DNA of 64,000 nucleotides. It comes from Pseudobacter sp. GTDB taxonomy: Bacteria; Bacteroidota; Bacteroidia; Chitinophagales; Chitinophagaceae. This document shows, one piece after another, positions 1-64,000 of this stretch; position 1 is the first letter of the stretch, and every line of letters begins with the position of its first letter. The notes beneath the pieces are model-generated. The model ran no database searches, was not told where the DNA came from, and was given only the letters and a program-made list of their open reading frames with translations. The stretch covers positions 186,001 through 250,000 of the forward strand of contig JAFIGX010000022.1 of the NCBI GenBank assembly GCA_017849455.1, in the 5' to 3' direction. The position numbers and the translations under genes are program-made.

Positions 1-10
1 CTTCAAGAAA

Positions 11-775
11 ATGGAAACACACAATACAGTAAAGTTCAAAAATGAACGGCACGTATTTATTCTACGCCAGATAAATTTACACCATAAGGTTTTGTCTTCC
101 ACCCTCAGCGTACAATTGCAGGTATCGGAAGACACGATCCGCAGGGACCTTGCAGAGCTGGCCGATGCCGGTGAGATCATCAAGGTACATGGCGGCGCCC
201 TATCCAAATCATATCATTACCCGGTACAACAGAACACCGTTTATGCACAGGAAGAAAAAAAGCTCATTGCCAAAAAAGCTGTCGGCCTGATCAGGTCTGG
301 CATGACCATCCTCACTGAAGCAGGGACCACCATGCTGGAAATGATCCGGATGATCCCCGATAATATTGAAGCCACTTTTTTTACAGTAAGCCCGCTGATG
401 GCGCTGGAACTGGCAGAACGTCCGTTGCTGACGGTCATTTTGCTGGGTGGACAGATGGATATGTCTTCCCAGATCACACTGGGTGAAAAACCGGTGATGG
501 AACTTGCCTCCATCAGGGTCGATCTTTGCTTTCTCGGCGTGAATGCCATCGATTCCAAAACCGGGCTCACCGAAGCAGACTGGAAAGTAGCACAGGTAAA
601 AAAAGCAATGATCGCTTCCTCCGACAAACTGGCCATCCTTACCATTGCGGAAAAATTGAATACATCATTACCGATGAAACTCTGCAGCCCGCGTAATATC
701 GATTATTTGATCACTGAGCTGAAACCTACCGATAAACGCCTCGATCCTTACAAGAAAAATATGCAGATCCTCTAA
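11..775 (+). CDS. DeoR/GlpR-family transcriptional regulator
   Basis: A DeoR-type repressor of 254 residues, the usual family length. The N-terminal quarter is a winged helix-turn-helix with the family signature (SEDTIRRDL, about residues 40-48) followed by the typical 'HGGA' turn. The rest is the DeoRC sugar-phosphate sensor fold, with the phosphate-binding segment EAGTTMLEM (about residue 98) and GVNAID...GLTEAD near residue 175. Family members repress sugar catabolic operons and release DNA when a phosphorylated sugar binds. The target is not visible: the neighbour downstream is a decayed glycosidase tail, and only 10 bases of upstream sequence are in the window. The ATG at 11 fits the length well, but a slightly longer N-terminus outside the window cannot be excluded. 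Confidence 0.9.
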   Translation: METHNTVKFKNERHVFILRQINLHHKVLSSTLSVQLQVSEDTIRRDLAELADAGEIIKVHGGALSKSYHYPVQQNTVYAQEEKKLIAKKAVGLIRSGMTILTEAGTTMLEMIRMIPDNIEATFFTVSPLMALELAERPLLTVILLGGQMDMSSQITLGEKPVMELASIRVDLCFLGVNAIDSKTGLTEADWKVAQVKKAMIASSDKLAILTIAEKLNTSLPMKLCSPRNIDYLITELKPTDKRLDPYKKNMQIL

Positions 776-813
776 CCATCATTACAGTGGCGCTGGTAAT
801 CCATGCTATCCAT

Positions 814-1152
814 TCAAAGATGTTTTCTTGCTTCGGCCTCTTTGGCGGCCATCAGGTATATCAGCGATGCAGTTCCATCCATGGTTGGCTCATTGGTGCT
901 GTAATCGCCCGCATCATCATGATAGACCACCAGGTCCGACTGGAAGGCAGCATATTTATCTTCTTGCAATAATTTCAATCCCCTCAATCTCTTGTAGATG
1001 CTTCCATACACAGGCCCATCCACCAGTCCACCATTCAATGGATAATGATATAAAAAAGCCAGTGAAGAATGCGATTCGGCTGTAATGGCCTGGATCAGCG
1101 GGGATACAATCCAGAGACCATTGCTTATCAAGAATCTGTGTATATGCGTTTT
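814..1152 (-). pseudogene. C-terminal remnant of a family 9 glycoside hydrolase
   Basis: About 110 codons resemble the extreme C-terminus of GH9 cellulase/glucosidase-type enzymes: a 'GGLVDGPV' segment, then HDDAGDYSTNEPTMDG and a closing SLIYLMAA helix. In GH9 the catalytic D and E lie in a Y-x-x-N-E-type region close to the end, matching DYSTNE here. The frame is closed by a TAA at 1153-1155, there is no ATG, and the N-terminal four fifths of the enzyme are absent, so this is a fossil and not a working gene. It lies between a DeoR regulator and a cysteine-synthase-like gene. The family call is by eye and moderately sure. Confidence 0.5.
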
Positions 1153-1255
1153 TTAAAGTTTTAGAATCCGAAAACGCACAAAAAAGCATATTATTTTGGG
1201 CAACCGATCGCCCTGCGGGACGATTTCAAACCAGCGTGAGTGATGTAGGTAGGGT

Positions 1256-2167
1256 TTATTTATACAGATCTCCATTGAGGTATTTCAACCCCGAATCAGG
1301 AATAATGGTCACGATCTTTTTTCCGGGACCGATGATCCTGGCCCGCTGGATGGCGGCCCAAACGTTTGCCCCGGCGGTTATTCCACTGAAAATGCCTTCC
1401 CTTCTCGTCAGCCTCCTGGCCGTTTCATAGGCATCTTCATCCGATACGGCGATTATTTCATCGGCCAGGTCCAACCTGCAGATAGATGGTACAAACCCGG
1501 ACCCGATACCTTCCAGTTTGTGCTTTCCCGATATGTCGCCTCCGGAAAGTGCCCGCACATGCAATGGTTCTATGGCGATACAACGGATACCGGGTATTTC
1601 CTGCTTGAATGTTTCGGCATTACCGGAAAAACTTCCGCCGGTCCCCACCCCCGTTATGAATTCATCGATCGTTTTCCCGAGTACCCCGATGATCTCATAG
1701 GCCATTTTATGATAGGCATTCCTGTTATCCGGATTATTGAACTGGTCGGTCCAGAAAATATTGGCTCCCTTACTTAGCTCCCTCGCTCTTGCGATCAGCG
1801 ATTCGATCAGCTTTGCGGTTATCTTACCGTCTCCACTGGGGATGATCTCGAGCTGTGCGCCGAATGCACGCATCGTCTGAAGTTTTTCTTCAGCGAATGC
1901 ATCGGACGACACAAAATATCCCTTGTACCCTTTATAGGCGCAGACCATTGCCAGCGAGCTGCCGGTGCTTCCTCCCGTGTATTCGAGGACCGTTCCGCCG
2001 GGCTTCAACTCACCTCTTCGTTCTGCACCTTCCACCATCGAGAGGGCCATCCTGTCTTTCATGCTGCCGCTAGGATTGGCGCCTTCATACTTTACATAAA
2101 TCTCAGCGCAACCTGGTTCGCTCAGGCGTTCCAGTTTTATTAATGGAGTATTGCCGATTGATCTCAT
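1256..2167 (-). CDS. Cysteine synthase family PLP-dependent enzyme
   Basis: A 303-residue fold-type II PLP enzyme of the CysK/CysM family, which replaces the acetyl group of O-acetylserine (or a related activated serine) by sulfide to give cysteine. The PLP lysine lies in NPSGSMKDRMA (about residues 31-41), the phosphate-binding loop is GTGGSFSG (about 176), and the PLP-ring-contacting serine region is PDSGLKYL near the C-terminus. The substrate-binding loop reads TGGSTG where CysK has TSGNTG, so the asparagine that contacts the substrate carboxylate is replaced, and a different substrate is possible. The length is normal. The gene stands alone: no sulfate-assimilation genes are nearby and the upstream gene ends in its own terminator. 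Confidence 0.82.
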   Translation of the reverse strand: MRSIGNTPLIKLERLSEPGCAEIYVKYEGANPSGSMKDRMALSMVEGAERRGELKPGGTVLEYTGGSTGSSLAMVCAYKGYKGYFVSSDAFAEEKLQTMRAFGAQLEIIPSGDGKITAKLIESLIARARELSKGANIFWTDQFNNPDNRNAYHKMAYEIIGVLGKTIDEFITGVGTGGSFSGNAETFKQEIPGIRCIAIEPLHVRALSGGDISGKHKLEGIGSGFVPSICRLDLADEIIAVSDEDAYETARRLTRREGIFSGITAGANVWAAIQRARIIGPGKKIVTIIPDSGLKYLNGDLYK

Positions 2168-2295
2168 TGTTGTGAAAGTTGAGATTGTTTGCCTGTAAGG
2201 AAACGGAGATATTAGCCGGACAATACTAAATATAGGAACAAAAAGAGAATCGGGGCGGAAGCCAATGGAAAAATGAAAATTTTAAGACCCTCCAA

Positions 2296-2330
2296 TAAAA
2301 AAAGCTGCCCCATTTTGGATAAGGCAGCTT
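2296..2330 (-). terminator. Rho-independent terminator of the 2428-2727 gene
   Basis: An 8-bp stem (AAGCTGCC at 2302-2309 with GGCAGCTT at 2323-2330) is followed on the minus strand by a T7 run and more T/A. It lies about 100 bases after the stop codon of the small minus-strand gene and before the cysteine-synthase-like gene, so it separates the two units. Confidence 0.8.
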
Positions 2331-2427
2331 GCTGGATTTTTACTACTAATCATTTTTGCACACGTTTGCCGTAAGTATGCAATGAGCAAAGGATAGGGCT
2401 AATGGTCGGCAACGATCCGGATGTATT

Positions 2428-2727
2428 TTATACTGTCGGTTTACCTCTCCTCCTTCTTCTCTCTTTCTGCTGAAGGTATTGGTTATACACAAGCTCAAAC
2501 ATCTTTCTGTCGTCCACTTCCAGTATCCTGGCCAACATGAACAGTTCTGCAAGTACGAATTGTTCCGACTGATTCATCAGCCTGTTGAATCGCTTGTGTT
2601 GTGTTCCGAGATCTGTCAACACCCTGGTCTTTGGGATGTATTCAAATATTTCATTGAAACAGGTTATCTCCCCATTATCGATGAGCGCTTTCACTGCTTT
2701 ATATCTCCGGTCCCTGACCATAACCAA
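2428..2727 (-). CDS. Small conserved HTH-like protein (Bacteroidota type)
   Basis: A 99-residue, strongly basic protein. The middle (about residues 30-80: TDLGTQHKRFNRLMNQSEQF, then a LAELFMLARILEVD helix) has the rhythm of a Cro/CI-like helix-turn-helix: a helix, a turn with an N-x-R recognition helix, then the 'la..lev' closing helix. I recall similar small proteins from other Bacteroidota but know of no assigned role. The C-terminus is an arginine/lysine tail (KERRRRRGK). It is monocistronic, with its own terminator downstream. The ATG at 2727 gives the natural start. A DNA-binding role is inference. Confidence 0.65.
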   Translation of the reverse strand: MVMVRDRRYKAVKALIDNGEITCFNEIFEYIPKTRVLTDLGTQHKRFNRLMNQSEQFVLAELFMLARILEVDDRKMFELVYNQYLQQKERRRRRGKPTV

Positions 2728-2879
2728 AGAAAAGCATTAGATAGTGATGTAATGGAGCTTTGGCCCTTTTATACTTTTTTTAGTGGCTATTTCAACCTGA
2801 AATAGATTCATTTCGTACTTTTTTTACTGCATTATTACCGTAACCTCCTACCTTATTAATGGCAGCAGGAATGGTTTTT

Positions 2880-2900
2880 TACTTTTGCAACATTGTTGCA
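2880..2900 (+). promoter_or_regulatory. Candidate promoter with overlapping palindromic operator
   Basis: TACTTTTG at 2880-2887 matches the Bacteroidota -7 box TAnnTTTG exactly; no good -33 TTTG is visible at the expected distance. It overlaps a perfect inverted repeat, TGCAACA-T-TGTTGCA (2886-2900), that would cover the transcription start, as a repressor site would. A second -7-like box, TATTTTTG, lies at 2917-2924. The regulator is unknown; dyads of this kind are bound by Fur-family and other dimeric repressors. Confidence 0.45.
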
Positions 2901-2969
2901 TTTTGAAATTTTCTCTTATTTTTGCGCTCTCGTGATCATTATTCCTTTCACAATAAAACTGTTCGTATT

Positions 2970-3878
2970 ATGATTCATGGAAAAGATTTTGATGTGATCA
3001 TTATCGGCGGCAGTTATGCCGGGCTTTCCGCTGCAATGTCTTTAGGCAGATCTCTCCGTCATGTACTGGTCATCGATAGCGGTCTTCCCTGCAATGCGCC
3101 AACACCTCATTCCCATAATTTCATTACGCACGACGGGGAAGTTCCACTGGTGATTGCCAATAAGGCCAAACTACAGGTACTGCAATACGAAACAGTACAA
3201 TTCCTGTCTGCCCTCGCAACCGCTGTCCAAAAAACGGATCTGGGCTTTGTAGTCGGGGTTTCGTCAGGCGATGTCTTCCACACCAGGAAAATTGTATTCG
3301 CCACCGGTCTGAAAGATATCATACCCGATATTAAAGGATTCGCTGCCTGCTGGGGCAAGTCAGTGCTGCATTGTCCATATTGCCATGGCTATGAAGTGAA
3401 GCATGAGAAGACCGGGATCATTGCGAACGGAGATATGGGTTTTGAATTCGCCAGGCTTATCAGCAACTGGACCAGTCAACTCATACTTTTTACCAATGGC
3501 AAGGCCGGTCTTTCAAAGGAACAATTCGAAAAATTGAATGAGCACCGGGTCCCCGTTATTGAAACGGCTATAGATAGTATTGAACATGCTGGCGGCAGGA
3601 TCGAAAACATCGTTCTTGCAGATGGGTCCAGGCACAGCTTATCGGCCCTCTATGCCCGGCCTGCATTCACCCAACATTGCCCGCTGCCTGAAGAGCTTGG
3701 ATGTGAATTGACAGAAATGGGATTATTGAAAATCGATATCTTCCAGCGCACCACTATAAAAAGCGTATATGCATGCGGTGATAATTCATCGCCAGCCAGG
3801 TCCGTATCGATGGCCGTTGCAGCCGGCACTATGGCCGGTGCATCTCTGAATAAAGAGTTGATCGAAGAAAGCTTTTAG
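2970..3878 (+). CDS. Thioredoxin-reductase-like NAD(P)/FAD oxidoreductase
   Basis: A two-dinucleotide-domain flavoprotein of the TrxB-like class. The FAD motif IIIGGSYAGLSAA (GxGxxG variant GGSYAG) is close to the N-terminus, the redox-type centre is CPYC (in HCPYCHGYE), and the FAD-closing ACGD motif occurs near residue 268. The second nucleotide-binding site is weak: IIANGDMGFEFA replaces GGGDSAxE. The CPYC pair matches bacterial TrxB-like flavoproteins, but the physiological partner is unknown, since ferredoxin or glutaredoxin-like substrates also occur in this class. An in-frame TTG at 2922 would fall inside a -7-like promoter box, so the ATG at 2970 (MIHGKDFDVIIIGG) is the likely start. 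The gene stands alone behind the palindrome at 2886-2900. Confidence 0.85.
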   Translation: MIHGKDFDVIIIGGSYAGLSAAMSLGRSLRHVLVIDSGLPCNAPTPHSHNFITHDGEVPLVIANKAKLQVLQYETVQFLSALATAVQKTDLGFVVGVSSGDVFHTRKIVFATGLKDIIPDIKGFAACWGKSVLHCPYCHGYEVKHEKTGIIANGDMGFEFARLISNWTSQLILFTNGKAGLSKEQFEKLNEHRVPVIETAIDSIEHAGGRIENIVLADGSRHSLSALYARPAFTQHCPLPEELGCELTEMGLLKIDIFQRTTIKSVYACGDNSSPARSVSMAVAAGTMAGASLNKELIEESF

Positions 3879-4061
3879 AATAAAACACCACTCGAAAAAC
3901 CGGCATCGTGTTCATAATTAACAAATTATTGCACCAACTCCGGTTGCCGGCCCAACAGGTGGATTATGAAAAAAATAGTACCTTCAAAATCTGTTTCGAA
4001 TATCTCTGCCTGGTAAAATGGTGGTAGTCTTTTTTTCCAATCAAAGGGCAAAAATAAAAAT

Positions 4062-4673
4062 ATGAAATATAGTTTTTCGATCTCATTACTGTTCCTCTCC
4101 CTATCGGTTTTTGCGCAGCAGACGGTCTACGAGAAATTTCAGAAGATCACGACCATGCAACAGGCACAACAATATGTAGATGCCAACCCGGACCTGAAGC
4201 CGGCCATACTCCGCCTTTCTGCCGGAAAAGACAGTTCCGTCATCGATAAGCGGTTATTGCGTCAAAAACAAGGGGATGTCTTCTCCGTTGGTTATGTCAC
4301 CTACAGGATCATGGAATCATCGGAATCCGTTGCCTACAGGGCCAGCTATATCTTCCTCGACGGGTCCTCCTTATCGAAATCAGAAGTCGATAGCCTCAAG
4401 AAACTGATCGTGCAAAAGATCAATGCAAGAGAATCCTGGGACAAGCTCTCCGATCAATACACCATGGATGGCAATACAACCCATGGCGACACCGATTGGT
4501 TTTTCGGGGAAATGATGCTTCCGAAAGAATTCCAGGACGCTGTCGCGAATCATAAGAAAGACGAGATATTCTTTGTAGATGTTCCGGAGAAACAATGGCA
4601 TTATATCATCAGGAAAACCTATGAGGACAGGGTGAAGAAGGATATCACCGTTCTCAGGTCGAACGGACGGTAA
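4062..4673 (+). CDS. Exported PpiC/SurA-like peptidyl-prolyl isomerase
   Basis: A 203-residue secreted protein with a clear signal peptide (MKYSFSISLLFLSLSVFAQQ, cleavage after about residue 18). The second half reads as a parvulin-type rotamase: SWDKLSDQYTMDGNT, then GDTDWFFGEMMLPKEFQDAV, then a hydrophobic strand before HYIIRKT at the end. Parvulins of this kind act on periplasmic or outer-membrane-bound proteins. There is no second rotamase domain and no SurA chaperone module of normal size, so it is a small single-domain relative. It stands alone, with about 180 bases of intergenic DNA before it. Confidence 0.7.
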   Translation: MKYSFSISLLFLSLSVFAQQTVYEKFQKITTMQQAQQYVDANPDLKPAILRLSAGKDSSVIDKRLLRQKQGDVFSVGYVTYRIMESSESVAYRASYIFLDGSSLSKSEVDSLKKLIVQKINARESWDKLSDQYTMDGNTTHGDTDWFFGEMMLPKEFQDAVANHKKDEIFFVDVPEKQWHYIIRKTYEDRVKKDITVLRSNGR

Positions 4674-4948
4674 AGATACTGCACAATCCCCCCGCTCTCC
4701 TGTGAGAATGCACGGATTCCCGTTGACCAGTAGTGTCTTTTAGATACCATGGCTATCATGGTTTCATCATGCTGCGCAGCGAACTATTCCAAATTCCTGT
4801 CGTTATTATAACCCAAACCTGAATACTCACTTTAATTCTACACTGCAAACCGTTCGGGCAAAAGGTTTACAATTTTAACCTTCTAATTAAGAATTGTCCC
4901 GTTAAGTGTATATTGCCCTATCAAATCAATTTTCAATTCGGTCGGGAG

Positions 4949-6946
4949 ATGCATGTGAAACCATTGCTTGCAACAGGTCTTTTATGGGTCCTATTGTGCC
5001 AGTACCTCCAGGCGCAAAATTGTACGGGTGGGTTAGGCGATCCCATGGTCAACGTTACCTTCGGAAGCGGTACCGGATTCGGTCCACCGCTAGGGGCTGG
5101 TATTACCAATCTCCAATACGTAACCACACAATGTCCGAGCGACGGTCAATACACCATCACCAATAATACAAGCGGATGCTTTGGTACCTGGCATACCCTG
5201 ACCGGTGACCATACCGGTGATCCAAATGGCTATTTCATGCTGATCAATGCTTCCTATCAGCCAAGTGATTTCTATGTGCAACAGGTGACCGGCTTATGCC
5301 CCGGGACCACCTACCAGTTCGCAGTATGGGTGATCAATATGATGTCCAAAACCGATGGCATCCATCCCAATATCACTTTCAGGATCGAGCAAACGGACGG
5401 CACGGTATTGGCCAGCTTTCAAACAGGGGATGTACCGCGGATCAACCCTGCCACCTGGACGCAGTACAGTACGTATTTCACTATACCGCCCGGCATCAAC
5501 TCGCTCATTTTGCGGATGACCAATAATTCTCCCGGCGGAACAGGAAATGACCTGGCCCTGGATGATATTACTTTCCGGCCTGCAGGCCCCAGGATCGATA
5601 TCAGTCTGAATGGGGCCGCTGCCAGCACTTCAAAGATCTGCGAAGGAAACAACCAGGCACAACAATTAGCAGCTACCGTGGAAAGCTGCTACAACACGCC
5701 AGTATTTCAATGGCAGGAAAACACCGGCTCGGGATGGAAGGATATACCAGGGGCCGTCCAACTCACTTATTCCGCATTGCCAACAAGCCCGGGCACTTAT
5801 TTATATCGTATACGGGTATCCGAAAAAGATAATATGAATATTGCTTCCTGTGGAGTGGCCTCTGCACAGGCAACGATCGTAGTGTTGCCATTGGTCACGC
5901 CGGCTGTTTCCGTCACCGCTTCTGCAACCGGCATTTGTGCCAATACACCGGTAACTTTCACTGCAACGCCTGCGGATGGAGGAGATGCTCCTTTGTATGA
6001 ATGGATGGTTAACGGTGTGGTGGTATCCGGGCCTCCCAATAGTAATAATTCCTACACAAGCAATACATTTCGGAACGGCGATGCTGTCTCCTGCCGGCTG
6101 ACCAGCAATGCTCCCTGTGTAACCAACCATACCGCTATTTCCAATGCTATTAGCATTTCCGTTACGGACAATCCAACTACTTCCGTGCAAATAACAGCTT
6201 CCGCAACTACCATCTGCAGCGGCAGCATGGTTACTTTTACAGCTATCCCATTCAATGGAGGCAATAATCCATCGTACGGGTGGATGCTCAATAACATGCC
6301 GGCCAGCACCAATGGTCCGGCCTATTCTTCTCAAACCCTGCAGGACCATGATGAGATCAAAGTGATCATGACGAGCAGCCTGTATTGCGCTCTTCCGGTT
6401 GAATCAAATACGATCAGGATGACCGTAAACCCAATGCCCTCTATCCTGTTGCCTTCCGATACCCTTATCGTGGCAAACACCAGCATCCGCCTGCATCCTA
6501 TCATAACAGGAGCAATTTCCTCCTGGCAATGGAGCCCGGCCACGGGCCTCGATAATCCCAATACCATCTACCCGGTCGCTTCACCGCGTACAACGACCAC
6601 ATACCATTTGTATCTAGAAAATCAGTACGGCTGCAATGTAACGGCACAGGAGATCGTATATGTTTATTACGACCTGTTACTGCCCAATGGTTTCACACCA
6701 AACGGTGATGGAAAGAATGATCTGTTTCGCATTCCACCCTCCGTACCCGTGAAGGTTTTCCGATTCTCCGTTTATAACCGATGGGGCGGACTTGTTTTCA
6801 CGACCACCGACAGCAAACAAGGATGGGATGGCAGTATGAATGGCCATCTTTTACCGGCTGGTACTTATATATGGTTCATCGAGTATGAAGACCCGGCCTC
6901 CAGGAAAAAGGATATGAAGAAGGGTATCGTCGAGCTGATCAGGTAG
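4949..6946 (+). CDS. T9SS type B cell-surface protein with Ig-like repeats
   Basis: A secreted, surface-attached protein of about 665 residues. It starts with a signal peptide (MHVKPLLATGLLWVLLCQYL, then QA/QN). A jelly-roll-like region follows (about residues 60-210, ending in DLALDDITF, which is typical of carbohydrate-binding or MAM-like domains), then three or so Ig/PKD-like repeats with paired cysteines. The last 90 residues form the gliding-motility-associated C-terminal domain (LLLPNGFTPNGDGKNDLFRI, VYNRWGG, GWDG, PAGTYIW), which sends proteins through the type IX secretion system. A TTG at 4913 would only add residues before the signal peptide, so the ATG at 4949 is preferred. The ligand is unknown; adhesion or glycan binding is likely. 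Confidence 0.88.
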   Translation: MHVKPLLATGLLWVLLCQYLQAQNCTGGLGDPMVNVTFGSGTGFGPPLGAGITNLQYVTTQCPSDGQYTITNNTSGCFGTWHTLTGDHTGDPNGYFMLINASYQPSDFYVQQVTGLCPGTTYQFAVWVINMMSKTDGIHPNITFRIEQTDGTVLASFQTGDVPRINPATWTQYSTYFTIPPGINSLILRMTNNSPGGTGNDLALDDITFRPAGPRIDISLNGAAASTSKICEGNNQAQQLAATVESCYNTPVFQWQENTGSGWKDIPGAVQLTYSALPTSPGTYLYRIRVSEKDNMNIASCGVASAQATIVVLPLVTPAVSVTASATGICANTPVTFTATPADGGDAPLYEWMVNGVVVSGPPNSNNSYTSNTFRNGDAVSCRLTSNAPCVTNHTAISNAISISVTDNPTTSVQITASATTICSGSMVTFTAIPFNGGNNPSYGWMLNNMPASTNGPAYSSQTLQDHDEIKVIMTSSLYCALPVESNTIRMTVNPMPSILLPSDTLIVANTSIRLHPIITGAISSWQWSPATGLDNPNTIYPVASPRTTTTYHLYLENQYGCNVTAQEIVYVYYDLLLPNGFTPNGDGKNDLFRIPPSVPVKVFRFSVYNRWGGLVFTTTDSKQGWDGSMNGHLLPAGTYIWFIEYEDPASRKKDMKKGIVELIR

Positions 6947-6972
6947 AACCAACCCGCCGCCATTAAGCGGTT

Positions 6973-7613
6973 TCACCGGGGAGCTATTCGTTCCCACCAT
7001 GCACGTAACTGCCCGGCTTTATAGTTCTCTTTTTCCATCAGATCGATCGACTTATTGATCATCAGCATCTGGTCGGTACGCAATGTATCCGGTTCAGGAA
7101 AATCTGATCGGTAGGACTTTTGCACTTTCACCATTCCATGAAGCACCTGCACCTCTTCACCCCCTTCCTTTGAGTATGCAATAACTCTGAAGGTGCAATG
7201 TCCTGCAGCAGTGAGCGCCAGCAAATTGGTTCGAACAATAAATGGCTGCCGGCCGGCAGGTATGTCGAAGAAAATGTCCCCATCGGCCACCACCTGCCTG
7301 GGATTGTGAAAATTGCCGGCAGGTGTAATAACAGATCCTTTGACCATTATGATATGTGTACTGTCGGGAAGCGTGATCTGTTCAATCGGGCGGATGAGAT
7401 ATGGTAAAGTGTCCTCTGGAGGAGCAGGCATCACCATTGTATCCCTGGAATGCAGGTCCGTATTCGCGGAAATATATACAGGATTATTGCGCAGTAGTAA
7501 AACTAAAGCAGCAACGGCTGCAAGAAGAAGGACCGTTATAAGCAGTAAAGTATTTTTCTTATTTGTTTTCGTAGCTGCTACTTTTTTATCAGGGTAATGT
7601 TACGGGTCGACAT
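6973..7613 (-). CDS. FecR-like membrane-anchored protein, frameshifted at an A6 run
   Basis: The 154 codons from an internal ATG at 7437 encode a FecR-like beta domain (LPDSTHIIM, DGDIFFDIPAGRQPFIV, then a strand ending in VLHGMVKVQ). The same frame stays open upstream to 7600 and encodes a single membrane helix (TLLLITVLLLAAVAALVLLL) but has no start codon there. A good ATG lies at 7611-7613 in another frame, giving MSTRNITLIKK before a TAG. One extra A in the A6 run (complement of 7582-7587) would join the two into a 214-residue protein with an N-terminal anchor. So the gene is either frameshifted, read by slippage, or affected by a sequencing error. No sigma factor is adjacent. Confidence 0.6.
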
Positions 7614-7757
7614 GGGTTACCAGGCGCTCCTTTGGAAACAAATATCTAAAAAAATAATTTTACAAAGAGGACTTTGTCTGTTGGCAGTGCAGCCGCAGGG
7701 TGAAGCAGATTTTGAAGGACGGAAAACATATTACCTTTAACCCAAACCTGGCAACCG

Positions 7758-8681
7758 ATGCTGAAACCGTTTTTCAACTCCGTCAAGGCATTTGTCGGAC
7801 TGATCACCCTCCTGCTCCTGGCAGCACTGACCGGGTTCGTAGCCTGGGGTAGTTGGCAGCTATATGAAAACGAAAAACTGTCGCAACAATTCTTCAAGGA
7901 GGGCATACCTGTGGAAGTGGAAGTAACAGACGCCGACCGGCAAGCTCATTCCTGGTACGATCAGTTCACCAACCCTGTGTATCTTACATTCAATCACCAG
8001 GGACATACTTATACAACCCGCTTCGTTCAGGATTCAGGCTGGATCGCTGAAGGAGACAGGCTTACCTTACTGTACCACTCCAAAATGGACGCCTTCCGGC
8101 AGCCGGGCAAACAGATCAGCTTCGATAGTTTCGGGGACTGCTCACGTTTGATCAACTTCACCGTGGCCGGGATGTGGAGCGATGAACGCAAGTGGCAGTT
8201 GCTGGCCATAGGGTTCACTGTTTTTTCCTTACTGTTATTGAGTGTCGTATTGGGGGCCCTGGTACACCTCCCCTGGTTGAAGCCGTTGCAACGATTCATT
8301 TTTGTTGGCCTGCTGCTGGCAGGGTCACTATATATCACCTACAGCGCCTGGCAATATTACCGGTACTATCAAAAAATAAAGTCGGATAGCCGCGAAGAAA
8401 CGGTTACCATCATCAGTACCGATTACCATGCCCGCTCGAGAAAGAGCAACTGGTGGTTCAGGTACGAAGCAAGGGTACAATCCGGCAACCAGCAAAAAGT
8501 AATCCCCATTGAAAAATCAGATTTTGAAAAACTACGGCCCAACGACCGTCTGCAAGTATTCCATAACAGCGAGCTGAATGATATGATGCCGCTGAACTAT
8601 TCTCCCGACCATTCGAACATTGTGGTAGCATTGTTCTTTTGGTTGCTGACTGTCATTTTCGCCCGGAAATACTGGTCATGA
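7758..8681 (+). CDS. DUF3592-like integral membrane protein
   Basis: A 307-residue membrane protein with a symmetrical layout: one N-terminal membrane helix (about residues 12-32), a soluble beta-rich part (VEVTDADRQ...YLTFNHQGHTYTTRF), two helices in the middle (about 152-175 and 182-203), a second soluble part that repeats the first (VTIISTDYHARS...FRYEARV) and a final helix. This duplicated DUF3592-type arrangement is of unknown function. Its stop codon overlaps the stop of the convergent protease gene (TCATGA at 8676-8681). The ATG at 7758 directly precedes the hydrophobic N-terminus. Nothing in the context suggests a role. Confidence 0.7.
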   Translation: MLKPFFNSVKAFVGLITLLLLAALTGFVAWGSWQLYENEKLSQQFFKEGIPVEVEVTDADRQAHSWYDQFTNPVYLTFNHQGHTYTTRFVQDSGWIAEGDRLTLLYHSKMDAFRQPGKQISFDSFGDCSRLINFTVAGMWSDERKWQLLAIGFTVFSLLLLSVVLGALVHLPWLKPLQRFIFVGLLLAGSLYITYSAWQYYRYYQKIKSDSREETVTIISTDYHARSRKSNWWFRYEARVQSGNQQKVIPIEKSDFEKLRPNDRLQVFHNSELNDMMPLNYSPDHSNIVVALFFWLLTVIFARKYWS

Positions 8682-10415
8682 TGGCCCGATAGATTTTCTA
8701 CCCTGGTCCACCGAAGGTCCAGTCTTCCTGATAAATTCCCAAACCTGGGCAGCAGGTATTACAACAGTTGAAACATGGCTGAATCGGGCTATATTAATTC
8801 CCACAAAACGGTTGGCAGCATCAAAGACAGGCCCTCCGCATTCATAGGATCGTATCCTTGCATCATGCACAAAAATGCCGCGGAAGCCATCTCGTCTTAT
8901 ACTTTTCCCCCCGGTGAATTTATCCATGGGATGGTTGGCGGTAACCAAAGGACGGTTCGTCAGTAACACCCGTATCGAAAGCATACTGTCACCACGTTTA
9001 ATATCCATCCTGACGCTGTTGCCGGGCAAATATTTCAAGGCCTCCTTACCAAAATCGTCCGGACCGTTTAAGGGCACGCCATTCATGGCAACCAACTTGT
9101 CGTTAGCTTTTAATCCTGCTTTTTCTGCCGGGCTACCTGGCGCAACCCTTCGAAGGAACAATTGTCCGTCCCTGGGTAGCATCATCCCGGAATAACCAGA
9201 ACGAAATGAGGGAGGCAAATCAAAGAACAAACTACCTATCACACTATTTTTTGCACGCTGGCCACTCAACGGGGAATAAAGGGACCTGCCGAGATCTTTA
9301 TGCGAAAACGTGTCGGATGAAAATTCAGTGGGCCCGATCCCTTCTGCGATCAGGCCATTTGCCACCAGCAGTATAATATCCTTATCTTCATCTCTCCTGA
9401 TAATATCGCACTTCAGTTTCTTTCCATCCGTAGTGATCATATACGGTTCCTGGCCTACCATTGAACATTTACTCACTAAAGCAATATGGTTACCTTTAAG
9501 GTTCTGCGCCTTATCATCCATAGTTACTACTGTCGCCTGAATGCTTTGCAGTGTATCGTTGATCTTACTTGACAATAATATTACGCAATTTTCAGGCTGA
9601 ATTTTCTCCACTGCCTGCTTATCCTCTTTTTCGACAGCTATCGAATGATTAGTTTGACCGGCAGGTGGGTCCTGATCGATCTTTGGCCCCTCTGTTGGAG
9701 GCCATTGATCGTAATTTTTCTGAACGTTCAATGCATTCCAATACTTACGGTAAATATCAACCGGTACTTCATAGTTCGCTGCTTCAGGCTGGTCTATCCG
9801 GCTGTGAAGTCCGATAACGCGGCCATTAAGGTCGAACAGCGGTCCTCCGGAATCGCCTGTTTCCATGATGCAGGTCGATTCCAGAAACCCCCACTCATCC
9901 TTCACAGCAAGGATACGGCCCTTCCTCACCATTGGCTTTAGCTGGGCCAGGCTTTCCGGGTATGATATGCCAAAGCAGGGATCTTCATTATGCAATGAAT
10001 CTGAAAAACCCATTTCTGCAAATGGCCACGGCCCACGTCCAAGCAACTTCATCATCGCCACATCAGGCAGCGTTCTTCCGGCATCCGTAACAATCCTTCC
10101 CATGCCTGCTGCATAGGCCACTCTTCCATCCGGAAAGCTTACCTTATAGGTCCTACCGGGCATAACTGCATGTGCAACAGTCAGAATATGCCCTTCAGCA
10201 CTTACCACCACTGCACTGAATTGCGAACTGGTTTGCATATTTCTTACAGTATCGATACCGTAAGCTCTTATACACGCAGGATACACCCGCCGGATACACT
10301 CATTCAAATTTCCATCAAAGGAGTTAGTTACTACATGCTGCCCAAACGAATAAATAGCAGGACATAGCAATAGTGCGCCGCCAATAAAAATGCACAGTCG
10401 AAATATTCTGTTCAC
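8676..10415 (-). CDS. Exported HtrA-like serine protease with PDZ domain
   Basis: A 579-residue secreted protein with a signal peptide (first ~26 residues). An intact trypsin-like domain comes first: His82 in ILTVAHAV, Asp118 in LPDVAMMK, Ser189 in GDSGGP. After a proline- and acid-rich linker (about 235-265) a second chymotrypsin-like half appears, interrupted by a PDZ domain (about 405-475, LFLRRVAPGSPAEKAGL, NGVPL) and closing with YECGGPVFD, where Cys526 sits at the nucleophile position. The second unit lacks a recognisable catalytic His. HtrA proteins degrade or hold misfolded envelope proteins. The gene is monocistronic and convergent with the DUF3592-like gene. Confidence 0.83.
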   Translation of the reverse strand: MNRIFRLCIFIGGALLLCPAIYSFGQHVVTNSFDGNLNECIRRVYPACIRAYGIDTVRNMQTSSQFSAVVVSAEGHILTVAHAVMPGRTYKVSFPDGRVAYAAGMGRIVTDAGRTLPDVAMMKLLGRGPWPFAEMGFSDSLHNEDPCFGISYPESLAQLKPMVRKGRILAVKDEWGFLESTCIMETGDSGGPLFDLNGRVIGLHSRIDQPEAANYEVPVDIYRKYWNALNVQKNYDQWPPTEGPKIDQDPPAGQTNHSIAVEKEDKQAVEKIQPENCVILLSSKINDTLQSIQATVVTMDDKAQNLKGNHIALVSKCSMVGQEPYMITTDGKKLKCDIIRRDEDKDIILLVANGLIAEGIGPTEFSSDTFSHKDLGRSLYSPLSGQRAKNSVIGSLFFDLPPSFRSGYSGMMLPRDGQLFLRRVAPGSPAEKAGLKANDKLVAMNGVPLNGPDDFGKEALKYLPGNSVRMDIKRGDSMLSIRVLLTNRPLVTANHPMDKFTGGKSIRRDGFRGIFVHDARIRSYECGGPVFDAANRFVGINIARFSHVSTVVIPAAQVWEFIRKTGPSVDQGRKSIGPS

Positions 10416-10453
10416 TGATTTAAGAATTTGTTTTCACTAATGCTGGCATTCAA

Positions 10454-11875
10454 TCATCCTTTTCTGGCCAATTCGATCATAGCATTCATCTCTTCCAGGA
10501 AGGCATCTGTACCGGCTGCAGTATGACCAATTGTGCTGAAACGGATATTGCCTGATCCGTCTATGACGAACTTGGCAGGTATTCCACGCACCTTATAGCC
10601 TGTTGCCGCAAGATTATTTTTGGTTACCGGATCTTTAAGGTCCATCAGTACGTTGAAAGTGTATTTTTTGTCACGGATGTAATCACCGGCGGCCTTGGTA
10701 GCATCAGGTGCAGTTTCCATTGTATGGATAAACAGGAATACTACATTTTTATCGTTCTTGTACTTGTTCACTGCTTCCTGCATCATCGGGAAAGACGCTT
10801 TGCAGGGACCGCACCACGTAGCCCAGAAGTCAAGGATAACTACTTTCCCTTTGAAGTCATCCAGTTTAACCGTTTTTCCTTTGAGGTCCTTCAGTTCAAA
10901 ATTGTAGGCCGGCTCATTGATCATTTTCTTTGCCACTGCTGCACTTGTTTTTTCTTTCATTTCTTCACTGATACTTGCGATCAGTGCGGAATAACCGTTA
11001 TCGGTGTTATGTATCGTTACATAAGCCGTCTTGAATTTATCCTTTACCAACTGGCTAGCTGCGCCACTTCTCAGTTGTTCTTCCATCAGTGGATAGGCAT
11101 CCCTGTACTTATTCAAAGCCACCAGGTAGTTGAGGTATGTATTTTTCAACTGAGGAAATGAAACGGAGGTTGTTTTTGACTGTTTGTCGTAAACCGTTTT
11201 TGCGTACGGGTAGCCTTCCTCATATTTGCCGTTTTGATAAAGCAGTTCACTGAAGATCCGGCAGAATTCGTCATAACCTTTGTGTGTGGTATCGCCCTTC
11301 AGGTCCGCAAAGGTCTTTCTGATCAGGGTCTCTCCCAGCTTGTAATCTTTTGTACCGATGGATTCACGGGCAGCATAAGAAAACGCGCTCGTTTTATACA
11401 CGGTATCCCGGATCATGTTCAAGTATTCCATTACTTTTCCGGGTTTATTTTTACCCAGGAAGGTAACCGCAACAAAATACCTTGATCCATCGAGCCGGTT
11501 TACAAATGCGGGCTGCGATCCAAACCTGGCTATAAGCTCTCTGTAATTTTTTTCATTTTGTTCCGGATCACGCTCGTTATAGATACGTTCTCCCAATTCA
11601 TTGAATGCTGTTTTGCCGTTGGGGAATTTCTGTTTCAGCAATTCAGCCACTGATGTACTTTTCTCCGGATTTTTTGTAGCATTATAGTAATTGATGAGCA
11701 GTTGAAGATCGTCTTCACTGGAACTGTTATTAAGCATTTTTATTGTATCCTGCAAAAGTGATTCGTCCTTCTGGCCAAGCATTGCCGTAAGACGCGGATT
11801 GGCCGGTGGCCGTTGTGCTACAGCGTCGGATATTATTGCAAAAAAGACGAACACAAAAAATGATATATATTTCAT
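10454..11875 (-). CDS. TlpA-like thioredoxin-domain protein
   Basis: A 473-residue exported protein: signal peptide (MKYISFFVFVFFAIISDAVA), a long alpha-helical, TPR-like N-terminal region (about residues 30-330), then a TlpA/ResA thioredoxin domain beginning at LKDLKGKTVKLDDFKGKVV with the active site FWATWCGPC and the cis-proline loop GYKVRGIPAKFVID. TlpA proteins reduce or exchange disulfides outside the cytoplasm; in Bacteroidota many are linked to SusC/SusD loci without known substrates. It is the last gene of the minus-strand uptake locus, 56 bases after the preceding tlpA-like gene. Confidence 0.85.
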   Translation of the reverse strand: MKYISFFVFVFFAIISDAVAQRPPANPRLTAMLGQKDESLLQDTIKMLNNSSSEDDLQLLINYYNATKNPEKSTSVAELLKQKFPNGKTAFNELGERIYNERDPEQNEKNYRELIARFGSQPAFVNRLDGSRYFVAVTFLGKNKPGKVMEYLNMIRDTVYKTSAFSYAARESIGTKDYKLGETLIRKTFADLKGDTTHKGYDEFCRIFSELLYQNGKYEEGYPYAKTVYDKQSKTTSVSFPQLKNTYLNYLVALNKYRDAYPLMEEQLRSGAASQLVKDKFKTAYVTIHNTDNGYSALIASISEEMKEKTSAAVAKKMINEPAYNFELKDLKGKTVKLDDFKGKVVILDFWATWCGPCKASFPMMQEAVNKYKNDKNVVFLFIHTMETAPDATKAAGDYIRDKKYTFNVLMDLKDPVTKNNLAATGYKVRGIPAKFVIDGSGNIRFSTIGHTAAGTDAFLEEMNAMIELARKG

Positions 11876-11931
11876 AAAACAAAGCTTTATTTGCCGGAGA
11901 AAAATTTCCCGGCGATCCTTTAATAAATTTT

Positions 11932-12975
11932 TTATTTCTGAGATCTCCTTATCATTTCCACCGCTTTTTCCTTATCACCGGCCAATTCATATAGTGCTGC
12001 CATTTTTGTATACGTTGCCGGAAAACCCATGCTCCACGGATAAAGATCGAGTTGCGCCTGAAAACAATCGGCAGCGAGTAGGTACAATTCCTTCGGCAAT
12101 TCCTTTTTGGTATTTGCTAAAGCAGTTACTGCATCAGTAATGGTGGAATATCTCGGATCTTCGTTTGCAGCTATCCATGCCTTGCCAAAAGTTACGGCGG
12201 CTTTAGGGTCTGTTTTTACCAAAGACCAGAAAGTGAAATGCCCGATCTTGGGATAATATTCAATACCAGGGTTTTCCGACACTATCTTTGCTATTTCATC
12301 CAGGGCTTCTCGCGGCCTTCCTGGATTTCCCATGAATGGATTGAGCGTAGTTACTACCATATTGTTATCGATTACGGAAAGTTTTTGCATTTCCTTTCGT
12401 TGACGGCTGGCCGTTTCTATATCCCACTTCCCGGAAATCACCAGGGGCAGGACCCTATCCAGGCTTCTTGGCAGTCCGATCCAGGCGATACGTCCCTGCC
12501 TGTCTACAATGTATGCTTTGGGAATTCCCTGTTCTCCGCTGGCACGCAGCCAATGCTCAGCCATCAGTTTGTCTTCTTCCATTCCGACAGTGTAGTCCAT
12601 TTTGTTTCCCATAGAGGCAACAAACGAATCAATTTTTGAAAGTGGTGTGCCCGCCCGTTCCAGGATGCTTATGCCCACTACTGAAATATCCTTTATGTAC
12701 TTACGGGCAAGCTCCGAAAGGTGAGGCATCCCTGCAATGCATGGCTTGCACCAGGTAGCCCAGAACTCCACAACATAGATCTGGCCTGTTTCGAACCGTG
12801 ATATGCCCTTCCCTTTCAGCCATTTCTGAATCTTCAGGGCGGGGACTGGATCGCCTATATTGATAGTTGGTCTGGTATCAACCGTTTGTCCGGTCGCAAT
12901 ATTCATTCTTCCAAAGGAAATGACCATTACGACGGCCAGTATTACCTTTACCGGTAAGTCAATCTTCTTCTCCAT
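11932..12975 (-). CDS. TlpA-like thioredoxin-domain protein
   Basis: A 347-residue exported protein. The thioredoxin domain is at the front (GDPVPALKIQKWLKGKG..., active site FWATWCKPC, cis-proline GIPKAYIVD) and a helical tail of about 150 residues follows, with a TPR-like end (DKEKAVEMIRRS). This order is the reverse of its downstream neighbour. The ATG at 12975 begins MEKKIDLPVKVILAVVMVIS, a signal-anchor-like sequence; a longer frame from 13038 would overlap the upstream gene and is unlikely. It lies 22 bases after the PKD-like gene in the minus-strand SusCD operon. The tlpA-like gene at 29716 in the other uptake locus has the same layout and is probably its counterpart. Confidence 0.83.
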   Translation of the reverse strand: MEKKIDLPVKVILAVVMVISFGRMNIATGQTVDTRPTINIGDPVPALKIQKWLKGKGISRFETGQIYVVEFWATWCKPCIAGMPHLSELARKYIKDISVVGISILERAGTPLSKIDSFVASMGNKMDYTVGMEEDKLMAEHWLRASGEQGIPKAYIVDRQGRIAWIGLPRSLDRVLPLVISGKWDIETASRQRKEMQKLSVIDNNMVVTTLNPFMGNPGRPREALDEIAKIVSENPGIEYYPKIGHFTFWSLVKTDPKAAVTFGKAWIAANEDPRYSTITDAVTALANTKKELPKELYLLAADCFQAQLDLYPWSMGFPATYTKMAALYELAGDKEKAVEMIRRSQK

Positions 12976-12997
12976 ATTATAATGGTTGAGGTTTTTA

Positions 12998-14485
12998 TTA
13001 ACTCCTTTTATATTGCATATCCCCGATCTTGCCTGCAACTGTCCAAATCCTCAGCGGGGCAGGATTGATGGCTCCACTCGTCACATTTACACTCATCAGA
13101 TACACTTTACCTGACTGCGACTGTTCGTTCCAGGTAGCGACAAACATATACTTGCTATCATCTGTCAGCACAGCATTGACACCGAAAGTACCGATACCCT
13201 TCAACAGCCTCATACTGGTTATTTCCTCACCGGCAGGAGCCTGGAACCCTTTCATCGGTGTAGAAATTTTATTGCCTGTAGCATCGATCTGGAAAAAGTA
13301 TACGGAAGCGGAGGTAGAATAAAATCCGGCGGGCCCGAGATTTCCAACTTCGAAAAATCTTGCATCGATAATTTCAGGGATCGCACTTATATCTATGGCG
13401 GCTATATCAGGTCTTGCCGGCGTTTGCGTATTGATAACGTACAGATATCTTCCGGGGCCCGATACGTCTTTGAAAAAAGCATACTTGTAAACATCGACCG
13501 GGTTTGCATTCTGACCGAAACCTCTTTCGATCCACAACAGGTTTTTACCTACGTTGTTCAGATTAAACTTAGCAGATGCATCGGCATTTGGGTAAAACCC
13601 TGCTTTACTGGATTGCTGCTCGATAGTCAGGAAGCGCATATTTTTTTGATCGTAAAAGCCTCCCTGTTTTCCATATTGAGGATAAATAAACGGAGCAGCT
13701 TCGTAACCATTCACGTCGGCTGTTATTTTTCCTACGAATAGATTATTATCGGACCAGTACACTTCCCCTTTGTTGATAAGAATTGCACTATTGAAGCTTC
13801 CGGGATAGAAGCCCTCTGGTTTCACTGATTCAGGGCCTGTTCCAAAAAAAAGTTGTGACCAGCTCTGAGCCCTGCGGAAATCAGTGTTTTGAACGGTAAC
13901 ACCAGTAGCGGATGTGAAAATATGTGCCAGGTTTGCACTTGTATAAAAAATGGATACCGGCTTTCCAGGCATCGGTCCATTGATAACTGAATAGGCCGCC
14001 CTGTATACAGTGTCTCTAACCCCTGGGATGAATTCGGGTGCCCTGATAATATCGACATCCGTGTTTCCTCCCTTTTCATAGGCCACCATCCAGCCTGAAG
14101 AAATGGGCGACAATACAACAACGGTATATTGCATCAACGCCTTAAGCCCGGATGGTGCAAGAGCTTCGAATTCGAGTGTATACGTTCCCGGTGGCCTCGA
14201 AATAATCGTATCAATAGCGGTTTTCCTGGAAAGTGTGTCAAATACTCCCGCAGAAACATATAATCGCCACAATCCTTTCAATTCATCCTGGTTGCCTTTA
14301 TAAACTATTGAAGGTCGGATGGTAATTTTGTCCTTGCTTTGGTAAACTTCAAAGCGGGTTTGTGTCCCTGAAGTGTCGACCAAAAAATCCGGCAGGACCT
14401 TATAATTGTAGTTCCCTTTGTCTTTAAGGCAGGAACCGGCAAACAGAACGGCAATAAGAAAAAAGAATATATTGGTAATTTTCAT
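12998..14485 (-). CDS. PKD-like family lipoprotein of a SusCD locus
   Basis: A lipoprotein of about 495 residues: MKITNIFFFLIAVLFAGSC with the lipobox cysteine at about residue 19, a PKD/Ig-like beta domain (about 30-140), then a large beta-rich region that may be a propeller-like fold (SGWMVAYEKGGNTDVDIIRA onwards). It matches the 'PKD-like family' proteins (PF16407-type) that travel with susC/susD and DUF4843 genes in Bacteroidota and are thought to act as extra surface binding proteins. The ATG at 14485 precedes the signal sequence; the longer frame to 14527 adds a basic stretch without a signal. It starts 48 bases after the DUF4843 gene ends. Confidence 0.8.
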   Translation of the reverse strand: MKITNIFFFLIAVLFAGSCLKDKGNYNYKVLPDFLVDTSGTQTRFEVYQSKDKITIRPSIVYKGNQDELKGLWRLYVSAGVFDTLSRKTAIDTIISRPPGTYTLEFEALAPSGLKALMQYTVVVLSPISSGWMVAYEKGGNTDVDIIRAPEFIPGVRDTVYRAAYSVINGPMPGKPVSIFYTSANLAHIFTSATGVTVQNTDFRRAQSWSQLFFGTGPESVKPEGFYPGSFNSAILINKGEVYWSDNNLFVGKITADVNGYEAAPFIYPQYGKQGGFYDQKNMRFLTIEQQSSKAGFYPNADASAKFNLNNVGKNLLWIERGFGQNANPVDVYKYAFFKDVSGPGRYLYVINTQTPARPDIAAIDISAIPEIIDARFFEVGNLGPAGFYSTSASVYFFQIDATGNKISTPMKGFQAPAGEEITSMRLLKGIGTFGVNAVLTDDSKYMFVATWNEQSQSGKVYLMSVNVTSGAINPAPLRIWTVAGKIGDMQYKRS

Positions 14486-14533
14486 TGTTTTATTTTTTCT
14501 CTGTAAAGAATTTCTTCTCCCATACACAACAGA

Positions 14534-15286
14534 TCAATCGCATTGACTGCATATATCTATGACCAGGCCGTTCTCATTTTTCATAGGATTGCCTGGATGC
14601 CCTGCATTATAAGCGTTCAGGTATTCCAGTGACTTTGAGGCTATATAGTACTTGTCGGCGGTGGTCAGGTCCTGGAAATTCCTGATACCGGTTGCATCTA
14701 TGATCAGTTGGTGCTTTACTTTACTCCACTTACCAACTGTCCAGAGCATTCCTACACCTACCTGGTCCCAGAACGCAGGTTTGGTAAGTTGATCTGACCA
14801 GATAATGGAATAGGAAGGCCCTGAGTTAACCAGGCCTGTTGAAACACGGGGGCCGGGAAGAAAATTGTCATTGGGGACTATATTGAGTTTCAATTTTGCC
14901 TGGGCATTTACCAACCGGGCGCTACGTTTTATTTTGACCGGTATCGCAACCCGGTAATTTCCAGGTGGAACGACAAGATTTTTCGGATACTCGTATTCGT
15001 CGGTTTTAGCTGTGCTGGAAGTATCTACTTCCACTTTAAAAGCTCTTTCCCTATCAACAAGATTGCCCATTACCTGTGCATAAAGATTGATCTGGGTATC
15101 AACCAGGGAAGAAGGCCAGATAGCGAATGTAAAGACAATGGAATCGGCCCGGGCGCCATCAGCTTCATTGGCTGTAAGTGATATCCTGGCCTCAGATCTG
15201 AAAGCGGGATCAAGCTTATTTTTTCTGCAGGCAATGGTAGCAGCAAAAAAAACAATTATGAAGAATAGAATATGTAGTGTTTTCAT
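14534..15286 (-). CDS. DUF4843 lipoprotein of a SusCD locus
   Basis: A 250-residue lipoprotein (MKTLHILFFIIVFFAATIAC, cysteine at residue 20) of the DUF4843 family. The features seen are the opening 'RISLTA...ADSIVFTFA' strands, a central 'PPGNYRVAIPVKI' segment and the C-terminal FWDQVGVGMLWTVGKWSKVK region. DUF4843 proteins regularly follow susD and precede a PKD-like lipoprotein in Bacteroidota loci, exactly as here; they are presumed surface accessory proteins of the uptake complex. It starts 20 bases after the susD stop, so co-transcription is likely. The substrate is unknown. Confidence 0.82.
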   Translation of the reverse strand: MKTLHILFFIIVFFAATIACRKNKLDPAFRSEARISLTANEADGARADSIVFTFAIWPSSLVDTQINLYAQVMGNLVDRERAFKVEVDTSSTAKTDEYEYPKNLVVPPGNYRVAIPVKIKRSARLVNAQAKLKLNIVPNDNFLPGPRVSTGLVNSGPSYSIIWSDQLTKPAFWDQVGVGMLWTVGKWSKVKHQLIIDATGIRNFQDLTTADKYYIASKSLEYLNAYNAGHPGNPMKNENGLVIDICSQCD

Positions 15287-15306
15287 TGAATGCTAATTTT
15301 CGTATT

Positions 15307-16761
15307 TCAGAATCCAAATTCGATCTCAGCGGGAGGCAACGGTAACACATAACGCGCTGCGGGGTAAGTACCCGTTGCCCCCGGAACGCTCGTACTGCCC
15401 ATTCGCTTGTAGTAAAAGAACATTTGCCCTTCGCAGGTAAACTCCTTCCAGAATTCCTTCCGTATTTCATCCTGTATTTGATCGGCAGTCATGCTGGAAG
15501 GTAATTGAGCGCTAATGCCCCTGCCTGATCTGACTGTATTAAGGTACATGATGGCCTTATTGGGGTTACTTGTTTTCAGACATTCTGCGGCTATGTAATA
15601 CATTTCAGAAATCCGCATCAGGGGCATCCTTTTTGCGTATGCGGCTGTCATCCCATTCGGCTGATATAACTTACCATAAAATATTTTTGGGGTGGGCAGG
15701 TTGGAAAGGTCACGTATCAGGTAGGCACGCCTGTAATCAGTCACCATTCCTTCGAATTGTTGTGTGAGCCTTGATGAGGTAACTACCAGCGTTGAGTTGA
15801 ATCTGCTGGAATCGAGGAGGTCCACATAGTTTTTGGCCATATTATTCGTATACAGCCTGAAAATATGTTCGGTAGTAAACACCCTGTCCCTGGCTGCTTC
15901 ATCACTGATGGCAATGTTTGCCTGGTTGATCCACGGGAATTTTTCCGGCGCCACGCCAATGATCGCTTCTGCCGCCGGCAATGCCTTTTGGGGTGAACCA
16001 GCCCATATATGCGCTCTCGCTTCCAGGGCCTTCACAGCATAATAATTAAACCGGAAGGGTCTGTCCATCAGGTATCCGTTATCGATATCGGAGGTAATAA
16101 CTTCCTTTGTTAAAAGAGGATCTACCCGAAGCTCCTTCAGCGCTTTGTCAATATCCGACAGAATATAGGTCATTACTTCGGCGGAACTGGATTTTCCGGT
16201 TACGCTGGTTGCATATTGCTTTAAGTATGGAATTGCCGGAAGATTAGCGCCACCAGCTATGTAACTGGTGCCGAATAACCGGAGCAGGTCAAAATGAAGA
16301 TATGCACGGAGCCCATAGGCTTCTCCTTTAATTACGTGATAGTTAAGTCTTTTAAACTTCGTTGAATCAGCTTTTTCCAGCTCCTCTATCAGCTTGTTGG
16401 CATTGGCGATGGTATTGTACTGGCCGGCCCAAACACTGTTGATAATGGCCTGAGTGGCCGAATTCGCATATAGTCCGGCGAAAGCATCCCGATAAGCCTG
16501 TGAACCATTGGAGCTGCTAAGAACGTACATACCACCCATTACATCGGTCAGGCCGAATGTAAGTTCTTTTCCATATTGGGCGGGGTCTGCCATTAGCAGA
16601 TAAATACCATTCAATGCTTCCTTGAACCCCTGTTCATTTCCAAAAAAATCCTTGTCCTCAATTTGTGTTTTCGGTGAAACCTCTATCCATTTCTTGCAGG
16701 AGGCCAGCGCAAGTATCATACATGCCGCATAAAGTATATTCAGATATCGTATTATTTTCAT
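15307..16761 (-). CDS. RagB/SusD family nutrient-uptake lipoprotein
   Basis: A 484-residue SusD-like surface lipoprotein, with the lipobox cysteine in CMILALASCKKW (about residue 22). The N-terminal SusD signature (NEQGFKEALNGIYLLM, then the 'W...Y..I..AN' helix: SVWAGQYNTIANANKLIEEL) and the TPR-rich core (RAYLHFDLLRLFG, GEAYGLRAY) are visible. The C-terminal part has the usual MRISEMYYIAAEC and RSGRGI segments. SusD caps the extracellular face of the SusC barrel and binds the substrate. It starts 11 bases after the susC stop codon. Confidence 0.9.
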   Translation of the reverse strand: MKIIRYLNILYAACMILALASCKKWIEVSPKTQIEDKDFFGNEQGFKEALNGIYLLMADPAQYGKELTFGLTDVMGGMYVLSSSNGSQAYRDAFAGLYANSATQAIINSVWAGQYNTIANANKLIEELEKADSTKFKRLNYHVIKGEAYGLRAYLHFDLLRLFGTSYIAGGANLPAIPYLKQYATSVTGKSSSAEVMTYILSDIDKALKELRVDPLLTKEVITSDIDNGYLMDRPFRFNYYAVKALEARAHIWAGSPQKALPAAEAIIGVAPEKFPWINQANIAISDEAARDRVFTTEHIFRLYTNNMAKNYVDLLDSSRFNSTLVVTSSRLTQQFEGMVTDYRRAYLIRDLSNLPTPKIFYGKLYQPNGMTAAYAKRMPLMRISEMYYIAAECLKTSNPNKAIMYLNTVRSGRGISAQLPSSMTADQIQDEIRKEFWKEFTCEGQMFFYYKRMGSTSVPGATGTYPAARYVLPLPPAEIEFGF

Positions 16762-16772
16762 GATGTAGACTT

Positions 16773-19700
16773 TTAGAATGATGCCTGTAACGTAAACTGG
16801 AAACTGCGGGCAAACGGGTAAGAAGTACCACGCTCAATTTCCACGGAAGAAAGAACAAAAACTTCGTTCATGTTGAATCCTACCCTCAACCTTGAAAATC
16901 CGAGGGACCTGATCTTCCTGATCCTTTCCAGGTCGTAGGTAATATTGAGTGAAGCAAAGCTCAACTGGTTGTTGTCTTCCACAAACCTCGTGCTGAGCTG
17001 AGTGACTGTAGTACTTGCCACATCCTTAAAGAAGCTGATATCACCAGGTTTTCTCCACCTGGAGGTCAGCACCCTGCGATCAACGTTCTGGTAAACATTT
17101 GCGTTTTCAACCTTGCTTACCAGTGTTGAATTGTACATCTGACCGCCAAACTGGAAACGAAAAGAAGTATTTACCTGAAACCCTGAGTGCTGAAAATTGA
17201 TCCCGAAATTGCCGGAGATCTTAGGTAGCAGATCGCCTGCCACGATCTGGTCATTCGCATCCCAGGTATAGGTTGTACTTCCGTCTTTCCTTCTGTATAC
17301 TTCACGGCCTGTTGCAGGATCAATACCTAAAGATTGTACTGCCCAGATAGCATTCATGGATTGTCCTTCTTCAAATCTTACGCGGGGTTTTGTCGCATCC
17401 TTGTTTGTGGAGGCGTTGTTGCTGCTAACAGAATCCTGCCGTTTATTCCACGCCGCCAGGGAATTGGATATCTCCTTGATCGTATTTTTATTGTGTGATG
17501 CAAAAACAAAGAAATTGAGAGCGCTCCTTTTCGACGGATTGGAAAAAACCTTATAATCCAGCCGAATATCTATTCCCCTGTTCTCAGCCTTTCCCAGATT
17601 GGCTTTATAGGTGTTGAACCCGGAAGAGGGAGGTAGTGTAATATCTGTAACAAGGCCATCTGTGGTGCTGATATAATAGTCGGCCCTGATATTGAGTTTA
17701 CCGAAGAGGGAAAGGTCTGTGCCGAAATTCATATCCTGTCTCCTTTGCCATTTAAGCGCCGGATTGGCCAGCCCGATCAACGTAGCGCCGTTTCCAAAAG
17801 TGGAATATGCATTCTGCAGATAATAGGAATACGTTGATTTACTAATAGCGGAGTTGAAGTTTTGAGAGCCGGTATAACCATTGGTAGCCCGCAGACGGAA
17901 CTGATCTATGAACCGGAATTTCGACATGAATTTTTCTTTGTGAAGATTCCATCCGATACCGGTAGAATAAAATTGCCCCCACCTGTTGTCTTTTCCATAG
18001 AGCGATGATTGTGTTGCACGGTAGGATAGGTCCAGCAGGAAACGGTCGTCGTAGGAATAGTTACCTGATACAATACCACTCATATCCCTGATGGTACTCT
18101 CAGCGCCAATCGGTCTTGAATTGAGCAGGTATTGTAACCCAAGCGACATGAAATCGAGCCTGGCGTTGGGGAAACCCTCCATAACATTGGAGAGGCTCAC
18201 GGTTTTATTGCTGCTGAAGTCGCCGCCACCATTCACAGCAAAATAATGAAGTCCGATGTTTTTGCTGTAGTTCAGGATCATTCTTCCCGAATAAAAATCT
18301 ATGCTGCCGTTCCCTTTAGTGTACCGCCCTTTCCTGGAGGCATTATCACCGGAGAATTCGGAAGTGGTGAACATGGTATGTTCCGCAGGAAAGAATTGAT
18401 CGCTTTCATTCAATTGTTTGGTAACGCTGAAACTGCCTACTGCCCTCAGGCCGGAAAGTATCCTCCAATCGAGATTAAAGTTATTGGTGATATCTGTATA
18501 CCGTGAATAGTCTGCTACCTTGAGGGTTGAATTATAAGCCGGATTGTAAACGGCCTCATTGACCACAGCGCCCGGCGCACCGCCTCCCTGCGGCCGTGTA
18601 ATAGTATTGATGATCTTGAGTATTTGCCCGTTCGCATCCTGGTAGGGCAGGTATGGATTCATGGCAGCATACGCCGAGAAATCTCCCCAGGGAGAATTGT
18701 CGGCCCGGTTGTTGGTAATAGTTAGTATATTATTGAAGGAGAATTTTTTAACGCGGTAGGTGAGATCGATCGCTGCCGTAGTGGTTTTCCGGCCACTTCC
18801 CTTCATAACGCCCGTAACATTGTTGTACATCAGGTCAATGCCATACCTGAAACTCTCGTCACCTCCTTCAACTCTTAAAGAATGACGTTGCCCCCAGCCA
18901 TTCCTTACGGGCTTGGATAACCAGTCGGTATTAACCCCGCTCAATACCAGCGCCAGATTTTCATTATAGCGTTGCTTCAGGATGTATTGACCACTTCCGG
19001 AAGTAGAATTGGAATAGATCCCTGCAGCTACTTCCACTTCCAGTTTCTCGGCAGCGTTGGTGAGATTATAGCTGGAAAGATCAGGCGCCTGCAAGGTAAT
19101 GTTGCTATTATAGGAAAGCCGAAGCTTACCTGCCTGTGGGCGGATCGTTTCAATGACCACCACCCCGTTGGCGGCCCTTGAACCGTATATAGCTTTCGAA
19201 GCGGCATCTTTTAAAACGTTTATGCTCTTAACCCTGTAAATATCCAGATCGACAACTTTTTGAATAGTAGTTTCAAAGCCATCCAGTATGAACAATGGCA
19301 GATTAGGGTTAGAAGTATATTCCCCTTTCAGGTCGGGCAGTCCTGTCTGCCCCCGCAACTGGATATTGGGCAATGCATTGGGATCTGATCCAAATTCCAT
19401 ATTATCGATGATCTGGAAAGAGGGGTCCAGGTTTCTCAGGCTCTGAAGAACATTGACGCTACCTACTTTCAACAATTCTTCCTGACTGAAACTGATGGTA
19501 GATCCCGTGAAGCTCGAGGCTTTCCTGGTGAACATCCCGGTTACAACAATATCCTTCATGGAAACATCTGATACCTGCATTAAGATCTGCAAGTTCGTTC
19601 GGGCGCCGATCTTCGCCTCCTGGGCTACAAACCCAATGGAAGAAATAACGAGGATATCTCCCCGGTTTGCATGAATGCTGAATTTTCCATTCTGATCAGA

Positions 19701-20204
19701 GGTTACACCTTTTCCGGAACCCTTCACAACAATGCTTGCCCCCGAAATAGGCTCTTGTGTTCTTACATCCAGCACTGTACCGGTGATCAAGATCGGTGGG
19801 TCGGAAGGTGGCGAAGATGCCGAATTACCAACCAATGGCGCCTTTTCATAGATCACGATCATGCCACTCACTATCCGGTAGCCTAGCGGCTGGTCCCTGA
19901 ACAGCAGGGTCAGGACTTCTTCCAGCGGAGCATTTTTCACCTGAAGATCGACCGGGTTTGCCTTTCTGAGAAGTCCCTCATCCAGGATAAAATAAATGCC
20001 TGTTTGTTTTTTAACCTCCAGGATCACTTTTTCCAGGGAGGAATTTTTCACTGTTATACTTACATTCTGTGAAAAACTTTCGGCACTTACATGCAAACAT
20101 GCCACAAAGAGGAAAAAAGCGGTAATTCTCATGATCCGCAAAGTTTTGGTTAAGCATCCGGGAGGGAAATAAACGGCCCGGACAAAGTGATCTTTAAAAA
20201 GCAT
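16773..20204 (-). CDS. SusC/RagA TonB-linked outer-membrane protein with STN domain
   Basis: An outer-membrane transporter of about 1,140 residues. The order is: signal sequence (MRITAFFLFVACLHVSAES), STN secretin/TonB-short-N domain (SSLEKVILEVKKQTG to MIVIYEK), carboxypeptidase-D-like beta domain (TGTVLDVRTQEPISGASIVV), plug with NIQLRGQTG and LKDAASKAIYGSRAANG, then the barrel ending in phenylalanine (FTLQASF). The STN domain indicates signalling to the FecR anti-sigma factor encoded just upstream. The start is uncertain: ATG 20204 (chosen) gives a long leader of the kind common in Chitinophagaceae, ATG 20132 starts directly at the signal sequence, and a TTG at 20258 is also in frame. The substrate cannot be read from the sequence. 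Confidence 0.88.
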   Translation of the reverse strand: MLFKDHFVRAVYFPPGCLTKTLRIMRITAFFLFVACLHVSAESFSQNVSITVKNSSLEKVILEVKKQTGIYFILDEGLLRKANPVDLQVKNAPLEEVLTLLFRDQPLGYRIVSGMIVIYEKAPLVGNSASSPPSDPPILITGTVLDVRTQEPISGASIVVKGSGKGVTSDQNGKFSIHANRGDILVISSIGFVAQEAKIGARTNLQILMQVSDVSMKDIVVTGMFTRKASSFTGSTISFSQEELLKVGSVNVLQSLRNLDPSFQIIDNMEFGSDPNALPNIQLRGQTGLPDLKGEYTSNPNLPLFILDGFETTIQKVVDLDIYRVKSINVLKDAASKAIYGSRAANGVVVIETIRPQAGKLRLSYNSNITLQAPDLSSYNLTNAAEKLEVEVAAGIYSNSTSGSGQYILKQRYNENLALVLSGVNTDWLSKPVRNGWGQRHSLRVEGGDESFRYGIDLMYNNVTGVMKGSGRKTTTAAIDLTYRVKKFSFNNILTITNNRADNSPWGDFSAYAAMNPYLPYQDANGQILKIINTITRPQGGGAPGAVVNEAVYNPAYNSTLKVADYSRYTDITNNFNLDWRILSGLRAVGSFSVTKQLNESDQFFPAEHTMFTTSEFSGDNASRKGRYTKGNGSIDFYSGRMILNYSKNIGLHYFAVNGGGDFSSNKTVSLSNVMEGFPNARLDFMSLGLQYLLNSRPIGAESTIRDMSGIVSGNYSYDDRFLLDLSYRATQSSLYGKDNRWGQFYSTGIGWNLHKEKFMSKFRFIDQFRLRATNGYTGSQNFNSAISKSTYSYYLQNAYSTFGNGATLIGLANPALKWQRRQDMNFGTDLSLFGKLNIRADYYISTTDGLVTDITLPPSSGFNTYKANLGKAENRGIDIRLDYKVFSNPSKRSALNFFVFASHNKNTIKEISNSLAAWNKRQDSVSSNNASTNKDATKPRVRFEEGQSMNAIWAVQSLGIDPATGREVYRRKDGSTTYTWDANDQIVAGDLLPKISGNFGINFQHSGFQVNTSFRFQFGGQMYNSTLVSKVENANVYQNVDRRVLTSRWRKPGDISFFKDVASTTVTQLSTRFVEDNNQLSFASLNITYDLERIRKIRSLGFSRLRVGFNMNEVFVLSSVEIERGTSYPFARSFQFTLQASF

Positions 20205-20264
20205 AACTTCGTTCAGTTTTGGTTGAAAATGACAGTCAAAAGCATGTTGCTCAGCCAAACACCG

Positions 20265-20296
20265 GCCGCTTCATGACGCAAATGAAGCGGCTTTTT
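20265..20296 (+). terminator. Antisense-strand intrinsic terminator in the susC leader
   Basis: A perfect 10-bp stem (GCCGCTTCAT at 20265-20274 with ATGAAGCGGC at 20282-20291), a 7-nt loop and a T5 run at 20292-20296, all on the plus strand, antisense to fecR and susC. In the sense direction there is no T-run after the stem. The hairpin at 24640-24671 in the other locus has the same stem length, loop length and GGCTTTTTG end. Confidence 0.7.
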
Positions 20297-20352
20297 GTCA
20301 GCCGGTCAGATATGTAAGTATCGGTTTGTGTTTATGATTTCAAAATACCTGC

Positions 20353-21546
20353 TCAGGGCATTACGATCACTTTACCTTCCTCCATCTTCCATTTCAGGCC
20401 ATACACTCCCATCGCCTTCAACATGTCTGGAAATGGAATTTTTCTGCTTACTGATACACTGAATGATCTTACAGGCAGCTTCCCTCTTGTTTCAATTTCC
20501 ACATCATACCATCGGGCAAGCTGCCTCAATAAAGTCGTGTAATTACTCCCTGAAATACTGAACAGCCCATTCTTCCAGGCAACTACATCTTCCATTGGTC
20601 CGGCAGCAATATTCTTCACCCCCAATGCTGAGTTGAACTGGTCCTGTATCTGTTGGCCAGGTGTAAGGTCAACTGCCTGTCCTGCTTCAGCAGCATCACG
20701 TTTGTAACGAATAGCTCCTTCCAGTAAGGTTGTCGTCAATGCCGGTTCGTCGTCGTAAGAATTGACATTGAAGCTGGTCCCCAAGACCTGGATAGAAGCT
20801 TTATTAGGCAGCTTCACAATAAAAGGAGCTCTTGTATTCTTTACCACTTCAAAGTAAGCTTCACCCTTTACTTCAACGATACGGTCACCTTTAAAGATTG
20901 TAGGATATTTGATGGATGAAGCACAATTCAACCACACCCTGGAACCATCCGGCAATGTAAGCTGGAATTGTCTTCCCCTGGGGGTAGACATGGTATTGTA
21001 TAAAATGTCACTTCCTTTTCCATCGTATTGTAGCACCCCTTTGTCGATCCTGACCGCACTTCCCCCCTCATTGGCTACGATCCCATTGCCAATGCTGTCC
21101 AGCACCATCCGGGTACCATCAGATAAAGTAAGGACCGCTCCCTCCTTACCAGGTTCTATCACCTTATTGATGGCTATAGGTTCTGGTTGAGTATTTTTTT
21201 TATTGAGTGTCCAGAAGAAAATTCCGGCACTGAATATGATGATGGCCGCCGCATAGCGGAACCAGGCAGTTTTAAGAAAGTGGACCCTATGTGTACGTCC
21301 TGAGAAAGTATTATTACCTGAAGCGGCACGATCAGCAACGAGGATCCGGTCCACCATCATCTCCCACTGGTCTGTTCGATAATTCCCGGCCGGGCCGGTC
21401 ATTTCAATGATATCGAAAAACGATTCCCTGATCATTGACGTATTCGATTCCTCAAGCAGTACCTGCTGCAACTCATCAGTCTCGATATCAGTAAGTTCGT
21501 TGTTAAGGTAACCCTTCAATAAATAGGTAATTCTATTTCTTTCCAT
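20353..21546 (-). CDS. FecR-type anti-sigma factor
   Basis: A single-pass membrane anti-sigma factor of about 397 residues. The N-terminal cytoplasmic helices (TYLLKGYLNNELTDIETDEL) would bind the sigma factor, the membrane helix is FRYAAAIIIFSAGIFFWTL (about residue 85), and the periplasmic FecR domain carries LPDGSRVWLNCASSIKYP, GEAYFEVVKNTRAPFIV and VLGTSFNVNSYDDE. The C-terminal DUF4974/STN-like part (LARWYDVEIETRG, MLKAMGVYGLKWKMEEGKV) contacts the transducer. The ATG at 21546 (MERNRITYLL) is preferred over an upstream in-frame start at 21585. It is encoded between the ECF sigma factor and the SusC transporter, which it probably couples. Confidence 0.88.
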   Translation of the reverse strand: MERNRITYLLKGYLNNELTDIETDELQQVLLEESNTSMIRESFFDIIEMTGPAGNYRTDQWEMMVDRILVADRAASGNNTFSGRTHRVHFLKTAWFRYAAAIIIFSAGIFFWTLNKKNTQPEPIAINKVIEPGKEGAVLTLSDGTRMVLDSIGNGIVANEGGSAVRIDKGVLQYDGKGSDILYNTMSTPRGRQFQLTLPDGSRVWLNCASSIKYPTIFKGDRIVEVKGEAYFEVVKNTRAPFIVKLPNKASIQVLGTSFNVNSYDDEPALTTTLLEGAIRYKRDAAEAGQAVDLTPGQQIQDQFNSALGVKNIAAGPMEDVVAWKNGLFSISGSNYTTLLRQLARWYDVEIETRGKLPVRSFSVSVSRKIPFPDMLKAMGVYGLKWKMEEGKVIVMP

Positions 21547-21663
21547 TGGCCGGCATTGCATTATGAGTATTAACAATCTCCTCATAATGATTTAAGAATA
21601 AGATCATATTACTTTCAAGACAGGAGATTTTGAATTTAGGGCTATGCCGGTACCAGGTTTTTT

Positions 21664-22251
21664 TTAAATAAAAAAGGGGAAAGTTAAAAATGTGGATAGT
21701 CCGTTTTTACGGATATACTGCCTGATATCCTTCAATGCTTTTATCAATTGGTTTTTGACCGTGTTTTCGCTAAGGTCCAGGCGGTTGGCAATTTCTGGTA
21801 TAGAAAGTTGCTCTTCTCTGCTGAGGAGATATACCTGCCGGCACGCAGGGGTCAACTCCCCGATCGCATCCCTCATCAGCTTCGCCGTTTCCTTTAATGC
21901 AAAATTCTGCTCCGGGGTTATCGGCTCTTGTTGGGCCAGTTGTTGTGCCCTGAGAAATAACTGGTTTTGCCGCGCCAGTTTTTGCAGATAATTCGTTGCT
22001 TCATTCGAAACAATCCGCACAATATACGCTTTAGGGTTATCAACATCTGCCAATCTTTCCCTGTGCATCCATATTTTCATGAACACTTCCTGCAGCACTT
22101 CTTCAGGTTCCCGTGATGATTGGACCAGCTTAACGATAAAAGGCAATAGTATCCTGTTATAACGATGAAACAGGGTCCGAAACGCAATTTCATCGCCTTT
22201 TGCAATTAGTCTGCATAATTCCTTATCATCAAAATGTAGGTTGGCCGACAA
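21664..22251 (-). CDS. ECF RNA polymerase sigma factor (FecI-like, Bacteroidota)
   Basis: A 195-residue ECF sigma-70 factor. Region 2 is at residues ~25-90 (FRTLFHRYNRILLPFIVKLV, EPEEVLQEVFMKIWMHR, then PKAYIVRIVSNEATNYL); region 4 is at ~130-180 (LTPACRQVYLLSREEQLSIP, EIANRLDLSENTVKNQLIKA). It opens the minus-strand uptake locus and is divergent from a second ECF sigma gene 465 bases away. By analogy to FecI/FecR it is held by the adjacent FecR until the cognate SusC signals that substrate is present. The C-terminal tail is hydrophobic (LSTFLTFPFFI), which is common in this clade. Confidence 0.9.
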   Translation of the reverse strand: MSANLHFDDKELCRLIAKGDEIAFRTLFHRYNRILLPFIVKLVQSSREPEEVLQEVFMKIWMHRERLADVDNPKAYIVRIVSNEATNYLQKLARQNQLFLRAQQLAQQEPITPEQNFALKETAKLMRDAIGELTPACRQVYLLSREEQLSIPEIANRLDLSENTVKNQLIKALKDIRQYIRKNGLSTFLTFPFFI

Positions 22252-22716
22252 TTGATAGGTTTATCACTGAATAATCATTAAAAGTTATAGGCAGGATAGG
22301 TTGGAATGGAAAAGGCCTCTACAGGCAAAAATATTGTTTTAGACAGATTAGGCGTATAATTTTTTCAGAAATTGGCTGCCGTTGCAAGCGATCCATATTA
22401 TAACAATAAGCGGTTAGGATCTTTGTAATGTCCGGCCATTTATCAATACAAAAGGCGCCGGTATTCGATGATATTTTGAGTGACATCAGTTGTGTCAGCA
22501 CATTTTGAACGAAGACTTCCTTCCCCAATCCCATCCCCGTACCCGTTGTTTAAAAACTAATTTGTAATATTGAACAGTTGAAAAGCCATCTCGATTGACG
22601 TTTTTTTGCCCTTGCAGCCTTATTCGGTCCAATATATGTCCTTAATATACCTTTCCTGATTTACCACTTATCCTCCTGGTCGTTAATTTACAATCTCAAT
22701 TCATTCAAACCAATAA
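22252..22716. other. Divergent intergenic region between two ECF sigma genes
   Basis: 465 AT-rich bases hold the start regions of both sigma-factor genes. A 71-codon minus-strand frame at 22319-22534 has no recognisable family and is probably not a gene. I see no clear terminator, and no perfect pair of -33/-7 boxes that I could assign with confidence. Confidence 0.5.
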
Positions 22717-23301
22717 TTGGGGAACACTGAATTACATAATGAAAAAGAATTGCTTTCCCGCATCTCTAAAGGCGATGAAAATGCCTTTGTCTGGTTGTAT
22801 GAATACTATCAACCAAAACTTCACTTATTTCTTTTCCCATTGACAGGCTTTTCCAGGGCAGATACCGAAGAAGTGATCCAGGACATTTTCATTAAGATCT
22901 GGCTTCGTAAGGAAACGCTCCCCGGTATCAACTCTATACAGGCCTATCTTTTTACCATGGCCAAGAACCGCCTCAGTGATATCAGGACCCGAAGAAAGGA
23001 ACATCTTCTACAACATCTCCAACCCGGAAGCCACACGGATGTAGAGGAGAAAATCCAACTCGACGAATACCACGCCGTGGCCCGCATTGCCATTGATCGT
23101 TTGCCACCTCAAAAACGCAGGGTATTCCTGCTCAGAAATGAAGACGGCCTTTCCCTCGATGAAATTGCTGAAAAATTGGATATCACCAAGTTTGCCGTGA
23201 AGAAACAATTATACGAAGCGATCAAATCAATTAAAGATTATCTGAAGAATAACGCTGATCTGAATATTCCCATACTTGTACTGATTTACATCTATTTATA
23301 A
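22717..23301 (+). CDS. ECF RNA polymerase sigma factor (FecI-like, Bacteroidota)
   Basis: A 194-residue ECF sigma-70 factor, paralogous to the one at 21664-22251. Region 2: FVWLYEYYQPKLHLFLFPL, ADTEEVIQDIFIKIWLRKET, INSIQAYLFTMAKNRLSD; region 4: LPPQKRRVFLLRNEDGLSLD, EIAEKLDITKFAVKKQLYEA. A TAA stop directly precedes the TTG codon at 22717 in frame and no in-frame ATG exists before region 2, so the TTG start is the only reasonable one. It heads the plus-strand fecR-susC-susD-tlpA locus and should control it, released by the neighbouring FecR. The hydrophobic tail (LNIPILVLIYIYL) resembles that of its paralogue. Confidence 0.9.
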   Translation: MGNTELHNEKELLSRISKGDENAFVWLYEYYQPKLHLFLFPLTGFSRADTEEVIQDIFIKIWLRKETLPGINSIQAYLFTMAKNRLSDIRTRRKEHLLQHLQPGSHTDVEEKIQLDEYHAVARIAIDRLPPQKRRVFLLRNEDGLSLDEIAEKLDITKFAVKKQLYEAIKSIKDYLKNNADLNIPILVLIYIYL

Positions 23302-23356
23302 AAAATTTTCAACCCAAGGTGTTCTTTTGGGTTTTCCATGAGTCTTTTTAATAACA

Positions 23357-24535
23357 ATGGTTATGGACCAGCAAATCGTTATATCATCATTACTCGAAAA
23401 ATATGCATCCGGTAGTATTACGGAAGGCGAGCAAAAGGAATTAGCTGACCGCCTGCAATCGGTTGATGAGCCCATTTTTATAAAATTAATGGAGCAATAT
23501 CAGCTTACGGTATTGCAAAGCGGGGAATACCGGCAACCTGATAGCGGGCTTTATGAACGTATCCGAAAGCGTATTTACGAATTGGAGGCAGAAACGAGAC
23601 CTCCTGTAAAAATGGTTTGGTGGTGGGCGGCAGCTTCCATTCTATTGGTTATAACTGCTGCTTACCTCTGGTTCAAACCTGCCACACAAAAGGAACAGGT
23701 CCTGGTGAAACAAGTTCCGGCCGGTAACGATATTTTGCCCGGAGGTGATAAAGCAATATTGACACTAGCTGATGGAACCACAATTGTATTGGATAGTGCT
23801 GCTAACGGATCGCTCGCCCAACAAGGCAATATGTCTATCGAAAAATTGGCCGATGGACAGATAGTTTACCGCCCGGTAGAGTCAAATGCAGGTGAAGTAT
23901 TGATGAACACCATGAGTACGCCACGAGGCGGCCAGTACCAACTTACACTACCGGATGGGACCAAAGTTTGGTTGAATGCAGCGTCTTCGATCACTTATCC
24001 CAATGTCTTCGTGGAGGGGCAACGGAAAGTCAAAATAAAAGGAGAAGTATACCTGGAAGTAAAAAAGAACACGGGCAAGCCATTCATAGTTGATGTCGAT
24101 GGCAGGTCTTCCATTGAAGTACTAGGAACGATCTTCAATATAAACAGTTACCCGGATGAGGCCGGGATCAAAACAACACTGATCGAAGGAAGCGTGCGCG
24201 TAAGCGGGGATGGACAAAAAGCGGTTCTCAACCCAGGTCAGCAGGCGATTTCACAGGGGACAGGGCAACCATTCCGGATCGTCAATCATCCTGATCTTGA
24301 ACAGGTATTAGCCTGGAAAAATGGGTACTTTAATTTCCAGGATTTGAGTTTCCCTGAAGTCGCACGGCAATTGGAAAGATGGTACAGTATAGAAGTGGTC
24401 TACGAAGCTAAAGTGCCGGATATCCAATTTAAGGGAGATATGGATAGAGGAGTAAGTTTATCAGATATCATTGGTCTTTTCAAGGACTGGGGGCTCAAGG
24501 CCCGGATTGAAGGCAGGAAATTGATCATAGAATAA
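23357..24535 (+). CDS. FecR-type anti-sigma factor
   Basis: A 392-residue anti-sigma factor with a short cytoplasmic N-terminus (SSLLEKYASGSITEGEQKEL), one membrane helix (WWWAAASILLVITAAYLWF, about residue 90) and a periplasmic FecR domain (LPDGTKVWLNAASSITYP, GEVYLEVKKNTGKPFIV, VLGTIFNINSYPDE). The C-terminal part FPEVARQLERWYSIEVVYEA to the end is DUF4974-like. Position and architecture match the FecR at 20353. Two in-frame ATGs (23357 and 23363) are possible starts. It should sense occupancy of the SusC encoded next and release the sigma factor encoded before it. Confidence 0.88.
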   Translation: MVMDQQIVISSLLEKYASGSITEGEQKELADRLQSVDEPIFIKLMEQYQLTVLQSGEYRQPDSGLYERIRKRIYELEAETRPPVKMVWWWAAASILLVITAAYLWFKPATQKEQVLVKQVPAGNDILPGGDKAILTLADGTTIVLDSAANGSLAQQGNMSIEKLADGQIVYRPVESNAGEVLMNTMSTPRGGQYQLTLPDGTKVWLNAASSITYPNVFVEGQRKVKIKGEVYLEVKKNTGKPFIVDVDGRSSIEVLGTIFNINSYPDEAGIKTTLIEGSVRVSGDGQKAVLNPGQQAISQGTGQPFRIVNHPDLEQVLAWKNGYFNFQDLSFPEVARQLERWYSIEVVYEAKVPDIQFKGDMDRGVSLSDIIGLFKDWGLKARIEGRKLIIE

Positions 24536-24639
24536 CAATTCAAACGAATAGAATCTTATCCCACCAATTATTATCCATAGTTGTTTTGCTGTGCAAAGCA
24601 TAACAACCTGGTTCGAAACTATGAAACCATTACTCCAAC

Positions 24640-24671
24640 AAAAAGCCAGAAATGCTGATAACATTTCTGGC
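24640..24671 (-). terminator. Antisense-strand intrinsic terminator in the susC leader
   Basis: A perfect 10-bp stem (GCCAGAAATG at 24645-24654 with CATTTCTGGC at 24662-24671), a 7-nt loop and, on the minus strand, a T5 run (complement of 24640-24644). It is oriented against fecR/susC transcription and lies 104 bases before the susC start. On the minus strand a perfect -7 box TACTTTTG (complement of 24769-24776) lies upstream of it; transcripts from there would be about 120 nt. No matching -33 box is seen. Confidence 0.65.
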
Positions 24672-24775
24672 CAGGCGTTCGGGTAACCCAAAAACAAAAG
24701 TCCTCACAAGACTGCTTATTTTTTCACCGCGTCTGCCAAAGCTTTTGCGGCGGCTGACCCAAACAACGCAAAAGT

Positions 24776-27700
24776 ATGACAAAAGATGCTTTTAGTGAAT
24801 GGTCTGTCCATGCTATTACCTCTTACTTAACCAAAACACTGTTAGCCTCGAGATCGGACAAAGTGAGATCCCATCGCACCAACAGTAGAAAAATTAATCT
24901 CTCTATGAAACTAACACTATTTCTGCTTACGGTCGCTTTTTTAAATGTAAGTGCCACAGGGTTCTCTCAAAATATTACTTTTTCCGGTAAGAACGTACCA
25001 CTGGAGAAGGTCTTTACTGAGATCAAGAAACAAACCGGTTACCGGATCATTTATAATAATGCTATCCTGGCTGGAACAAAACCGGTAACGATAGATGCAG
25101 CAAACAAACCGCTGGCCGACTTCCTGCAAATGGTATTAAAAGAACAACCACTTTCATTCAAGATCGCATCGAAGACTATTCTTTTAACACGCAAAGCCAG
25201 TGATCGGGAACAAAGCCCTGCCTCTTCATTAACCAATGGCTTACTTCCTGTCGCCGGTATTGTCAGAGGGCCGGATGGTACCCCTTTAAGCGGTGTATCT
25301 ATCACAATAAAAGGAACTTCAACCGGTACTCAAACCGACGCCACAGGGGCCTTTACCATTAATGCTGAAAAAGGACAAGTGCTGAGAATATCATACATAG
25401 GATATGAGCCGGTGGAAATTAAGGTAGAAGATGGCGCCAATATTAATATAGTATTGAAAGTTTCACAAACAGCATTGCAGGAAGTGGTAGTAAATAAAGG
25501 CTATTACACAGAAAGCAGAAGGGTTTCAACGGGCTCCGTTGGACGGATCAGTTCGGCTGATATCAGCAAACAACCAGTTAGTAATCCCCTCCAGGCTATT
25601 TATGCAAAGATCCCCGGTGTCATGATCACCCAGCAAAGTGGTATGCCCGGAGGGAATATCAATATTCAGATCAGGGGGCAAAATAGCCTGCGAAACACGA
25701 TGGAGGACAACGGTAATTACCCGCTTTATATAATTGACGGCGTTCCTTATTTCGCGACCCCGCTAACCACCAATGCCGGAATAACCTTATACCCACAGGG
25801 AGCTTATGCAAGGGGCGCCAGCCCATTTAACAGCCTGAACCCTGCCGACATTGAAGCCATTGAAATATTGAAGGATGCGGACGCAACGGCCATCTATGGC
25901 AGCAGAGGAGCGAACGGAGTTATTTTGATAACCACGAAAAAAGAGAAAGCCGGCACGATGAAAATCGATGCCAATTTTTACACAGGGGCCGGAAAAGTAA
26001 CCCGAAAAATGAAGTTGTTGAATACCCAACAGTATTTGGAAATGCGCAAAGAAGCCTTTAAAAATGACGGTATAACAACTTATTCTGCTTTTGACTATGA
26101 CGTTAATGGAACATGGGATGAAAATAAGGATCATGATTGGCAGCGTGAATTACTGGGCGGCACCGCAAGAACCACCGATGCCCAGTTGTCGGTTTCAGGA
26201 GGGAATAATCTTAGTCAATATCGTTTTGGAGGAGGATATCATCGGGAAACAAGTGTTTTTCCCGGCGACTTTTCAGATCAAAGGGGAAGTGGTCATATAA
26301 GCCTGACCAATAGTTCACCCAATAACAAATTCAAAAGTCAAATATCAGTCAACTACTCTGTAGGGCTAACCGATATGCTGGCCCAGGACCTTACGAGCAT
26401 GGCTTTAGACATGGCGCCGAATATGCCTGATATGATAGATAAGGAAGGAAATCTCTTGTGGGGAACAGGAGTGTATAGTAACCCATACGCATCGACGAAA
26501 CAGCCGTACAAATCCAGATCTTCAAACTTCATAGGTAACCTCACCCTAAGCTATGAACTATTTAATGGTTTTTCCGTGAAAGCCAACTTAGGTTATACCA
26601 CTACAACATTGAAGGAGCTTCAGAAAACCCCACTATCAACCCTGGCGCCTCTGTTTCAATCTTTTTTTACCAACACTTCAAATTTTGGCAACAGCACGTC
26701 CAATAGTTGGATCATTGAGCCTCAATTAAGCTATTCAAAGCAGTTCGACAAACATAAGTTCAATGTGTTATTAGGGACCACTTTCCAACATGAGGAACGT
26801 GATCAATTATATCAATCCGCAAGCGGATTCAGCTCAGAGGCGCTCATGGACAATATTTCAGCAGTGCCTAATGCAAATGTAATTAACACATACAACTATT
26901 ATAAATACAGGTATAATGCGGTTTTTGGAAGGTTGAACTACACTTACGACGATAAATATGTGTTGAATATGACAGGAAGGCGCGATGGGTCAAGCCGGTT
27001 TGGCCCTGGAAAACAATTTTCCAATTTCGGCTCAGTAGGTGCTGCCTGGATATTTTCCGAAGAAGCCTTTGTCAGAAATGCACTTAAATTTTTAGACTAT
27101 GGAAAGCTTAGAAGCAGTTATGGGATCACCGGCAATGATCAAATACCTAACTATGGCTTCCTGGATACTTACACTACTAATAGAGCTGGTCAGTACCAGG
27201 GTGTCGGCGGGCTCGCTCCTGCAAGATTGTTTAATCCGGATTTTAGGTGGGAAACCAATAAGAAGTTCGAGATTGCCCTGGAGCTTGGCTTCCTGCAGGA
27301 TCGATTGCACCTGACCACCGCTTATTTCCGCAATCGTTCCTCTGATCAGTTGGTAGGATATTCGCTCCCTCCAACAGCCGGTTTTGGAAGCATTCAATAT
27401 AATTTACCGGCAACCGTACAGAATACGGGCCTGGAGATCGAATTGCATGGAAGGATCTTTAATGGGAAGACCTTTAGCTGGTCCAGCTCTTTCAATATAT
27501 CGGTACCGCGAAATAAACTCGTTGATTATCCTAACCTCGATGGGTCATCCTATGCCTCGATCTATGTAATCGGACAACCCCTTACAATAGCCCGGAGGTT
27601 TAGATATCTCGGGGTTGATCCTAAAACCGGATTGTATACCGTAGAAGATGTGAATAAGGATAACCGTTATGATATTGCTGATTATGTCGTTAATTCTTTT

Positions 27701-28174
27701 ACAGGGCAAAGGTATTATGGTGGCTTTCAGAACACTTTGGAGATTAAGCAATTCACCATCGATTTTCTTTTCCAATTCGTAAAGCAGCAGGCCAGAAATT
27801 ATTTGACCAGTTTCCTCAACGCACCGGGTACACTGAATAATCAGCCGGCTGAGGTATTGAACAGATGGCGGAAAGTGGGAGATCTTGCTCCTATCCAGAA
27901 ATTCTCAACGTTATATCTACCCTCCTATTCTTTATTTTCTACAAGTGATGCCAATGTTTCGGACGCATCTTTTATACGGCTAAAAAATATATCGATATCG
28001 TACCGGTTTCCCGGTCCTGTCATCAACCGGATAGGAGTTAAGGATCTACGGGTATATGTGCAAGGTCAGAACCTGATCACAATTACCAATTACAAAGGCC
28101 TGGACCCTGAAACGCAAGGCGCTGCACTACCACCGTTAAGGATACTGACCTGTGGACTGCAATTGAGCCTCTAA
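24776..28174 (+). CDS. SusC/RagA TonB-linked outer-membrane protein with STN domain
   Basis: An outer-membrane transporter of 1,132 residues. A long leader precedes the signal sequence (MKLTLFLLTVAFLNVSATGF, from about residue 44). Then come an STN domain (VPLEKVFTEIKKQTGYRIIY to TILLTRK), a carboxypeptidase-D-like domain (GIVRGPDGTPLSGVSITIKG), a plug (NINIQIRGQNSLR, YIIDGVPYF, LKDADATAIYGSRGANGVIL) and a TonB-dependent barrel. The STN domain fits signalling to the FecR encoded upstream. An alternative start is the ATG at 24905, directly before the signal sequence. The imported substrate is not deducible; no glycosidase or peptidase is encoded in the locus. Confidence 0.9.
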   Translation: MTKDAFSEWSVHAITSYLTKTLLASRSDKVRSHRTNSRKINLSMKLTLFLLTVAFLNVSATGFSQNITFSGKNVPLEKVFTEIKKQTGYRIIYNNAILAGTKPVTIDAANKPLADFLQMVLKEQPLSFKIASKTILLTRKASDREQSPASSLTNGLLPVAGIVRGPDGTPLSGVSITIKGTSTGTQTDATGAFTINAEKGQVLRISYIGYEPVEIKVEDGANINIVLKVSQTALQEVVVNKGYYTESRRVSTGSVGRISSADISKQPVSNPLQAIYAKIPGVMITQQSGMPGGNINIQIRGQNSLRNTMEDNGNYPLYIIDGVPYFATPLTTNAGITLYPQGAYARGASPFNSLNPADIEAIEILKDADATAIYGSRGANGVILITTKKEKAGTMKIDANFYTGAGKVTRKMKLLNTQQYLEMRKEAFKNDGITTYSAFDYDVNGTWDENKDHDWQRELLGGTARTTDAQLSVSGGNNLSQYRFGGGYHRETSVFPGDFSDQRGSGHISLTNSSPNNKFKSQISVNYSVGLTDMLAQDLTSMALDMAPNMPDMIDKEGNLLWGTGVYSNPYASTKQPYKSRSSNFIGNLTLSYELFNGFSVKANLGYTTTTLKELQKTPLSTLAPLFQSFFTNTSNFGNSTSNSWIIEPQLSYSKQFDKHKFNVLLGTTFQHEERDQLYQSASGFSSEALMDNISAVPNANVINTYNYYKYRYNAVFGRLNYTYDDKYVLNMTGRRDGSSRFGPGKQFSNFGSVGAAWIFSEEAFVRNALKFLDYGKLRSSYGITGNDQIPNYGFLDTYTTNRAGQYQGVGGLAPARLFNPDFRWETNKKFEIALELGFLQDRLHLTTAYFRNRSSDQLVGYSLPPTAGFGSIQYNLPATVQNTGLEIELHGRIFNGKTFSWSSSFNISVPRNKLVDYPNLDGSSYASIYVIGQPLTIARRFRYLGVDPKTGLYTVEDVNKDNRYDIADYVVNSFTGQRYYGGFQNTLEIKQFTIDFLFQFVKQQARNYLTSFLNAPGTLNNQPAEVLNRWRKVGDLAPIQKFSTLYLPSYSLFSTSDANVSDASFIRLKNISISYRFPGPVINRIGVKDLRVYVQGQNLITITNYKGLDPETQGAALPPLRILTCGLQLSL

Positions 28175-28206
28175 GCAAAAAGATTCATTATTTAAAAAGT
28201 CATTTT

Positions 28207-29637
28207 ATGTTACGATATTATTCCAGATATTATTTATTACCGGTTTTCCTGGTAGGGATATTTACCTCTTCCTGTAAGAAGTTCCTGGAAGTAGGGCCAC
28301 CTAAAACTGATTTGACCAAAACAACAGTTTTTGAAGGGGATGGAACGGCGAAAGCTGCAATGGCCTCTTTATATGCCCAATTGGTCAGCTCGTATGCTTC
28401 CGGCACCGCAGGGAGTGTTACTTACCTGGCCGGATTGTCTTCCGATGAGCTGCAAAACTATAATCCCTCAGCCGATTTTGTAGCTTTTTCCAATAACAAC
28501 CTTACCGCTTTGAATTCCAATATGGGCAGACTGTGGTCCTCTCCTTATGAAAGCATTTTTCAGGCAAATAGCATATTAGAAGGGTTATCCCAATCGTCGG
28601 GTGTTACCCCTTCACTTAATCTTCAATTGCAGGGAGAGGCTAAGTTCATAAGAGCGTTTGCCCATTTTTATCTCGTAAATCTGTTTGGTGATGTTCCCTT
28701 AGCGCTCACAACGGATTATAGGATCAACGCAAGCATGCCTCGTACATCGACAAGCCTGGTGTACAGACAAATAATTGACGATTTGAAAGATGCCAAAGAT
28801 AAATTGCCGGCAGACTATTCCATTTCCAAAAATGAACGTACGAGAGTAAATAAATTTGCTGCTTCCGCGCTGTTGGCCAGGGTCTACCTGTATATAGGGA
28901 ACTGGCAGGACGCGGAAGCAGAAGCTTCTGCAGTAATTAATAAGACAGATCTATATACACTTTCATCTCCGGGTGATGTATTTCTAAAGAACAGCGGTGA
29001 AGCGATCTGGCAGTTGATCCGCGATGCCGGCAATGCAAACGATGCATTAACCTTCCTCATCCCACCCACAGCAGTCGTTCCGCCCAACTCAGCTTTACCT
29101 GCCAATTGGGTACATTCGTTCGACCCATCAGACAAAAGGAAAGCTGCCTGGATCGCCAGTCTCGTATCCACCTCCGGCACTTACTTCTATCCGACAAAAT
29201 ATAAGAATACCGCTCTTTCACCGATAACGGAATATACGATGGTGATGAGACTGGCGGAACAATACCTGGTCCGTGCGGAGGCTAGACTTATGCAAGGCAA
29301 AATCGTTGGCCAAAACAGTGCAGCAAGCGACCTGAATGCGCTTCGCATGAGAGCAGGCATAAGTGAAACTACTGCTACTGACAAGGCAGGGATGCTCAAT
29401 GCGATAGAGCAGGAACGGCGTTTCGAATTGTTCACTGAATGGGGGCACAGATGGTTTGATCTGAAGAGATGGCCAGGCATAAATAATCCAGGAGATGTTA
29501 CGATAAAACGGGCAGATGAAGTCCTGCAGCCATTAAAGCCCGGTTGGAGAAAAGAATGGAAGTTGTATCCTATTCCTCAGAATCAGATACTCAATGATCC
29601 GGCAATGGCCAATCAGCAGAACCCTGGATATAATTAA
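28207..29637 (+). CDS. RagB/SusD family nutrient-uptake lipoprotein
   Basis: A 476-residue SusD-like lipoprotein with its lipobox in LVGIFTSSCKKFLEV (cysteine about residue 23). The SusD core is clear: FEGDGTAKAAMASLYAQL, the PYESIFQANSILEGL helix, AKFIRAFAHFYLVNLFGDVP, the VYRQIIDDLKDAKDKLP helix and a C-terminal LRMRAGI...IEQERRFELFTEWGHRWFDLKRW motif typical of the family. It follows susC by 32 bases and precedes the tlpA-like gene by 78. It binds the substrate at the outer face of the SusC channel. This copy keeps the canonical C-terminal FELFTEWGHRWFDLKRW region that is less well preserved in the paralogue at 15307. Confidence 0.92.
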   Translation: MLRYYSRYYLLPVFLVGIFTSSCKKFLEVGPPKTDLTKTTVFEGDGTAKAAMASLYAQLVSSYASGTAGSVTYLAGLSSDELQNYNPSADFVAFSNNNLTALNSNMGRLWSSPYESIFQANSILEGLSQSSGVTPSLNLQLQGEAKFIRAFAHFYLVNLFGDVPLALTTDYRINASMPRTSTSLVYRQIIDDLKDAKDKLPADYSISKNERTRVNKFAASALLARVYLYIGNWQDAEAEASAVINKTDLYTLSSPGDVFLKNSGEAIWQLIRDAGNANDALTFLIPPTAVVPPNSALPANWVHSFDPSDKRKAAWIASLVSTSGTYFYPTKYKNTALSPITEYTMVMRLAEQYLVRAEARLMQGKIVGQNSAASDLNALRMRAGISETTATDKAGMLNAIEQERRFELFTEWGHRWFDLKRWPGINNPGDVTIKRADEVLQPLKPGWRKEWKLYPIPQNQILNDPAMANQQNPGYN

Positions 29638-29715
29638 AATTTGCTGCAGGGTCCACGTAATCCGGCTCCCGGATGATGGATGTCTTTTTAACAACTCACC
29701 ATTAAATAGATTGAA

Positions 29716-30846
29716 ATGAAAATATATGGGATATTGGTCGCGGTTATATGTTCCCTGTCTACACAGGATATTCTTGCCGGAAATGAAAATCATGATACGT
29801 TACGGACAGGCGACCGGGCGCCATCCCTGACGATAGATCAATGGCTGAAAGGAAAACCTGTGACCCAATTTGAGAAAGGAAAGGTATATATCCTTGACTT
29901 CATGTCGAATGGTTGTGGACCCTGCAAAGCAATGATGCCCCATTTATCACAACTGGCAAAGCAATACAAGGGCAAAGCCGTTTTTATTTCAATATTCAAT
30001 GACGACAAGCCAGCCCTGCCATACATTCATAAGTTCCTGGATAAAATGGGTAACAAGATAAACTACTCGATAGGATTCGCAAATCCCCGGCGTGGCAGTG
30101 GGAATATTTATACAGGTAAATTATGGACAGACTGGATGTTACGGTCAGGATCGAATCCTTCTTTTCCTACATTCTTTCTCGTAGACCAAAACGGTATCCT
30201 TCGGTACAAGGGTGGTCATCAGTATATAGAAGATGCAGTCGCTGAATTGGTGAATGGCACGTTCAAAGCTGATTTTATAGTGCGAAAGCAAAACGGGTTC
30301 AGGGAAAGAATGACGATAATCGGTGATGCAATAGGCAATGACAGGAATGTACCACTGGCATTGCAAATCGTCGACAGTTTCATTGCCACGAAGCCGGCCT
30401 CAGAGCTGGACTTTTACGGTATGAAGTATAAATTGATGGCTAAATCAGACCCGCAGACTGCAGCCAATTATGTCCGGGACGTTATCAGGAGATTGTTCGG
30501 CACACCTAATAGTGATAATGGCCTTAGCCTGACATACTTTGTAACCAGCATTTACCGCAGTGGCCATGGCTATCCAAAATACGTGGAAAAACCTGATTTC
30601 GATTTCTGCTTTGAAATATTTGACCACTGTTTGAAAACGTATGATGAAACTTATCACCCAATGCTTTATTTTGAAATGGCTGAAGCTTGTTTGTACAGCG
30701 GCAACGCCGGGCAGGCTATGGTTTATTTGAACAAAATGGAAAAAATATTAAGAGAAAAGGGGGATAAAGAGTCCATTGAACAGATGGATTCTTATAAAAA
30801 AACTTTTGAATTTGTGAAATTGAACCTTGAGAGGAAATCGATGTAA
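29716..30846 (+). CDS. TlpA-like thioredoxin-domain protein
   Basis: A 376-residue exported protein with a signal sequence (MKIYGILVAVICSLSTQDILAG), an N-terminal thioredoxin domain and a helical tail. The domain opens with GDRAPSLTIDQWLKGKPVTQ; the active site is NGCGPC where relatives have TWCGPC, and the cis-proline loop is FPTFFLVD. The tail (about residues 190-376) is TPR-like (YHPMLYFEMAEACLYSGNAG). Layout and the 'QWLKGK' opening match the protein encoded at 11932-12975, so these are probably counterparts in the two uptake loci. It is the last gene of the plus-strand locus. Substrate and partner are unknown. Confidence 0.83.
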   Translation: MKIYGILVAVICSLSTQDILAGNENHDTLRTGDRAPSLTIDQWLKGKPVTQFEKGKVYILDFMSNGCGPCKAMMPHLSQLAKQYKGKAVFISIFNDDKPALPYIHKFLDKMGNKINYSIGFANPRRGSGNIYTGKLWTDWMLRSGSNPSFPTFFLVDQNGILRYKGGHQYIEDAVAELVNGTFKADFIVRKQNGFRERMTIIGDAIGNDRNVPLALQIVDSFIATKPASELDFYGMKYKLMAKSDPQTAANYVRDVIRRLFGTPNSDNGLSLTYFVTSIYRSGHGYPKYVEKPDFDFCFEIFDHCLKTYDETYHPMLYFEMAEACLYSGNAGQAMVYLNKMEKILREKGDKESIEQMDSYKKTFEFVKLNLERKSM

Positions 30847-31313
30847 ATTAGTATAGGAGAATGGTCCTAGTTTATGGAGACTCCGCTGCTTTTGAATGCA
30901 TAGAAAAATATCAAGGGAAAGGGAATTTTTAATAACGTAGTCTTTTAGTTTCCGTAATAATGAGTTTATTATCGGTTATTAATAAACATTATTTTCCGAT
31001 ACAGAAACCAGCGACGCTCGTGTAGCTTTAGTTTCGCAGGACTGAGTAACAAAATAAGAACATTTTTGAGGAAAGGAGAAGACAATAACAGAAAGTACTA
31101 TCTCTCTAGAGGGCTATTTTGGAAAAGCCACACGTTCAGGGTTAAAAGGGGAAAGGCCTGCTGCAATGCTATCGGCATTGACGAACTCGTTACAGTTAAG
31201 TAATATCAGGCAATATGGTTAAGCTAGCAGTAGTTTTATCGGCTCCATTGCATCCTGCTATAATAAATAAATTGGGCATTAACTAAATTAAACTTTATAG
31301 GATCAACAAGTAG
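30847..31313. other. 467-bp intergenic region at the left edge of the accessory region
   Basis: AT-rich DNA between the uptake locus and the PIN-domain gene. It holds an imperfect inverted repeat at 30956-30993 (AATAATG...TTTATTA against TAATAAACATTATT, with a 2-nt bulge). A short open frame (about 31046-31201, basic, ending GIDELVTVK) has no family I recognise. No convincing copy of the mnmE-end repeat was found here. Confidence 0.5.
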
Positions 31314-32366
31314 TCAGATTATCTGGTCATTTTTGATTAATCGATGAATATAACCTTCCATATCATTTTTCATATCATATAAACGCTCGATATTAAACTC
31401 GCTATCCTGTAGTTTTTTTACTATTCGTTTAACAAAAAAATCTCCTAAAACATCTTCAATAATACTAAAAGTAAGATCATTCTTAAAATGAATCTTTAAT
31501 TCGCTACTAACGAAAGACCTGGAAGGAGTACCAGATAATGTAACCGCACCTTCAAGATTGCAGGATTTAAATAATGAAAAAATGTTCTTATCCTGTGTGA
31601 TAAAATAAGTCTTGTGATCAATATCAGGACTGATATCTGATAAATGTAACATCCTCATATGAAAGAAATCCCAAGCGGTACCCCAAATAGTCTGCAACAC
31701 ATCTTTAGCAGAAGTTGATTTTTTATCAAGATCCACCATTCTTCTAAGCTCTGAAACACCACCAACTATTTTTGTTGCAAGCAAAATCTCTGAGGCCATC
31801 GAAGCATTAAGTTCATACTCGCACCAATCACAAAAGCGGATTAAATTCTGACGGATGTTAGATTCCCGAGGATTATTTTCTTTACAAATTATATAGAGCT
31901 TCAAAAGGGTGACATAGCTGATAAGTATTAAGGGGTAGAATGCATTAAAGGTTAGGATGTCCATTTCATTGACCTCTACAGTATAAGGAGGATTCCATTC
32001 TTTTAGGTTTACAGAATGACCTAAGGGCTTATCAAAAGCATACGTAATTTTGTTAACAATATCTTGATATTTGCTCAGGTCAAGCGTCTTCAATTCCCTG
32101 CTTGAGCTCAATTCCATGGCCCCAAATTTTGGCACTACACTTATTTTGTTGTGCTGGCAAAAGAAAATAAGCGTTTCTACATTAGCTATTTTTTCATCCC
32201 TCAAGCCTGAGCCATTAAAATAACTTAAGACATCAAAACACATATTTGCATCCAGATACAAGACTGTCTCTTTCCCTCTACTACAAGCTATTTCCTGCTG
32301 TATCGAATCTGGTAAAATAGATTCGCCCTCAGACGTAAGAACAAAAAACGTAGGCAAAGAAATCAT
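31314..32366 (-). CDS. PIN-like domain protein
   Basis: A 350-residue protein with the acidic pattern of a PIN-type nuclease: YLDANMCFDVL (first Asp, about residue 38), a conserved Glu in GAMELSSSREL (about 84), AWDFFHMRML (about 233) and the C-terminal YFITQDKNIFSLF (about 254). The spacing is wider than in VapC toxins, so it belongs to the larger PIN-like families; no antitoxin gene accompanies it. The gene is AT-rich like the neighbouring island but lies just outside the left repeat at 32412, so it may belong to an older insertion. The nuclease activity is inferred from motifs only. Confidence 0.6.
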   Translation of the reverse strand: MISLPTFFVLTSEGESILPDSIQQEIACSRGKETVLYLDANMCFDVLSYFNGSGLRDEKIANVETLIFFCQHNKISVVPKFGAMELSSSRELKTLDLSKYQDIVNKITYAFDKPLGHSVNLKEWNPPYTVEVNEMDILTFNAFYPLILISYVTLLKLYIICKENNPRESNIRQNLIRFCDWCEYELNASMASEILLATKIVGGVSELRRMVDLDKKSTSAKDVLQTIWGTAWDFFHMRMLHLSDISPDIDHKTYFITQDKNIFSLFKSCNLEGAVTLSGTPSRSFVSSELKIHFKNDLTFSIIEDVLGDFFVKRIVKKLQDSEFNIERLYDMKNDMEGYIHRLIKNDQII

Positions 32367-32411
32367 GGCAATTTTATTTTATAACTGTGGGCGAATATTA
32401 ATTGACCTCTC

Positions 32412-32424
32412 ATTTCCCTATACA
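32412..32424 (+). repeat. Left attachment-site-like repeat (attL)
   Basis: ATTTCCCTATACA, identical to the mnmE 3' end at 49183-49195 and in the same orientation. The following bases read TAATTT here against AAACTT at mnmE. It would be the displaced original end of mnmE. Confidence 0.6.
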
Positions 32425-32431
32425 TAATTTA

Positions 32432-32529
32432 CATTTTGCTCATTTTCACAACCTTGCAATACCGGAGGTACAATTAAGGTACACTTATACCTCAAGATAC
32501 TTCGGTTTTTCATCCACGTTCATATGCTC
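32432..32529 (+). repeat. 98-bp direct repeat, copy 1
   Basis: It aligns without gaps to 35111-35208 with 89 of 98 bases identical by hand count. It contains GAGGTACAA (32465-32473) and AAGGTACA (32476-32483), with an inverted TACCTC after them. It begins eight bases after the left attachment-like repeat, as the arm region of a recombinase site would. Confidence 0.8.
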
Positions 32530-32599
32530 ACTTTTTGACATTTTTTATCACACCGATGTGGTCAAAGAAGGGTATGCGAAATCCTCTTCATGTATAGTC

Positions 32600-32989
32600 T
32601 TACACCAACACTGCCGACGCCTTACACCAAGCGAGTATTATGTATTTATACTGCATTTCGTAATGATTGCACAACACAGTTTCCGTTTGTACTAACTTGT
32701 TAGATTTGTAATTATCTTTTATAAACAGCTCTACTACCTCATGACAAATTGATTCACCACTAAGGCCTGGTACTTTCGCAACTTTAGTCTTTTCGTCTCC
32801 TTCAATGATGCATTTAATTACGATGCTTTTATACTTACTGGGGTCAATTTCAGAAGGCAATGCCGTCTTGCTATGCTTAAATGGTGAAGGCATATCCTCT
32901 ACGCAGGGTATAAATTCATCGTGCGTTGATGTCCGTACCGTCACATATTCGCCGCTCTGGGCAATTTTAAATTCAATATTTTTTTCCAT
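32600..32989 (-). CDS. Small hypothetical protein between the island repeats
   Basis: About 129 residues from the ATG at 32989 (MEKNIEFKIAQSGEYVTVRT). I do not recognise a family. The protein has a mixed acidic/basic composition, a run of short beta-strand-like segments (YKSIVIKCIIEG), and two cysteines near the C-terminus (TVLCNHYE, AWCKAS). It is divergent from the TIGR04141 gene and lies, with it, between the two 98-bp repeats, so the two may form one cassette. AT-rich codon use fits the island. It could be a partner or antidote of the neighbouring protein, but nothing shows that directly. Confidence 0.45.
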   Translation of the reverse strand: MEKNIEFKIAQSGEYVTVRTSTHDEFIPCVEDMPSPFKHSKTALPSEIDPSKYKSIVIKCIIEGDEKTKVAKVPGLSGESICHEVVELFIKDNYKSNKLVQTETVLCNHYEMQYKYIILAWCKASAVLV

Positions 32990-33064
32990 AATCACTAAAA
33001 AGTTAAATAAAATTATAAATATTTGATTATCAATACATTGTAAAAAATCATTAATTCCTTACCT

Positions 33065-33238
33065 CTACCTAACCCTCCTGGAGGATGCAAAGCAACTACA
33101 TTCCTGTAAATCCCCCAACTTTTCAAACTTATCCGGGGCGCTGGCACCAGCCACCACCGCATAGTTGTTTTCGCCGATTAATTGTTATATCTTATAAAAC
33201 ACCGCGAAAAAACGGTTGCCCTGATAATCAGACACCAT
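33065..33238 (-). pseudogene. Short decayed coding remnant
   Basis: 58 codons in one frame, interrupted by a TAA after the 17th, read like protein on both sides (MVSDYQGNRFFAVFYKI, then QLIGENNYAVVAGASAPDKF). The GC content is higher than in the surroundings. No family is recognised. It fills most of the gap before the TIGR04141 gene. Confidence 0.3.
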
Positions 33239-33276
33239 TACTTTATATACTAATCATTCCATAAAACCACTAACCA

Positions 33277-35088
33277 ATGGCTGGCAGTAGTGAAAAAGAG
33301 ACAATGCCCGTAACCCTATACCAGGTAGATACATCCCTTTTTGTTGACGACGACTTTAATTACATCACCCGGCAAATTATCAGCAGGGCCGGATTGGCCG
33401 GCTTCAATTTTCAACCTGATAAACTGGCCAGGCACTCTATAGACGAATTTTCTTTTAGAGTGTTTTACCAGGTAAAAAATAAACCTCCGCAGTGGCGCGG
33501 CTTTTTAAAAGGTATCCTGCCAGACGATTCCGTCCTAGCAAACGCCAAGAATAAAACGCACTCTTTCCTGCTGTTCATCCATTACAAAGAATCTGTTTTT
33601 GCTGTTTGCGGCGGTGTGGGCGTAGCTGCAATCAGGCAGTTTGTGGTGCATGACTTCGGCATGCAGGTATTGGTTAGGTTATTTGAAAAACATGACCGGG
33701 TAGTGAAGTCTACCCAGGAACGCGGCGTTTCAGGAATCGTGCTTGGGCAAATGCGATACTACCGGGGCGACCAGCGTTTTTCTGACGAAAACGAGTTTGG
33801 AAAAGTGTATAAAAAATTTCAAGCGCAGGTAAAAAAACGACAACTAACAGAAATCTTCGGCTTTCATCCGGACGAGGTGAAGGCAAAAGGTTCAGGTTGT
33901 ACAGCAAAAGACTCCTTCCAGCTCGGTAAATCAGTTGACACGGAAGATTTACTCGACAATATAAAAACTTACGTGGACCTGCTCGATATTAAAGAGGGCA
34001 ACTTCACGCTCAACAAAGTGGTACCCGTTAATAAGAAAACCCCGGCAGGTCAAAAATTAATACAGGACTTGAGAGACGGACTCGTTGAGCAGTTATACAT
34101 TGACTGTAGAAACAACACCAGTTCCGATCTTGATTTTTGCCATCCCGACTTTGAAGATTACCGGACCGCTGAACGCTTCGTGATTGCCCTTGACAGGGAA
34201 ACCACTATCGAAATCGAGGATGAAGAGCTTTCCCTTGATGTAATTATTCGGGAAGTTAGGGCTCGCGACTTCTTGGTAATGGATGACGCTGCGACCTTTA
34301 GAATTTCAGTACTCGATAATGAAATCAAATCCTACGACAGTGAGGGCACCCTTTTAACCATGGGCACCGTCCTGCAACATCTGCACGGAGAGGTTACTTA
34401 CGAAGGCAATACCTATTTCCTGATCGATGGGCAGTGGTATCGCATAGACCCCGAGTTTATTAAAGATCTTAATGAGGGTTGCCGTGATGTCCTGCAGCAG
34501 ACATGGCAGGAAAGCTTACTGGATGCTCCGTTTGACCTAAACAAAGATGAATCAGTATTTAACCAGCAGTTCATTGGCAAGCCCGGTACTTATGTATTCG
34601 ATACCATAACACCCGATAATATAGAAGCGTGTGACATTCTAAAAAGCGATGACCACAATACCTGGTTCATCCATGTAAAAAAGGGGTTTGATAATTCAAT
34701 AAGGGACCTAGCCTCGCAAATAATGATCGCCGCAAAAACTATACAGGCTGATAAAAAATCCGGCTTTCGCTATTTAGATAGCTTGCAATCCCAAACCGAA
34801 GAAGGTCTTTTTAGCGATAGCCCAGCAAAAAAATCATTGGCGAAGCAAACATTTCCCACAGGTGGGATAAAATCCTTACTTCAAAACCGCAAAGACATAC
34901 AAATCGTTTTTTGCCTGGCGTTCGTGGATAAGGCCAGCAGCTCGCGTACACTGAAAGATAATATTGAAGATTTCCGATCTAATATTGCCAAGTATTCTCT
35001 CATAGAACTCTATCGGCAGATAAGGAGTATGGGATTCGACCTGAAAATTGTTCAGCTCCCTGCGTTACCCAAGGCAAAGAAAAAGTGA
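33277..35088 (+). CDS. TIGR04141/DUF6119-family sporadically distributed protein
   Basis: A 603-residue protein that fits the TIGR04141 (DUF6119) family. It opens with a beta-strand carrying a 'VTLYQVD' start, has GFKGIL-like turns early, the VTYEGNTYFLIDGQWYRID segment near residue 380, and near residue 460 the block ACDILKSDD...WFIHVKKG followed by the LASQIMIAAKTI helix. The D...HVK spacing is reminiscent of a PD-(D/E)xK nuclease core, but that is inference. Family members are scattered among genomes and often found in defence islands; the mechanism is not known to me. It is flanked by the two 98-bp repeats and transcribed opposite to all other island genes, suggesting separate acquisition. 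Confidence 0.65.
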   Translation: MAGSSEKETMPVTLYQVDTSLFVDDDFNYITRQIISRAGLAGFNFQPDKLARHSIDEFSFRVFYQVKNKPPQWRGFLKGILPDDSVLANAKNKTHSFLLFIHYKESVFAVCGGVGVAAIRQFVVHDFGMQVLVRLFEKHDRVVKSTQERGVSGIVLGQMRYYRGDQRFSDENEFGKVYKKFQAQVKKRQLTEIFGFHPDEVKAKGSGCTAKDSFQLGKSVDTEDLLDNIKTYVDLLDIKEGNFTLNKVVPVNKKTPAGQKLIQDLRDGLVEQLYIDCRNNTSSDLDFCHPDFEDYRTAERFVIALDRETTIEIEDEELSLDVIIREVRARDFLVMDDAATFRISVLDNEIKSYDSEGTLLTMGTVLQHLHGEVTYEGNTYFLIDGQWYRIDPEFIKDLNEGCRDVLQQTWQESLLDAPFDLNKDESVFNQQFIGKPGTYVFDTITPDNIEACDILKSDDHNTWFIHVKKGFDNSIRDLASQIMIAAKTIQADKKSGFRYLDSLQSQTEEGLFSDSPAKKSLAKQTFPTGGIKSLLQNRKDIQIVFCLAFVDKASSSRTLKDNIEDFRSNIAKYSLIELYRQIRSMGFDLKIVQLPALPKAKKK

Positions 35089-35110
35089 ATAAACATCATG
35101 ATCTTTTTTG

Positions 35111-35208
35111 CATTCTGCTCATTTTCACAACCTTGCAACATCGGAGGTACAATTAAGGTACATTCTTACCTCAAGACACTTCGGTTTTTCATCCACGTAT
35201 ATATGCTC
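35111..35208 (+). repeat. 98-bp direct repeat, copy 2
   Basis: Second copy of the repeat at 32432-32529 (89/98 identical). It keeps GAGGTACAA (35144-35152) and AAGGTAC. Unlike copy 1, no ATTTCCCTATACA core precedes it. It makes up most of the gap 35089-35450; the remainder is AT-rich with nothing recognisable. Confidence 0.8.
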
Positions 35209-35450
35209 GCATATTTATATCTTTTATCACATAAACAAGGTCAATAAAAGATATCCGCTCTTCAAAAAATCTGATGAAACTAAGAATAAATCAGAAAACT
35301 GAGGTAGGCAAATCACTCATAGTTTCACCGGTTTACCTCTCATGTAAAGAAATTCACCTGTAGCCACAGTTGCGGATCTTGTCAAAGTAGACAAAAATAA
35401 AAAACCTACATACAGTTAATTTGCCTCATAACAGATATTGATTGATATCT

Positions 35451-35753
35451 TTATTCACTAAAAGACTCTGTGTCCTGAGCAGGTGGAGCGTCAGGACGGG
35501 GGAGGTGTTGCATCCAATTCATCATATTACTCTGAAGGCGCAGGGACTCATTGACAGTCGTTAAATCAAGGCGCCCATTTGGCAAAAAGCGCAATCGCTT
35601 TATATGAGGATACGTAGCCCAATATGCATTTTGCATCAGATTACGGTTGCCACTATCCATCTTCCTTTTAAAATCGGCCAAAGCCAAATAAATATTGTGC
35701 TCAAATTCAGCTCTATCCTGTGGGACAGGCATACCGTATTTACTCTTCTTCAT
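35451..35753 (-). CDS. Small STAND-operon protein, paralogue of the preceding gene
   Basis: About 100 residues from the ATG at 35753 (MKKSKYGMPVPQDRAEFEHN). The core IKRLRFLPNGRLDLTTVNES matches IKRIRFLPNRRIDLNTINEL-type sequence in the upstream small protein, and both have an F-x-x-N helix about 40 residues earlier, so they are paralogues. The start overlaps the end of the upstream gene by 14 bases (ATGAAGAAGAGTAA), which implies translational coupling. The tail is proline-rich and acidic. It is the last gene of the Avs-like operon. The function is unknown; a regulatory or inhibitory partner of the STAND protein is one possibility. Confidence 0.7.
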   Translation of the reverse strand: MKKSKYGMPVPQDRAEFEHNIYLALADFKRKMDSGNRNLMQNAYWATYPHIKRLRFLPNGRLDLTTVNESLRLQSNMMNWMQHLPRPDAPPAQDTESFSE

Positions 35754-36003
35754 GTTGCTCAATATTTTGATAATATTGCATCTGGACAATTGTATTAGCA
35801 GCCGACCTTGCAAGTTCGTTTATGGTGTTGAGATCAATTCTCCTGTTGGGCAAAAAACGGATCCGCTTTAGGCTTAAAATAGTAAGTCGCGCACCAACAG
35901 AAGAAAACTGTACCTTATCCTCCTTCAGGTGTTGTCCTAAAAAATTAAAGTTACGTTCAAATAGAGATCTTGAAGGAAGATACTCATTATCGTGCTGAAA
36001 CAT
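35740..36003 (-). CDS. Small STAND-operon protein
   Basis: An 87-residue protein starting three bases after the stop codon of the large STAND segment. The conserved core is LKRIRFLPNRRIDLNTINEL (about residues 46-65), shared with the next gene product. The N-terminal part (SLFERNFNFLGQHLKED) is probably helical and the C-terminus is acidic (EQHEEE). No membrane segment or catalytic motif is visible. I do not recognise the family. Tight spacing on both sides means it is produced together with the STAND protein, so a structural or regulatory role in that system is the natural guess. Confidence 0.7.
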   Translation of the reverse strand: MFQHDNEYLPSRSLFERNFNFLGQHLKEDKVQFSSVGARLTILSLKRIRFLPNRRIDLNTINELARSAANTIVQMQYYQNIEQHEEE

Positions 36004-36005
36004 AA

Positions 36006-39000
36006 TTAGTCATTAATTATTTCAAAGACATTATCCAGATTATTTTCATCCACTCTTGGTGTGATGGCTATGTTAAGGGCATGTTTTACCAACTCAGGAA
36101 AACGCGCACGTATCCCGCTATTATGCTGAAAACTTCTCTGTAAATATTTGTCAGATTTTATAAACTCCTTAACAGTCAGCGGCGAAACAAATTGTACAAT
36201 ACTGCTTAACAGTGTCTCACAAAATTGCCGGTTCAATATGCCTAGCTCATTAAGTGAATCGATTTCATAGTCAATGGAGTGTAGATGAGGTTCGTCCAAG
36301 GCAACCTCACCAACTAGGATAATCGCCTTTGGAATATGCTCTCTTAAAGCTCCATACAATCGGTGTGGCGCACTACCATTTAACTTAATCGAAACATCTA
36401 AAAATCGTTTACGAATGCAGAAATGTTTAACCGCCAGAATGGAGTCATATAGGGCTGCGTCATTGTCTATTACTTCTGTTATCACAGTTGCATTCGTATT
36501 TGCCAGTTCACTTAGCAAAATGGCAGCCTGTTCTGTAGAAGCAAGCGGCGCATCTGATACAGCCTCTTCTATTAAAAGCCTAACCAGTAAAACAGGCTCC
36601 TGCGTCAAAATAATTTGAATACAGGAGTACGCTTGCTCTCTTACAAAAGTGACCGGATGATTGAGTAACCAAATAAGGAATTTACTCATCACCTCATCAT
36701 TTAACGCTGTGGGTTGAGTAACATTCAGCCATTGATACTTATCCAAATATTTTTGATGCGGCCTGACTATAAGTGAAAAATGCTCCGCCACAATTTCATA
36801 AACTTCGGCAGCTTGCTGCTCGGTCAATATATGCTCAAAGTACCATAGCAAATGGTTTACTATTGACCAGCCGCTACTCTCTGCCTGCCTGATGTGTTCT
36901 TTAATGTAAGGTAAAATATCCTTATCGGATTGCAAAAGTGCCTTAATATTATCCTGCGCAAGTTTGCTGGAATGTGAGTAGTTATTCCACCAAATGCTGA
37001 TATGCTCGTCTAAGAATGCTTGACATCCACTACGCAGCAATTCCGCAACACCTACTCTGCCCTCTGTACAAGCATCATTGAACAGGTCAAAGCGATTGCT
37101 TTCCTTGTGCTGACCTGTGTGCGATTCAACTTTATCGTCATCTCCCTGCTCTATTTCTATTTGCCATTCGATACCTCTGGCAAGCAAGTAACCCTGAAAT
37201 CCCGTTTCGGACGCGCCAGTCAACTTAGATCCAAACCTATTCACAAAACGGGTGGAATCCTCTTTCATTTCTTCAGAAACCGCGATATTTGCCGCATCCT
37301 CAAGTAACGCTTCCGGCTGAACACCGCTGTTCTCGGCTATCTGATTAATCGCGGTACTTAAGTTAGTGGAATACTCCGGCAGATAACGGTCAATATCATC
37401 ATTTACGATAAATATCCGCGCAAGCGCCCAACGCAATAGTGGATGCATTTTAGCATTTAATACCTGCAATACACTATACTCCTGATTTATATTATTTGCA
37501 CCCCAGTTATAACCATCGCCCAGTAACGGCATATCTGTTGTGAAATTCTCCGCATTAAAAATAGTTACGCTTGCAGGCGGCACTATTTCAAACTTAAAGT
37601 AGTCGATACCCTTGTCCAAGGCTCCCTGCTCAATTATGTGTCCAATAAACCTGCCCTTATCATTCCGGATGTACTGTTGAAAGGTCATCTCCCCTGACGC
37701 AAAATCCAGAATGCTTGCAAAACGCGCAAAATAACTATTTACATTTGCCGGTACTTTTTTTACAGAAAGCAAGGTATTTAACAGGTCAAACTGGCCTTCC
37801 TTATACCATCCTGGCCCCATAGAGGTTTGTAACATCTCTTTAAACAGTGCAGAGGCAAGGCCGTACTCCTGGAGCAGGCCATAGATTTCTATAATTTTCA
37901 ACAACTCAGGTGTTCGCTCCCATCTGTTCTGAACACCAATGAGAATATGGTTTTTCCATATTTCAACAATTGGCAAAATCTTATTTTTGTGTACTTCACC
38001 AAGGATCATTTGCTTAACTACAACATACAGGCATTCCCTATACCCTTCAGTATATAATCCCCATTGATCGCCTGCTCTTCCCTGAATCTTAGCAATTGTT
38101 TTATCAACTGCTGACGCGTCGAACACCTGTTGTACTTCCACTATCTTTTGATATATTATCGGGAGAACTACTTCAGGCACTCCATAGCCGCTCTTCCAAT
38201 ATCGCCTCTCATCAAGAGAAAAATTGATAGCAGTCGTCAAATCAGAAACCATTTGGGCCGTCTCGCTGTAATCAGCGTCTTCGGCCTTTAATCGATACAG
38301 TTTCCCTTCTAGAAAAGATATACGTTGCAACATAGATAAAATGTAATCCTCCCAATGTTCATGTCGAGCAGACCGTGTGTCAATCGAAGGAAACACATTC
38401 TTTTCATCAATATATCCGAGGCATTTGTACCTAAACATCATTTCTCCTATCCCACTAATATCTGTGTCAACCCCATTTGGCATCTTCAAAGAATAGGAAG
38501 GAGGTGGATTTTTTAAATAGTCGCCTATCAACTTAATAAGTAATTCCGGACGTTTACTGTCACCCATAAGCGACTCAACCATTATCGCAGCATTAGCGGA
38601 ACTCTCTTTATAACCATTCGCCTCCATCATATCCTCCACGTCCTTCAACATTTCTAAATATCTCTCGCTCTTTTCTTTAACAGGTACATTATATAAATTA
38701 AACTGGTTAAACTGGAAAAGTGCCCGTCCATAAAACATAGTCCACGCAGAATCGACCGTATGATTACTAAATTTCGATACAGCCTTAGCACTCGCATAAT
38801 AGTCAAATTGCCGCAGTTGGCAGGCATACAGGGTCGCAGTAGATCCCTCCCGTATGTGCTCAATGGCTTGGCTATCTTCAGTCATCCCTTCTTCTTCGGC
38901 ACCGGTTTTCCAACTCAACAAAAGCTGCTGCAACCTCATAAATTCATACTTTGGCCACTCCTCATCCTTAACTGTTGCGATAGCTAAAGCATCCAACTTA

Positions 39001-40025
39001 AAACTAAAAATAGACATGGGTATTCCCTTGCCCGTTTCGGTCGCTTCTCGAAACTGGCGTCTAAATTTTGCATCTATCGATTCGAATAATGCGTCACCCT
39101 CATTGGTGGCTCCATTTTCATAATACAGTTGAAGAAAAAGCAATGCATCGTTGTCCGACACCAATAATGTCTTATCCCGAACGATGTAATTGAGTGATGG
39201 GCCAAACTTCTTTAGGCTAATAAGTGCAAGCGCAATACGGCTCGCATTCTCCGCAAAAACACTATCATAGCGAAACTTGATTCGTTCAAGTAGTAATAAC
39301 AGCCGTATTAACGCGGTTGTTTGAAGACCATCCACAGACAGGTCTATTATTCGTTGTATGTCTGATAAGACGAGATCCGGTGACACATCGGCCAAAGCAC
39401 ATTTATCCGCCCAGTTCTGGTCGCAGTTGCTGATGGCAAGTGCAGCCGAATTACTTTTTGTAAGGTGGTATAATCTATTGGTAATAGTAAACAGTTCGTC
39501 TGGTCGTCTATCACAGTAGGCTACGATATAATCATTTGCTTGCGCTATATTAATTTCTGCTTTCTGGTCAACATATTCTTTAAAAGAACTGTGATATATT
39601 TCTATCTGCTCCTGTTGCCCAAAAAGATACCGTATGATAGGGAAGAAAGTCTGAAACGACAGTTTGTAGGGCTCAGGCAACATCTCAAATAAATCCCTTG
39701 GCAAAACTGTCTGCCGCAGTTGTGCCAGGATTAGCACAGGCCAAAGCCTGTCAGGTTGTTGCGATATTTTGTCCCAGATAGCGTCATAGTATTTTGTGAT
39801 ATCGCCGCTGATGACAGGGATACTTTCTACCCACACTTCGAGCTCCTCTGCCCGCTCATTGATTTTCTGGGTAAGCACGTAATTAACTAGATACCGCAGG
39901 TAAAGGGGATGTCCCTCGGACTTTTGTGCTATCTGCTGCACCCACAGAGACTGGAAGCCTTGGCTCATCAACCTGATCCATAATAAACGCCTCGCATTGT
40001 CCAAGGTCAAGTGGTGTGACTTCAA
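36006..40025 (-). CDS. STAND NTPase, C-terminal winged-helix and repeat sensor part
   Basis: A frame of 1,339 codons that continues the trypsin-STAND protein. Its first residues that make sense are VQQIAQKSEGHPLYLRYLVN, the helix that normally follows the STAND NTPase core. Then comes a winged-helix-like stretch (ILAQLRQTVLPRDLFEML, IYHSSFKEYV), and the remaining ~1,100 residues are alpha-helical, TPR/HEAT-like, as in the target-recognition part of Avs proteins. The frame overlaps the upstream one by 143 bases and is shifted +1, so translation from its own ATG would cut the conserved core. One extra base near 39955-39975 (GAGCCAAGG on the minus strand) would explain the split. It may be one broken gene, or one read by frameshifting. 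Confidence 0.75.
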   Translation of the reverse strand: MKSHHLTLDNARRLLWIRLMSQGFQSLWVQQIAQKSEGHPLYLRYLVNYVLTQKINERAEELEVWVESIPVISGDITKYYDAIWDKISQQPDRLWPVLILAQLRQTVLPRDLFEMLPEPYKLSFQTFFPIIRYLFGQQEQIEIYHSSFKEYVDQKAEINIAQANDYIVAYCDRRPDELFTITNRLYHLTKSNSAALAISNCDQNWADKCALADVSPDLVLSDIQRIIDLSVDGLQTTALIRLLLLLERIKFRYDSVFAENASRIALALISLKKFGPSLNYIVRDKTLLVSDNDALLFLQLYYENGATNEGDALFESIDAKFRRQFREATETGKGIPMSIFSFKLDALAIATVKDEEWPKYEFMRLQQLLLSWKTGAEEEGMTEDSQAIEHIREGSTATLYACQLRQFDYYASAKAVSKFSNHTVDSAWTMFYGRALFQFNQFNLYNVPVKEKSERYLEMLKDVEDMMEANGYKESSANAAIMVESLMGDSKRPELLIKLIGDYLKNPPPSYSLKMPNGVDTDISGIGEMMFRYKCLGYIDEKNVFPSIDTRSARHEHWEDYILSMLQRISFLEGKLYRLKAEDADYSETAQMVSDLTTAINFSLDERRYWKSGYGVPEVVLPIIYQKIVEVQQVFDASAVDKTIAKIQGRAGDQWGLYTEGYRECLYVVVKQMILGEVHKNKILPIVEIWKNHILIGVQNRWERTPELLKIIEIYGLLQEYGLASALFKEMLQTSMGPGWYKEGQFDLLNTLLSVKKVPANVNSYFARFASILDFASGEMTFQQYIRNDKGRFIGHIIEQGALDKGIDYFKFEIVPPASVTIFNAENFTTDMPLLGDGYNWGANNINQEYSVLQVLNAKMHPLLRWALARIFIVNDDIDRYLPEYSTNLSTAINQIAENSGVQPEALLEDAANIAVSEEMKEDSTRFVNRFGSKLTGASETGFQGYLLARGIEWQIEIEQGDDDKVESHTGQHKESNRFDLFNDACTEGRVGVAELLRSGCQAFLDEHISIWWNNYSHSSKLAQDNIKALLQSDKDILPYIKEHIRQAESSGWSIVNHLLWYFEHILTEQQAAEVYEIVAEHFSLIVRPHQKYLDKYQWLNVTQPTALNDEVMSKFLIWLLNHPVTFVREQAYSCIQIILTQEPVLLVRLLIEEAVSDAPLASTEQAAILLSELANTNATVITEVIDNDAALYDSILAVKHFCIRKRFLDVSIKLNGSAPHRLYGALREHIPKAIILVGEVALDEPHLHSIDYEIDSLNELGILNRQFCETLLSSIVQFVSPLTVKEFIKSDKYLQRSFQHNSGIRARFPELVKHALNIAITPRVDENNLDNVFEIIND

Positions 40026-41169
40026 CTTTCTGTTCTTGCCTTATAACAGATCGGATCGCACCCGGCAGAATCGCTTCTGAGGTACAGGAGAGTATAATTT
40101 TAACATGCTCATGCAGAGTCGTGGGAAGGATGCCAAGGAAAGTTTCGGTGTTGGTAACGTCGTCCAGCCCATCGATAATGATTATGCCTGTCTTGTCCTG
40201 TTGTTCATAATAGCGCCCAAGCTCATTTAACATACCTGTCAACCGGATTACACGCTTTTCCCAAGTCATTTCCTCTTTGGGAAGCAGTTCCCCTGTGAGT
40301 GTTGTGCTGAGAAGTTGCTCCATAGTTTCCAAAAAAAACGGTGGCGAAATTCTCGTGCTAACCGGCAGGGTACTATTCGGCACTTTAATGAAATAATGAC
40401 CGCACAAAACGACTTCGTCCTTTGATGGTTTAAAAGTGGCCATCAGTGTTGATTTTCCCGATCCGGGCGCTCCATAGGTTAATATATAGCTGCCCTCCCT
40501 TTCTATGGCGTCATTAATAGCCGCGATAACAGCGTAGTTAGGCGTGGATGTTTTCACATCTTCACTAAACTCCTGCGGTATATTGGAAAAGACATCCGCC
40601 TCCTTAACAGCTACCACATTTTGTTCAAGGAATCCCTGTAGTTTCTTAACGCTGATGCAAGTGATACGGTCATCGCTTTGACGGAGCACAACACCGGATA
40701 CATGGCCGCCTGTTACAAGCGGAGATCCGGAGAGGCCGCTGTAGTCATATTGCTTTGCTATATTAAGTTCCCCAACAATAAAATCACTTATCTCTCCAAT
40801 AATAACTTGCGCTATCTTTCCTGACAAAGACAAGCTCGAAGCGTTGTTTTGGTAAGGATAGCCGAATAACTGGCAATCCTCTTTTACTTTCGTAGGAGAA
40901 GCTTCTAAAGGAAGGAAATTTTCTGACGCTTCTTCGCATGCAAGTAGGCATATATCCAAGTCTAAATCGTAGTTATGAATTGTACAGGTTATTCTTCTGG
41001 CACCGGCCACAATCTCAATCGGCTTTCCTTCATCCACGTTATCGGCAATAACATGAAAAGCAGTTAGCAGCCTGTTACTTTTTACATAAAAAGCTGTCCC
41101 TTCTTGGTCGCCGCAATTTATTCTAACTGTTGCTTGCTGTACCAGGGTTGGAGTTAAAATTTGCTTCAT
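39883..41169 (-). CDS. Trypsin-like protease fused to STAND NTPase core (Avs type I-like)
   Basis: From the ATG at 41169 the protein begins with a trypsin-like domain: His39 in LLTAFHVI, Asp72 in LDLDICLL, Ser147 in GLSGSP. A STAND/AAA core follows, with Walker A GAPGSGKST (233-241) and Walker B IIIIDGLDD (about 320). It then runs into 40 residues without family resemblance before the stop, because the true continuation lies in the +1 frame. In Avs type I (AVAST) systems, as I recall them, a metallo-beta-lactamase, a trypsin-like protease and a STAND NTPase are encoded together; here protease and NTPase are fused. A TTG at 41181 lies in the preceding gene; ATG 41169 is one base after that gene's stop. 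Confidence 0.8.
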   Translation of the reverse strand: MKQILTPTLVQQATVRINCGDQEGTAFYVKSNRLLTAFHVIADNVDEGKPIEIVAGARRITCTIHNYDLDLDICLLACEEASENFLPLEASPTKVKEDCQLFGYPYQNNASSLSLSGKIAQVIIGEISDFIVGELNIAKQYDYSGLSGSPLVTGGHVSGVVLRQSDDRITCISVKKLQGFLEQNVVAVKEADVFSNIPQEFSEDVKTSTPNYAVIAAINDAIEREGSYILTYGAPGSGKSTLMATFKPSKDEVVLCGHYFIKVPNSTLPVSTRISPPFFLETMEQLLSTTLTGELLPKEEMTWEKRVIRLTGMLNELGRYYEQQDKTGIIIIDGLDDVTNTETFLGILPTTLHEHVKIILSCTSEAILPGAIRSVIRQEQKVEVTPLDLGQCEAFIMDQVDEPRLPVSVGAADSTKVRGTSPLPAVSS

Positions 41170-41170
41170 A

Positions 41171-42367
41171 TCAAAGGTCAATTTTCAGTGGTTTGTCGCC
41201 ATCTGAGATGACAATGTTATAATTATATTTCGTCTTCCATTCTACGTTGTCTATGGCAGGTATAATAGCTATAGGATAATTAAAATATAACGTCCTTTGG
41301 TTATTAGTAGGTCGTGTAACAATCCTGGCAATTGTTTCCAAATCAGGATGATTATGTATTTTCCCGTTGGTCGAAAAAACATAGGCGGTAGAATCAATGA
41401 TTTCAAGGAGTTCTCTGCTCGTATTAAGTACGCTGCCATGATGGGATAACTTGATCAGATTGAACCTAATAGGGAATGGCCCTTGGGGATATTGCTTTTT
41501 CAACTGCTCTACAATCAAAGACGGGTGTGCATCCCCTAACATTAATATTTTCTTTTCGCCGGCTTCCAATACAAATGCGATGGAACTTCCATTGGTGGCA
41601 GTATTATCTTCTGGGAACTCGGCGGCTGCAAGTTCTTCCAAATCCACAATACCATGGCTGACATTTTTTTCAACTGCTATTTTGGCTTCCTTCTCCTGCG
41701 CCAGGACGAACTCAAAGGCGTCGTCAAATCTTGTGTCATCACCTTTTACCGCGTATCCTAACAGATACAACTCTTTTTGCCATATTTTGTGTAGCCGTGT
41801 CAACTTTTCTTTAGTGGGAGACAATAATCGTAATATTATCTCTGGGGAAATATTGATGACGGCTGCATTTTCTATGCACACAGCTTTACTATCAAAGGCC
41901 GTATTCCAGGCATAGCCATCCCTAGCAATGTAGGTGGCAAGTGCAGATCCTTGTTCCGCGCCAATTTCCTTTTCCCCGAGCACTATTTCTTTTACTGATG
42001 GTTTTCGGTCAAAAGCGTCCAATGATTTACCATTGAATGTAGCTAATACTGAACCAGCTACGGCATGCGGCTGTATATGTCGGTAAGCATTATGCCAGAT
42101 GTTATCAATTGGTATAATAGCGGAAGCGGTATTATCTTTTATTAAGCGGTTAATACCAGAAATATGGTCGCCGTCAATATGGGTCACTATCAGATGAGAT
42201 ATCGATTTCCCTTTGGCGTTCAATTCGGCCAAAGCTGGTCTAAGATGTGTATTAAAGGTATTAACGTACCCTCCGTCTATCAATAAATAGGTTTCCAGCA
42301 CATCAATGAGTATGCTGTCACCGTTGAGCGCAGGGTATACATATATGGATATGGTGAACTTGTTCAT
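41171..42367 (-). CDS. Metallo-beta-lactamase-fold hydrolase (Avs1A/ComEC-like)
   Basis: A 398-residue MBL-fold protein of the ComEC-like type. The metal motif is THIDGDHISG (HxDxDH, about residues 62-67), the bridging Asp is in MLGDAHPS (about 278) and the last His is in LSHHGS (about 310). Such domains hydrolyse phosphoesters or nucleic acid. It is the first gene of the operon and its stop is followed after one base by the ATG of the trypsin-STAND gene. This order is that of Avs type I defence systems. The substrate is unknown. The insert between about residues 165 and 250 is longer than in ComEC. Confidence 0.8.
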   Translation of the reverse strand: MNKFTISIYVYPALNGDSILIDVLETYLLIDGGYVNTFNTHLRPALAELNAKGKSISHLIVTHIDGDHISGINRLIKDNTASAIIPIDNIWHNAYRHIQPHAVAGSVLATFNGKSLDAFDRKPSVKEIVLGEKEIGAEQGSALATYIARDGYAWNTAFDSKAVCIENAAVINISPEIILRLLSPTKEKLTRLHKIWQKELYLLGYAVKGDDTRFDDAFEFVLAQEKEAKIAVEKNVSHGIVDLEELAAAEFPEDNTATNGSSIAFVLEAGEKKILMLGDAHPSLIVEQLKKQYPQGPFPIRFNLIKLSHHGSVLNTSRELLEIIDSTAYVFSTNGKIHNHPDLETIARIVTRPTNNQRTLYFNYPIAIIPAIDNVEWKTKYNYNIVISDGDKPLKIDL

Positions 42368-42431
42368 ATTTCTTCTATTTAATAAACATATTCAAGCTGA
42401 AATGCGCTTTCGTTCTGGGCTATCAGTCCAC

Positions 42432-42447
42432 CATACGCCAGCGTATG
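42432..42447. promoter_or_regulatory. Perfect dyad upstream of the Avs-like operon
   Basis: CATACGC-CA-GCGTATG, a 7-bp perfect inverted repeat with a 2-base spacer, 65 bases before the MBL start codon in a 147-base gap. It may be an operator; there is no T-run, so it is not an intrinsic terminator. Confidence 0.35.
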
Positions 42448-42514
42448 CGTAACCGGTAACCGATACTAATTATTTCATCTATAAGTTGAAACTGATTTTG
42501 TTTAAAGCATGGCA

Positions 42515-43588
42515 TTATTCGTCAAAATGATCTATAATCGAGTTCGGTTGATATTGAAAGTCATTAATTACTTCCAAACATATTCTACGGATAAGCGCTT
42601 TATCGGAACTGCTGATATCTTTTGTCAGAATATTATTGGTGTTTTCAGGGCTCTTTACCACTATCGACTCTATATTGTCGGCAATATATTGCAACACCAA
42701 TAAAACCTTTTTAGTAAATCTTTTTGGCATTTCACCACGGTACGCTTCATAAGTATAACGAATTAACATCTGCAAAAGCGGTGAAGATATTGGCATCTCC
42801 TTTACATTTCTTAAGTGTTTAAGTACAATTAAGATATGCCTTTGCGTGTCAGTTAACTTTATACTTTTTAGTAATTGAACATCGGTTTTTGTTCGCCCGT
42901 GTGTCTCAAAAATACCTTGACGATTTACAAAAAGATAGCCAGAAGTATCCTGATTTGTACCGTAAGTTAGCTTTTTAGGTGTCACATCGATTTTACGTTT
43001 TTCACCCCGGACTGAGAAATATACCCCTATGGATACACGTTGAGATCTTACTTTAACTATACCATATAATCCCACTAAGTCTTTTAAATATTCCTCCACC
43101 TCAGCGTACATTTCTTCTGTTGAACGAAATGAACCTGGATAACACTCCATGCACAAATCGATGTCAGCTTCATCCTTTAAAGCACTGCCAGCTTCCGTTG
43201 AACCATATTTATAAGGAACGTTTTTTATTTCATCCGGAAACCTACTTTTTAATAACCTGATAAGCAGTGCAGCCTTTTTTTCAAGGGAAACATAAAGCGG
43301 ATCATTTTTATGCATCGCCATCATTGCAGCCAGGTCAGTTAAGAATTCATCCGTATTGAGCGGCTTTTCGAGAGAGTTGTTATAGTCACATATTGCTCCC
43401 ACAGCAAACCCACCAACGGCTCCAACGGCACTCCCATAAAGGGTTTTACGAATTAATTGCCACCAATCAAATTTTTGGCCTGGTGCTCTATTATCTAACT
43501 GGTCAAAGGCATTTTTTACTCCGGCGATTATACCGACACCCACAGCGCCTGTGATAGCATATTTCTCTTTTTTATTCATAGCAGTCAT
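42515..43588 (-). CDS. Membrane-anchored nucleotidyltransferase (CD-NTase-like)
   Basis: 357 residues. The N-terminus has two glycine-rich hydrophobic segments (AITGAVGVGIIAGV, about 11-24, and YGSAVGAVGGFAVGAI, about 51-66) that could form a glycine-zipper membrane hairpin. The catalytic part has the nucleotidyltransferase signature GST...DIDLC (Gly129-Ser130, Asp142, Asp144) and a third acidic residue in KIDVTP (about 200), the pol-beta/CD-NTase pattern. A PAP-like helical C-terminus follows (TDTQRHILIVLKHLRN). It starts 22 bases after the GNAT gene in the CBASS operon. It could make a second nucleotide signal, modify tRNA or protein, or be a separate toxin-like module; none is shown by sequence. 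Confidence 0.75.
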   Translation of the reverse strand: MTAMNKKEKYAITGAVGVGIIAGVKNAFDQLDNRAPGQKFDWWQLIRKTLYGSAVGAVGGFAVGAICDYNNSLEKPLNTDEFLTDLAAMMAMHKNDPLYVSLEKKAALLIRLLKSRFPDEIKNVPYKYGSTEAGSALKDEADIDLCMECYPGSFRSTEEMYAEVEEYLKDLVGLYGIVKVRSQRVSIGVYFSVRGEKRKIDVTPKKLTYGTNQDTSGYLFVNRQGIFETHGRTKTDVQLLKSIKLTDTQRHILIVLKHLRNVKEMPISSPLLQMLIRYTYEAYRGEMPKRFTKKVLLVLQYIADNIESIVVKSPENTNNILTKDISSSDKALIRRICLEVINDFQYQPNSIIDHFDE

Positions 43589-43610
43589 ATTGGTTTATTT
43601 GGTTATCGAA

Positions 43611-44105
43611 TTATACTTTTTTGTATTTAAGAAATAGCCCTAAAGGTTTATTTGTTTTTGCACCAAAGTATGTGTTACCTTCTTTAATAAAACCCAAATG
43701 GGTCAAAATGTACAGCATGCTGTTTGCATTAGCGCCTACAGCAGTGGTAGCAAAAACATTGCAGTCCCCCAGTTCTTTAAGCAACAATCTGGAAATAGTT
43801 TTCCCTATTCCAAGTCCTCTGTAGTCATTAACAGGCTTTACATAAAGATACCCAAGTTCTGCATCAAAATTCGCCGCCAGCTTTTGTATACCCGCTTTAG
43901 CAAATGCAGACTTTGCGTTATGTTTAATAGCGCCGATGCCTATAGCCTGATTGTCGGTGTGTACCATACAAATAAGGTTACACCTTTTTATTTTTATCAT
44001 ATTGGGATCTTCGACTTCCCCCTGCTCTTTCAAAAGCACCAGAAAAGTATCCAGATCTTCTTTTGAGAACATCTCAGGCTTGTTAACAGTAAAAGTCAGT
44101 TTCAT
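43611..44105 (-). CDS. GNAT-family N-acetyltransferase
   Basis: A 164-residue single-domain GNAT protein. The acetyl-CoA pyrophosphate loop is RGLGIGK (about residue 95), preceded by the ELGYLYVKP beta-4 strand, and the C-terminal beta-5/alpha-4 part is MLYILTHLGFIKEGNTYFG. The substrate is unknown. It sits four bases after the Cap4 stop and 22 bases before the second nucleotidyltransferase, so it is expected to be co-transcribed with the CBASS genes. GNAT proteins are not standard CBASS components; it could modify a CBASS protein, act as a GNAT toxin, or just be a passenger. Confidence 0.8.
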   Translation of the reverse strand: MKLTFTVNKPEMFSKEDLDTFLVLLKEQGEVEDPNMIKIKRCNLICMVHTDNQAIGIGAIKHNAKSAFAKAGIQKLAANFDAELGYLYVKPVNDYRGLGIGKTISRLLLKELGDCNVFATTAVGANANSMLYILTHLGFIKEGNTYFGAKTNKPLGLFLKYKKV

Positions 44106-44109
44106 TTAC

Positions 44110-45582
44110 TTATTTTAATATAAAAGCTGGCACATAGCTCTGCCCCAGGTTCTCCATTATTTGAATTTCATTACAAATTGCGTTTAGCTGATGCCCGATA
44201 AAGCATGCCCCACTCATGGGGCCATAATAAAAAATGAGTAATTTTTCGGCTGTATGCGCTTTTACAAAATCCCTGACCTGCTGTTTGAATTGTTGCGCTA
44301 ATGCCACTACATCCCCACCATTTTTCAATGCATCAGGCCCCATATTACCTTCTGGTTTCAACAATAGTAAGGCGTCAGCAGCGCGATTAGTAGTAATGTA
44401 ATTTCGAACGTCTGCGGCCAGGTTACCAGTTACACTAAGCCCGACGGCTACGGTTTTGGTGTTTGAACCAAAAGACTCACCACCACTATTATCACTGACC
44501 AGTTTAAAGCCGGCGCTGGCCTCCTGATTGGTTCGCCAGATATTTTCATTTTGATTTACCTCAATCGTATAGCTACTAACGCCGGAAAAAACATGGCCAA
44601 AGGCAAACCAGGGACTAAGACGGGAAAAACCGCGTGCCCGGATTAATGTTGCGCCGGTTTCTGCATTCACTTTTTTCTGTGTGGCAATAATTTTTGGAAA
44701 CAAGTCCTTTTCATAGCCAAACGCCGGAAGCAATTCATGACCCTTTACAGCACCCTGTTCTGCGTAAAATTTACGCAGGTCGATGCTGTAGTCGGGCGGC
44801 AAATCGAAAGTATGTTTCTTTACGGTAGTAAGGTATACTGTGGCAGCTTTGGGGCCCGATGGCGGCTCAAATAATTTTTTTTCTTCAAGTACTTTTTCAA
44901 GAAGTGGTAAATCGATATCCTGCCGCTTTGCTTTCACCCAGTCCCTGACTATCTGACTTGCCACCGCCAGTGCATTTTCATCGTGCTTCAGGCCAACAAG
45001 TTCCATCCTCTCTGCAACCTGTCGCTTAAAATCTTCTGTGCAGTCTTTACCAACCAAAAAGCACATGGTTTTTAAAAATGCGAACAGTTCGTCAGAATTA
45101 ATTTTAAGCGATTCGCTCATGCGCTTAAATTGCGCCACCTGCTTAGCGGATCCTGTACTTAAATAGATCTCTTCAGGCAGCCTCATGTCTTCGTTGCTGA
45201 CTTTTGAAAGGATCTCATCTGTTGTGGCAATATTCCAATTAGTAACCAGGTGCAGTTTAGCCGCCAGGCCAGGGTTTTCGTCAAGATGCTTCCGGTAGGT
45301 TTTATAAAATTTTTCCAGTAGGCTGGAACCTTTACTGCTATCCAGTAGTAAATCGATGCTGTATTCATCCCGGTGATCTACATGATACTTTACCTGGTAA
45401 AAATCCGGCGGTGTACCCGTTTTGTAATACACAGTTACATCATCAACATGCATTGCATCACGGTCTTCGATACGTACTTTAACAACGCCACTATTTTTCT
45501 TTTTTAATGAAAGGACGTGAAACCAGCAGTATAAAAACTGGTAATCGTCGCCTTTTATTCTCGCAGAAGTTTGGTTCGCCAT
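44110..45582 (-). CDS. cap4: CBASS effector Cap4: DUF4297-type nuclease plus SAVED domain
   Basis: 490 residues. The N-terminal nuclease (about 1-220) has the PD-(D/E)xK-like pattern of DUF4297: GDDYQ opening, Glu39 in VKVRIEDRDAMH, Asp47/48 in VDDV and Gln63-x-Lys65 in YQVKYH. The C-terminal half has the strand-rich SAVED ligand-binding fold (HVFSGVSSYTIEV, VGLSVTGN, ADALLLLKPEG, KLLIFYYGPMSGACFIGHQL). Cap4 binds the cyclic oligonucleotide made by the CD-NTase and then degrades double-stranded DNA, killing the infected cell. The ATG directly follows the ATPase stop (TAAATG). Length and domain order match the family. Confidence 0.88.
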   Translation of the reverse strand: MANQTSARIKGDDYQFLYCWFHVLSLKKKNSGVVKVRIEDRDAMHVDDVTVYYKTGTPPDFYQVKYHVDHRDEYSIDLLLDSSKGSSLLEKFYKTYRKHLDENPGLAAKLHLVTNWNIATTDEILSKVSNEDMRLPEEIYLSTGSAKQVAQFKRMSESLKINSDELFAFLKTMCFLVGKDCTEDFKRQVAERMELVGLKHDENALAVASQIVRDWVKAKRQDIDLPLLEKVLEEKKLFEPPSGPKAATVYLTTVKKHTFDLPPDYSIDLRKFYAEQGAVKGHELLPAFGYEKDLFPKIIATQKKVNAETGATLIRARGFSRLSPWFAFGHVFSGVSSYTIEVNQNENIWRTNQEASAGFKLVSDNSGGESFGSNTKTVAVGLSVTGNLAADVRNYITTNRAADALLLLKPEGNMGPDALKNGGDVVALAQQFKQQVRDFVKAHTAEKLLIFYYGPMSGACFIGHQLNAICNEIQIMENLGQSYVPAFILK

Positions 45583-46500
45583 TTAGTTTTCTTTAAAAGG
45601 AGGAGTTGGTAACATTTGTTTTGTAAATGACAGTGCTTTGCCAAAATCTATAGGGTCATCTGGAAATGCTTCCAGCACTATTCCCGGTAGCAGGCGCTGC
45701 ATGATGTCTGAGTATGTAAACCCATAATCCCTGCCAGCGCTGGGGCCGGTTGCGTTTACCAGGTCTTGCAATTCCTTATCGTTTATTCCTGTCCCATCAA
45801 AGGCACCCGCCAAGATTTTCTTACGCTGCTCATCGCCAGGCCGGCTAAACTCGAAGATTGACGCTGCCCGTCGCCTTACAGCAGGATCAAGCGCAGATAG
45901 CCGGTTAGTACACATAACAATAATGACAGGCAACTTCGCCGTGGCGATCCTGTCTATACCCCTGATAAGTGCGTTTACACCAGCCTTGTCCTCGTGGTGC
46001 ATCTGGTTCAGTTCACGGGATTGTGCCAAAGCGTCCGCTTCATCTATCAACAGGATATAACCCGTGCCTGGTTTCTTAGAACCGGTCCCTGCCTTTCTTG
46101 CTTCAGTATAAACCTCCTGAAATGCGGCGGTAATAAGGTTGGTCATATCGCCTACCATCCCGTTACCACGACTTTTAAGGCTCAGCTGGTACAGTAACAT
46201 TGTCATTTTCTCATCCTTCGCCAATATATCCCCGAAAGTTTCTGCCAAGGTGCTTTTCCCGGTGCCGACATCGCCGGAAAAGATAAATAAGGGCGGTTTT
46301 TGTTTAAATATCTCAAGCAGCCGAAGTTTGCCTTTGTAATGCTGTTCACTCCATGTATCCAGCAAACCCGGATTGATCAGCAACCTGCCCTCTTTTATTA
46401 ACCATTGCTTTTCTTTGTCGAGCCCGACCAGCTGCTCATACCTGCGACGTTGGTCAGGATTCGGGAAAGATGTTATTTCATCAAATGTTTCGCTTGCCAT
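45583..46500 (-). CDS. cap6: TRIP13/Pch2-like AAA+ ATPase (Cap6)
   Basis: 305 residues from the ATG at 46500, one base after the HORMA stop codon. The AAA+ core has Walker A GDVGTGKST, Walker B ILLIDEADAL, sensor 1 in VIMCTNRLSALDP and the arginine-finger region AVRRRA. In type III CBASS the TRIP13-like ATPase opens (remodels) the closed HORMA protein and thereby turns off the CD-NTase. The position between HORMA and effector genes fits that role. An upstream in-frame TTG at 46509 lies in the HORMA gene and is less likely. Confidence 0.88.
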   Translation of the reverse strand: MASETFDEITSFPNPDQRRRYEQLVGLDKEKQWLIKEGRLLINPGLLDTWSEQHYKGKLRLLEIFKQKPPLFIFSGDVGTGKSTLAETFGDILAKDEKMTMLLYQLSLKSRGNGMVGDMTNLITAAFQEVYTEARKAGTGSKKPGTGYILLIDEADALAQSRELNQMHHEDKAGVNALIRGIDRIATAKLPVIIVMCTNRLSALDPAVRRRAASIFEFSRPGDEQRKKILAGAFDGTGINDKELQDLVNATGPSAGRDYGFTYSDIMQRLLPGIVLEAFPDDPIDFGKALSFTKQMLPTPPFKEN

Positions 46501-46501
46501 A

Positions 46502-46993
46502 TTAGCCAAGAATTTTTCTATTTAATTGCTGATTGCCAGCCGAATATGTTTTATCGTATGCACCCAGAAGTCCTGTCTGTGGATCGGGAGCTCCCGTCCA
46601 CTTTATGGGATTCAAATTATCGAACGTCTCACGTTCAGCAGGCGACAGAAGATCGTATTTCCTGGAAGGGCGTCGATGGGATGAAAATGTGGCGCCATTG
46701 ATGTTTTTGCCAGGCGCTATTCTACCCGGATTGTTATCAATAAACAAGCCTGTAACGGGATTAACTTCATATGATACAGCAATCACCCAGGTTCCACCGC
46801 TCTTGAAGCCATAATCGATGGACTGTAAATATCCGTTTTTCAAAAAGAGGGTCAACTCTTCCACCAGTTCCTGTATGTGGTCATCTTTGGGTTCACCATA
46901 GAACAATTGCATCTGTTTTAAATCGGCGGCGACTTTTGAAGCCAGATATTGGGCGTGGGTTATCGTAAAAGTAGATGTATAAGTATTCGACAT
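46502..46993 (-). CDS. cap7: Bacterial HORMA-domain protein (Cap7, HORMA_1 type)
   Basis: 163 residues matching the bacterial HORMA family 1 pattern: N-terminal FTITHAQYLASKVAADLKQM, a helical ELVEELTLFLKNGYL, the YGFKSGGTWVIAVSYEV strands, the DNNPGRIAPG turn and the C-terminal DKTYSAGNQQLNR seat-belt region. HORMA proteins sense phage peptides and activate the partner CD-NTase by binding it. The gene starts three bases after the CD-NTase stop. It is the only HORMA gene in the operon, so this resembles the single-HORMA type III CBASS arrangement. Confidence 0.85.
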   Translation of the reverse strand: MSNTYTSTFTITHAQYLASKVAADLKQMQLFYGEPKDDHIQELVEELTLFLKNGYLQSIDYGFKSGGTWVIAVSYEVNPVTGLFIDNNPGRIAPGKNINGATFSSHRRPSRKYDLLSPAERETFDNLNPIKWTGAPDPQTGLLGAYDKTYSAGNQQLNRKILG

Positions 46994-46996
46994 AGT

Positions 46997-47986
46997 TTAC
47001 AGATTGAAAGTTGGTCCAAAAATTCGTTTCCAGCAGTCAATCGCACGACCCTGGGTCGTAGCAAATTGAGACCCGGTAATTGCATCCAGTGCGTCCTTTG
47101 CGGCTTCCACAATCCGCTCCCTGTCAGCAACCGAGTATAGCGCAGCCACATTATTTTCCGGGTTTACAGGGTCGAATATTTCAATAGCAGCACCCGTAGC
47201 AGCCGGCAACTTTTCCCGGCCATAGTTGTCGATAAAGCTGATCCGCTCTTTCAGACCGGTATTGATGATATACACGAAGAACGCTTCGAGCGCTTTAATA
47301 TAATCAGTAAAATCAACGCCGGTATCACACAGGTGGGCACATACCATCTCTGCCATAAAGGACTTGAAACGGAAATCCCCTTTGCTGGTATTTTCGTGCT
47401 GCCGTTTCTGTTCCTTAATCCACCATTTCACCAGGCGTATTACCTGCCGGAAATGATGCGGCCATTTTTCTTTACGTTTTCGGATAAATTTCAGATGCAG
47501 TGGGATACTGGTTAATACTCGTTTTCCTGTATCCTTATTGATAAGATAGCCACGGTCATCATCACCGCCATCATATATTACAGGGGATACATCAACGCTC
47601 AGTTGCGTACCACTGAAAGTGATAGTTGCACAGTGCGTGCCCGGCTGAACTTGTTCGGGTTTAACACCTTTACTTTTATATGCTTCCCGGAGTCTTTCTA
47701 CGAGCCAGTTAATAAGTTCAGCCTCACTTGGGTTGTTGGCTGTCTTACGGATATAGACGGCAACGTCCATATCATTCAAATCTTTGAGGGCGGTGGCTTT
47801 GGCAACACTCCCCGACCCGAGCATTTTTATAAGGTCATAATGCGGATGCTCTGTGATGTAGATTGCCAGGTTATCTTTAAGCCGATTAACCTGGGCGCGG
47901 TAATCAGTCAAATCCTCCCGCCGGATGTTCACTTTTTCTTCGGCATAGGACGCTATATCCCCGTGGGATACAAATGATTGGGCCAT
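46997..47986 (-). CDS. CBASS cyclic-oligonucleotide synthase (CD-NTase)
   Basis: 329 residues with the cGAS/DncV-like nucleotidyltransferase signature: GSGS (57-60), Asp72 and Asp74 in NDMDVAVYI and the third carboxylate Asp132 in LSVDVSP, followed by the helical OAS-type C-terminal region (RQVIRLVKWWIKEQK, GDFRFKSFMAEMVCAHL). It makes a cyclic di- or trinucleotide upon phage infection, which activates Cap4. With HORMA and TRIP13-like partners it is most likely of clade C or D; the product cannot be predicted from the sequence alone. It is the first gene of the operon, with 420 bases of non-coding DNA upstream. Confidence 0.87.
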   Translation of the reverse strand: MAQSFVSHGDIASYAEEKVNIRREDLTDYRAQVNRLKDNLAIYITEHPHYDLIKMLGSGSVAKATALKDLNDMDVAVYIRKTANNPSEAELINWLVERLREAYKSKGVKPEQVQPGTHCATITFSGTQLSVDVSPVIYDGGDDDRGYLINKDTGKRVLTSIPLHLKFIRKRKEKWPHHFRQVIRLVKWWIKEQKRQHENTSKGDFRFKSFMAEMVCAHLCDTGVDFTDYIKALEAFFVYIINTGLKERISFIDNYGREKLPAATGAAIEIFDPVNPENNVAALYSVADRERIVEAAKDALDAITGSQFATTQGRAIDCWKRIFGPTFNL

Positions 47987-48408
47987 TGGCTGTGATTGTT
48001 TTTGAGGTTAAAAATTAGTTCTGGTGTTGCAACCAACAGCCTGGAGTAGAGAAAAAACAATAACGGGTGTGTATCGAATACAAAATGTCCGTATGTTTGC
48101 GGCGACTAAACCATCTCTCCCAAGAGATTGATAAACAACGGTGCCCTGCAAAGGCACCGTTTAGCTTCGCATATAGTATGCCATCTGAGAAAAACTTGCA
48201 CATGGCAGTCACCGGTTACCGAAACACTAAATTTGGCTGAAACGCGGTCCAGTACTGCATTATAACGGTCAAAACATACACATTCACAGGTTGTCCACAT
48301 GATCCTACGTGTTTGAAACTGACATATATGACCGGAAAATTGACAGGGGAAATTGAAAAATGGCAGTCTGTCTGTCTATTCAGCTGACACAATAAGCTAT
48401 AATTTTAC
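47987..48408. other. Non-coding leader region of the CBASS operon
   Basis: 422 bases between the HTH gene and the CD-NTase gene. They hold the hairpin at 48137-48161 and short frames without family resemblance. No clear -33/-7 promoter pair was found by eye, although the operon promoter should be here. Confidence 0.5.
48137..48161. other. Perfect hairpin upstream of the CBASS operon
   Basis: AACGGTGCC (48137-48145) pairs perfectly with GGCACCGTT (48153-48161) around the loop CTGCAAA. No T-run follows on either strand, so it is not a plain intrinsic terminator. It lies about 150 bases before the CD-NTase start codon and could be an operator or an RNA structure in the leader. Confidence 0.5.
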
Positions 48409-48789
48409 TTACCAATTTCCATACTTCTTAACTAAATACTCCATCACCGCCTTCTTATTAAACAATAACCGCCTGCCTATCTTCAACTTCGGAAATTCAG
48501 GGTCTTTAATCAAGTTAAATATTGTCCTTTCCGACATACTGGTAACAAAGGCAAGCATCTTGATATCGATAAGTTCCTGTTCCGAGTAAGATACTAGAGA
48601 TTGGTGATCAACGTGATTGGTTATTGCCTTGGCTTCGACATTCCGGTTTGAAATTTTATTCATTCTTTCCCGCACTTTGTAATTCCGTTGGCCACATTGT
48701 AATGAACAAAACTTTGTCGTCGTTTTCTTCGCTATGAATGTTACTCCACAATGCTGGCAAACCCGTTTTAATTCAAGATTACTGCTCAT
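48409..48789 (-). CDS. Excisionase-like helix-turn-helix protein with zinc-finger N-terminus
   Basis: 126 residues from the ATG at 48789 ([15 protein letters not shown]). The N-terminus has a four-cysteine zinc-binding pattern (CQHCG...FCSLQC, about residues 11-33). The C-terminus is a MerR/excisionase-type [21 protein letters not shown], then [18 protein letters not shown]. In Bacteroidota, proteins of this form are typically encoded beside tyrosine recombinases in integrative elements. Here it lies next to the mnmE attachment site, but no integrase gene is in the window. It may bind the GGTACAA repeats to direct excision. Confidence 0.78.
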
Positions 48790-48895
48790 TACAAAAGTTA
48801 GATTAAAAGACGTATGCCCATAACTGAATATTGGCGTAGTGAACTGCACTGAACTAAATAAAACTGCAATTATTTCACCTAAAAATGCCGATTTA

Positions 48896-49109
48896 TTGTA
48901 CCTCCGCTATTTTATGCAAAAAGGTACAATTGAGGACCAATAGAGGTACAAAACAGGCCAAAATGCACGCTAGTAAATCATGTTTTGAAAAAATAAGTAA
49001 ATTGTAAAATATTGACTCTAAATGATAAAAATATGTATATAATTAATAATTTAGACTCCAGAATTTACATACTATTGATAAGCAATTACTTAAAAAGGCG
49101 GAGGTACAA
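48896..49109. repeat. Cluster of GGTACAA repeats, candidate recombinase arm sites
   Basis: Four copies: TTGTACCTCC (48896-48905, inverted), AAGGTACAA (48921-48929), GAGGTACAA (48943-48951) and GAGGTACAA (49101-49109). The same motif is in the 98-bp repeats at the left end (32465-32473, 35144-35152). The rest of the 330-base gap between the HTH gene and mnmE is very AT-rich with no gene. Confidence 0.65.
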
Positions 49110-49180
49110 AAACAACTAAGGCAGAATAAAATAAGCTATAAATCACAGTATTACAGTAACTAATATATTGTTATTTTCTA

Positions 49181-50566
49181 TTATTTCCCTATACAAAACT
49201 TACTAAATATATACCCCAACTGATCCTCATTCGTTATCTCCCCCGTTATCTCTCCCAAATAATGCAAACACCTCCTTATATCAAGCGCCAATAAATCGCC
49301 TGGGATCTTTTCAGCCAAACCCTTATGTATATCCGCTAATGAAGCATTCACCTGATGCAATGCCTGGTAGTGCCTGGCATTGGTTACGACAGTGCTTTCA
49401 GTTTGCACCAGCCCATGCATCACACTATCCACCAGCTTTTCTTTCAACAGATCAACCTTCCAACCTGTTTTGGCAGCGATGAAGATCAGGTGATCAAACC
49501 CCTGATATCGTTCCTGCAATGCCGCTTCACGTTGCACATCAGCCTTATTGCCCACCAACAGGTATTGAAGACTCTGCACACGCAAGTCATTACTTATTTT
49601 CATGAGTTCGGGTACTGTTATATCGTTCACATCGAACAGATAGATCACCACATCGGCCTGGCGCATTTTCTCCAGGCTTTTTTCTACACCGATACTTTCG
49701 ATGATATCGCTGGTATGTTCGCGGATACCCGCGGTATCGATTAGCCGGAAAAGAATGCCGTCGATGTTCAGGGTTTCTTCGATGGTGTCGCGGGTGGTGC
49801 CGGCAATATCGCTCACGATGGCACGGTTCTCATTGAGGAGGGTATTGAGCAGGGTAGATTTACCGGCATTGGGTTTACCGATGATCGCTACCTGTACACC
49901 ATTCTTGATCACATTGCCCAACTGGAAGGATTGCAATAAGTGGCGTACCGTATCACTGGCTTCATTGATCAGTTGATAGAACTGTGTGCGGTCTGCAAAT
50001 TCCACGTCTTCCTGGGAGAAGTCCAGTTCCAGTTCGATCAGTGCAGAGAATTGCAGGAGCCGCTCACGAAGGAGTTTAAGCACATCGGAGAAGCCGCCAC
50101 GGATATTATGCAGGGCGGCTTTACGGGATGCTTCGGTATTGCTGGCGATAAGATCGGCCACGGCCTCTGCCTGTGTCAGGTCGAGCTTGCCATGAAGGAA
50201 GGCACGTTGGGTGAATTCGCCCGGTTTGGCCAGCCTGGAGCCTTTATTGGTGCAGGCCTGGATCACCTGTTGTTGTACGTAGGGGGAGCCATGGCAGGAT
50301 ATCTCCACCACATCTTCACCTGTGTAGGATCGGGGGCCTCTGAAAAGGGAGATGACCACTTCATCCAATACCATATCGTTCTCTTTGAGGAAGCCTACAT
50401 GCAGGGTATGGGAAGGCTGCTGAAGCAGATCTTTCGAAGGAAAAAGCGCATTGGCAATAGCAAATGCCTGGGTGCCGCTCAGTCGCACCACACCGATAGC
50501 ACCAATCCCGGCCGGTGTGGCCAGCGCCACGATCGTATCGTCCCATCCTGTCAGTTTTCCCAGCAT
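49181..50566 (-). CDS. mnmE: tRNA uridine-5-carboxymethylaminomethyl GTPase MnmE
   Basis: 461 residues. The N-terminal tetrahydrofolate-binding domain begins MLGKLTGWDDTIVALATPAG; the central G domain has GKPNAGKST, DTAG and NKAD; the C-terminus ends FCIGK with the essential cysteine. With MnmG it adds the carboxymethylaminomethyl group to wobble U34 of certain tRNAs. A longer frame to 50620 lacks homology, so the ATG at 50566 is the start. The last codons and stop are the right copy of the island repeat, meaning the island restores the reading frame. The gene stands alone. Confidence 0.96.
   Translation of the reverse strand: MLGKLTGWDDTIVALATPAGIGAIGVVRLSGTQAFAIANALFPSKDLLQQPSHTLHVGFLKENDMVLDEVVISLFRGPRSYTGEDVVEISCHGSPYVQQQVIQACTNKGSRLAKPGEFTQRAFLHGKLDLTQAEAVADLIASNTEASRKAALHNIRGGFSDVLKLLRERLLQFSALIELELDFSQEDVEFADRTQFYQLINEASDTVRHLLQSFQLGNVIKNGVQVAIIGKPNAGKSTLLNTLLNENRAIVSDIAGTTRDTIEETLNIDGILFRLIDTAGIREHTSDIIESIGVEKSLEKMRQADVVIYLFDVNDITVPELMKISNDLRVQSLQYLLVGNKADVQREAALQERYQGFDHLIFIAAKTGWKVDLLKEKLVDSVMHGLVQTESTVVTNARHYQALHQVNASLADIHKGLAEKIPGDLLALDIRRCLHYLGEITGEITNEDQLGYIFSKFCIGK
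49183..49195 (+). repeat. Right attachment-site-like repeat at the mnmE 3' end (attR)
   Basis: ATTTCCCTATACA, read on the minus strand as the last codons (Cys-Ile-Gly-Lys) and first stop bases of mnmE; identical to 32412-32424. Confidence 0.6.
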
Positions 50567-50681
50567 ACAATACCTTTTTATGAATGAAAGCCCGTTCCGG
50601 GCGGAGCAAAAATAAAACATCCTCCCCGGTTTTATTCCCTGGAAGGATGAAGGAACTACTATTCACATGGCTATACCACTG

Positions 50682-51512
50682 CTAATCGAGCAGCTTGAAT
50701 ACAATAGGCTGACGTTTATAGGATTTTACTTTCCGGTGGTTTTGAATGGCAGGGTCCCATTTACCGCTTTTTTGGATCACCCTGACTGCCGCATCTTTCA
50801 ACTCGTCAGGTCCGCTGATGGCTTCTACGTTGCTCACATAGCCCACCGTGTCTACAATGAACTGGATCACCACAGTACCCTGGATCACGTTATCGATGGC
50901 CTCCTGGGGGTAATTATTGCTCAGATTCTTGTTGAGGAACCGCTGCCAGGCAGGGGTGCCGCCGGGATACATAGCTTCGATCTCCACCGGCAGAAACCTG
51001 TCGCCCCATTCATCCAGCTTTTTGGGCGGAGCTTCCACAATTCCTTTGCCGGCAGCATCATCTACCGGAGGGGGTGTCAGGCCGATGTCCTTGTCGCCCT
51101 TTATATTGGCGGTACCGATCTTTACGTCTTCCAGTTCTTTTATTTCCGGTGGACGTTCATCTTCCGGCACCTCTTGGGCAATTATGGGTTTGGTGAATAT
51201 TTTTGTCTCCAATTGTTTGGGAGGATCGAGCTGCTTGGGGGGAGGCGGGGGTAATACTTCTTCTTTGGGGGGCTTGACATTCTCCAGTTTGGTGTCAGGC
51301 GGCAGGACGACCGTTGTGGCATTGTATTCTTTTTTGTTTTTGGCCAGGAGATACCCGGCTATCAGCAATAAAACAAGAGAGAGCATAACAGTAATGGCTA
51401 TCGTAAGCCTTCGCCGGTAGGTCTTTCGAAGCTCATAAGCACCGTATGATTTATTCTTTCCCTCGAAGATGATGTCGAGGATATCGGCAGTGAGGATGGT
51501 AGAGATTTCCAT
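50682..51512 (-). CDS. tonB: Energy transducer TonB
   Basis: 276 residues from the ATG at 51512 (MEISTILTADILDIIFEGKN). An N-terminal cytoplasmic part precedes the membrane helix (LTIAITVMLSLVLLLIAGYL), followed by a proline-rich periplasmic stretch (PPKEEVLPPPPPKQLDPPK) and a TonB_C domain (FLNKNLSNNYPQEAIDNVIQ, GTVVIQFIVDTVGYVSNVEA, GKWDPAIQNHRKV). It transmits proton-motive energy to outer-membrane transporters such as SusC. A terminator at 51678-51710 separates it from the closely related upstream tonB gene, so it is probably transcribed from its own promoter. Confidence 0.9.
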   Translation of the reverse strand: MEISTILTADILDIIFEGKNKSYGAYELRKTYRRRLTIAITVMLSLVLLLIAGYLLAKNKKEYNATTVVLPPDTKLENVKPPKEEVLPPPPPKQLDPPKQLETKIFTKPIIAQEVPEDERPPEIKELEDVKIGTANIKGDKDIGLTPPPVDDAAGKGIVEAPPKKLDEWGDRFLPVEIEAMYPGGTPAWQRFLNKNLSNNYPQEAIDNVIQGTVVIQFIVDTVGYVSNVEAISGPDELKDAAVRVIQKSGKWDPAIQNHRKVKSYKRQPIVFKLLD

Positions 51513-51677
51513 GGCTATACGTTTGCTAATGAGATGCAAACGGAAGCGGTTTCCACAATGTAGCAGTACCTTGTCGATACAGGTTTCAATCCAAAAAAAT
51601 ATAACGTAAATATATAATCGAAATATAATTGAACTACCATCCCCTAAGGTCAATTGATTCCCCATTCATATAACCAC

Positions 51678-51710
51678 AAAAAAAATCCTTCCGCTTGTGC
51701 GGAAGGATTT
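51678..51710 (-). terminator. Rho-independent terminator after the ExbBD-TonB operon
   Basis: Perfect 11-bp stem AAATCCTTCCG (51683-51693) with CGGAAGGATTT (51700-51710), followed on the minus strand by a T8 run. It lies 23 bases after the stop codon of the TonB gene at 51734. Confidence 0.9.
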
Positions 51711-51733
51711 GAATACATTTCTATCTGTTGGAA

Positions 51734-52570
51734 TTAACCTTCTGTTTCGAGGCGGAATACGATCGGCTGTTTTTTGTAAGATTTTACCTTACGGCCGTTC
51801 TGTACTGCGGGCTCCCATTTACCACTTTTCTTGATCACGCGGACCGCTTCATCACGCAGCTCATTAGGACCGCTGATCGCTTCCACATCACTTACCACAC
51901 CTTCTCTGTCCACGATGAACTGGATCACCACAGTACCCTGGATCTCGTTATCGATAGCCTCCTGCGGGTAACGCAGGGTCTTATTCAGGTAACGCTGCCA
52001 GGCTGCAGTACCACCTGGGTATTCAGATTCGATCTCCACTTTGGTAAAGGTCTTATCATAGTCTTCTTCCACTTTTTTCGGTGCTTCCACTACGCCTTTA
52101 CCGGCATCTTCAACGGGGGGAGCCACGATACCTTCATCTTTCACCCCTTCCTGGTTTACAGTACCGATCTTGGTCTCTTCCAGTTTCTCTACTTCCGGTG
52201 GTTTTTCTTCCTCTTTTACTTCCTCATCCTTTACGATCTTGGGAGGAGTAAATTTGGCCATTTCAACTTTGGGTGGTTCCGGTGGCTTCGGAGGAGGCGG
52301 AGGAGGAGGTTCTTCCCTCTTTTCTTCCTGTTTGATCTCCTCTAACTGCACATCCTGGACCACCACGTCCTTCTTATTATCACCCTTACCCAGCGTGTTG
52401 GCCAGGATATATCCTGCAAATAACAGGATACAGACCGACGCTGTGATAATAAGCGCGATCATCAGGCGCTTATTATAGGTTTTGCGCAGTTCATAAGCGC
52501 CATATTCCTTGTTCCGTCCTTCGAAGACGATATCAAGGATGTCGGCACTTAATATTTTGTTGATTTCCAT
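51734..52570 (-). CDS. tonB: Energy transducer TonB
   Basis: 278 residues, paralogous to the next protein (MEINKILSADILDIVFEGRN, membrane helix MIALIITASVCILLFAGYIL). The periplasmic spacer is unusually acidic and proline-rich (EEIKQEEKREEPPPPPPPKP), then the TonB_C domain (YLNKTLRYPQEAIDNEIQGT, FIVDREGVVSDVEAI, GKWEPAVQNGRKV). It follows the two exbD genes, so this copy is the operon-encoded partner of the ExbB/ExbD motor and ends at the strong terminator at 51678-51710. It supplies energy to TonB-linked receptors in the outer membrane. Confidence 0.92.
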   Translation of the reverse strand: MEINKILSADILDIVFEGRNKEYGAYELRKTYNKRLMIALIITASVCILLFAGYILANTLGKGDNKKDVVVQDVQLEEIKQEEKREEPPPPPPPKPPEPPKVEMAKFTPPKIVKDEEVKEEEKPPEVEKLEETKIGTVNQEGVKDEGIVAPPVEDAGKGVVEAPKKVEEDYDKTFTKVEIESEYPGGTAAWQRYLNKTLRYPQEAIDNEIQGTVVIQFIVDREGVVSDVEAISGPNELRDEAVRVIKKSGKWEPAVQNGRKVKSYKKQPIVFRLETEG

Positions 52571-52626
52571 ATAAGTTCTTTGTTATAAGATGCAATGAAT
52601 GTAATATTCCATACCAGCTATGGGAA

Positions 52627-53172
52627 CTATTTGATTCCTGCAGATTCCTCAGTTCTTTTCATCAACTGAAGCTCTACATCGAAAATATCCACCATAGCAT
52701 AACGTTTTACTTCATTGATGGTCATTTCGTCCAGGATGTCCACCGTATTCTTATACGTGGCTTCCGGTCCGGGTTTGATCACCACCACGAAATCATCCGG
52801 GTTAGTGTTCTTCTTCTTACTGATGATCTCCTGGCGAATATCCTTGAAGTTGCTGGATTTGAAATTGGAGCCATCGGGCGCCAGTTCCCCTTCATAATAA
52901 TATACGCCATTCGATTTGCCGAGCATAATAGTCAGTGCACCAGAGGCCTTAACCTTATTCTGCTCTTCGGGCTTATCCGTATCCTTCGGAAGGAAAAGCC
53001 GCATAGCCGTAGGCTGGCTCATGGTGGTCGTAAAGATGAAGAACGTGATCAGCAGAAAGCCCAGGTCCACCATTGGTGTCAGGTCCACCCTGGTAGAAAG
53101 CTTCTTACCCTTTTTAACGCCAGGCCCTTTTTTATGTCCCCCACCTTTCGACGAGGTATCCATTTCTGCCAT
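52627..53172 (-). CDS. exbD: Biopolymer transport protein ExbD
   Basis: 181 residues with a basic cytoplasmic N-terminus (SSKGGGHKKGPGVKKGKK), the ExbD signature VDLTPMVDLGFLLITFFIFT with the proton-conducting aspartate in the membrane helix (about residue 36), and a periplasmic ExbD/TolR domain ending in MVDIFDVELQL. It forms the stator of the TonB motor with ExbB. It is the second of two different exbD genes in the cluster; Bacteroidota often carry two. It is 29 bases after the first exbD stop, so clearly co-transcribed. Confidence 0.92.
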   Translation of the reverse strand: MAEMDTSSKGGGHKKGPGVKKGKKLSTRVDLTPMVDLGFLLITFFIFTTTMSQPTAMRLFLPKDTDKPEEQNKVKASGALTIMLGKSNGVYYYEGELAPDGSNFKSSNFKDIRQEIISKKKNTNPDDFVVVIKPGPEATYKNTVDILDEMTINEVKRYAMVDIFDVELQLMKRTEESAGIK

Positions 53173-53201
53173 ATCGCAAAAATTTTAAATTAATAATAGT
53201 T

Positions 53202-53873
53202 TTACTCATCAGTAGCCCTTCCACCAGAAGCCTGATTCTTCTTATAGAGGTCAGTGCCGGGCGGAACGCCTTCCGGGTCCGTGATCATGGAGAATTTGAA
53301 TATCTCGTTCTTTTTCAGCGCATCGATCACGCCTTTGAAAGAAGGATATTTCGCATCATTATCACCCTTCACGAGCAAATTCATTTTCTTACCCTGGAAT
53401 GCAGTGGCCGCAGCGCGAATCCATATCTGCATTTCATTATTAAGCGTATCAGTTACAGGGATACCGGGCGCTTTAAAAGCTTTCATCTGCTCCGGATTCA
53501 ACTGAAGATACGATTTTAACTGCGAAAAAGGAACCCCGATATAGGTACCAACTTTTGCGAAAGCAGCTTTTTCCTGCGCGCTCAGGCCCAGGCTTTTCAA
53601 CTGGTCTACCAGGTCGATCACCTGTTCTTTCTCGCCCTTATTTTCATCCGACACGGAGAAATAAACCTTCCCTTCCTTATCGAGTGTCACCAATACCACA
53701 TTCTTCGCGTCCACCGCCTTGGTTGATACTGATTTAGGTGTGGTCACCTGCAACGCTTCGGTAGGCTTGAATTTAGTGGTAAGGATGAAGAATGACAGCA
53801 AAAGAAAAGCCACATCGCACATAGCGGTCATGTCTACGTTTGTACTCTTCCGCGGTACTTTAACTTTTGGCAT
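53202..53873 (-). CDS. exbD: Biopolymer transport protein ExbD (long form)
   Basis: 223 residues: N-terminal MPKVKVPRKSTNVDMTAMCD, a membrane helix with the conserved Asp (MCDVAFLLLSFFILT, about residue 20), then a periplasmic domain longer than in classical ExbD with an insertion of about 60 residues (LGLSAQEKAAFAKVGTYIGV to LNNEMQIWI) before the terminal YPSFKGVIDALKKNEIFKF. This long ExbD type is typical of Bacteroidota ExbB-ExbD-ExbD-TonB clusters. It is encoded 126 bases after the exbB-like gene and 29 bases before the second exbD. Confidence 0.9.
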   Translation of the reverse strand: MPKVKVPRKSTNVDMTAMCDVAFLLLSFFILTTKFKPTEALQVTTPKSVSTKAVDAKNVVLVTLDKEGKVYFSVSDENKGEKEQVIDLVDQLKSLGLSAQEKAAFAKVGTYIGVPFSQLKSYLQLNPEQMKAFKAPGIPVTDTLNNEMQIWIRAAATAFQGKKMNLLVKGDNDAKYPSFKGVIDALKKNEIFKFSMITDPEGVPPGTDLYKKNQASGGRATDE

Positions 53874-53999
53874 GATTTAAAAATTTCAGTTACTAAAAGA
53901 TGCACATTCAGCCAATTTCCATACCATCCGCCGTAGCCCTCATGGATCTCAATCTCTTACAAATAACCCCGGCGAAGGCGGACATGGCCCCGGCCCTGC

Positions 54000-54860
54000 T
54001 TATTTATACAATGAAGCAAAGCTTTGAGTTAAAGTAAAGCCGGATTCGTCGATACCGTAAGTGATAGAGTCGATCTTGGTTGTAAAGATGTTGTAGAAAA
54101 TGATGGCGAATGCAGAAGTACCGATACCGAGGGCTGTGTTATACAAGGCTTCGGAGATACCTCTCGACAGCTCCTGGGCAGCCTGGCCACCACCTTCTTC
54201 ACCCAATGCAGCGAATGAGGTGATCATACCCAATACTGTTCCCAACAGACCCAACAGGGTTGCTACGGAAGCGATGGTAGAAAGGAATACCAGGTTTTTT
54301 TCCAGCATCGGTAATTCCAGGGCAGTAGCTTCTTCCACTTCTTTCTGGATAGCCAGTACTTTTTGTTCTGTATCGAGCTCGGTGTTGGAGATCATTTCTT
54401 TGTATTTGCGCAAACCGGCTTTCATCACATTACCAACACTGCCTTTTTGTTTGTCGCACTCGGAGATGGCCTGGTCTACATTCTTGTTGGCCAGGTGGTA
54501 TTGAACTTTACGGATGAACTCGGCAATATTGCCGGTACCGGTAGCTTTGGCAATGGTCAATGCCCGCTCAATGATGAAAGTTATAGCAGTTAATAATGTA
54601 GCAATCAGAATAGGTACGATAACGCCACCCTCGTACATTCTCACCAGGCCACTTTTCGGACCTTTATGCCTGGGATAAAAACCACCAGAGTGATCCGGGT
54701 TGGTGAAGTTAGATTCCGCACCCAGAAGAAACCTCCAGATCACGAACCCTGCAATGACACAAATGAGCGGGGCAAGCCACGAAATCGAATTACTCTTCTT
54801 TTTTGGTTGAACCGATGTACTACTCTTCACGGGAGTGGCAGTTGGTTTTGTCTCAGCCAT
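54000..54860 (-). CDS. exbB: MotA/TolQ/ExbB proton channel family protein
   Basis: 286 residues. A Pro/Lys-rich N-terminus is followed by a first membrane helix (ISWLAPLICVIAGFVIWRFL), a second (GVIVPILIATLLTAITFIIE), a cytoplasmic loop (KVQYHLANKNVDQAISECDK) and the paired MotA/TolQ helices with the TLLGLLGTVLGMITSFAAL signature. It is the channel subunit of the TonB energising complex with the two ExbD proteins. It is the first gene of the minus-strand cluster; divergent from the metalloprotease gene. Confidence 0.92.
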   Translation of the reverse strand: MAETKPTATPVKSSTSVQPKKKSNSISWLAPLICVIAGFVIWRFLLGAESNFTNPDHSGGFYPRHKGPKSGLVRMYEGGVIVPILIATLLTAITFIIERALTIAKATGTGNIAEFIRKVQYHLANKNVDQAISECDKQKGSVGNVMKAGLRKYKEMISNTELDTEQKVLAIQKEVEEATALELPMLEKNLVFLSTIASVATLLGLLGTVLGMITSFAALGEEGGGQAAQELSRGISEALYNTALGIGTSAFAIIFYNIFTTKIDSITYGIDESGFTLTQSFASLYK

Positions 54861-55170
54861 GATTGTTTGTTTTTTTAGTGTTTGAAAAAATTAAGTCTAT
54901 CTGTAGTTAAAATTCGGCTCACAATTCTAATGAAAAACTCTTTTCTACCGATCATTTTGATCAGGAAAAATTTTTTGACAAGTTTCACAAGATAAGGAAT
55001 TTATTAAAAGAGGTGCTAAAAATAGGGGATTTGGTCGAATAAAACCGCTTAGGCTAATAACTTAATTTAAAAACAAAACGGGTTGGTCATTTGATTTTGA
55101 CCATTAGTGTAAACGCCCTCTTTCGTGTGAATCCGTTTTCCTTATCTTCATCCATTAAAATAAAATTAAC
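54861..55170. other. Divergent intergenic region, exbB and metalloprotease
   Basis: 310 AT-rich bases that must hold both promoters. I see no terminator, RNA gene or convincing pair of promoter boxes; a weak TATCTTCA box is near 55143 ahead of the plus-strand gene. Confidence 0.4.
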
Positions 55171-57714
55171 ATGGAGAAAAACCACTGTCTCAAAAAAACA
55201 CTCTTACTGCTGCTAACGGCAAGCTGCCTGTCGGCCGCTGTTACAGCGCAGGACAAGAAGCCTGCACCTCCCGGAGCAACGGCCCAGCCCCCGGCCACTC
55301 CACCCCCTGCTCCACCCAAACCCGGACCAAAACCTTACAAGGAGATCATCACCGATAAGGCAGTTAGCCGTAAAGGTCTGTTCGCCGTTCATAAAGTTGA
55401 GGACAAATGGTTCTTCGAACTGGGTGATTCACTCATGGGCAGGGATATCCTGGTAGTGAACAGGATCTCCAAAGCACCCGCAGATACCCGCGCCGGCTTC
55501 GTAGGATTCGCCGGCGACGAGATCAACGAGAATGTGATCCGCTTCGAAAGAGGCCCCAATAGCAAGGTGTTCCTGCGCAATATCTCCTTCAGCGTTTATT
55601 CCAAGGATTCCACCAAACCCATGTACAAATCCGTACAGAATTCGAATATCCAGCCCATCGCTGCCGCTTTCGATGTGAAAGCCTATTCGAAAGACAGTGC
55701 CGGCGCCGTGATCGATGTAACCGATTTCGTGAACAGCGATAACGATATTTTCTTCTTCGCCCCTTCCATGAAGACCGCACTCCGCCTTGGAGGACTGCAA
55801 CCCGATAAATCTTATATCGTAGATATCAAGACCTTCCCGATCAACACGGAGATCAAGACCGTGAAGACCTATTCCAAAACGCCCGCCCCATCCATGTTCC
55901 CGGGCATGCCCCCTGCAGCCCCCGGTGGTAATGCCACTTTCGAGCTGAACACGTCTATCGTGATCCTCCCCAAAGTGCCCATGCGCCCCCGCTATTATGA
56001 TGATCGCGTGGCCTATTTCACCACCGAATACACCGATTTCGACGCCGATCCGCAAGGCGTTAAAGATATCAGCATGGTAACTCGCTGGAGACTGGAACCA
56101 AAAGAAGAGGATATCGAGAAGATGAAACGCGGCGAACTGGTAGAGCCCAAGAAGCCTATCATTTATTATATAGATCCAACCACTCCCGCCAAATGGGTTC
56201 CCTACCTCATCCAGGGTGTGAACGACTGGCAGAAAGCCTTCGAAAAAGCCGGCTTCAGGAATGCCATCATCGCCAAAGTGGCCCCTACCAAAGAACAGGA
56301 CAGCACCTGGAGCCTCGAAGATGCCCGCTATTCGGCCATCGTATACAAACCTTCCGATATTCCCAATGCTATGGGCCCCCACGTACATGATCCCCGTAGC
56401 GGTGAGATCATCGAATCGCATATCAATTGGTACCATAATGTGATGCGCCTGCTGCGCGACTGGTACCTGATCCAGGCATCACCCAGCGATCCGAAAGCAC
56501 GCAAGGCAAATTTCGACGACGAACTGATGGGACAATTGATCCGCTTCGTATCGAGCCATGAAGTAGGTCATACACTCGGCCTCCCGCACAATATGGGCGC
56601 TTCTTCCGCTACCCCTGTTGAAAAGCTGCGCGACAAAGCCTGGGTGGAAGCCAATGGCCATACTTCCTCCATCATGGACTATGCCCGCTTCAACTATGTA
56701 GCTCAACCGGAAGATAATATCGGGCCCGCCGGTCTGTATCCCCGCATCGGAGCTTATGATCTCTGGTCGATCGAATGGGGCTACAAACCCGTCTTCGGCA
56801 AAACAGAAGATGAAGAGAAGGCCGAACTGAACGAGTGGGTAAAAGCCCGCTATAACACGCCCAGCCTGCGTTTCATTCATCAGGACGGTGTCGATCCCAG
56901 GGCCCAGACAGAATGCCTTGGCGATAATAATATGAAGGCCAATGAATATGGCATCAAGAACCTGAAATGGATCGTTCCCAAGTTACAGGGCTGGTTGAAT
57001 GAGAAAGGGGAGAATTATGAGACCCTGAATGAAGTGTATGACCAGTTGTTGGGCCAGTTCAGCCGTTATATGGGACATGCCATTACTTATATCGGCGGTG
57101 TTTACACCGATCTGAAAACTACCGATCAGCCCGGCAACGTGTATACCATTGTACCCAAAGCCACCCAGAAAGAAGCCCTGGCATTCCTTCAAAAGAATAT
57201 CCTGGAAACTCCTACCTGGCTGCTCGATAAATCGATCCTGGATAAAGTGGTGTCTCCCACCAGCGACAAGATCAGCTCCCTCCAGGACCAGGTACTGGGC
57301 GCCCTGCTCAATACCAACCGTATGCAACGCCTGATCTCTGCGGCCAACCGTGAGAACGGTACATACCGCCTCGATGAATATATGGACGATATCAAGAAAG
57401 CTGTATGGAGCGACCTGGCTTCACGGAAACCGATCGACAACTATCGCCGTAATCTCCAAAAAGCCTATGTTGAAAGACTGGGTGGATTCCTAACCCCGGC
57501 GCCTGCTGCTGCACCTGGCGGCGGAATGGTGATTAACTTCGGCGGTCCTTCTGTTGATGTCAAGAAATCAGACATCAATTCTATTGTAAAAGGAACACTG
57601 AAATCCCTGAAAGCCGAGATCGCCGCCGCGGCGCCGGCCTATTCAGACAAGGTTACCCGCTATCACCTGCAGGACCTCAATGAAAGGATCGACCGTATCC
57701 TCAACCCTAAATGA
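55171..57714 (+). CDS. Secreted zinc-dependent metalloprotease (DUF5117/DUF4953 type)
   Basis: 847 residues with a signal peptide (MEKNHCLKKTLLLLLTASCL, cut near AQDKK) and a proline-rich linker (PPATPPPAPPKPGPKPYK). A beta-rich N-terminal half of the DUF5118/DUF5117 kind precedes the metzincin-like catalytic site HEVGHTLGLPHNMG (His463, Glu464, His467 and a third His at 473), followed by the SIMDYARFNYV methionine-turn equivalent. The C-terminal region is helical. The enzyme probably acts on proteins outside the cytoplasm or at the surface; its target is unknown. It stands alone and ends in a bidirectional terminator. Confidence 0.88.
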   Translation: MEKNHCLKKTLLLLLTASCLSAAVTAQDKKPAPPGATAQPPATPPPAPPKPGPKPYKEIITDKAVSRKGLFAVHKVEDKWFFELGDSLMGRDILVVNRISKAPADTRAGFVGFAGDEINENVIRFERGPNSKVFLRNISFSVYSKDSTKPMYKSVQNSNIQPIAAAFDVKAYSKDSAGAVIDVTDFVNSDNDIFFFAPSMKTALRLGGLQPDKSYIVDIKTFPINTEIKTVKTYSKTPAPSMFPGMPPAAPGGNATFELNTSIVILPKVPMRPRYYDDRVAYFTTEYTDFDADPQGVKDISMVTRWRLEPKEEDIEKMKRGELVEPKKPIIYYIDPTTPAKWVPYLIQGVNDWQKAFEKAGFRNAIIAKVAPTKEQDSTWSLEDARYSAIVYKPSDIPNAMGPHVHDPRSGEIIESHINWYHNVMRLLRDWYLIQASPSDPKARKANFDDELMGQLIRFVSSHEVGHTLGLPHNMGASSATPVEKLRDKAWVEANGHTSSIMDYARFNYVAQPEDNIGPAGLYPRIGAYDLWSIEWGYKPVFGKTEDEEKAELNEWVKARYNTPSLRFIHQDGVDPRAQTECLGDNNMKANEYGIKNLKWIVPKLQGWLNEKGENYETLNEVYDQLLGQFSRYMGHAITYIGGVYTDLKTTDQPGNVYTIVPKATQKEALAFLQKNILETPTWLLDKSILDKVVSPTSDKISSLQDQVLGALLNTNRMQRLISAANRENGTYRLDEYMDDIKKAVWSDLASRKPIDNYRRNLQKAYVERLGGFLTPAPAAAPGGGMVINFGGPSVDVKKSDINSIVKGTLKSLKAEIAAAAPAYSDKVTRYHLQDLNERIDRILNPK

Positions 57715-57740
57715 TCAACAGTACCTTATAGTACTACCAT

Positions 57741-57774
57741 AAAAAAGCCCCGCAATCCTGCGGGGCTTTTTTTA
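57741..57774. terminator. Bidirectional Rho-independent terminator
   Basis: AAAAAAGCCCCGCA (57741-57754) pairs with TGCGGGGCTTTTTT around the loop ATCC. T-runs follow on both strands, so it serves both the plus-strand protease gene and the convergent minus-strand permease gene. Confidence 0.92.
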
Positions 57775-57793
57775 TTTTCTTCTTTGATGGATA

Positions 57794-59071
57794 TTATTCA
57801 TACCTCAGCGCCTCGATCGGGTTCAGCCGGGAGGCTTTGAGTGCCGGATATAAACCGGCCAGCAATCCTACCAGTGAACAAATGATGATCCCGATCACCG
57901 TCCAGTTCCAGGGCACCACAAACCCCGTGTTGAGGATCATGGAAAAAACATTTCCTACCAACACACCGAGTATTATGCCGAATAAAGCACCCATGAGGCT
58001 GATGATGATCGATTCATAGAGGAACTGCTTCCGCACCGCGGCCTGCTTGCCGCCAATGGCTTTTACCAGCCCGATCTCCTTGGTGCGCTCAGTGACCGAT
58101 ACCAGCATGATGTTCATCAGTCCGATCGCGGCCCCCAACAGGGTGATGAAACCGATAACGAGGGCGGAGATTGTGAGCATATCCAATTGTCGCAATAACA
58201 TTTCCACGAAACTGTCACTCTTGTCTATTGCGAAATTATCGTCTTCGGTAGTAGTAAGTTTGCGGATCGGGCGGAAGATGGCCGTAGCCTCACCCGTAGC
58301 AGCCTCTATCAGTTTTACCTCCGGTACTTTCACCTGGATGTTGAAAGAGGCATTGGGATTGGAATTGAAGAAACGGCGTACATTATTATAAGAGGTGATC
58401 ACTACATTGTCCCAGCTCATGCCCAGGGTAGATCCCTTTGATTTCAAAGTGCCTACCACCCGGAAGGGAATGTTGTTGATCTTGATCACTTTGTCGACCG
58501 GACGTTCGAGGTTTTCGCCAAAAAATCTAACGGCCACATCTTTCCCGAGGATACAAACATTGCGGCCGGTAGTAATATCGAGGGTATTGAGATTACGGCC
58601 AAATGCCAGGTTGAAGCCATTCTGCTCGATGAAATTCTCATCACCCCCATATACACGGGTGGTAGGATTCGATTTTTTACTGCCCATGGATATTACGGCA
58701 TCCCTCAATCCGAAAATATTGATGGAAACTTTTGATGGGAAGGTAAAACTGGATTTGAAGGTTTCAGCCTGTAGTTTGGTGATCGGCTTTCCGATATTGG
58801 ATTTCTTCTCCTTTTTCTGTCCCTTTTTTTCTTTTTTTAGGTCGGAGTTGTTACCGAACCGGAATCTGGGTTCCTTATACCGGATGGTGAAGCCGGTGGC
58901 CCCCATGGAGGAGAAGCTTTCAGTGAATTTCTGTTCCATGGCCACGATCGCCGTCTTGATCCCTACCAGGGCCATGATGCCAAATGCGATAATAGCTACC
59001 GTGATGCCGGTCCGCAGCCTGTTGCCGCGCACCGTTCTGAAGGCTAAGGAAAATGTATCCCGAAATGTCAT
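57794..59071 (-). CDS. MacB/FtsX-type ABC transporter permease
   Basis: 425 residues of the MacB-like permease type: an N-terminal membrane helix (RTGITVAIIAFGIMALVGI), a large periplasmic MacB_PCD domain (about 45-290) and three C-terminal membrane helices in the FtsX domain (LTISALVIGFITLLGAAIGL, SIIISLMGALFGIILGVLVG, WTVIGIIICSLVGLLAGLYP), ending in the typical ASRLNPIEALRYE. Such permeases work with a separate ATPase in lipoprotein or peptide export and stress responses. The loop has a lysine-rich run (KKEKKGQKKEKKSN, about residue 80) that is unusual. No ATPase gene is adjacent. Confidence 0.92.
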   Translation of the reverse strand: MTFRDTFSLAFRTVRGNRLRTGITVAIIAFGIMALVGIKTAIVAMEQKFTESFSSMGATGFTIRYKEPRFRFGNNSDLKKEKKGQKKEKKSNIGKPITKLQAETFKSSFTFPSKVSINIFGLRDAVISMGSKKSNPTTRVYGGDENFIEQNGFNLAFGRNLNTLDITTGRNVCILGKDVAVRFFGENLERPVDKVIKINNIPFRVVGTLKSKGSTLGMSWDNVVITSYNNVRRFFNSNPNASFNIQVKVPEVKLIEAATGEATAIFRPIRKLTTTEDDNFAIDKSDSFVEMLLRQLDMLTISALVIGFITLLGAAIGLMNIMLVSVTERTKEIGLVKAIGGKQAAVRKQFLYESIIISLMGALFGIILGVLVGNVFSMILNTGFVVPWNWTVIGIIICSLVGLLAGLYPALKASRLNPIEALRYE

Positions 59072-59137
59072 ATATCTATATGTCTTACTAATGTAAGAAA
59101 TATTACTGTAAAGCTCCGGGAAGATACACGGATGGAA

Positions 59138-60517
59138 TTAAAAGATATTGTAGAGCTTATCGATGATCCACTGGGGGAAGATGCCGATCAGCACCACGAA
59201 TGCGGCCATCAGCACCAGCAATCCCTTGAAACCGGGCGTGGTATCCATTTGCTGGGTATCTCCATCCTTGAAATACATGGCCTGGATGACGCGGAAATAA
59301 TAGTATACGCTGATGGCAGCGCAAAGCACACCGAGGATCACCAGCCACATGACATGCCCGTTGCTCACGGCTGCGGACAGCATGTAGAATTTCGCCATGA
59401 ACCCTGCTGTGGCGGGTATGCCGGCCAGTGACAGGAGAAAGATCGTATTGGTGGCGGCGAGTACCGGTTGATGTTTGGCCAGTCCGTTGAACCCTTCGAA
59501 CGTATAATCTTTCATCTTTATAAGAATGGCAAATACGCCGATGGTGGCAAGACTATAGGCCAGCGTATAGTACACCAACCCTTCCTTGGCCATTCCGTTC
59601 ATGGCCACCAGCGCGAGCATCATGAAGCCTGCCTGTGCAATACTGGAGTAGGCCAGCATCCTTTTCACACTTTGCTGGAATACGGCGGTGATATTTCCGA
59701 TGAAGAGGGTGGCCGCTGTAATGATCGCCACCAGGGTTTGCCATTGCGGATGCATGCCCTCGAAACTACCTTCAAACAGGCGCAGGAAAGCGATAAATGC
59801 CCCGGCTTTCACGATGGTTGCCATGAAGGAAGTGAATACGGTGGGGGCGCCATCGTATACGTCGGGCGTCCAGAAATGAAAGGGAGCTGCCGATACTTTG
59901 AAAGCCATGGAAAAGAGCAACAGGAGAAGGCCCGCGCCCAGCATAGGCGTCATGGCATAAGTACCCAGGCTGATATCGTCCATATTGAAGCTGCCTTTGG
60001 CGCCATAGATCAGGGTGATGCCCATCAGCATGAGGCCGGTGGAGAAAGCACCCATGAGGAAATATTTCAGGGAAGCTTCATTGCTTTTGAGGTTTCGTTT
60101 GTCCGTTCCCGTAATAATATATAGGGGGATGGAAATGATCTCGATACCAAGAAAGAGCATCAGCAGTGTATTGAAGGAAGAAGCGATGCTGATACCGCAG
60201 AGGATGAAAAAGATCAGGGCATAATATTCAGCTACATGCAATCCCACTTTCTCCATGTCGCGGCCCGACAATAAAAAATACAGGGCAGTGCTGCCGAAAG
60301 CGATGGTATTGAAGAACAACCCGAAGCTATCGAAAGAGAGCATGTTCCGCACATTCACATGGAAGAGTTGGACCCCGTTCCATTCCAGCACGTTCACGAA
60401 CAGCAGCAATGCGATCCCGGTCAATGCCATGATACGCACCACTGCATTGCTTTTACTGAATACACCGCTAAACATCATCACCACACCCCAGATAGCCGAT
60501 ATTATAATTGCGTTCAT
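59138..60517 (-). CDS. nuoN: NADH-quinone oxidoreductase subunit N
   Basis: 459 residues, an antiporter-like proton-pumping subunit of complex I with about 14 membrane helices. The family motifs are visible: FLGIEIISIPLYII with the key Glu, SNEASLKYFLMGAFSTGLML, APFHFWTPDVYDGAP, and the Lys-bearing VKRMLAYSSIAQAGFM helix. It is the last gene of the nuo operon (L-M-N order), starting 20 bases after nuoM stops. The product acts in the inner membrane in respiratory NADH oxidation. Confidence 0.96.
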   Translation of the reverse strand: MNAIIISAIWGVVMMFSGVFSKSNAVVRIMALTGIALLLFVNVLEWNGVQLFHVNVRNMLSFDSFGLFFNTIAFGSTALYFLLSGRDMEKVGLHVAEYYALIFFILCGISIASSFNTLLMLFLGIEIISIPLYIITGTDKRNLKSNEASLKYFLMGAFSTGLMLMGITLIYGAKGSFNMDDISLGTYAMTPMLGAGLLLLLFSMAFKVSAAPFHFWTPDVYDGAPTVFTSFMATIVKAGAFIAFLRLFEGSFEGMHPQWQTLVAIITAATLFIGNITAVFQQSVKRMLAYSSIAQAGFMMLALVAMNGMAKEGLVYYTLAYSLATIGVFAILIKMKDYTFEGFNGLAKHQPVLAATNTIFLLSLAGIPATAGFMAKFYMLSAAVSNGHVMWLVILGVLCAAISVYYYFRVIQAMYFKDGDTQQMDTTPGFKGLLVLMAAFVVLIGIFPQWIIDKLYNIF

Positions 60518-60537
60518 AACTTATTCTATGCTTTCGC

Positions 60538-62007
60538 TTATAATGGATGTTTAATTAACATTTTCGACAGGATAGCATCGACCGTTCCCTGTGTCAGCTC
60601 CAGTAACGGACGCGGATATACGCCCACCACCAGGATCGCGATCACCAGGATGCCCAACACCAGTTTCTCATTGAAACGGATATCACGGACGCCGGCCGTG
60701 AGGTTATTGGTATTGCCATAGAACACCCGTTGGATCATATTCAGCGTGTATACGGCCGACAGGATGATGCTCACCCCTGCCACTGCGGCAAACACATAAC
60801 TATGTTTCGAAACTGTGGAAGTGAAGATGCCGGTGAAGAGCAGGAACTCACCGATGAACGCATTGGTGAGCGGCAGGGCCACATTGGCCAGTGCCACAAT
60901 TACCAGCAGGATGGCTAATCCCGGCGCTTTCTGCGCCAGTCCGCCCAATTCCGATATTTTCCTGGTATGCAATTGTCTTTCGATCAGTTCCACCACGATC
61001 CACAAGCCAATGATATTGATGCCGTGGTTGAACATCTGGATCATGACGCCCTGCATGCTTTTGTCGGAGCTGACGAAGATGGCCAGGCACATGAGGCCCA
61101 TGTGGGCGATCGAAGAGTAGGCCACCAGTCTTTTGAGATCATCTTGTTGCATGGCGATGAGCGAGGCATAGATCATTCCGATCACACAAAGCAGGCCCAC
61201 CGTATCTCCCTGTGCCCAGGTAGCCATCGGCAGTACAGGCGCCAGCCAGCGGATCACACCGAACAGGCCCATTTTCACCATTACGCCGCTCAGCACCATG
61301 GTAGTGGCCGTGGGCGACTGTTCATAGGTATCGGGCTGCCAGGTATGGAAAGGGAAGATGGGCATCTTGATGGCAAAAGCAATAAAGAATAGCCAGAACA
61401 GCCAGTCCTGGTCGCGCGGAGCGATCTGTGCTTTATAGAACTCCTCCATCGCAAAGGACTGACCGGGTGTATGGAAGTATACATAGATGATCCCGATCAG
61501 CATCAGCAAAGAGCCGATGAATGTATAGATAAAGAATTTAAAGGTGACAGGTATCCTTCTCTCCCCACCCCACTGCGAGCAGAGGAAATAAGCAGGGATC
61601 AGGGCCAGTTCCCAGAAGAAATAGAAAAGCAATGCGTCATACGCGAGGAATACGCCCATGAGACCGGCCTGCGAGAGCAACATCAGCGCATAAAAATTAT
61701 GGGCATTCCTGTAGGAATTGTTCCAGGTAGCTATAAAGATCATGGGAAAGGCAACTGCGGTTAGAAGCCCCAGTAATTGTCCCATTCCGTCCAGGCCAAC
61801 GGCGAAGCTGCTTCCCAGCATCGGGAGCCATTCGGCATTCGCATGGAGGTCACTGTTACTTTTCATGACCGTTAGCCCCAGGATGGAGACCACGAGTGTC
61901 ACCATCACGGAGAACAGGGCCCATGATTTGGCGCTCTTTTCCTGTTTGATAAAAAAAGCGGCCAATCCACTCAGCAACGGAATAACTATCAGTAGAACAG
62001 GTATCAT
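60538..62007 (-). CDS. nuoM: NADH-quinone oxidoreductase subunit M
   Basis: 489 residues, the second antiporter-like complex I subunit. Motifs: the FFWELALIPAYFLCSQWGG helix with the conserved Glu, KFFIYTFIGSLLMLIGIIYV, PFHTWQPDTYEQSPTATTMV, LKRLVAYSSIAHMGLMCLAI and VYTLNMIQRVFYG near the end. It starts 24 bases after nuoL stops, so it is translated from the same transcript. It pumps protons in the membrane arm of complex I. No unusual feature is seen. Confidence 0.96.
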   Translation of the reverse strand: MIPVLLIVIPLLSGLAAFFIKQEKSAKSWALFSVMVTLVVSILGLTVMKSNSDLHANAEWLPMLGSSFAVGLDGMGQLLGLLTAVAFPMIFIATWNNSYRNAHNFYALMLLSQAGLMGVFLAYDALLFYFFWELALIPAYFLCSQWGGERRIPVTFKFFIYTFIGSLLMLIGIIYVYFHTPGQSFAMEEFYKAQIAPRDQDWLFWLFFIAFAIKMPIFPFHTWQPDTYEQSPTATTMVLSGVMVKMGLFGVIRWLAPVLPMATWAQGDTVGLLCVIGMIYASLIAMQQDDLKRLVAYSSIAHMGLMCLAIFVSSDKSMQGVMIQMFNHGINIIGLWIVVELIERQLHTRKISELGGLAQKAPGLAILLVIVALANVALPLTNAFIGEFLLFTGIFTSTVSKHSYVFAAVAGVSIILSAVYTLNMIQRVFYGNTNNLTAGVRDIRFNEKLVLGILVIAILVVGVYPRPLLELTQGTVDAILSKMLIKHPL

Positions 62008-62031
62008 TGTATTACGCTAGATTTCTAATAT

Positions 62032-63951
62032 TTATTTCTTCAGAAAGAACTGGATCACAAAGAAAAGCAGGATGCTCAGCACCATCAGCAGCACATAGCT
62101 GCCTACCTGTCCGCTTTGTATGAGCCTCACCTGGCGGCTGGTATAATTCACCAGTTTGCCTACGCCATTCACTACCCAGTCTATCAGGTCTCTTTCAATA
62201 AACGAGTTCAGGAATTTTCCGAACCAGTTGATGGGCTTCACGATGATGGCATTGTAGGCTTCATCGACATACCATTTATTGGCCAGCACTTTGCCAAAGC
62301 CTGCAGGCTCTCCCAATTCAGGGTTCCTGCTGAACCGGCCAAGGGCGATAAAGATGGCGATGGCGGCAATGGCCACGGACACGCCCATCAGGAGGTATTC
62401 CGTATTATGATCGAGCGCATGCTCGTGCGCATGTTTGGCGGATTCTGCAAAGATGGGCGACAGGAAGTGCTCCAATGAATGGGCATTCTTCATCAGCACT
62501 TCGGGGATACCGACCCATCCGCCCACAACACTGAGGATGGCCAGCACTACCAGCGGAATGGTCATGGCAGCCGGACTTTCATGCACGTGATGCCGCTGTT
62601 CTTCAGTGCCCCGGAAAGAGCCCAGGAAGGTAGTGGCATACAGGCGGAACATATAGAATGCCGTCATGGCGGCACCGGCAACGCCGAGAATCCAATACAG
62701 TTTATTGCTTTCCCAGGCAGCGGCCAGGATCTCATCTTTGGAGAAGAAGCCGGCGAACGGCGGGATGCCTGCAATGGCGATACAACCCAATAAGAAAGTG
62801 ATATGGGTGATGGGAAGATGTTTTCTCAGTCCGCCCATTTTGCGGATATCCTGCTCATGATGCATGGCATGGATCACGGAGCCGGCGCCCAGGAAGAGCA
62901 GGGCTTTGAAAAAAGCATGGGTCATTACATGGAATACAGCGCCGGTGTATGCGCCCACGCCGAGGCCAAGGAACATATAACCCAGTTGGCTAACCGTAGA
63001 GTAGGCCAGTACTTTTTTGATATCGTTTTGTTTGAGCGCAATGGTAGCGGCAAGAAGGGCGGTCATCAACCCGATCACAGCCACTACTGTTTGCGTGATG
63101 GGCGCCATCGTGTACAAAATATTGCTCCGCGCGATCATATAAATACCGGCCGTTACCATGGTAGCGGCATGGATCAGCGCAGATACAGGCGTGGGGCCTG
63201 CCATGGCATCGGGCAACCAGGTGTATAATGGTATTTGTGCGCTCTTACCGGTAGCCCCTACGAAAAGGAGCAGCGTAATACCGGTAATATCGGTAGCAGA
63301 TAATTTGCTGAACAGGTCGAACACACCGGTATGCTCAGGAGTTGAATAGGTAACGGTGCCGAGTTTGGCAATGAGCCAGAAGATGGCGAGCAGGAAGCCC
63401 AGGTCGCCGATCCGGTTCATCACGAAGGCTTTTTTGGCAGCGTTGTTATATTCAGTGTTTTTGAACCAATAGCCGATCAGTAAATAAGAACAGAGACCAA
63501 CACCTTCCCAGCCGATGAACATGATCACGAAATTGCTGCCGAGCACCAAGAGCAGCATGGAGAAAACGAAGAGGTTGAGGTATGAAAAATAGCGTGCGTA
63601 ATGCGGGCCTTCCTCTTCATGCATATAGGCCGTGGAATACAGGTGTATGAAAAAGCCAACGCCCGTAATTATCAGGAGGAACAGCGAAGAAAGCTGGTCG
63701 ACCTGGAAGGCGAAGGGAATGGAAAGTTTGCCGACGCTGATGAAATCGAAGAAATGGGCCACATGGGTATGCCCGTTCTTTACGTCGAGGAAGATCAATA
63801 TACTCACTACAAATGAGGCCAGGAGCGTTCCGCAGCCGATCAGGCTCACCAGGGATTTCGAAAGCTGATTCCGGAACAGGCCATTGATCAGGAACCCGAT
63901 CAACGGGAGCACAGGAACTAACCAAACTGATTGTAAAATGCTGTTCATCAT
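62032..63951 (-). CDS. nuoL: NADH-quinone oxidoreductase subunit L
   Basis: 639 residues, the distal antiporter-like subunit of complex I. Motifs: VGLCSYLLIGYW, AKKAFVMNRIGDLGFLLAIF, TWLPDAMAGPTPVSALIHAA, NDIKKVLAYSTVSQLGYM and a C-terminal region (about 480-639) with the long lateral helix of NuoL and a final membrane anchor. Length is normal. Two adjacent ATGs (63951 and 63948) are possible starts. Upstream complex I genes (nuoK and others) would lie to the right, beyond the window end. Confidence 0.96.
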   Translation of the reverse strand: MMNSILQSVWLVPVLPLIGFLINGLFRNQLSKSLVSLIGCGTLLASFVVSILIFLDVKNGHTHVAHFFDFISVGKLSIPFAFQVDQLSSLFLLIITGVGFFIHLYSTAYMHEEEGPHYARYFSYLNLFVFSMLLLVLGSNFVIMFIGWEGVGLCSYLLIGYWFKNTEYNNAAKKAFVMNRIGDLGFLLAIFWLIAKLGTVTYSTPEHTGVFDLFSKLSATDITGITLLLFVGATGKSAQIPLYTWLPDAMAGPTPVSALIHAATMVTAGIYMIARSNILYTMAPITQTVVAVIGLMTALLAATIALKQNDIKKVLAYSTVSQLGYMFLGLGVGAYTGAVFHVMTHAFFKALLFLGAGSVIHAMHHEQDIRKMGGLRKHLPITHITFLLGCIAIAGIPPFAGFFSKDEILAAAWESNKLYWILGVAGAAMTAFYMFRLYATTFLGSFRGTEEQRHHVHESPAAMTIPLVVLAILSVVGGWVGIPEVLMKNAHSLEHFLSPIFAESAKHAHEHALDHNTEYLLMGVSVAIAAIAIFIALGRFSRNPELGEPAGFGKVLANKWYVDEAYNAIIVKPINWFGKFLNSFIERDLIDWVVNGVGKLVNYTSRQVRLIQSGQVGSYVLLMVLSILLFFVIQFFLKK

Positions 63952-63967
63952 AAAGCGAATTGAAAAC

Positions 63968-64000
63968 TGAGGTCTGAGGTCCGAAGTCTGAAGTTGGAGG
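63968..64000. repeat. Degenerate 7-bp tandem repeat at the window end
   Basis: TGAGGTC-TGAGGTC-CGAAGTC-TGAAGTT, four heptads in the gap upstream of nuoL; the array may continue beyond the window. Confidence 0.5.

Follow-up and report, generated by a model that had tools for sequence, protein, structure and literature searches.

The operon between positions 42367 and 35451 (minus strand) of the window, as we call the whole 64,000-nucleotide stretch of Pseudobacter sp. DNA analyzed here, raises the question of whether an MBL-fold gene, a trypsin-like protease joined to a STAND NTPase and two small genes form a new antiphage system or a known one. A first-pass annotation had related the cluster to Avs type I, and this link was right at the level of the full family: the Avs1a, Avs1b and Avs1c profiles of PADLOC and NCBIfam all match, in canonical order. 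We therefore regard the locus as very probably an AVAST type 1 (Avs1) antiphage operon, avs1a-avs1b-avs1c-avs1c', acting by protease-driven release of the Avs1a nuclease. The PADLOC matches were far above chance, with E values of 2e-99 for Avs1a, 1e-59 and 1.2e-167 for the two halves of Avs1b, and 1.9e-14 and 5.2e-13 for the first and second Avs1c genes. Open reading frames (ORFs) and profiles bore out the inventory drawn up earlier (MBL gene, trypsin domain, Walker A/B NTPase, long helical C-terminal part and two small genes), and the gene junctions of 1, 2 and -14 bases proved exact.

The first gene, avs1a (41171 to 42367, minus strand), encodes an MBL-fold pro-nuclease of 398 amino acids that scores 433.1 bits against NF041809, above the curated NCBIfam equivalog cutoff of 420, and carries its HxDxDH motif as THIDGDH at residue 62. 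In the studied homolog, EpiAvs1a is cut next to Ile134, and mutation of Ile134 or Ile234 weakens the defense, both together abolishing it (Tuck et al., PMC12799240). The corresponding positions in the window protein were identified via homologs with ISA motifs at 133 to 136 and 234 to 237, not via EpiAvs1a itself, and are Ile135 (EIGAEQG) for the first cut site and Val236 (NVSHG) for the second. Ile135 is nearly invariant in 39 Avs1a homologs, a likeness to AVAST type 1, while the valine at the second site is a point against full Avs1 likeness. In the AlphaFold2 model (pLDDT of 83 and pTM of 0.85), the low-confidence stretches at residues 104 to 112, 114 to 140 and 223 to 233 form two predicted disordered insertions that coincide with the published gating loops, for which disorder is expected.

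Downstream, avs1b consists of two overlapping ORFs on the minus strand, 39883 to 41169 and 36006 to 40025, which match consecutive parts of the Avs1b profile; the first-pass annotation had read protease and STAND as one continuous gene, and the break went unnoticed. The 5' frame runs from an ATG at 41169 to a stop at 39883 (428 codons) and encodes the trypsin-like protease and the NTPase core, with His39, Ser147 of GLSGSP (motif at residue 145), a P-loop GAPGSGKST at 233 and a Walker B-like IIIIDGLDD at 329. It matches positions 3 to 405 of NF041810 (2e-54) as well as Pfam Trypsin_2 (1.6e-11) and NACHT (1.6e-5). The 3' part, which lies in another frame and comprises 1,339 codons without stop, holds the rest of the STAND core and the long helical C-terminal sensor region (PADLOC and NCBIfam), matches NF041810 positions 391 to 1315 (5e-171) and is 36 to 38% identical to the intact Avs1b of two Bacteroidota loci, L016 and L015. 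Its C terminus is about 200 residues shorter than that of the proteobacterial form, as in L015, L016 and L029. All the Avs1b domains are present and colinear with NF041810 and PDLC02159, but they are divided between two frames, and a single ORF for the whole protein is absent. The overlapping ORFs and the relatives place the frame change, of the +1 type, in a region from 39930 to 39965 (minus strand), within the NTPase/STAND domain and immediately ahead of the conserved SEGHPLYLRYL stretch. When compared with seven intact Bacteroidota relatives, the switch fell at about 39.93 to 39.96 kb, with the best score near 39942, and four plasmid homologs gave a flatter curve between 39.94 and 40.01 kb.

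The fusion of protease and STAND, which had been put forward as a novelty, is the normal state of Avs1b, since the models of this protein begin with the protease. Both of them (1,924 positions in PADLOC and 1,931 in NCBIfam) span trypsin and STAND, annotated Avs1b proteins of 1,910 to 1,939 amino acids match over their whole length, and the 43 full-length Avs1b proteins in our survey carry the two in one chain. The first-pass annotation had taken type I to consist of three separate proteins; this is true of the MBL protein, but protease and STAND are fused in ordinary Avs1b (PMC12799240). As the models of the named system include the fusion and one small gene, both belong to Avs1 and are not new, and the name already covers homologs that share this fusion and the small gene. 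The small genes, thought to stand outside the described set, both match Avs1c, its described third component; what remains of that claim is the second Avs1c gene, an extra and conserved feature of Bacteroidota.

To place the locus among its relatives, we combined the 80 genomic loci retrieved with an Avs1a alignment search, four plasmid loci and the window, which together gave 46 loci with Avs1a, Avs1b and Avs1c. The plasmid loci (from Priestia, Chimaeribacter, Vibrio and Cupriavidus) have avs1a, an intact avs1b of 1,910 to 1,939 amino acids and one avs1c in the same order. Among 395 genomes of the phylum, profile searches with Avs1b and Avs1c found a complete Avs1 in the window's genome only, and the other Avs1b matches cover just the NTPase core. 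Single-sequence scans of genomic and viral contig collections with the C-terminal half of avs1b found nothing, the family being too divergent for them. Two predicted viral contigs from IMG/VR (L098 and L101) also carry a complete Avs1 operon, each with one Avs1c.

How the frame break in avs1b is to be read bears on whether the operon is functional. One explanation, to which we give slightly less than an even chance, is a sequencing or assembly error in a strain that carries an intact, working Avs1. The assembly is a draft of 26 contigs, apart from the break the two halves (1,339 and 428 codons) are uninterrupted and well conserved, their motifs are intact, and the twelve Bacteroidota relatives in the survey have an unbroken avs1b. 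However, the site of the break has no long homopolymer, and avs1b is also broken in Pseudomonas alcaligenes (L056, in-frame stop) and Vogesella (L058, two frame changes), with avs1a and avs1c intact in both, although these two are drafts as well. Such breaks make a real loss plausible, and a true inactivation by a recent frameshift, through relaxed selection or after self-toxicity and with the rest of the operon intact, falls a little short of even odds too. The pseudogene would be one with a frame break and no further decay, and the decayed terminal Avs1c of L026 indicates that such operons do undergo partial degradation. As avs1a and avs1c have kept their frames open, the inactivation would have to be very recent, and an error is equally likely. 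A codon-usage scan for frame switches, run over 464 kb of the genome, missed the known break in avs1b, so that its positive control failed and it says nothing on the assembly error rate. If the frameshift is real, the window copy of avs1b is inactive, and the system encoded here might not function with its Avs1b frame broken.

We consider it very unlikely that the frame change is put to use, by programmed frameshifting or by the reassembly of Avs1b from a protease-NTPase and a sensor polypeptide. Neither part is interrupted, both are conserved, and in-frame start codons of the downstream frame lie within the 143-base overlap, but the intact Bacteroidota relatives run continuously through the position of the break, which falls within the NTPase/STAND domain and shows neither a recognizable slippery site nor a conserved overlap. 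Given the intact relatives, a split or programmed gene was rejected.

The idea that the operon belongs to another MBL-protease system (of the Lamassu, Hachiman, DRT or Avs2 type) is one that we find extremely improbable and rejected: MBL-protease pairs are common to several systems (PMC12799240) and the MBL and trypsin domains also match the LmuA, HamA and RT-protease models of PADLOC, but for the STAND and C-terminal part Avs1b is the only matching model (1e-167), Avs1a exceeds its equivalog cutoff, Avs1c is present, and none of the Avs2 models matched the window proteins. Protease-Hachiman (HamMAB) and MBL-trypsin Lamassu do have the same kind of nuclease-protease pair as the window, but they sense through HamAB helicase or LmuAB instead of STAND, and they are without Avs1c. 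The Avs1 assignment is best seen against EpiAvs of Erwinia piriflorinigrans (PMC12799240), which has the same order of MBL pro-nuclease Avs1a, trypsin-STAND fusion Avs1b and small Avs1c; the window differs from AVAST type 1 in its frameshifted avs1b, its second Avs1c paralog and the valine at the second cut site.

The survey also brought up further carriers of the nuclease-protease pair. In three loci (L028:9722-14395, L063:9710-14299 and L084:3017-7321), an MBL gene precedes a fusion of a trypsin-like domain with an Avs2-type STAND protein, without Avs1c; Avs2 models reach up to 1358 bits in this set, so the pair sits on Avs2 too. In two Lachnospiraceae loci (L085 and L086) and in Brevibacillus (L032), the MBL gene stands with a fused trypsin domain, whose partner is a TPR protein of 1,931 amino acids in L085 and a NACHT-pentapeptide protein in L032. 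Outside the protease part, these proteins match none of the PADLOC sensor models, and they are possible undescribed carriers of the pair.

The two small genes that end the operon are avs1c-1 (35740 to 36003, minus strand, 87 amino acids) and avs1c-2 (35451 to 35753, minus strand, 100 amino acids, N terminus MKKSKYGMPVPQ), which overlaps the former by 14 bases. Both match PADLOC Avs1c and NF041811, in the latter case with 64.3 and 50.8 bits, below the NCBIfam cutoff of 70; both Avs1b halves are also below theirs (1500, out of reach for halves). Automated detection may miss the broken Avs1b and the divergent Avs1c genes of the window because all of them fall below the NCBI cutoffs. The two Avs1c copies share 29% identity. 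Two to three tandem copies occur in 11 of the 13 Bacteroidota Avs1 loci (the exceptions being two Hymenobacter loci with one) and in none of the 33 others, all of which have a single Avs1c. Fisher's exact test gave 6e-9, a value that shows only a strong contrast, the loci being related (not independent) and picked through a pattern search.

When 62 Avs1c sequences were placed in a tree, the terminal copies of nine Bacteroidota loci, the window's among them, grouped on one side of a branch supported at 100/99, and this clade spans loci from Flavobacteriia, Cytophagia, Sphingobacteriia, Chitinophagia and Bacteroidia. The support and the spread over several classes point to the terminal Avs1c as an old duplicate kept beside Avs1c. 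Most members have a KSKYGMPPP-like or NLGGMPP-like N-terminal stretch. Loci from Wenyingzhuangia (L015), Flavobacterium macacae (L016), a Bacteroidales MAG (L047) and Sphingobacteriaceae (L021 and L025) carry the same operon with two to three tandem Avs1c, the last with a KSKYGMPPP-type (or NLGGMPP) N terminus and clustering with that of the window; they differ from it in their intact avs1b, in the presence of three Avs1c in several of them and in sequence, the closest Avs1b pairs being 36 to 38% identical. L026 has a decayed terminal copy and L027 has none. The predicted fold of avs1c-2 is a small helical domain (pLDDT of 84), and comparison of Avs1c with solved structures found no sequence relative and only weak fold matches (best Z of 3.0).

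Two other features adjoin the operon. Directly upstream lies a CBASS cluster (42515 to 47986, minus strand throughout) with a CD-NTase (46997 to 47986), a bacterial HORMA protein (46502 to 46993), a TRIP13-like ATPase (45583 to 46509), a SAVED-PDDEXK effector (44110 to 45582), a GNAT-like protein (43611 to 44105) and a second CD-NTase-like gene (42515 to 43588); two nucleotidyltransferase genes within one CBASS cluster are unusual. On the other side, a DUF6119 protein of 603 amino acids is encoded on the opposite strand (33277 to 35088, plus strand).

The mechanism can be proposed from work on homologs. Different immune sensors are reported to carry a fused trypsin-like protease that cuts a partner MBL pro-nuclease next to isoleucines in its gating loops (Tuck et al., PMC12799240), the protease being fused to the defense enzyme and the separate MBL protein being its substrate. 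In Avs1, cutting of the Avs1a gating loops by the Avs1b protease releases the nuclease, as described in the 2025 Science paper (PMC12799240), and EpiAvs defense responds to phage terminase (PMC12799240). With an intact avs1b, the same proteolytic activation and terminase triggering may be expected here by analogy. The helical C-terminal part of Avs1b would recognize a phage protein (the large terminase in the studied system), upon which the STAND ATPase would oligomerize and switch on the fused N-terminal protease, a step from target binding to protease activation that we infer for the Bacteroidota lineage as well. The protease would then cut Avs1a in its gating loops next to the conserved isoleucines, and the freed nuclease would degrade DNA and abort the infection.

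The protease-STAND fusion is known and mechanistically explained, and we make no claim of novelty for it. The sole new element of the locus is the terminal Avs1c paralog, which has no described role; it is a modest one, and the tandem arrangement is a variant of a known system. As a working guess, the Avs1c paralogs are accessory subunits of the Avs1b complex. More tentatively, and with the odds rather against it, Bacteroidota Avs1 may have two or three functionally distinct Avs1c proteins, of which the old terminal paralog, a candidate fourth component, would enter a mixed Avs1b complex and tune sensing or restrain the protease. The expanded Avs1c set of Bacteroidota Avs1, whose last member is an ancient retained paralog, offers a way into the still unexplained function of Avs1c.
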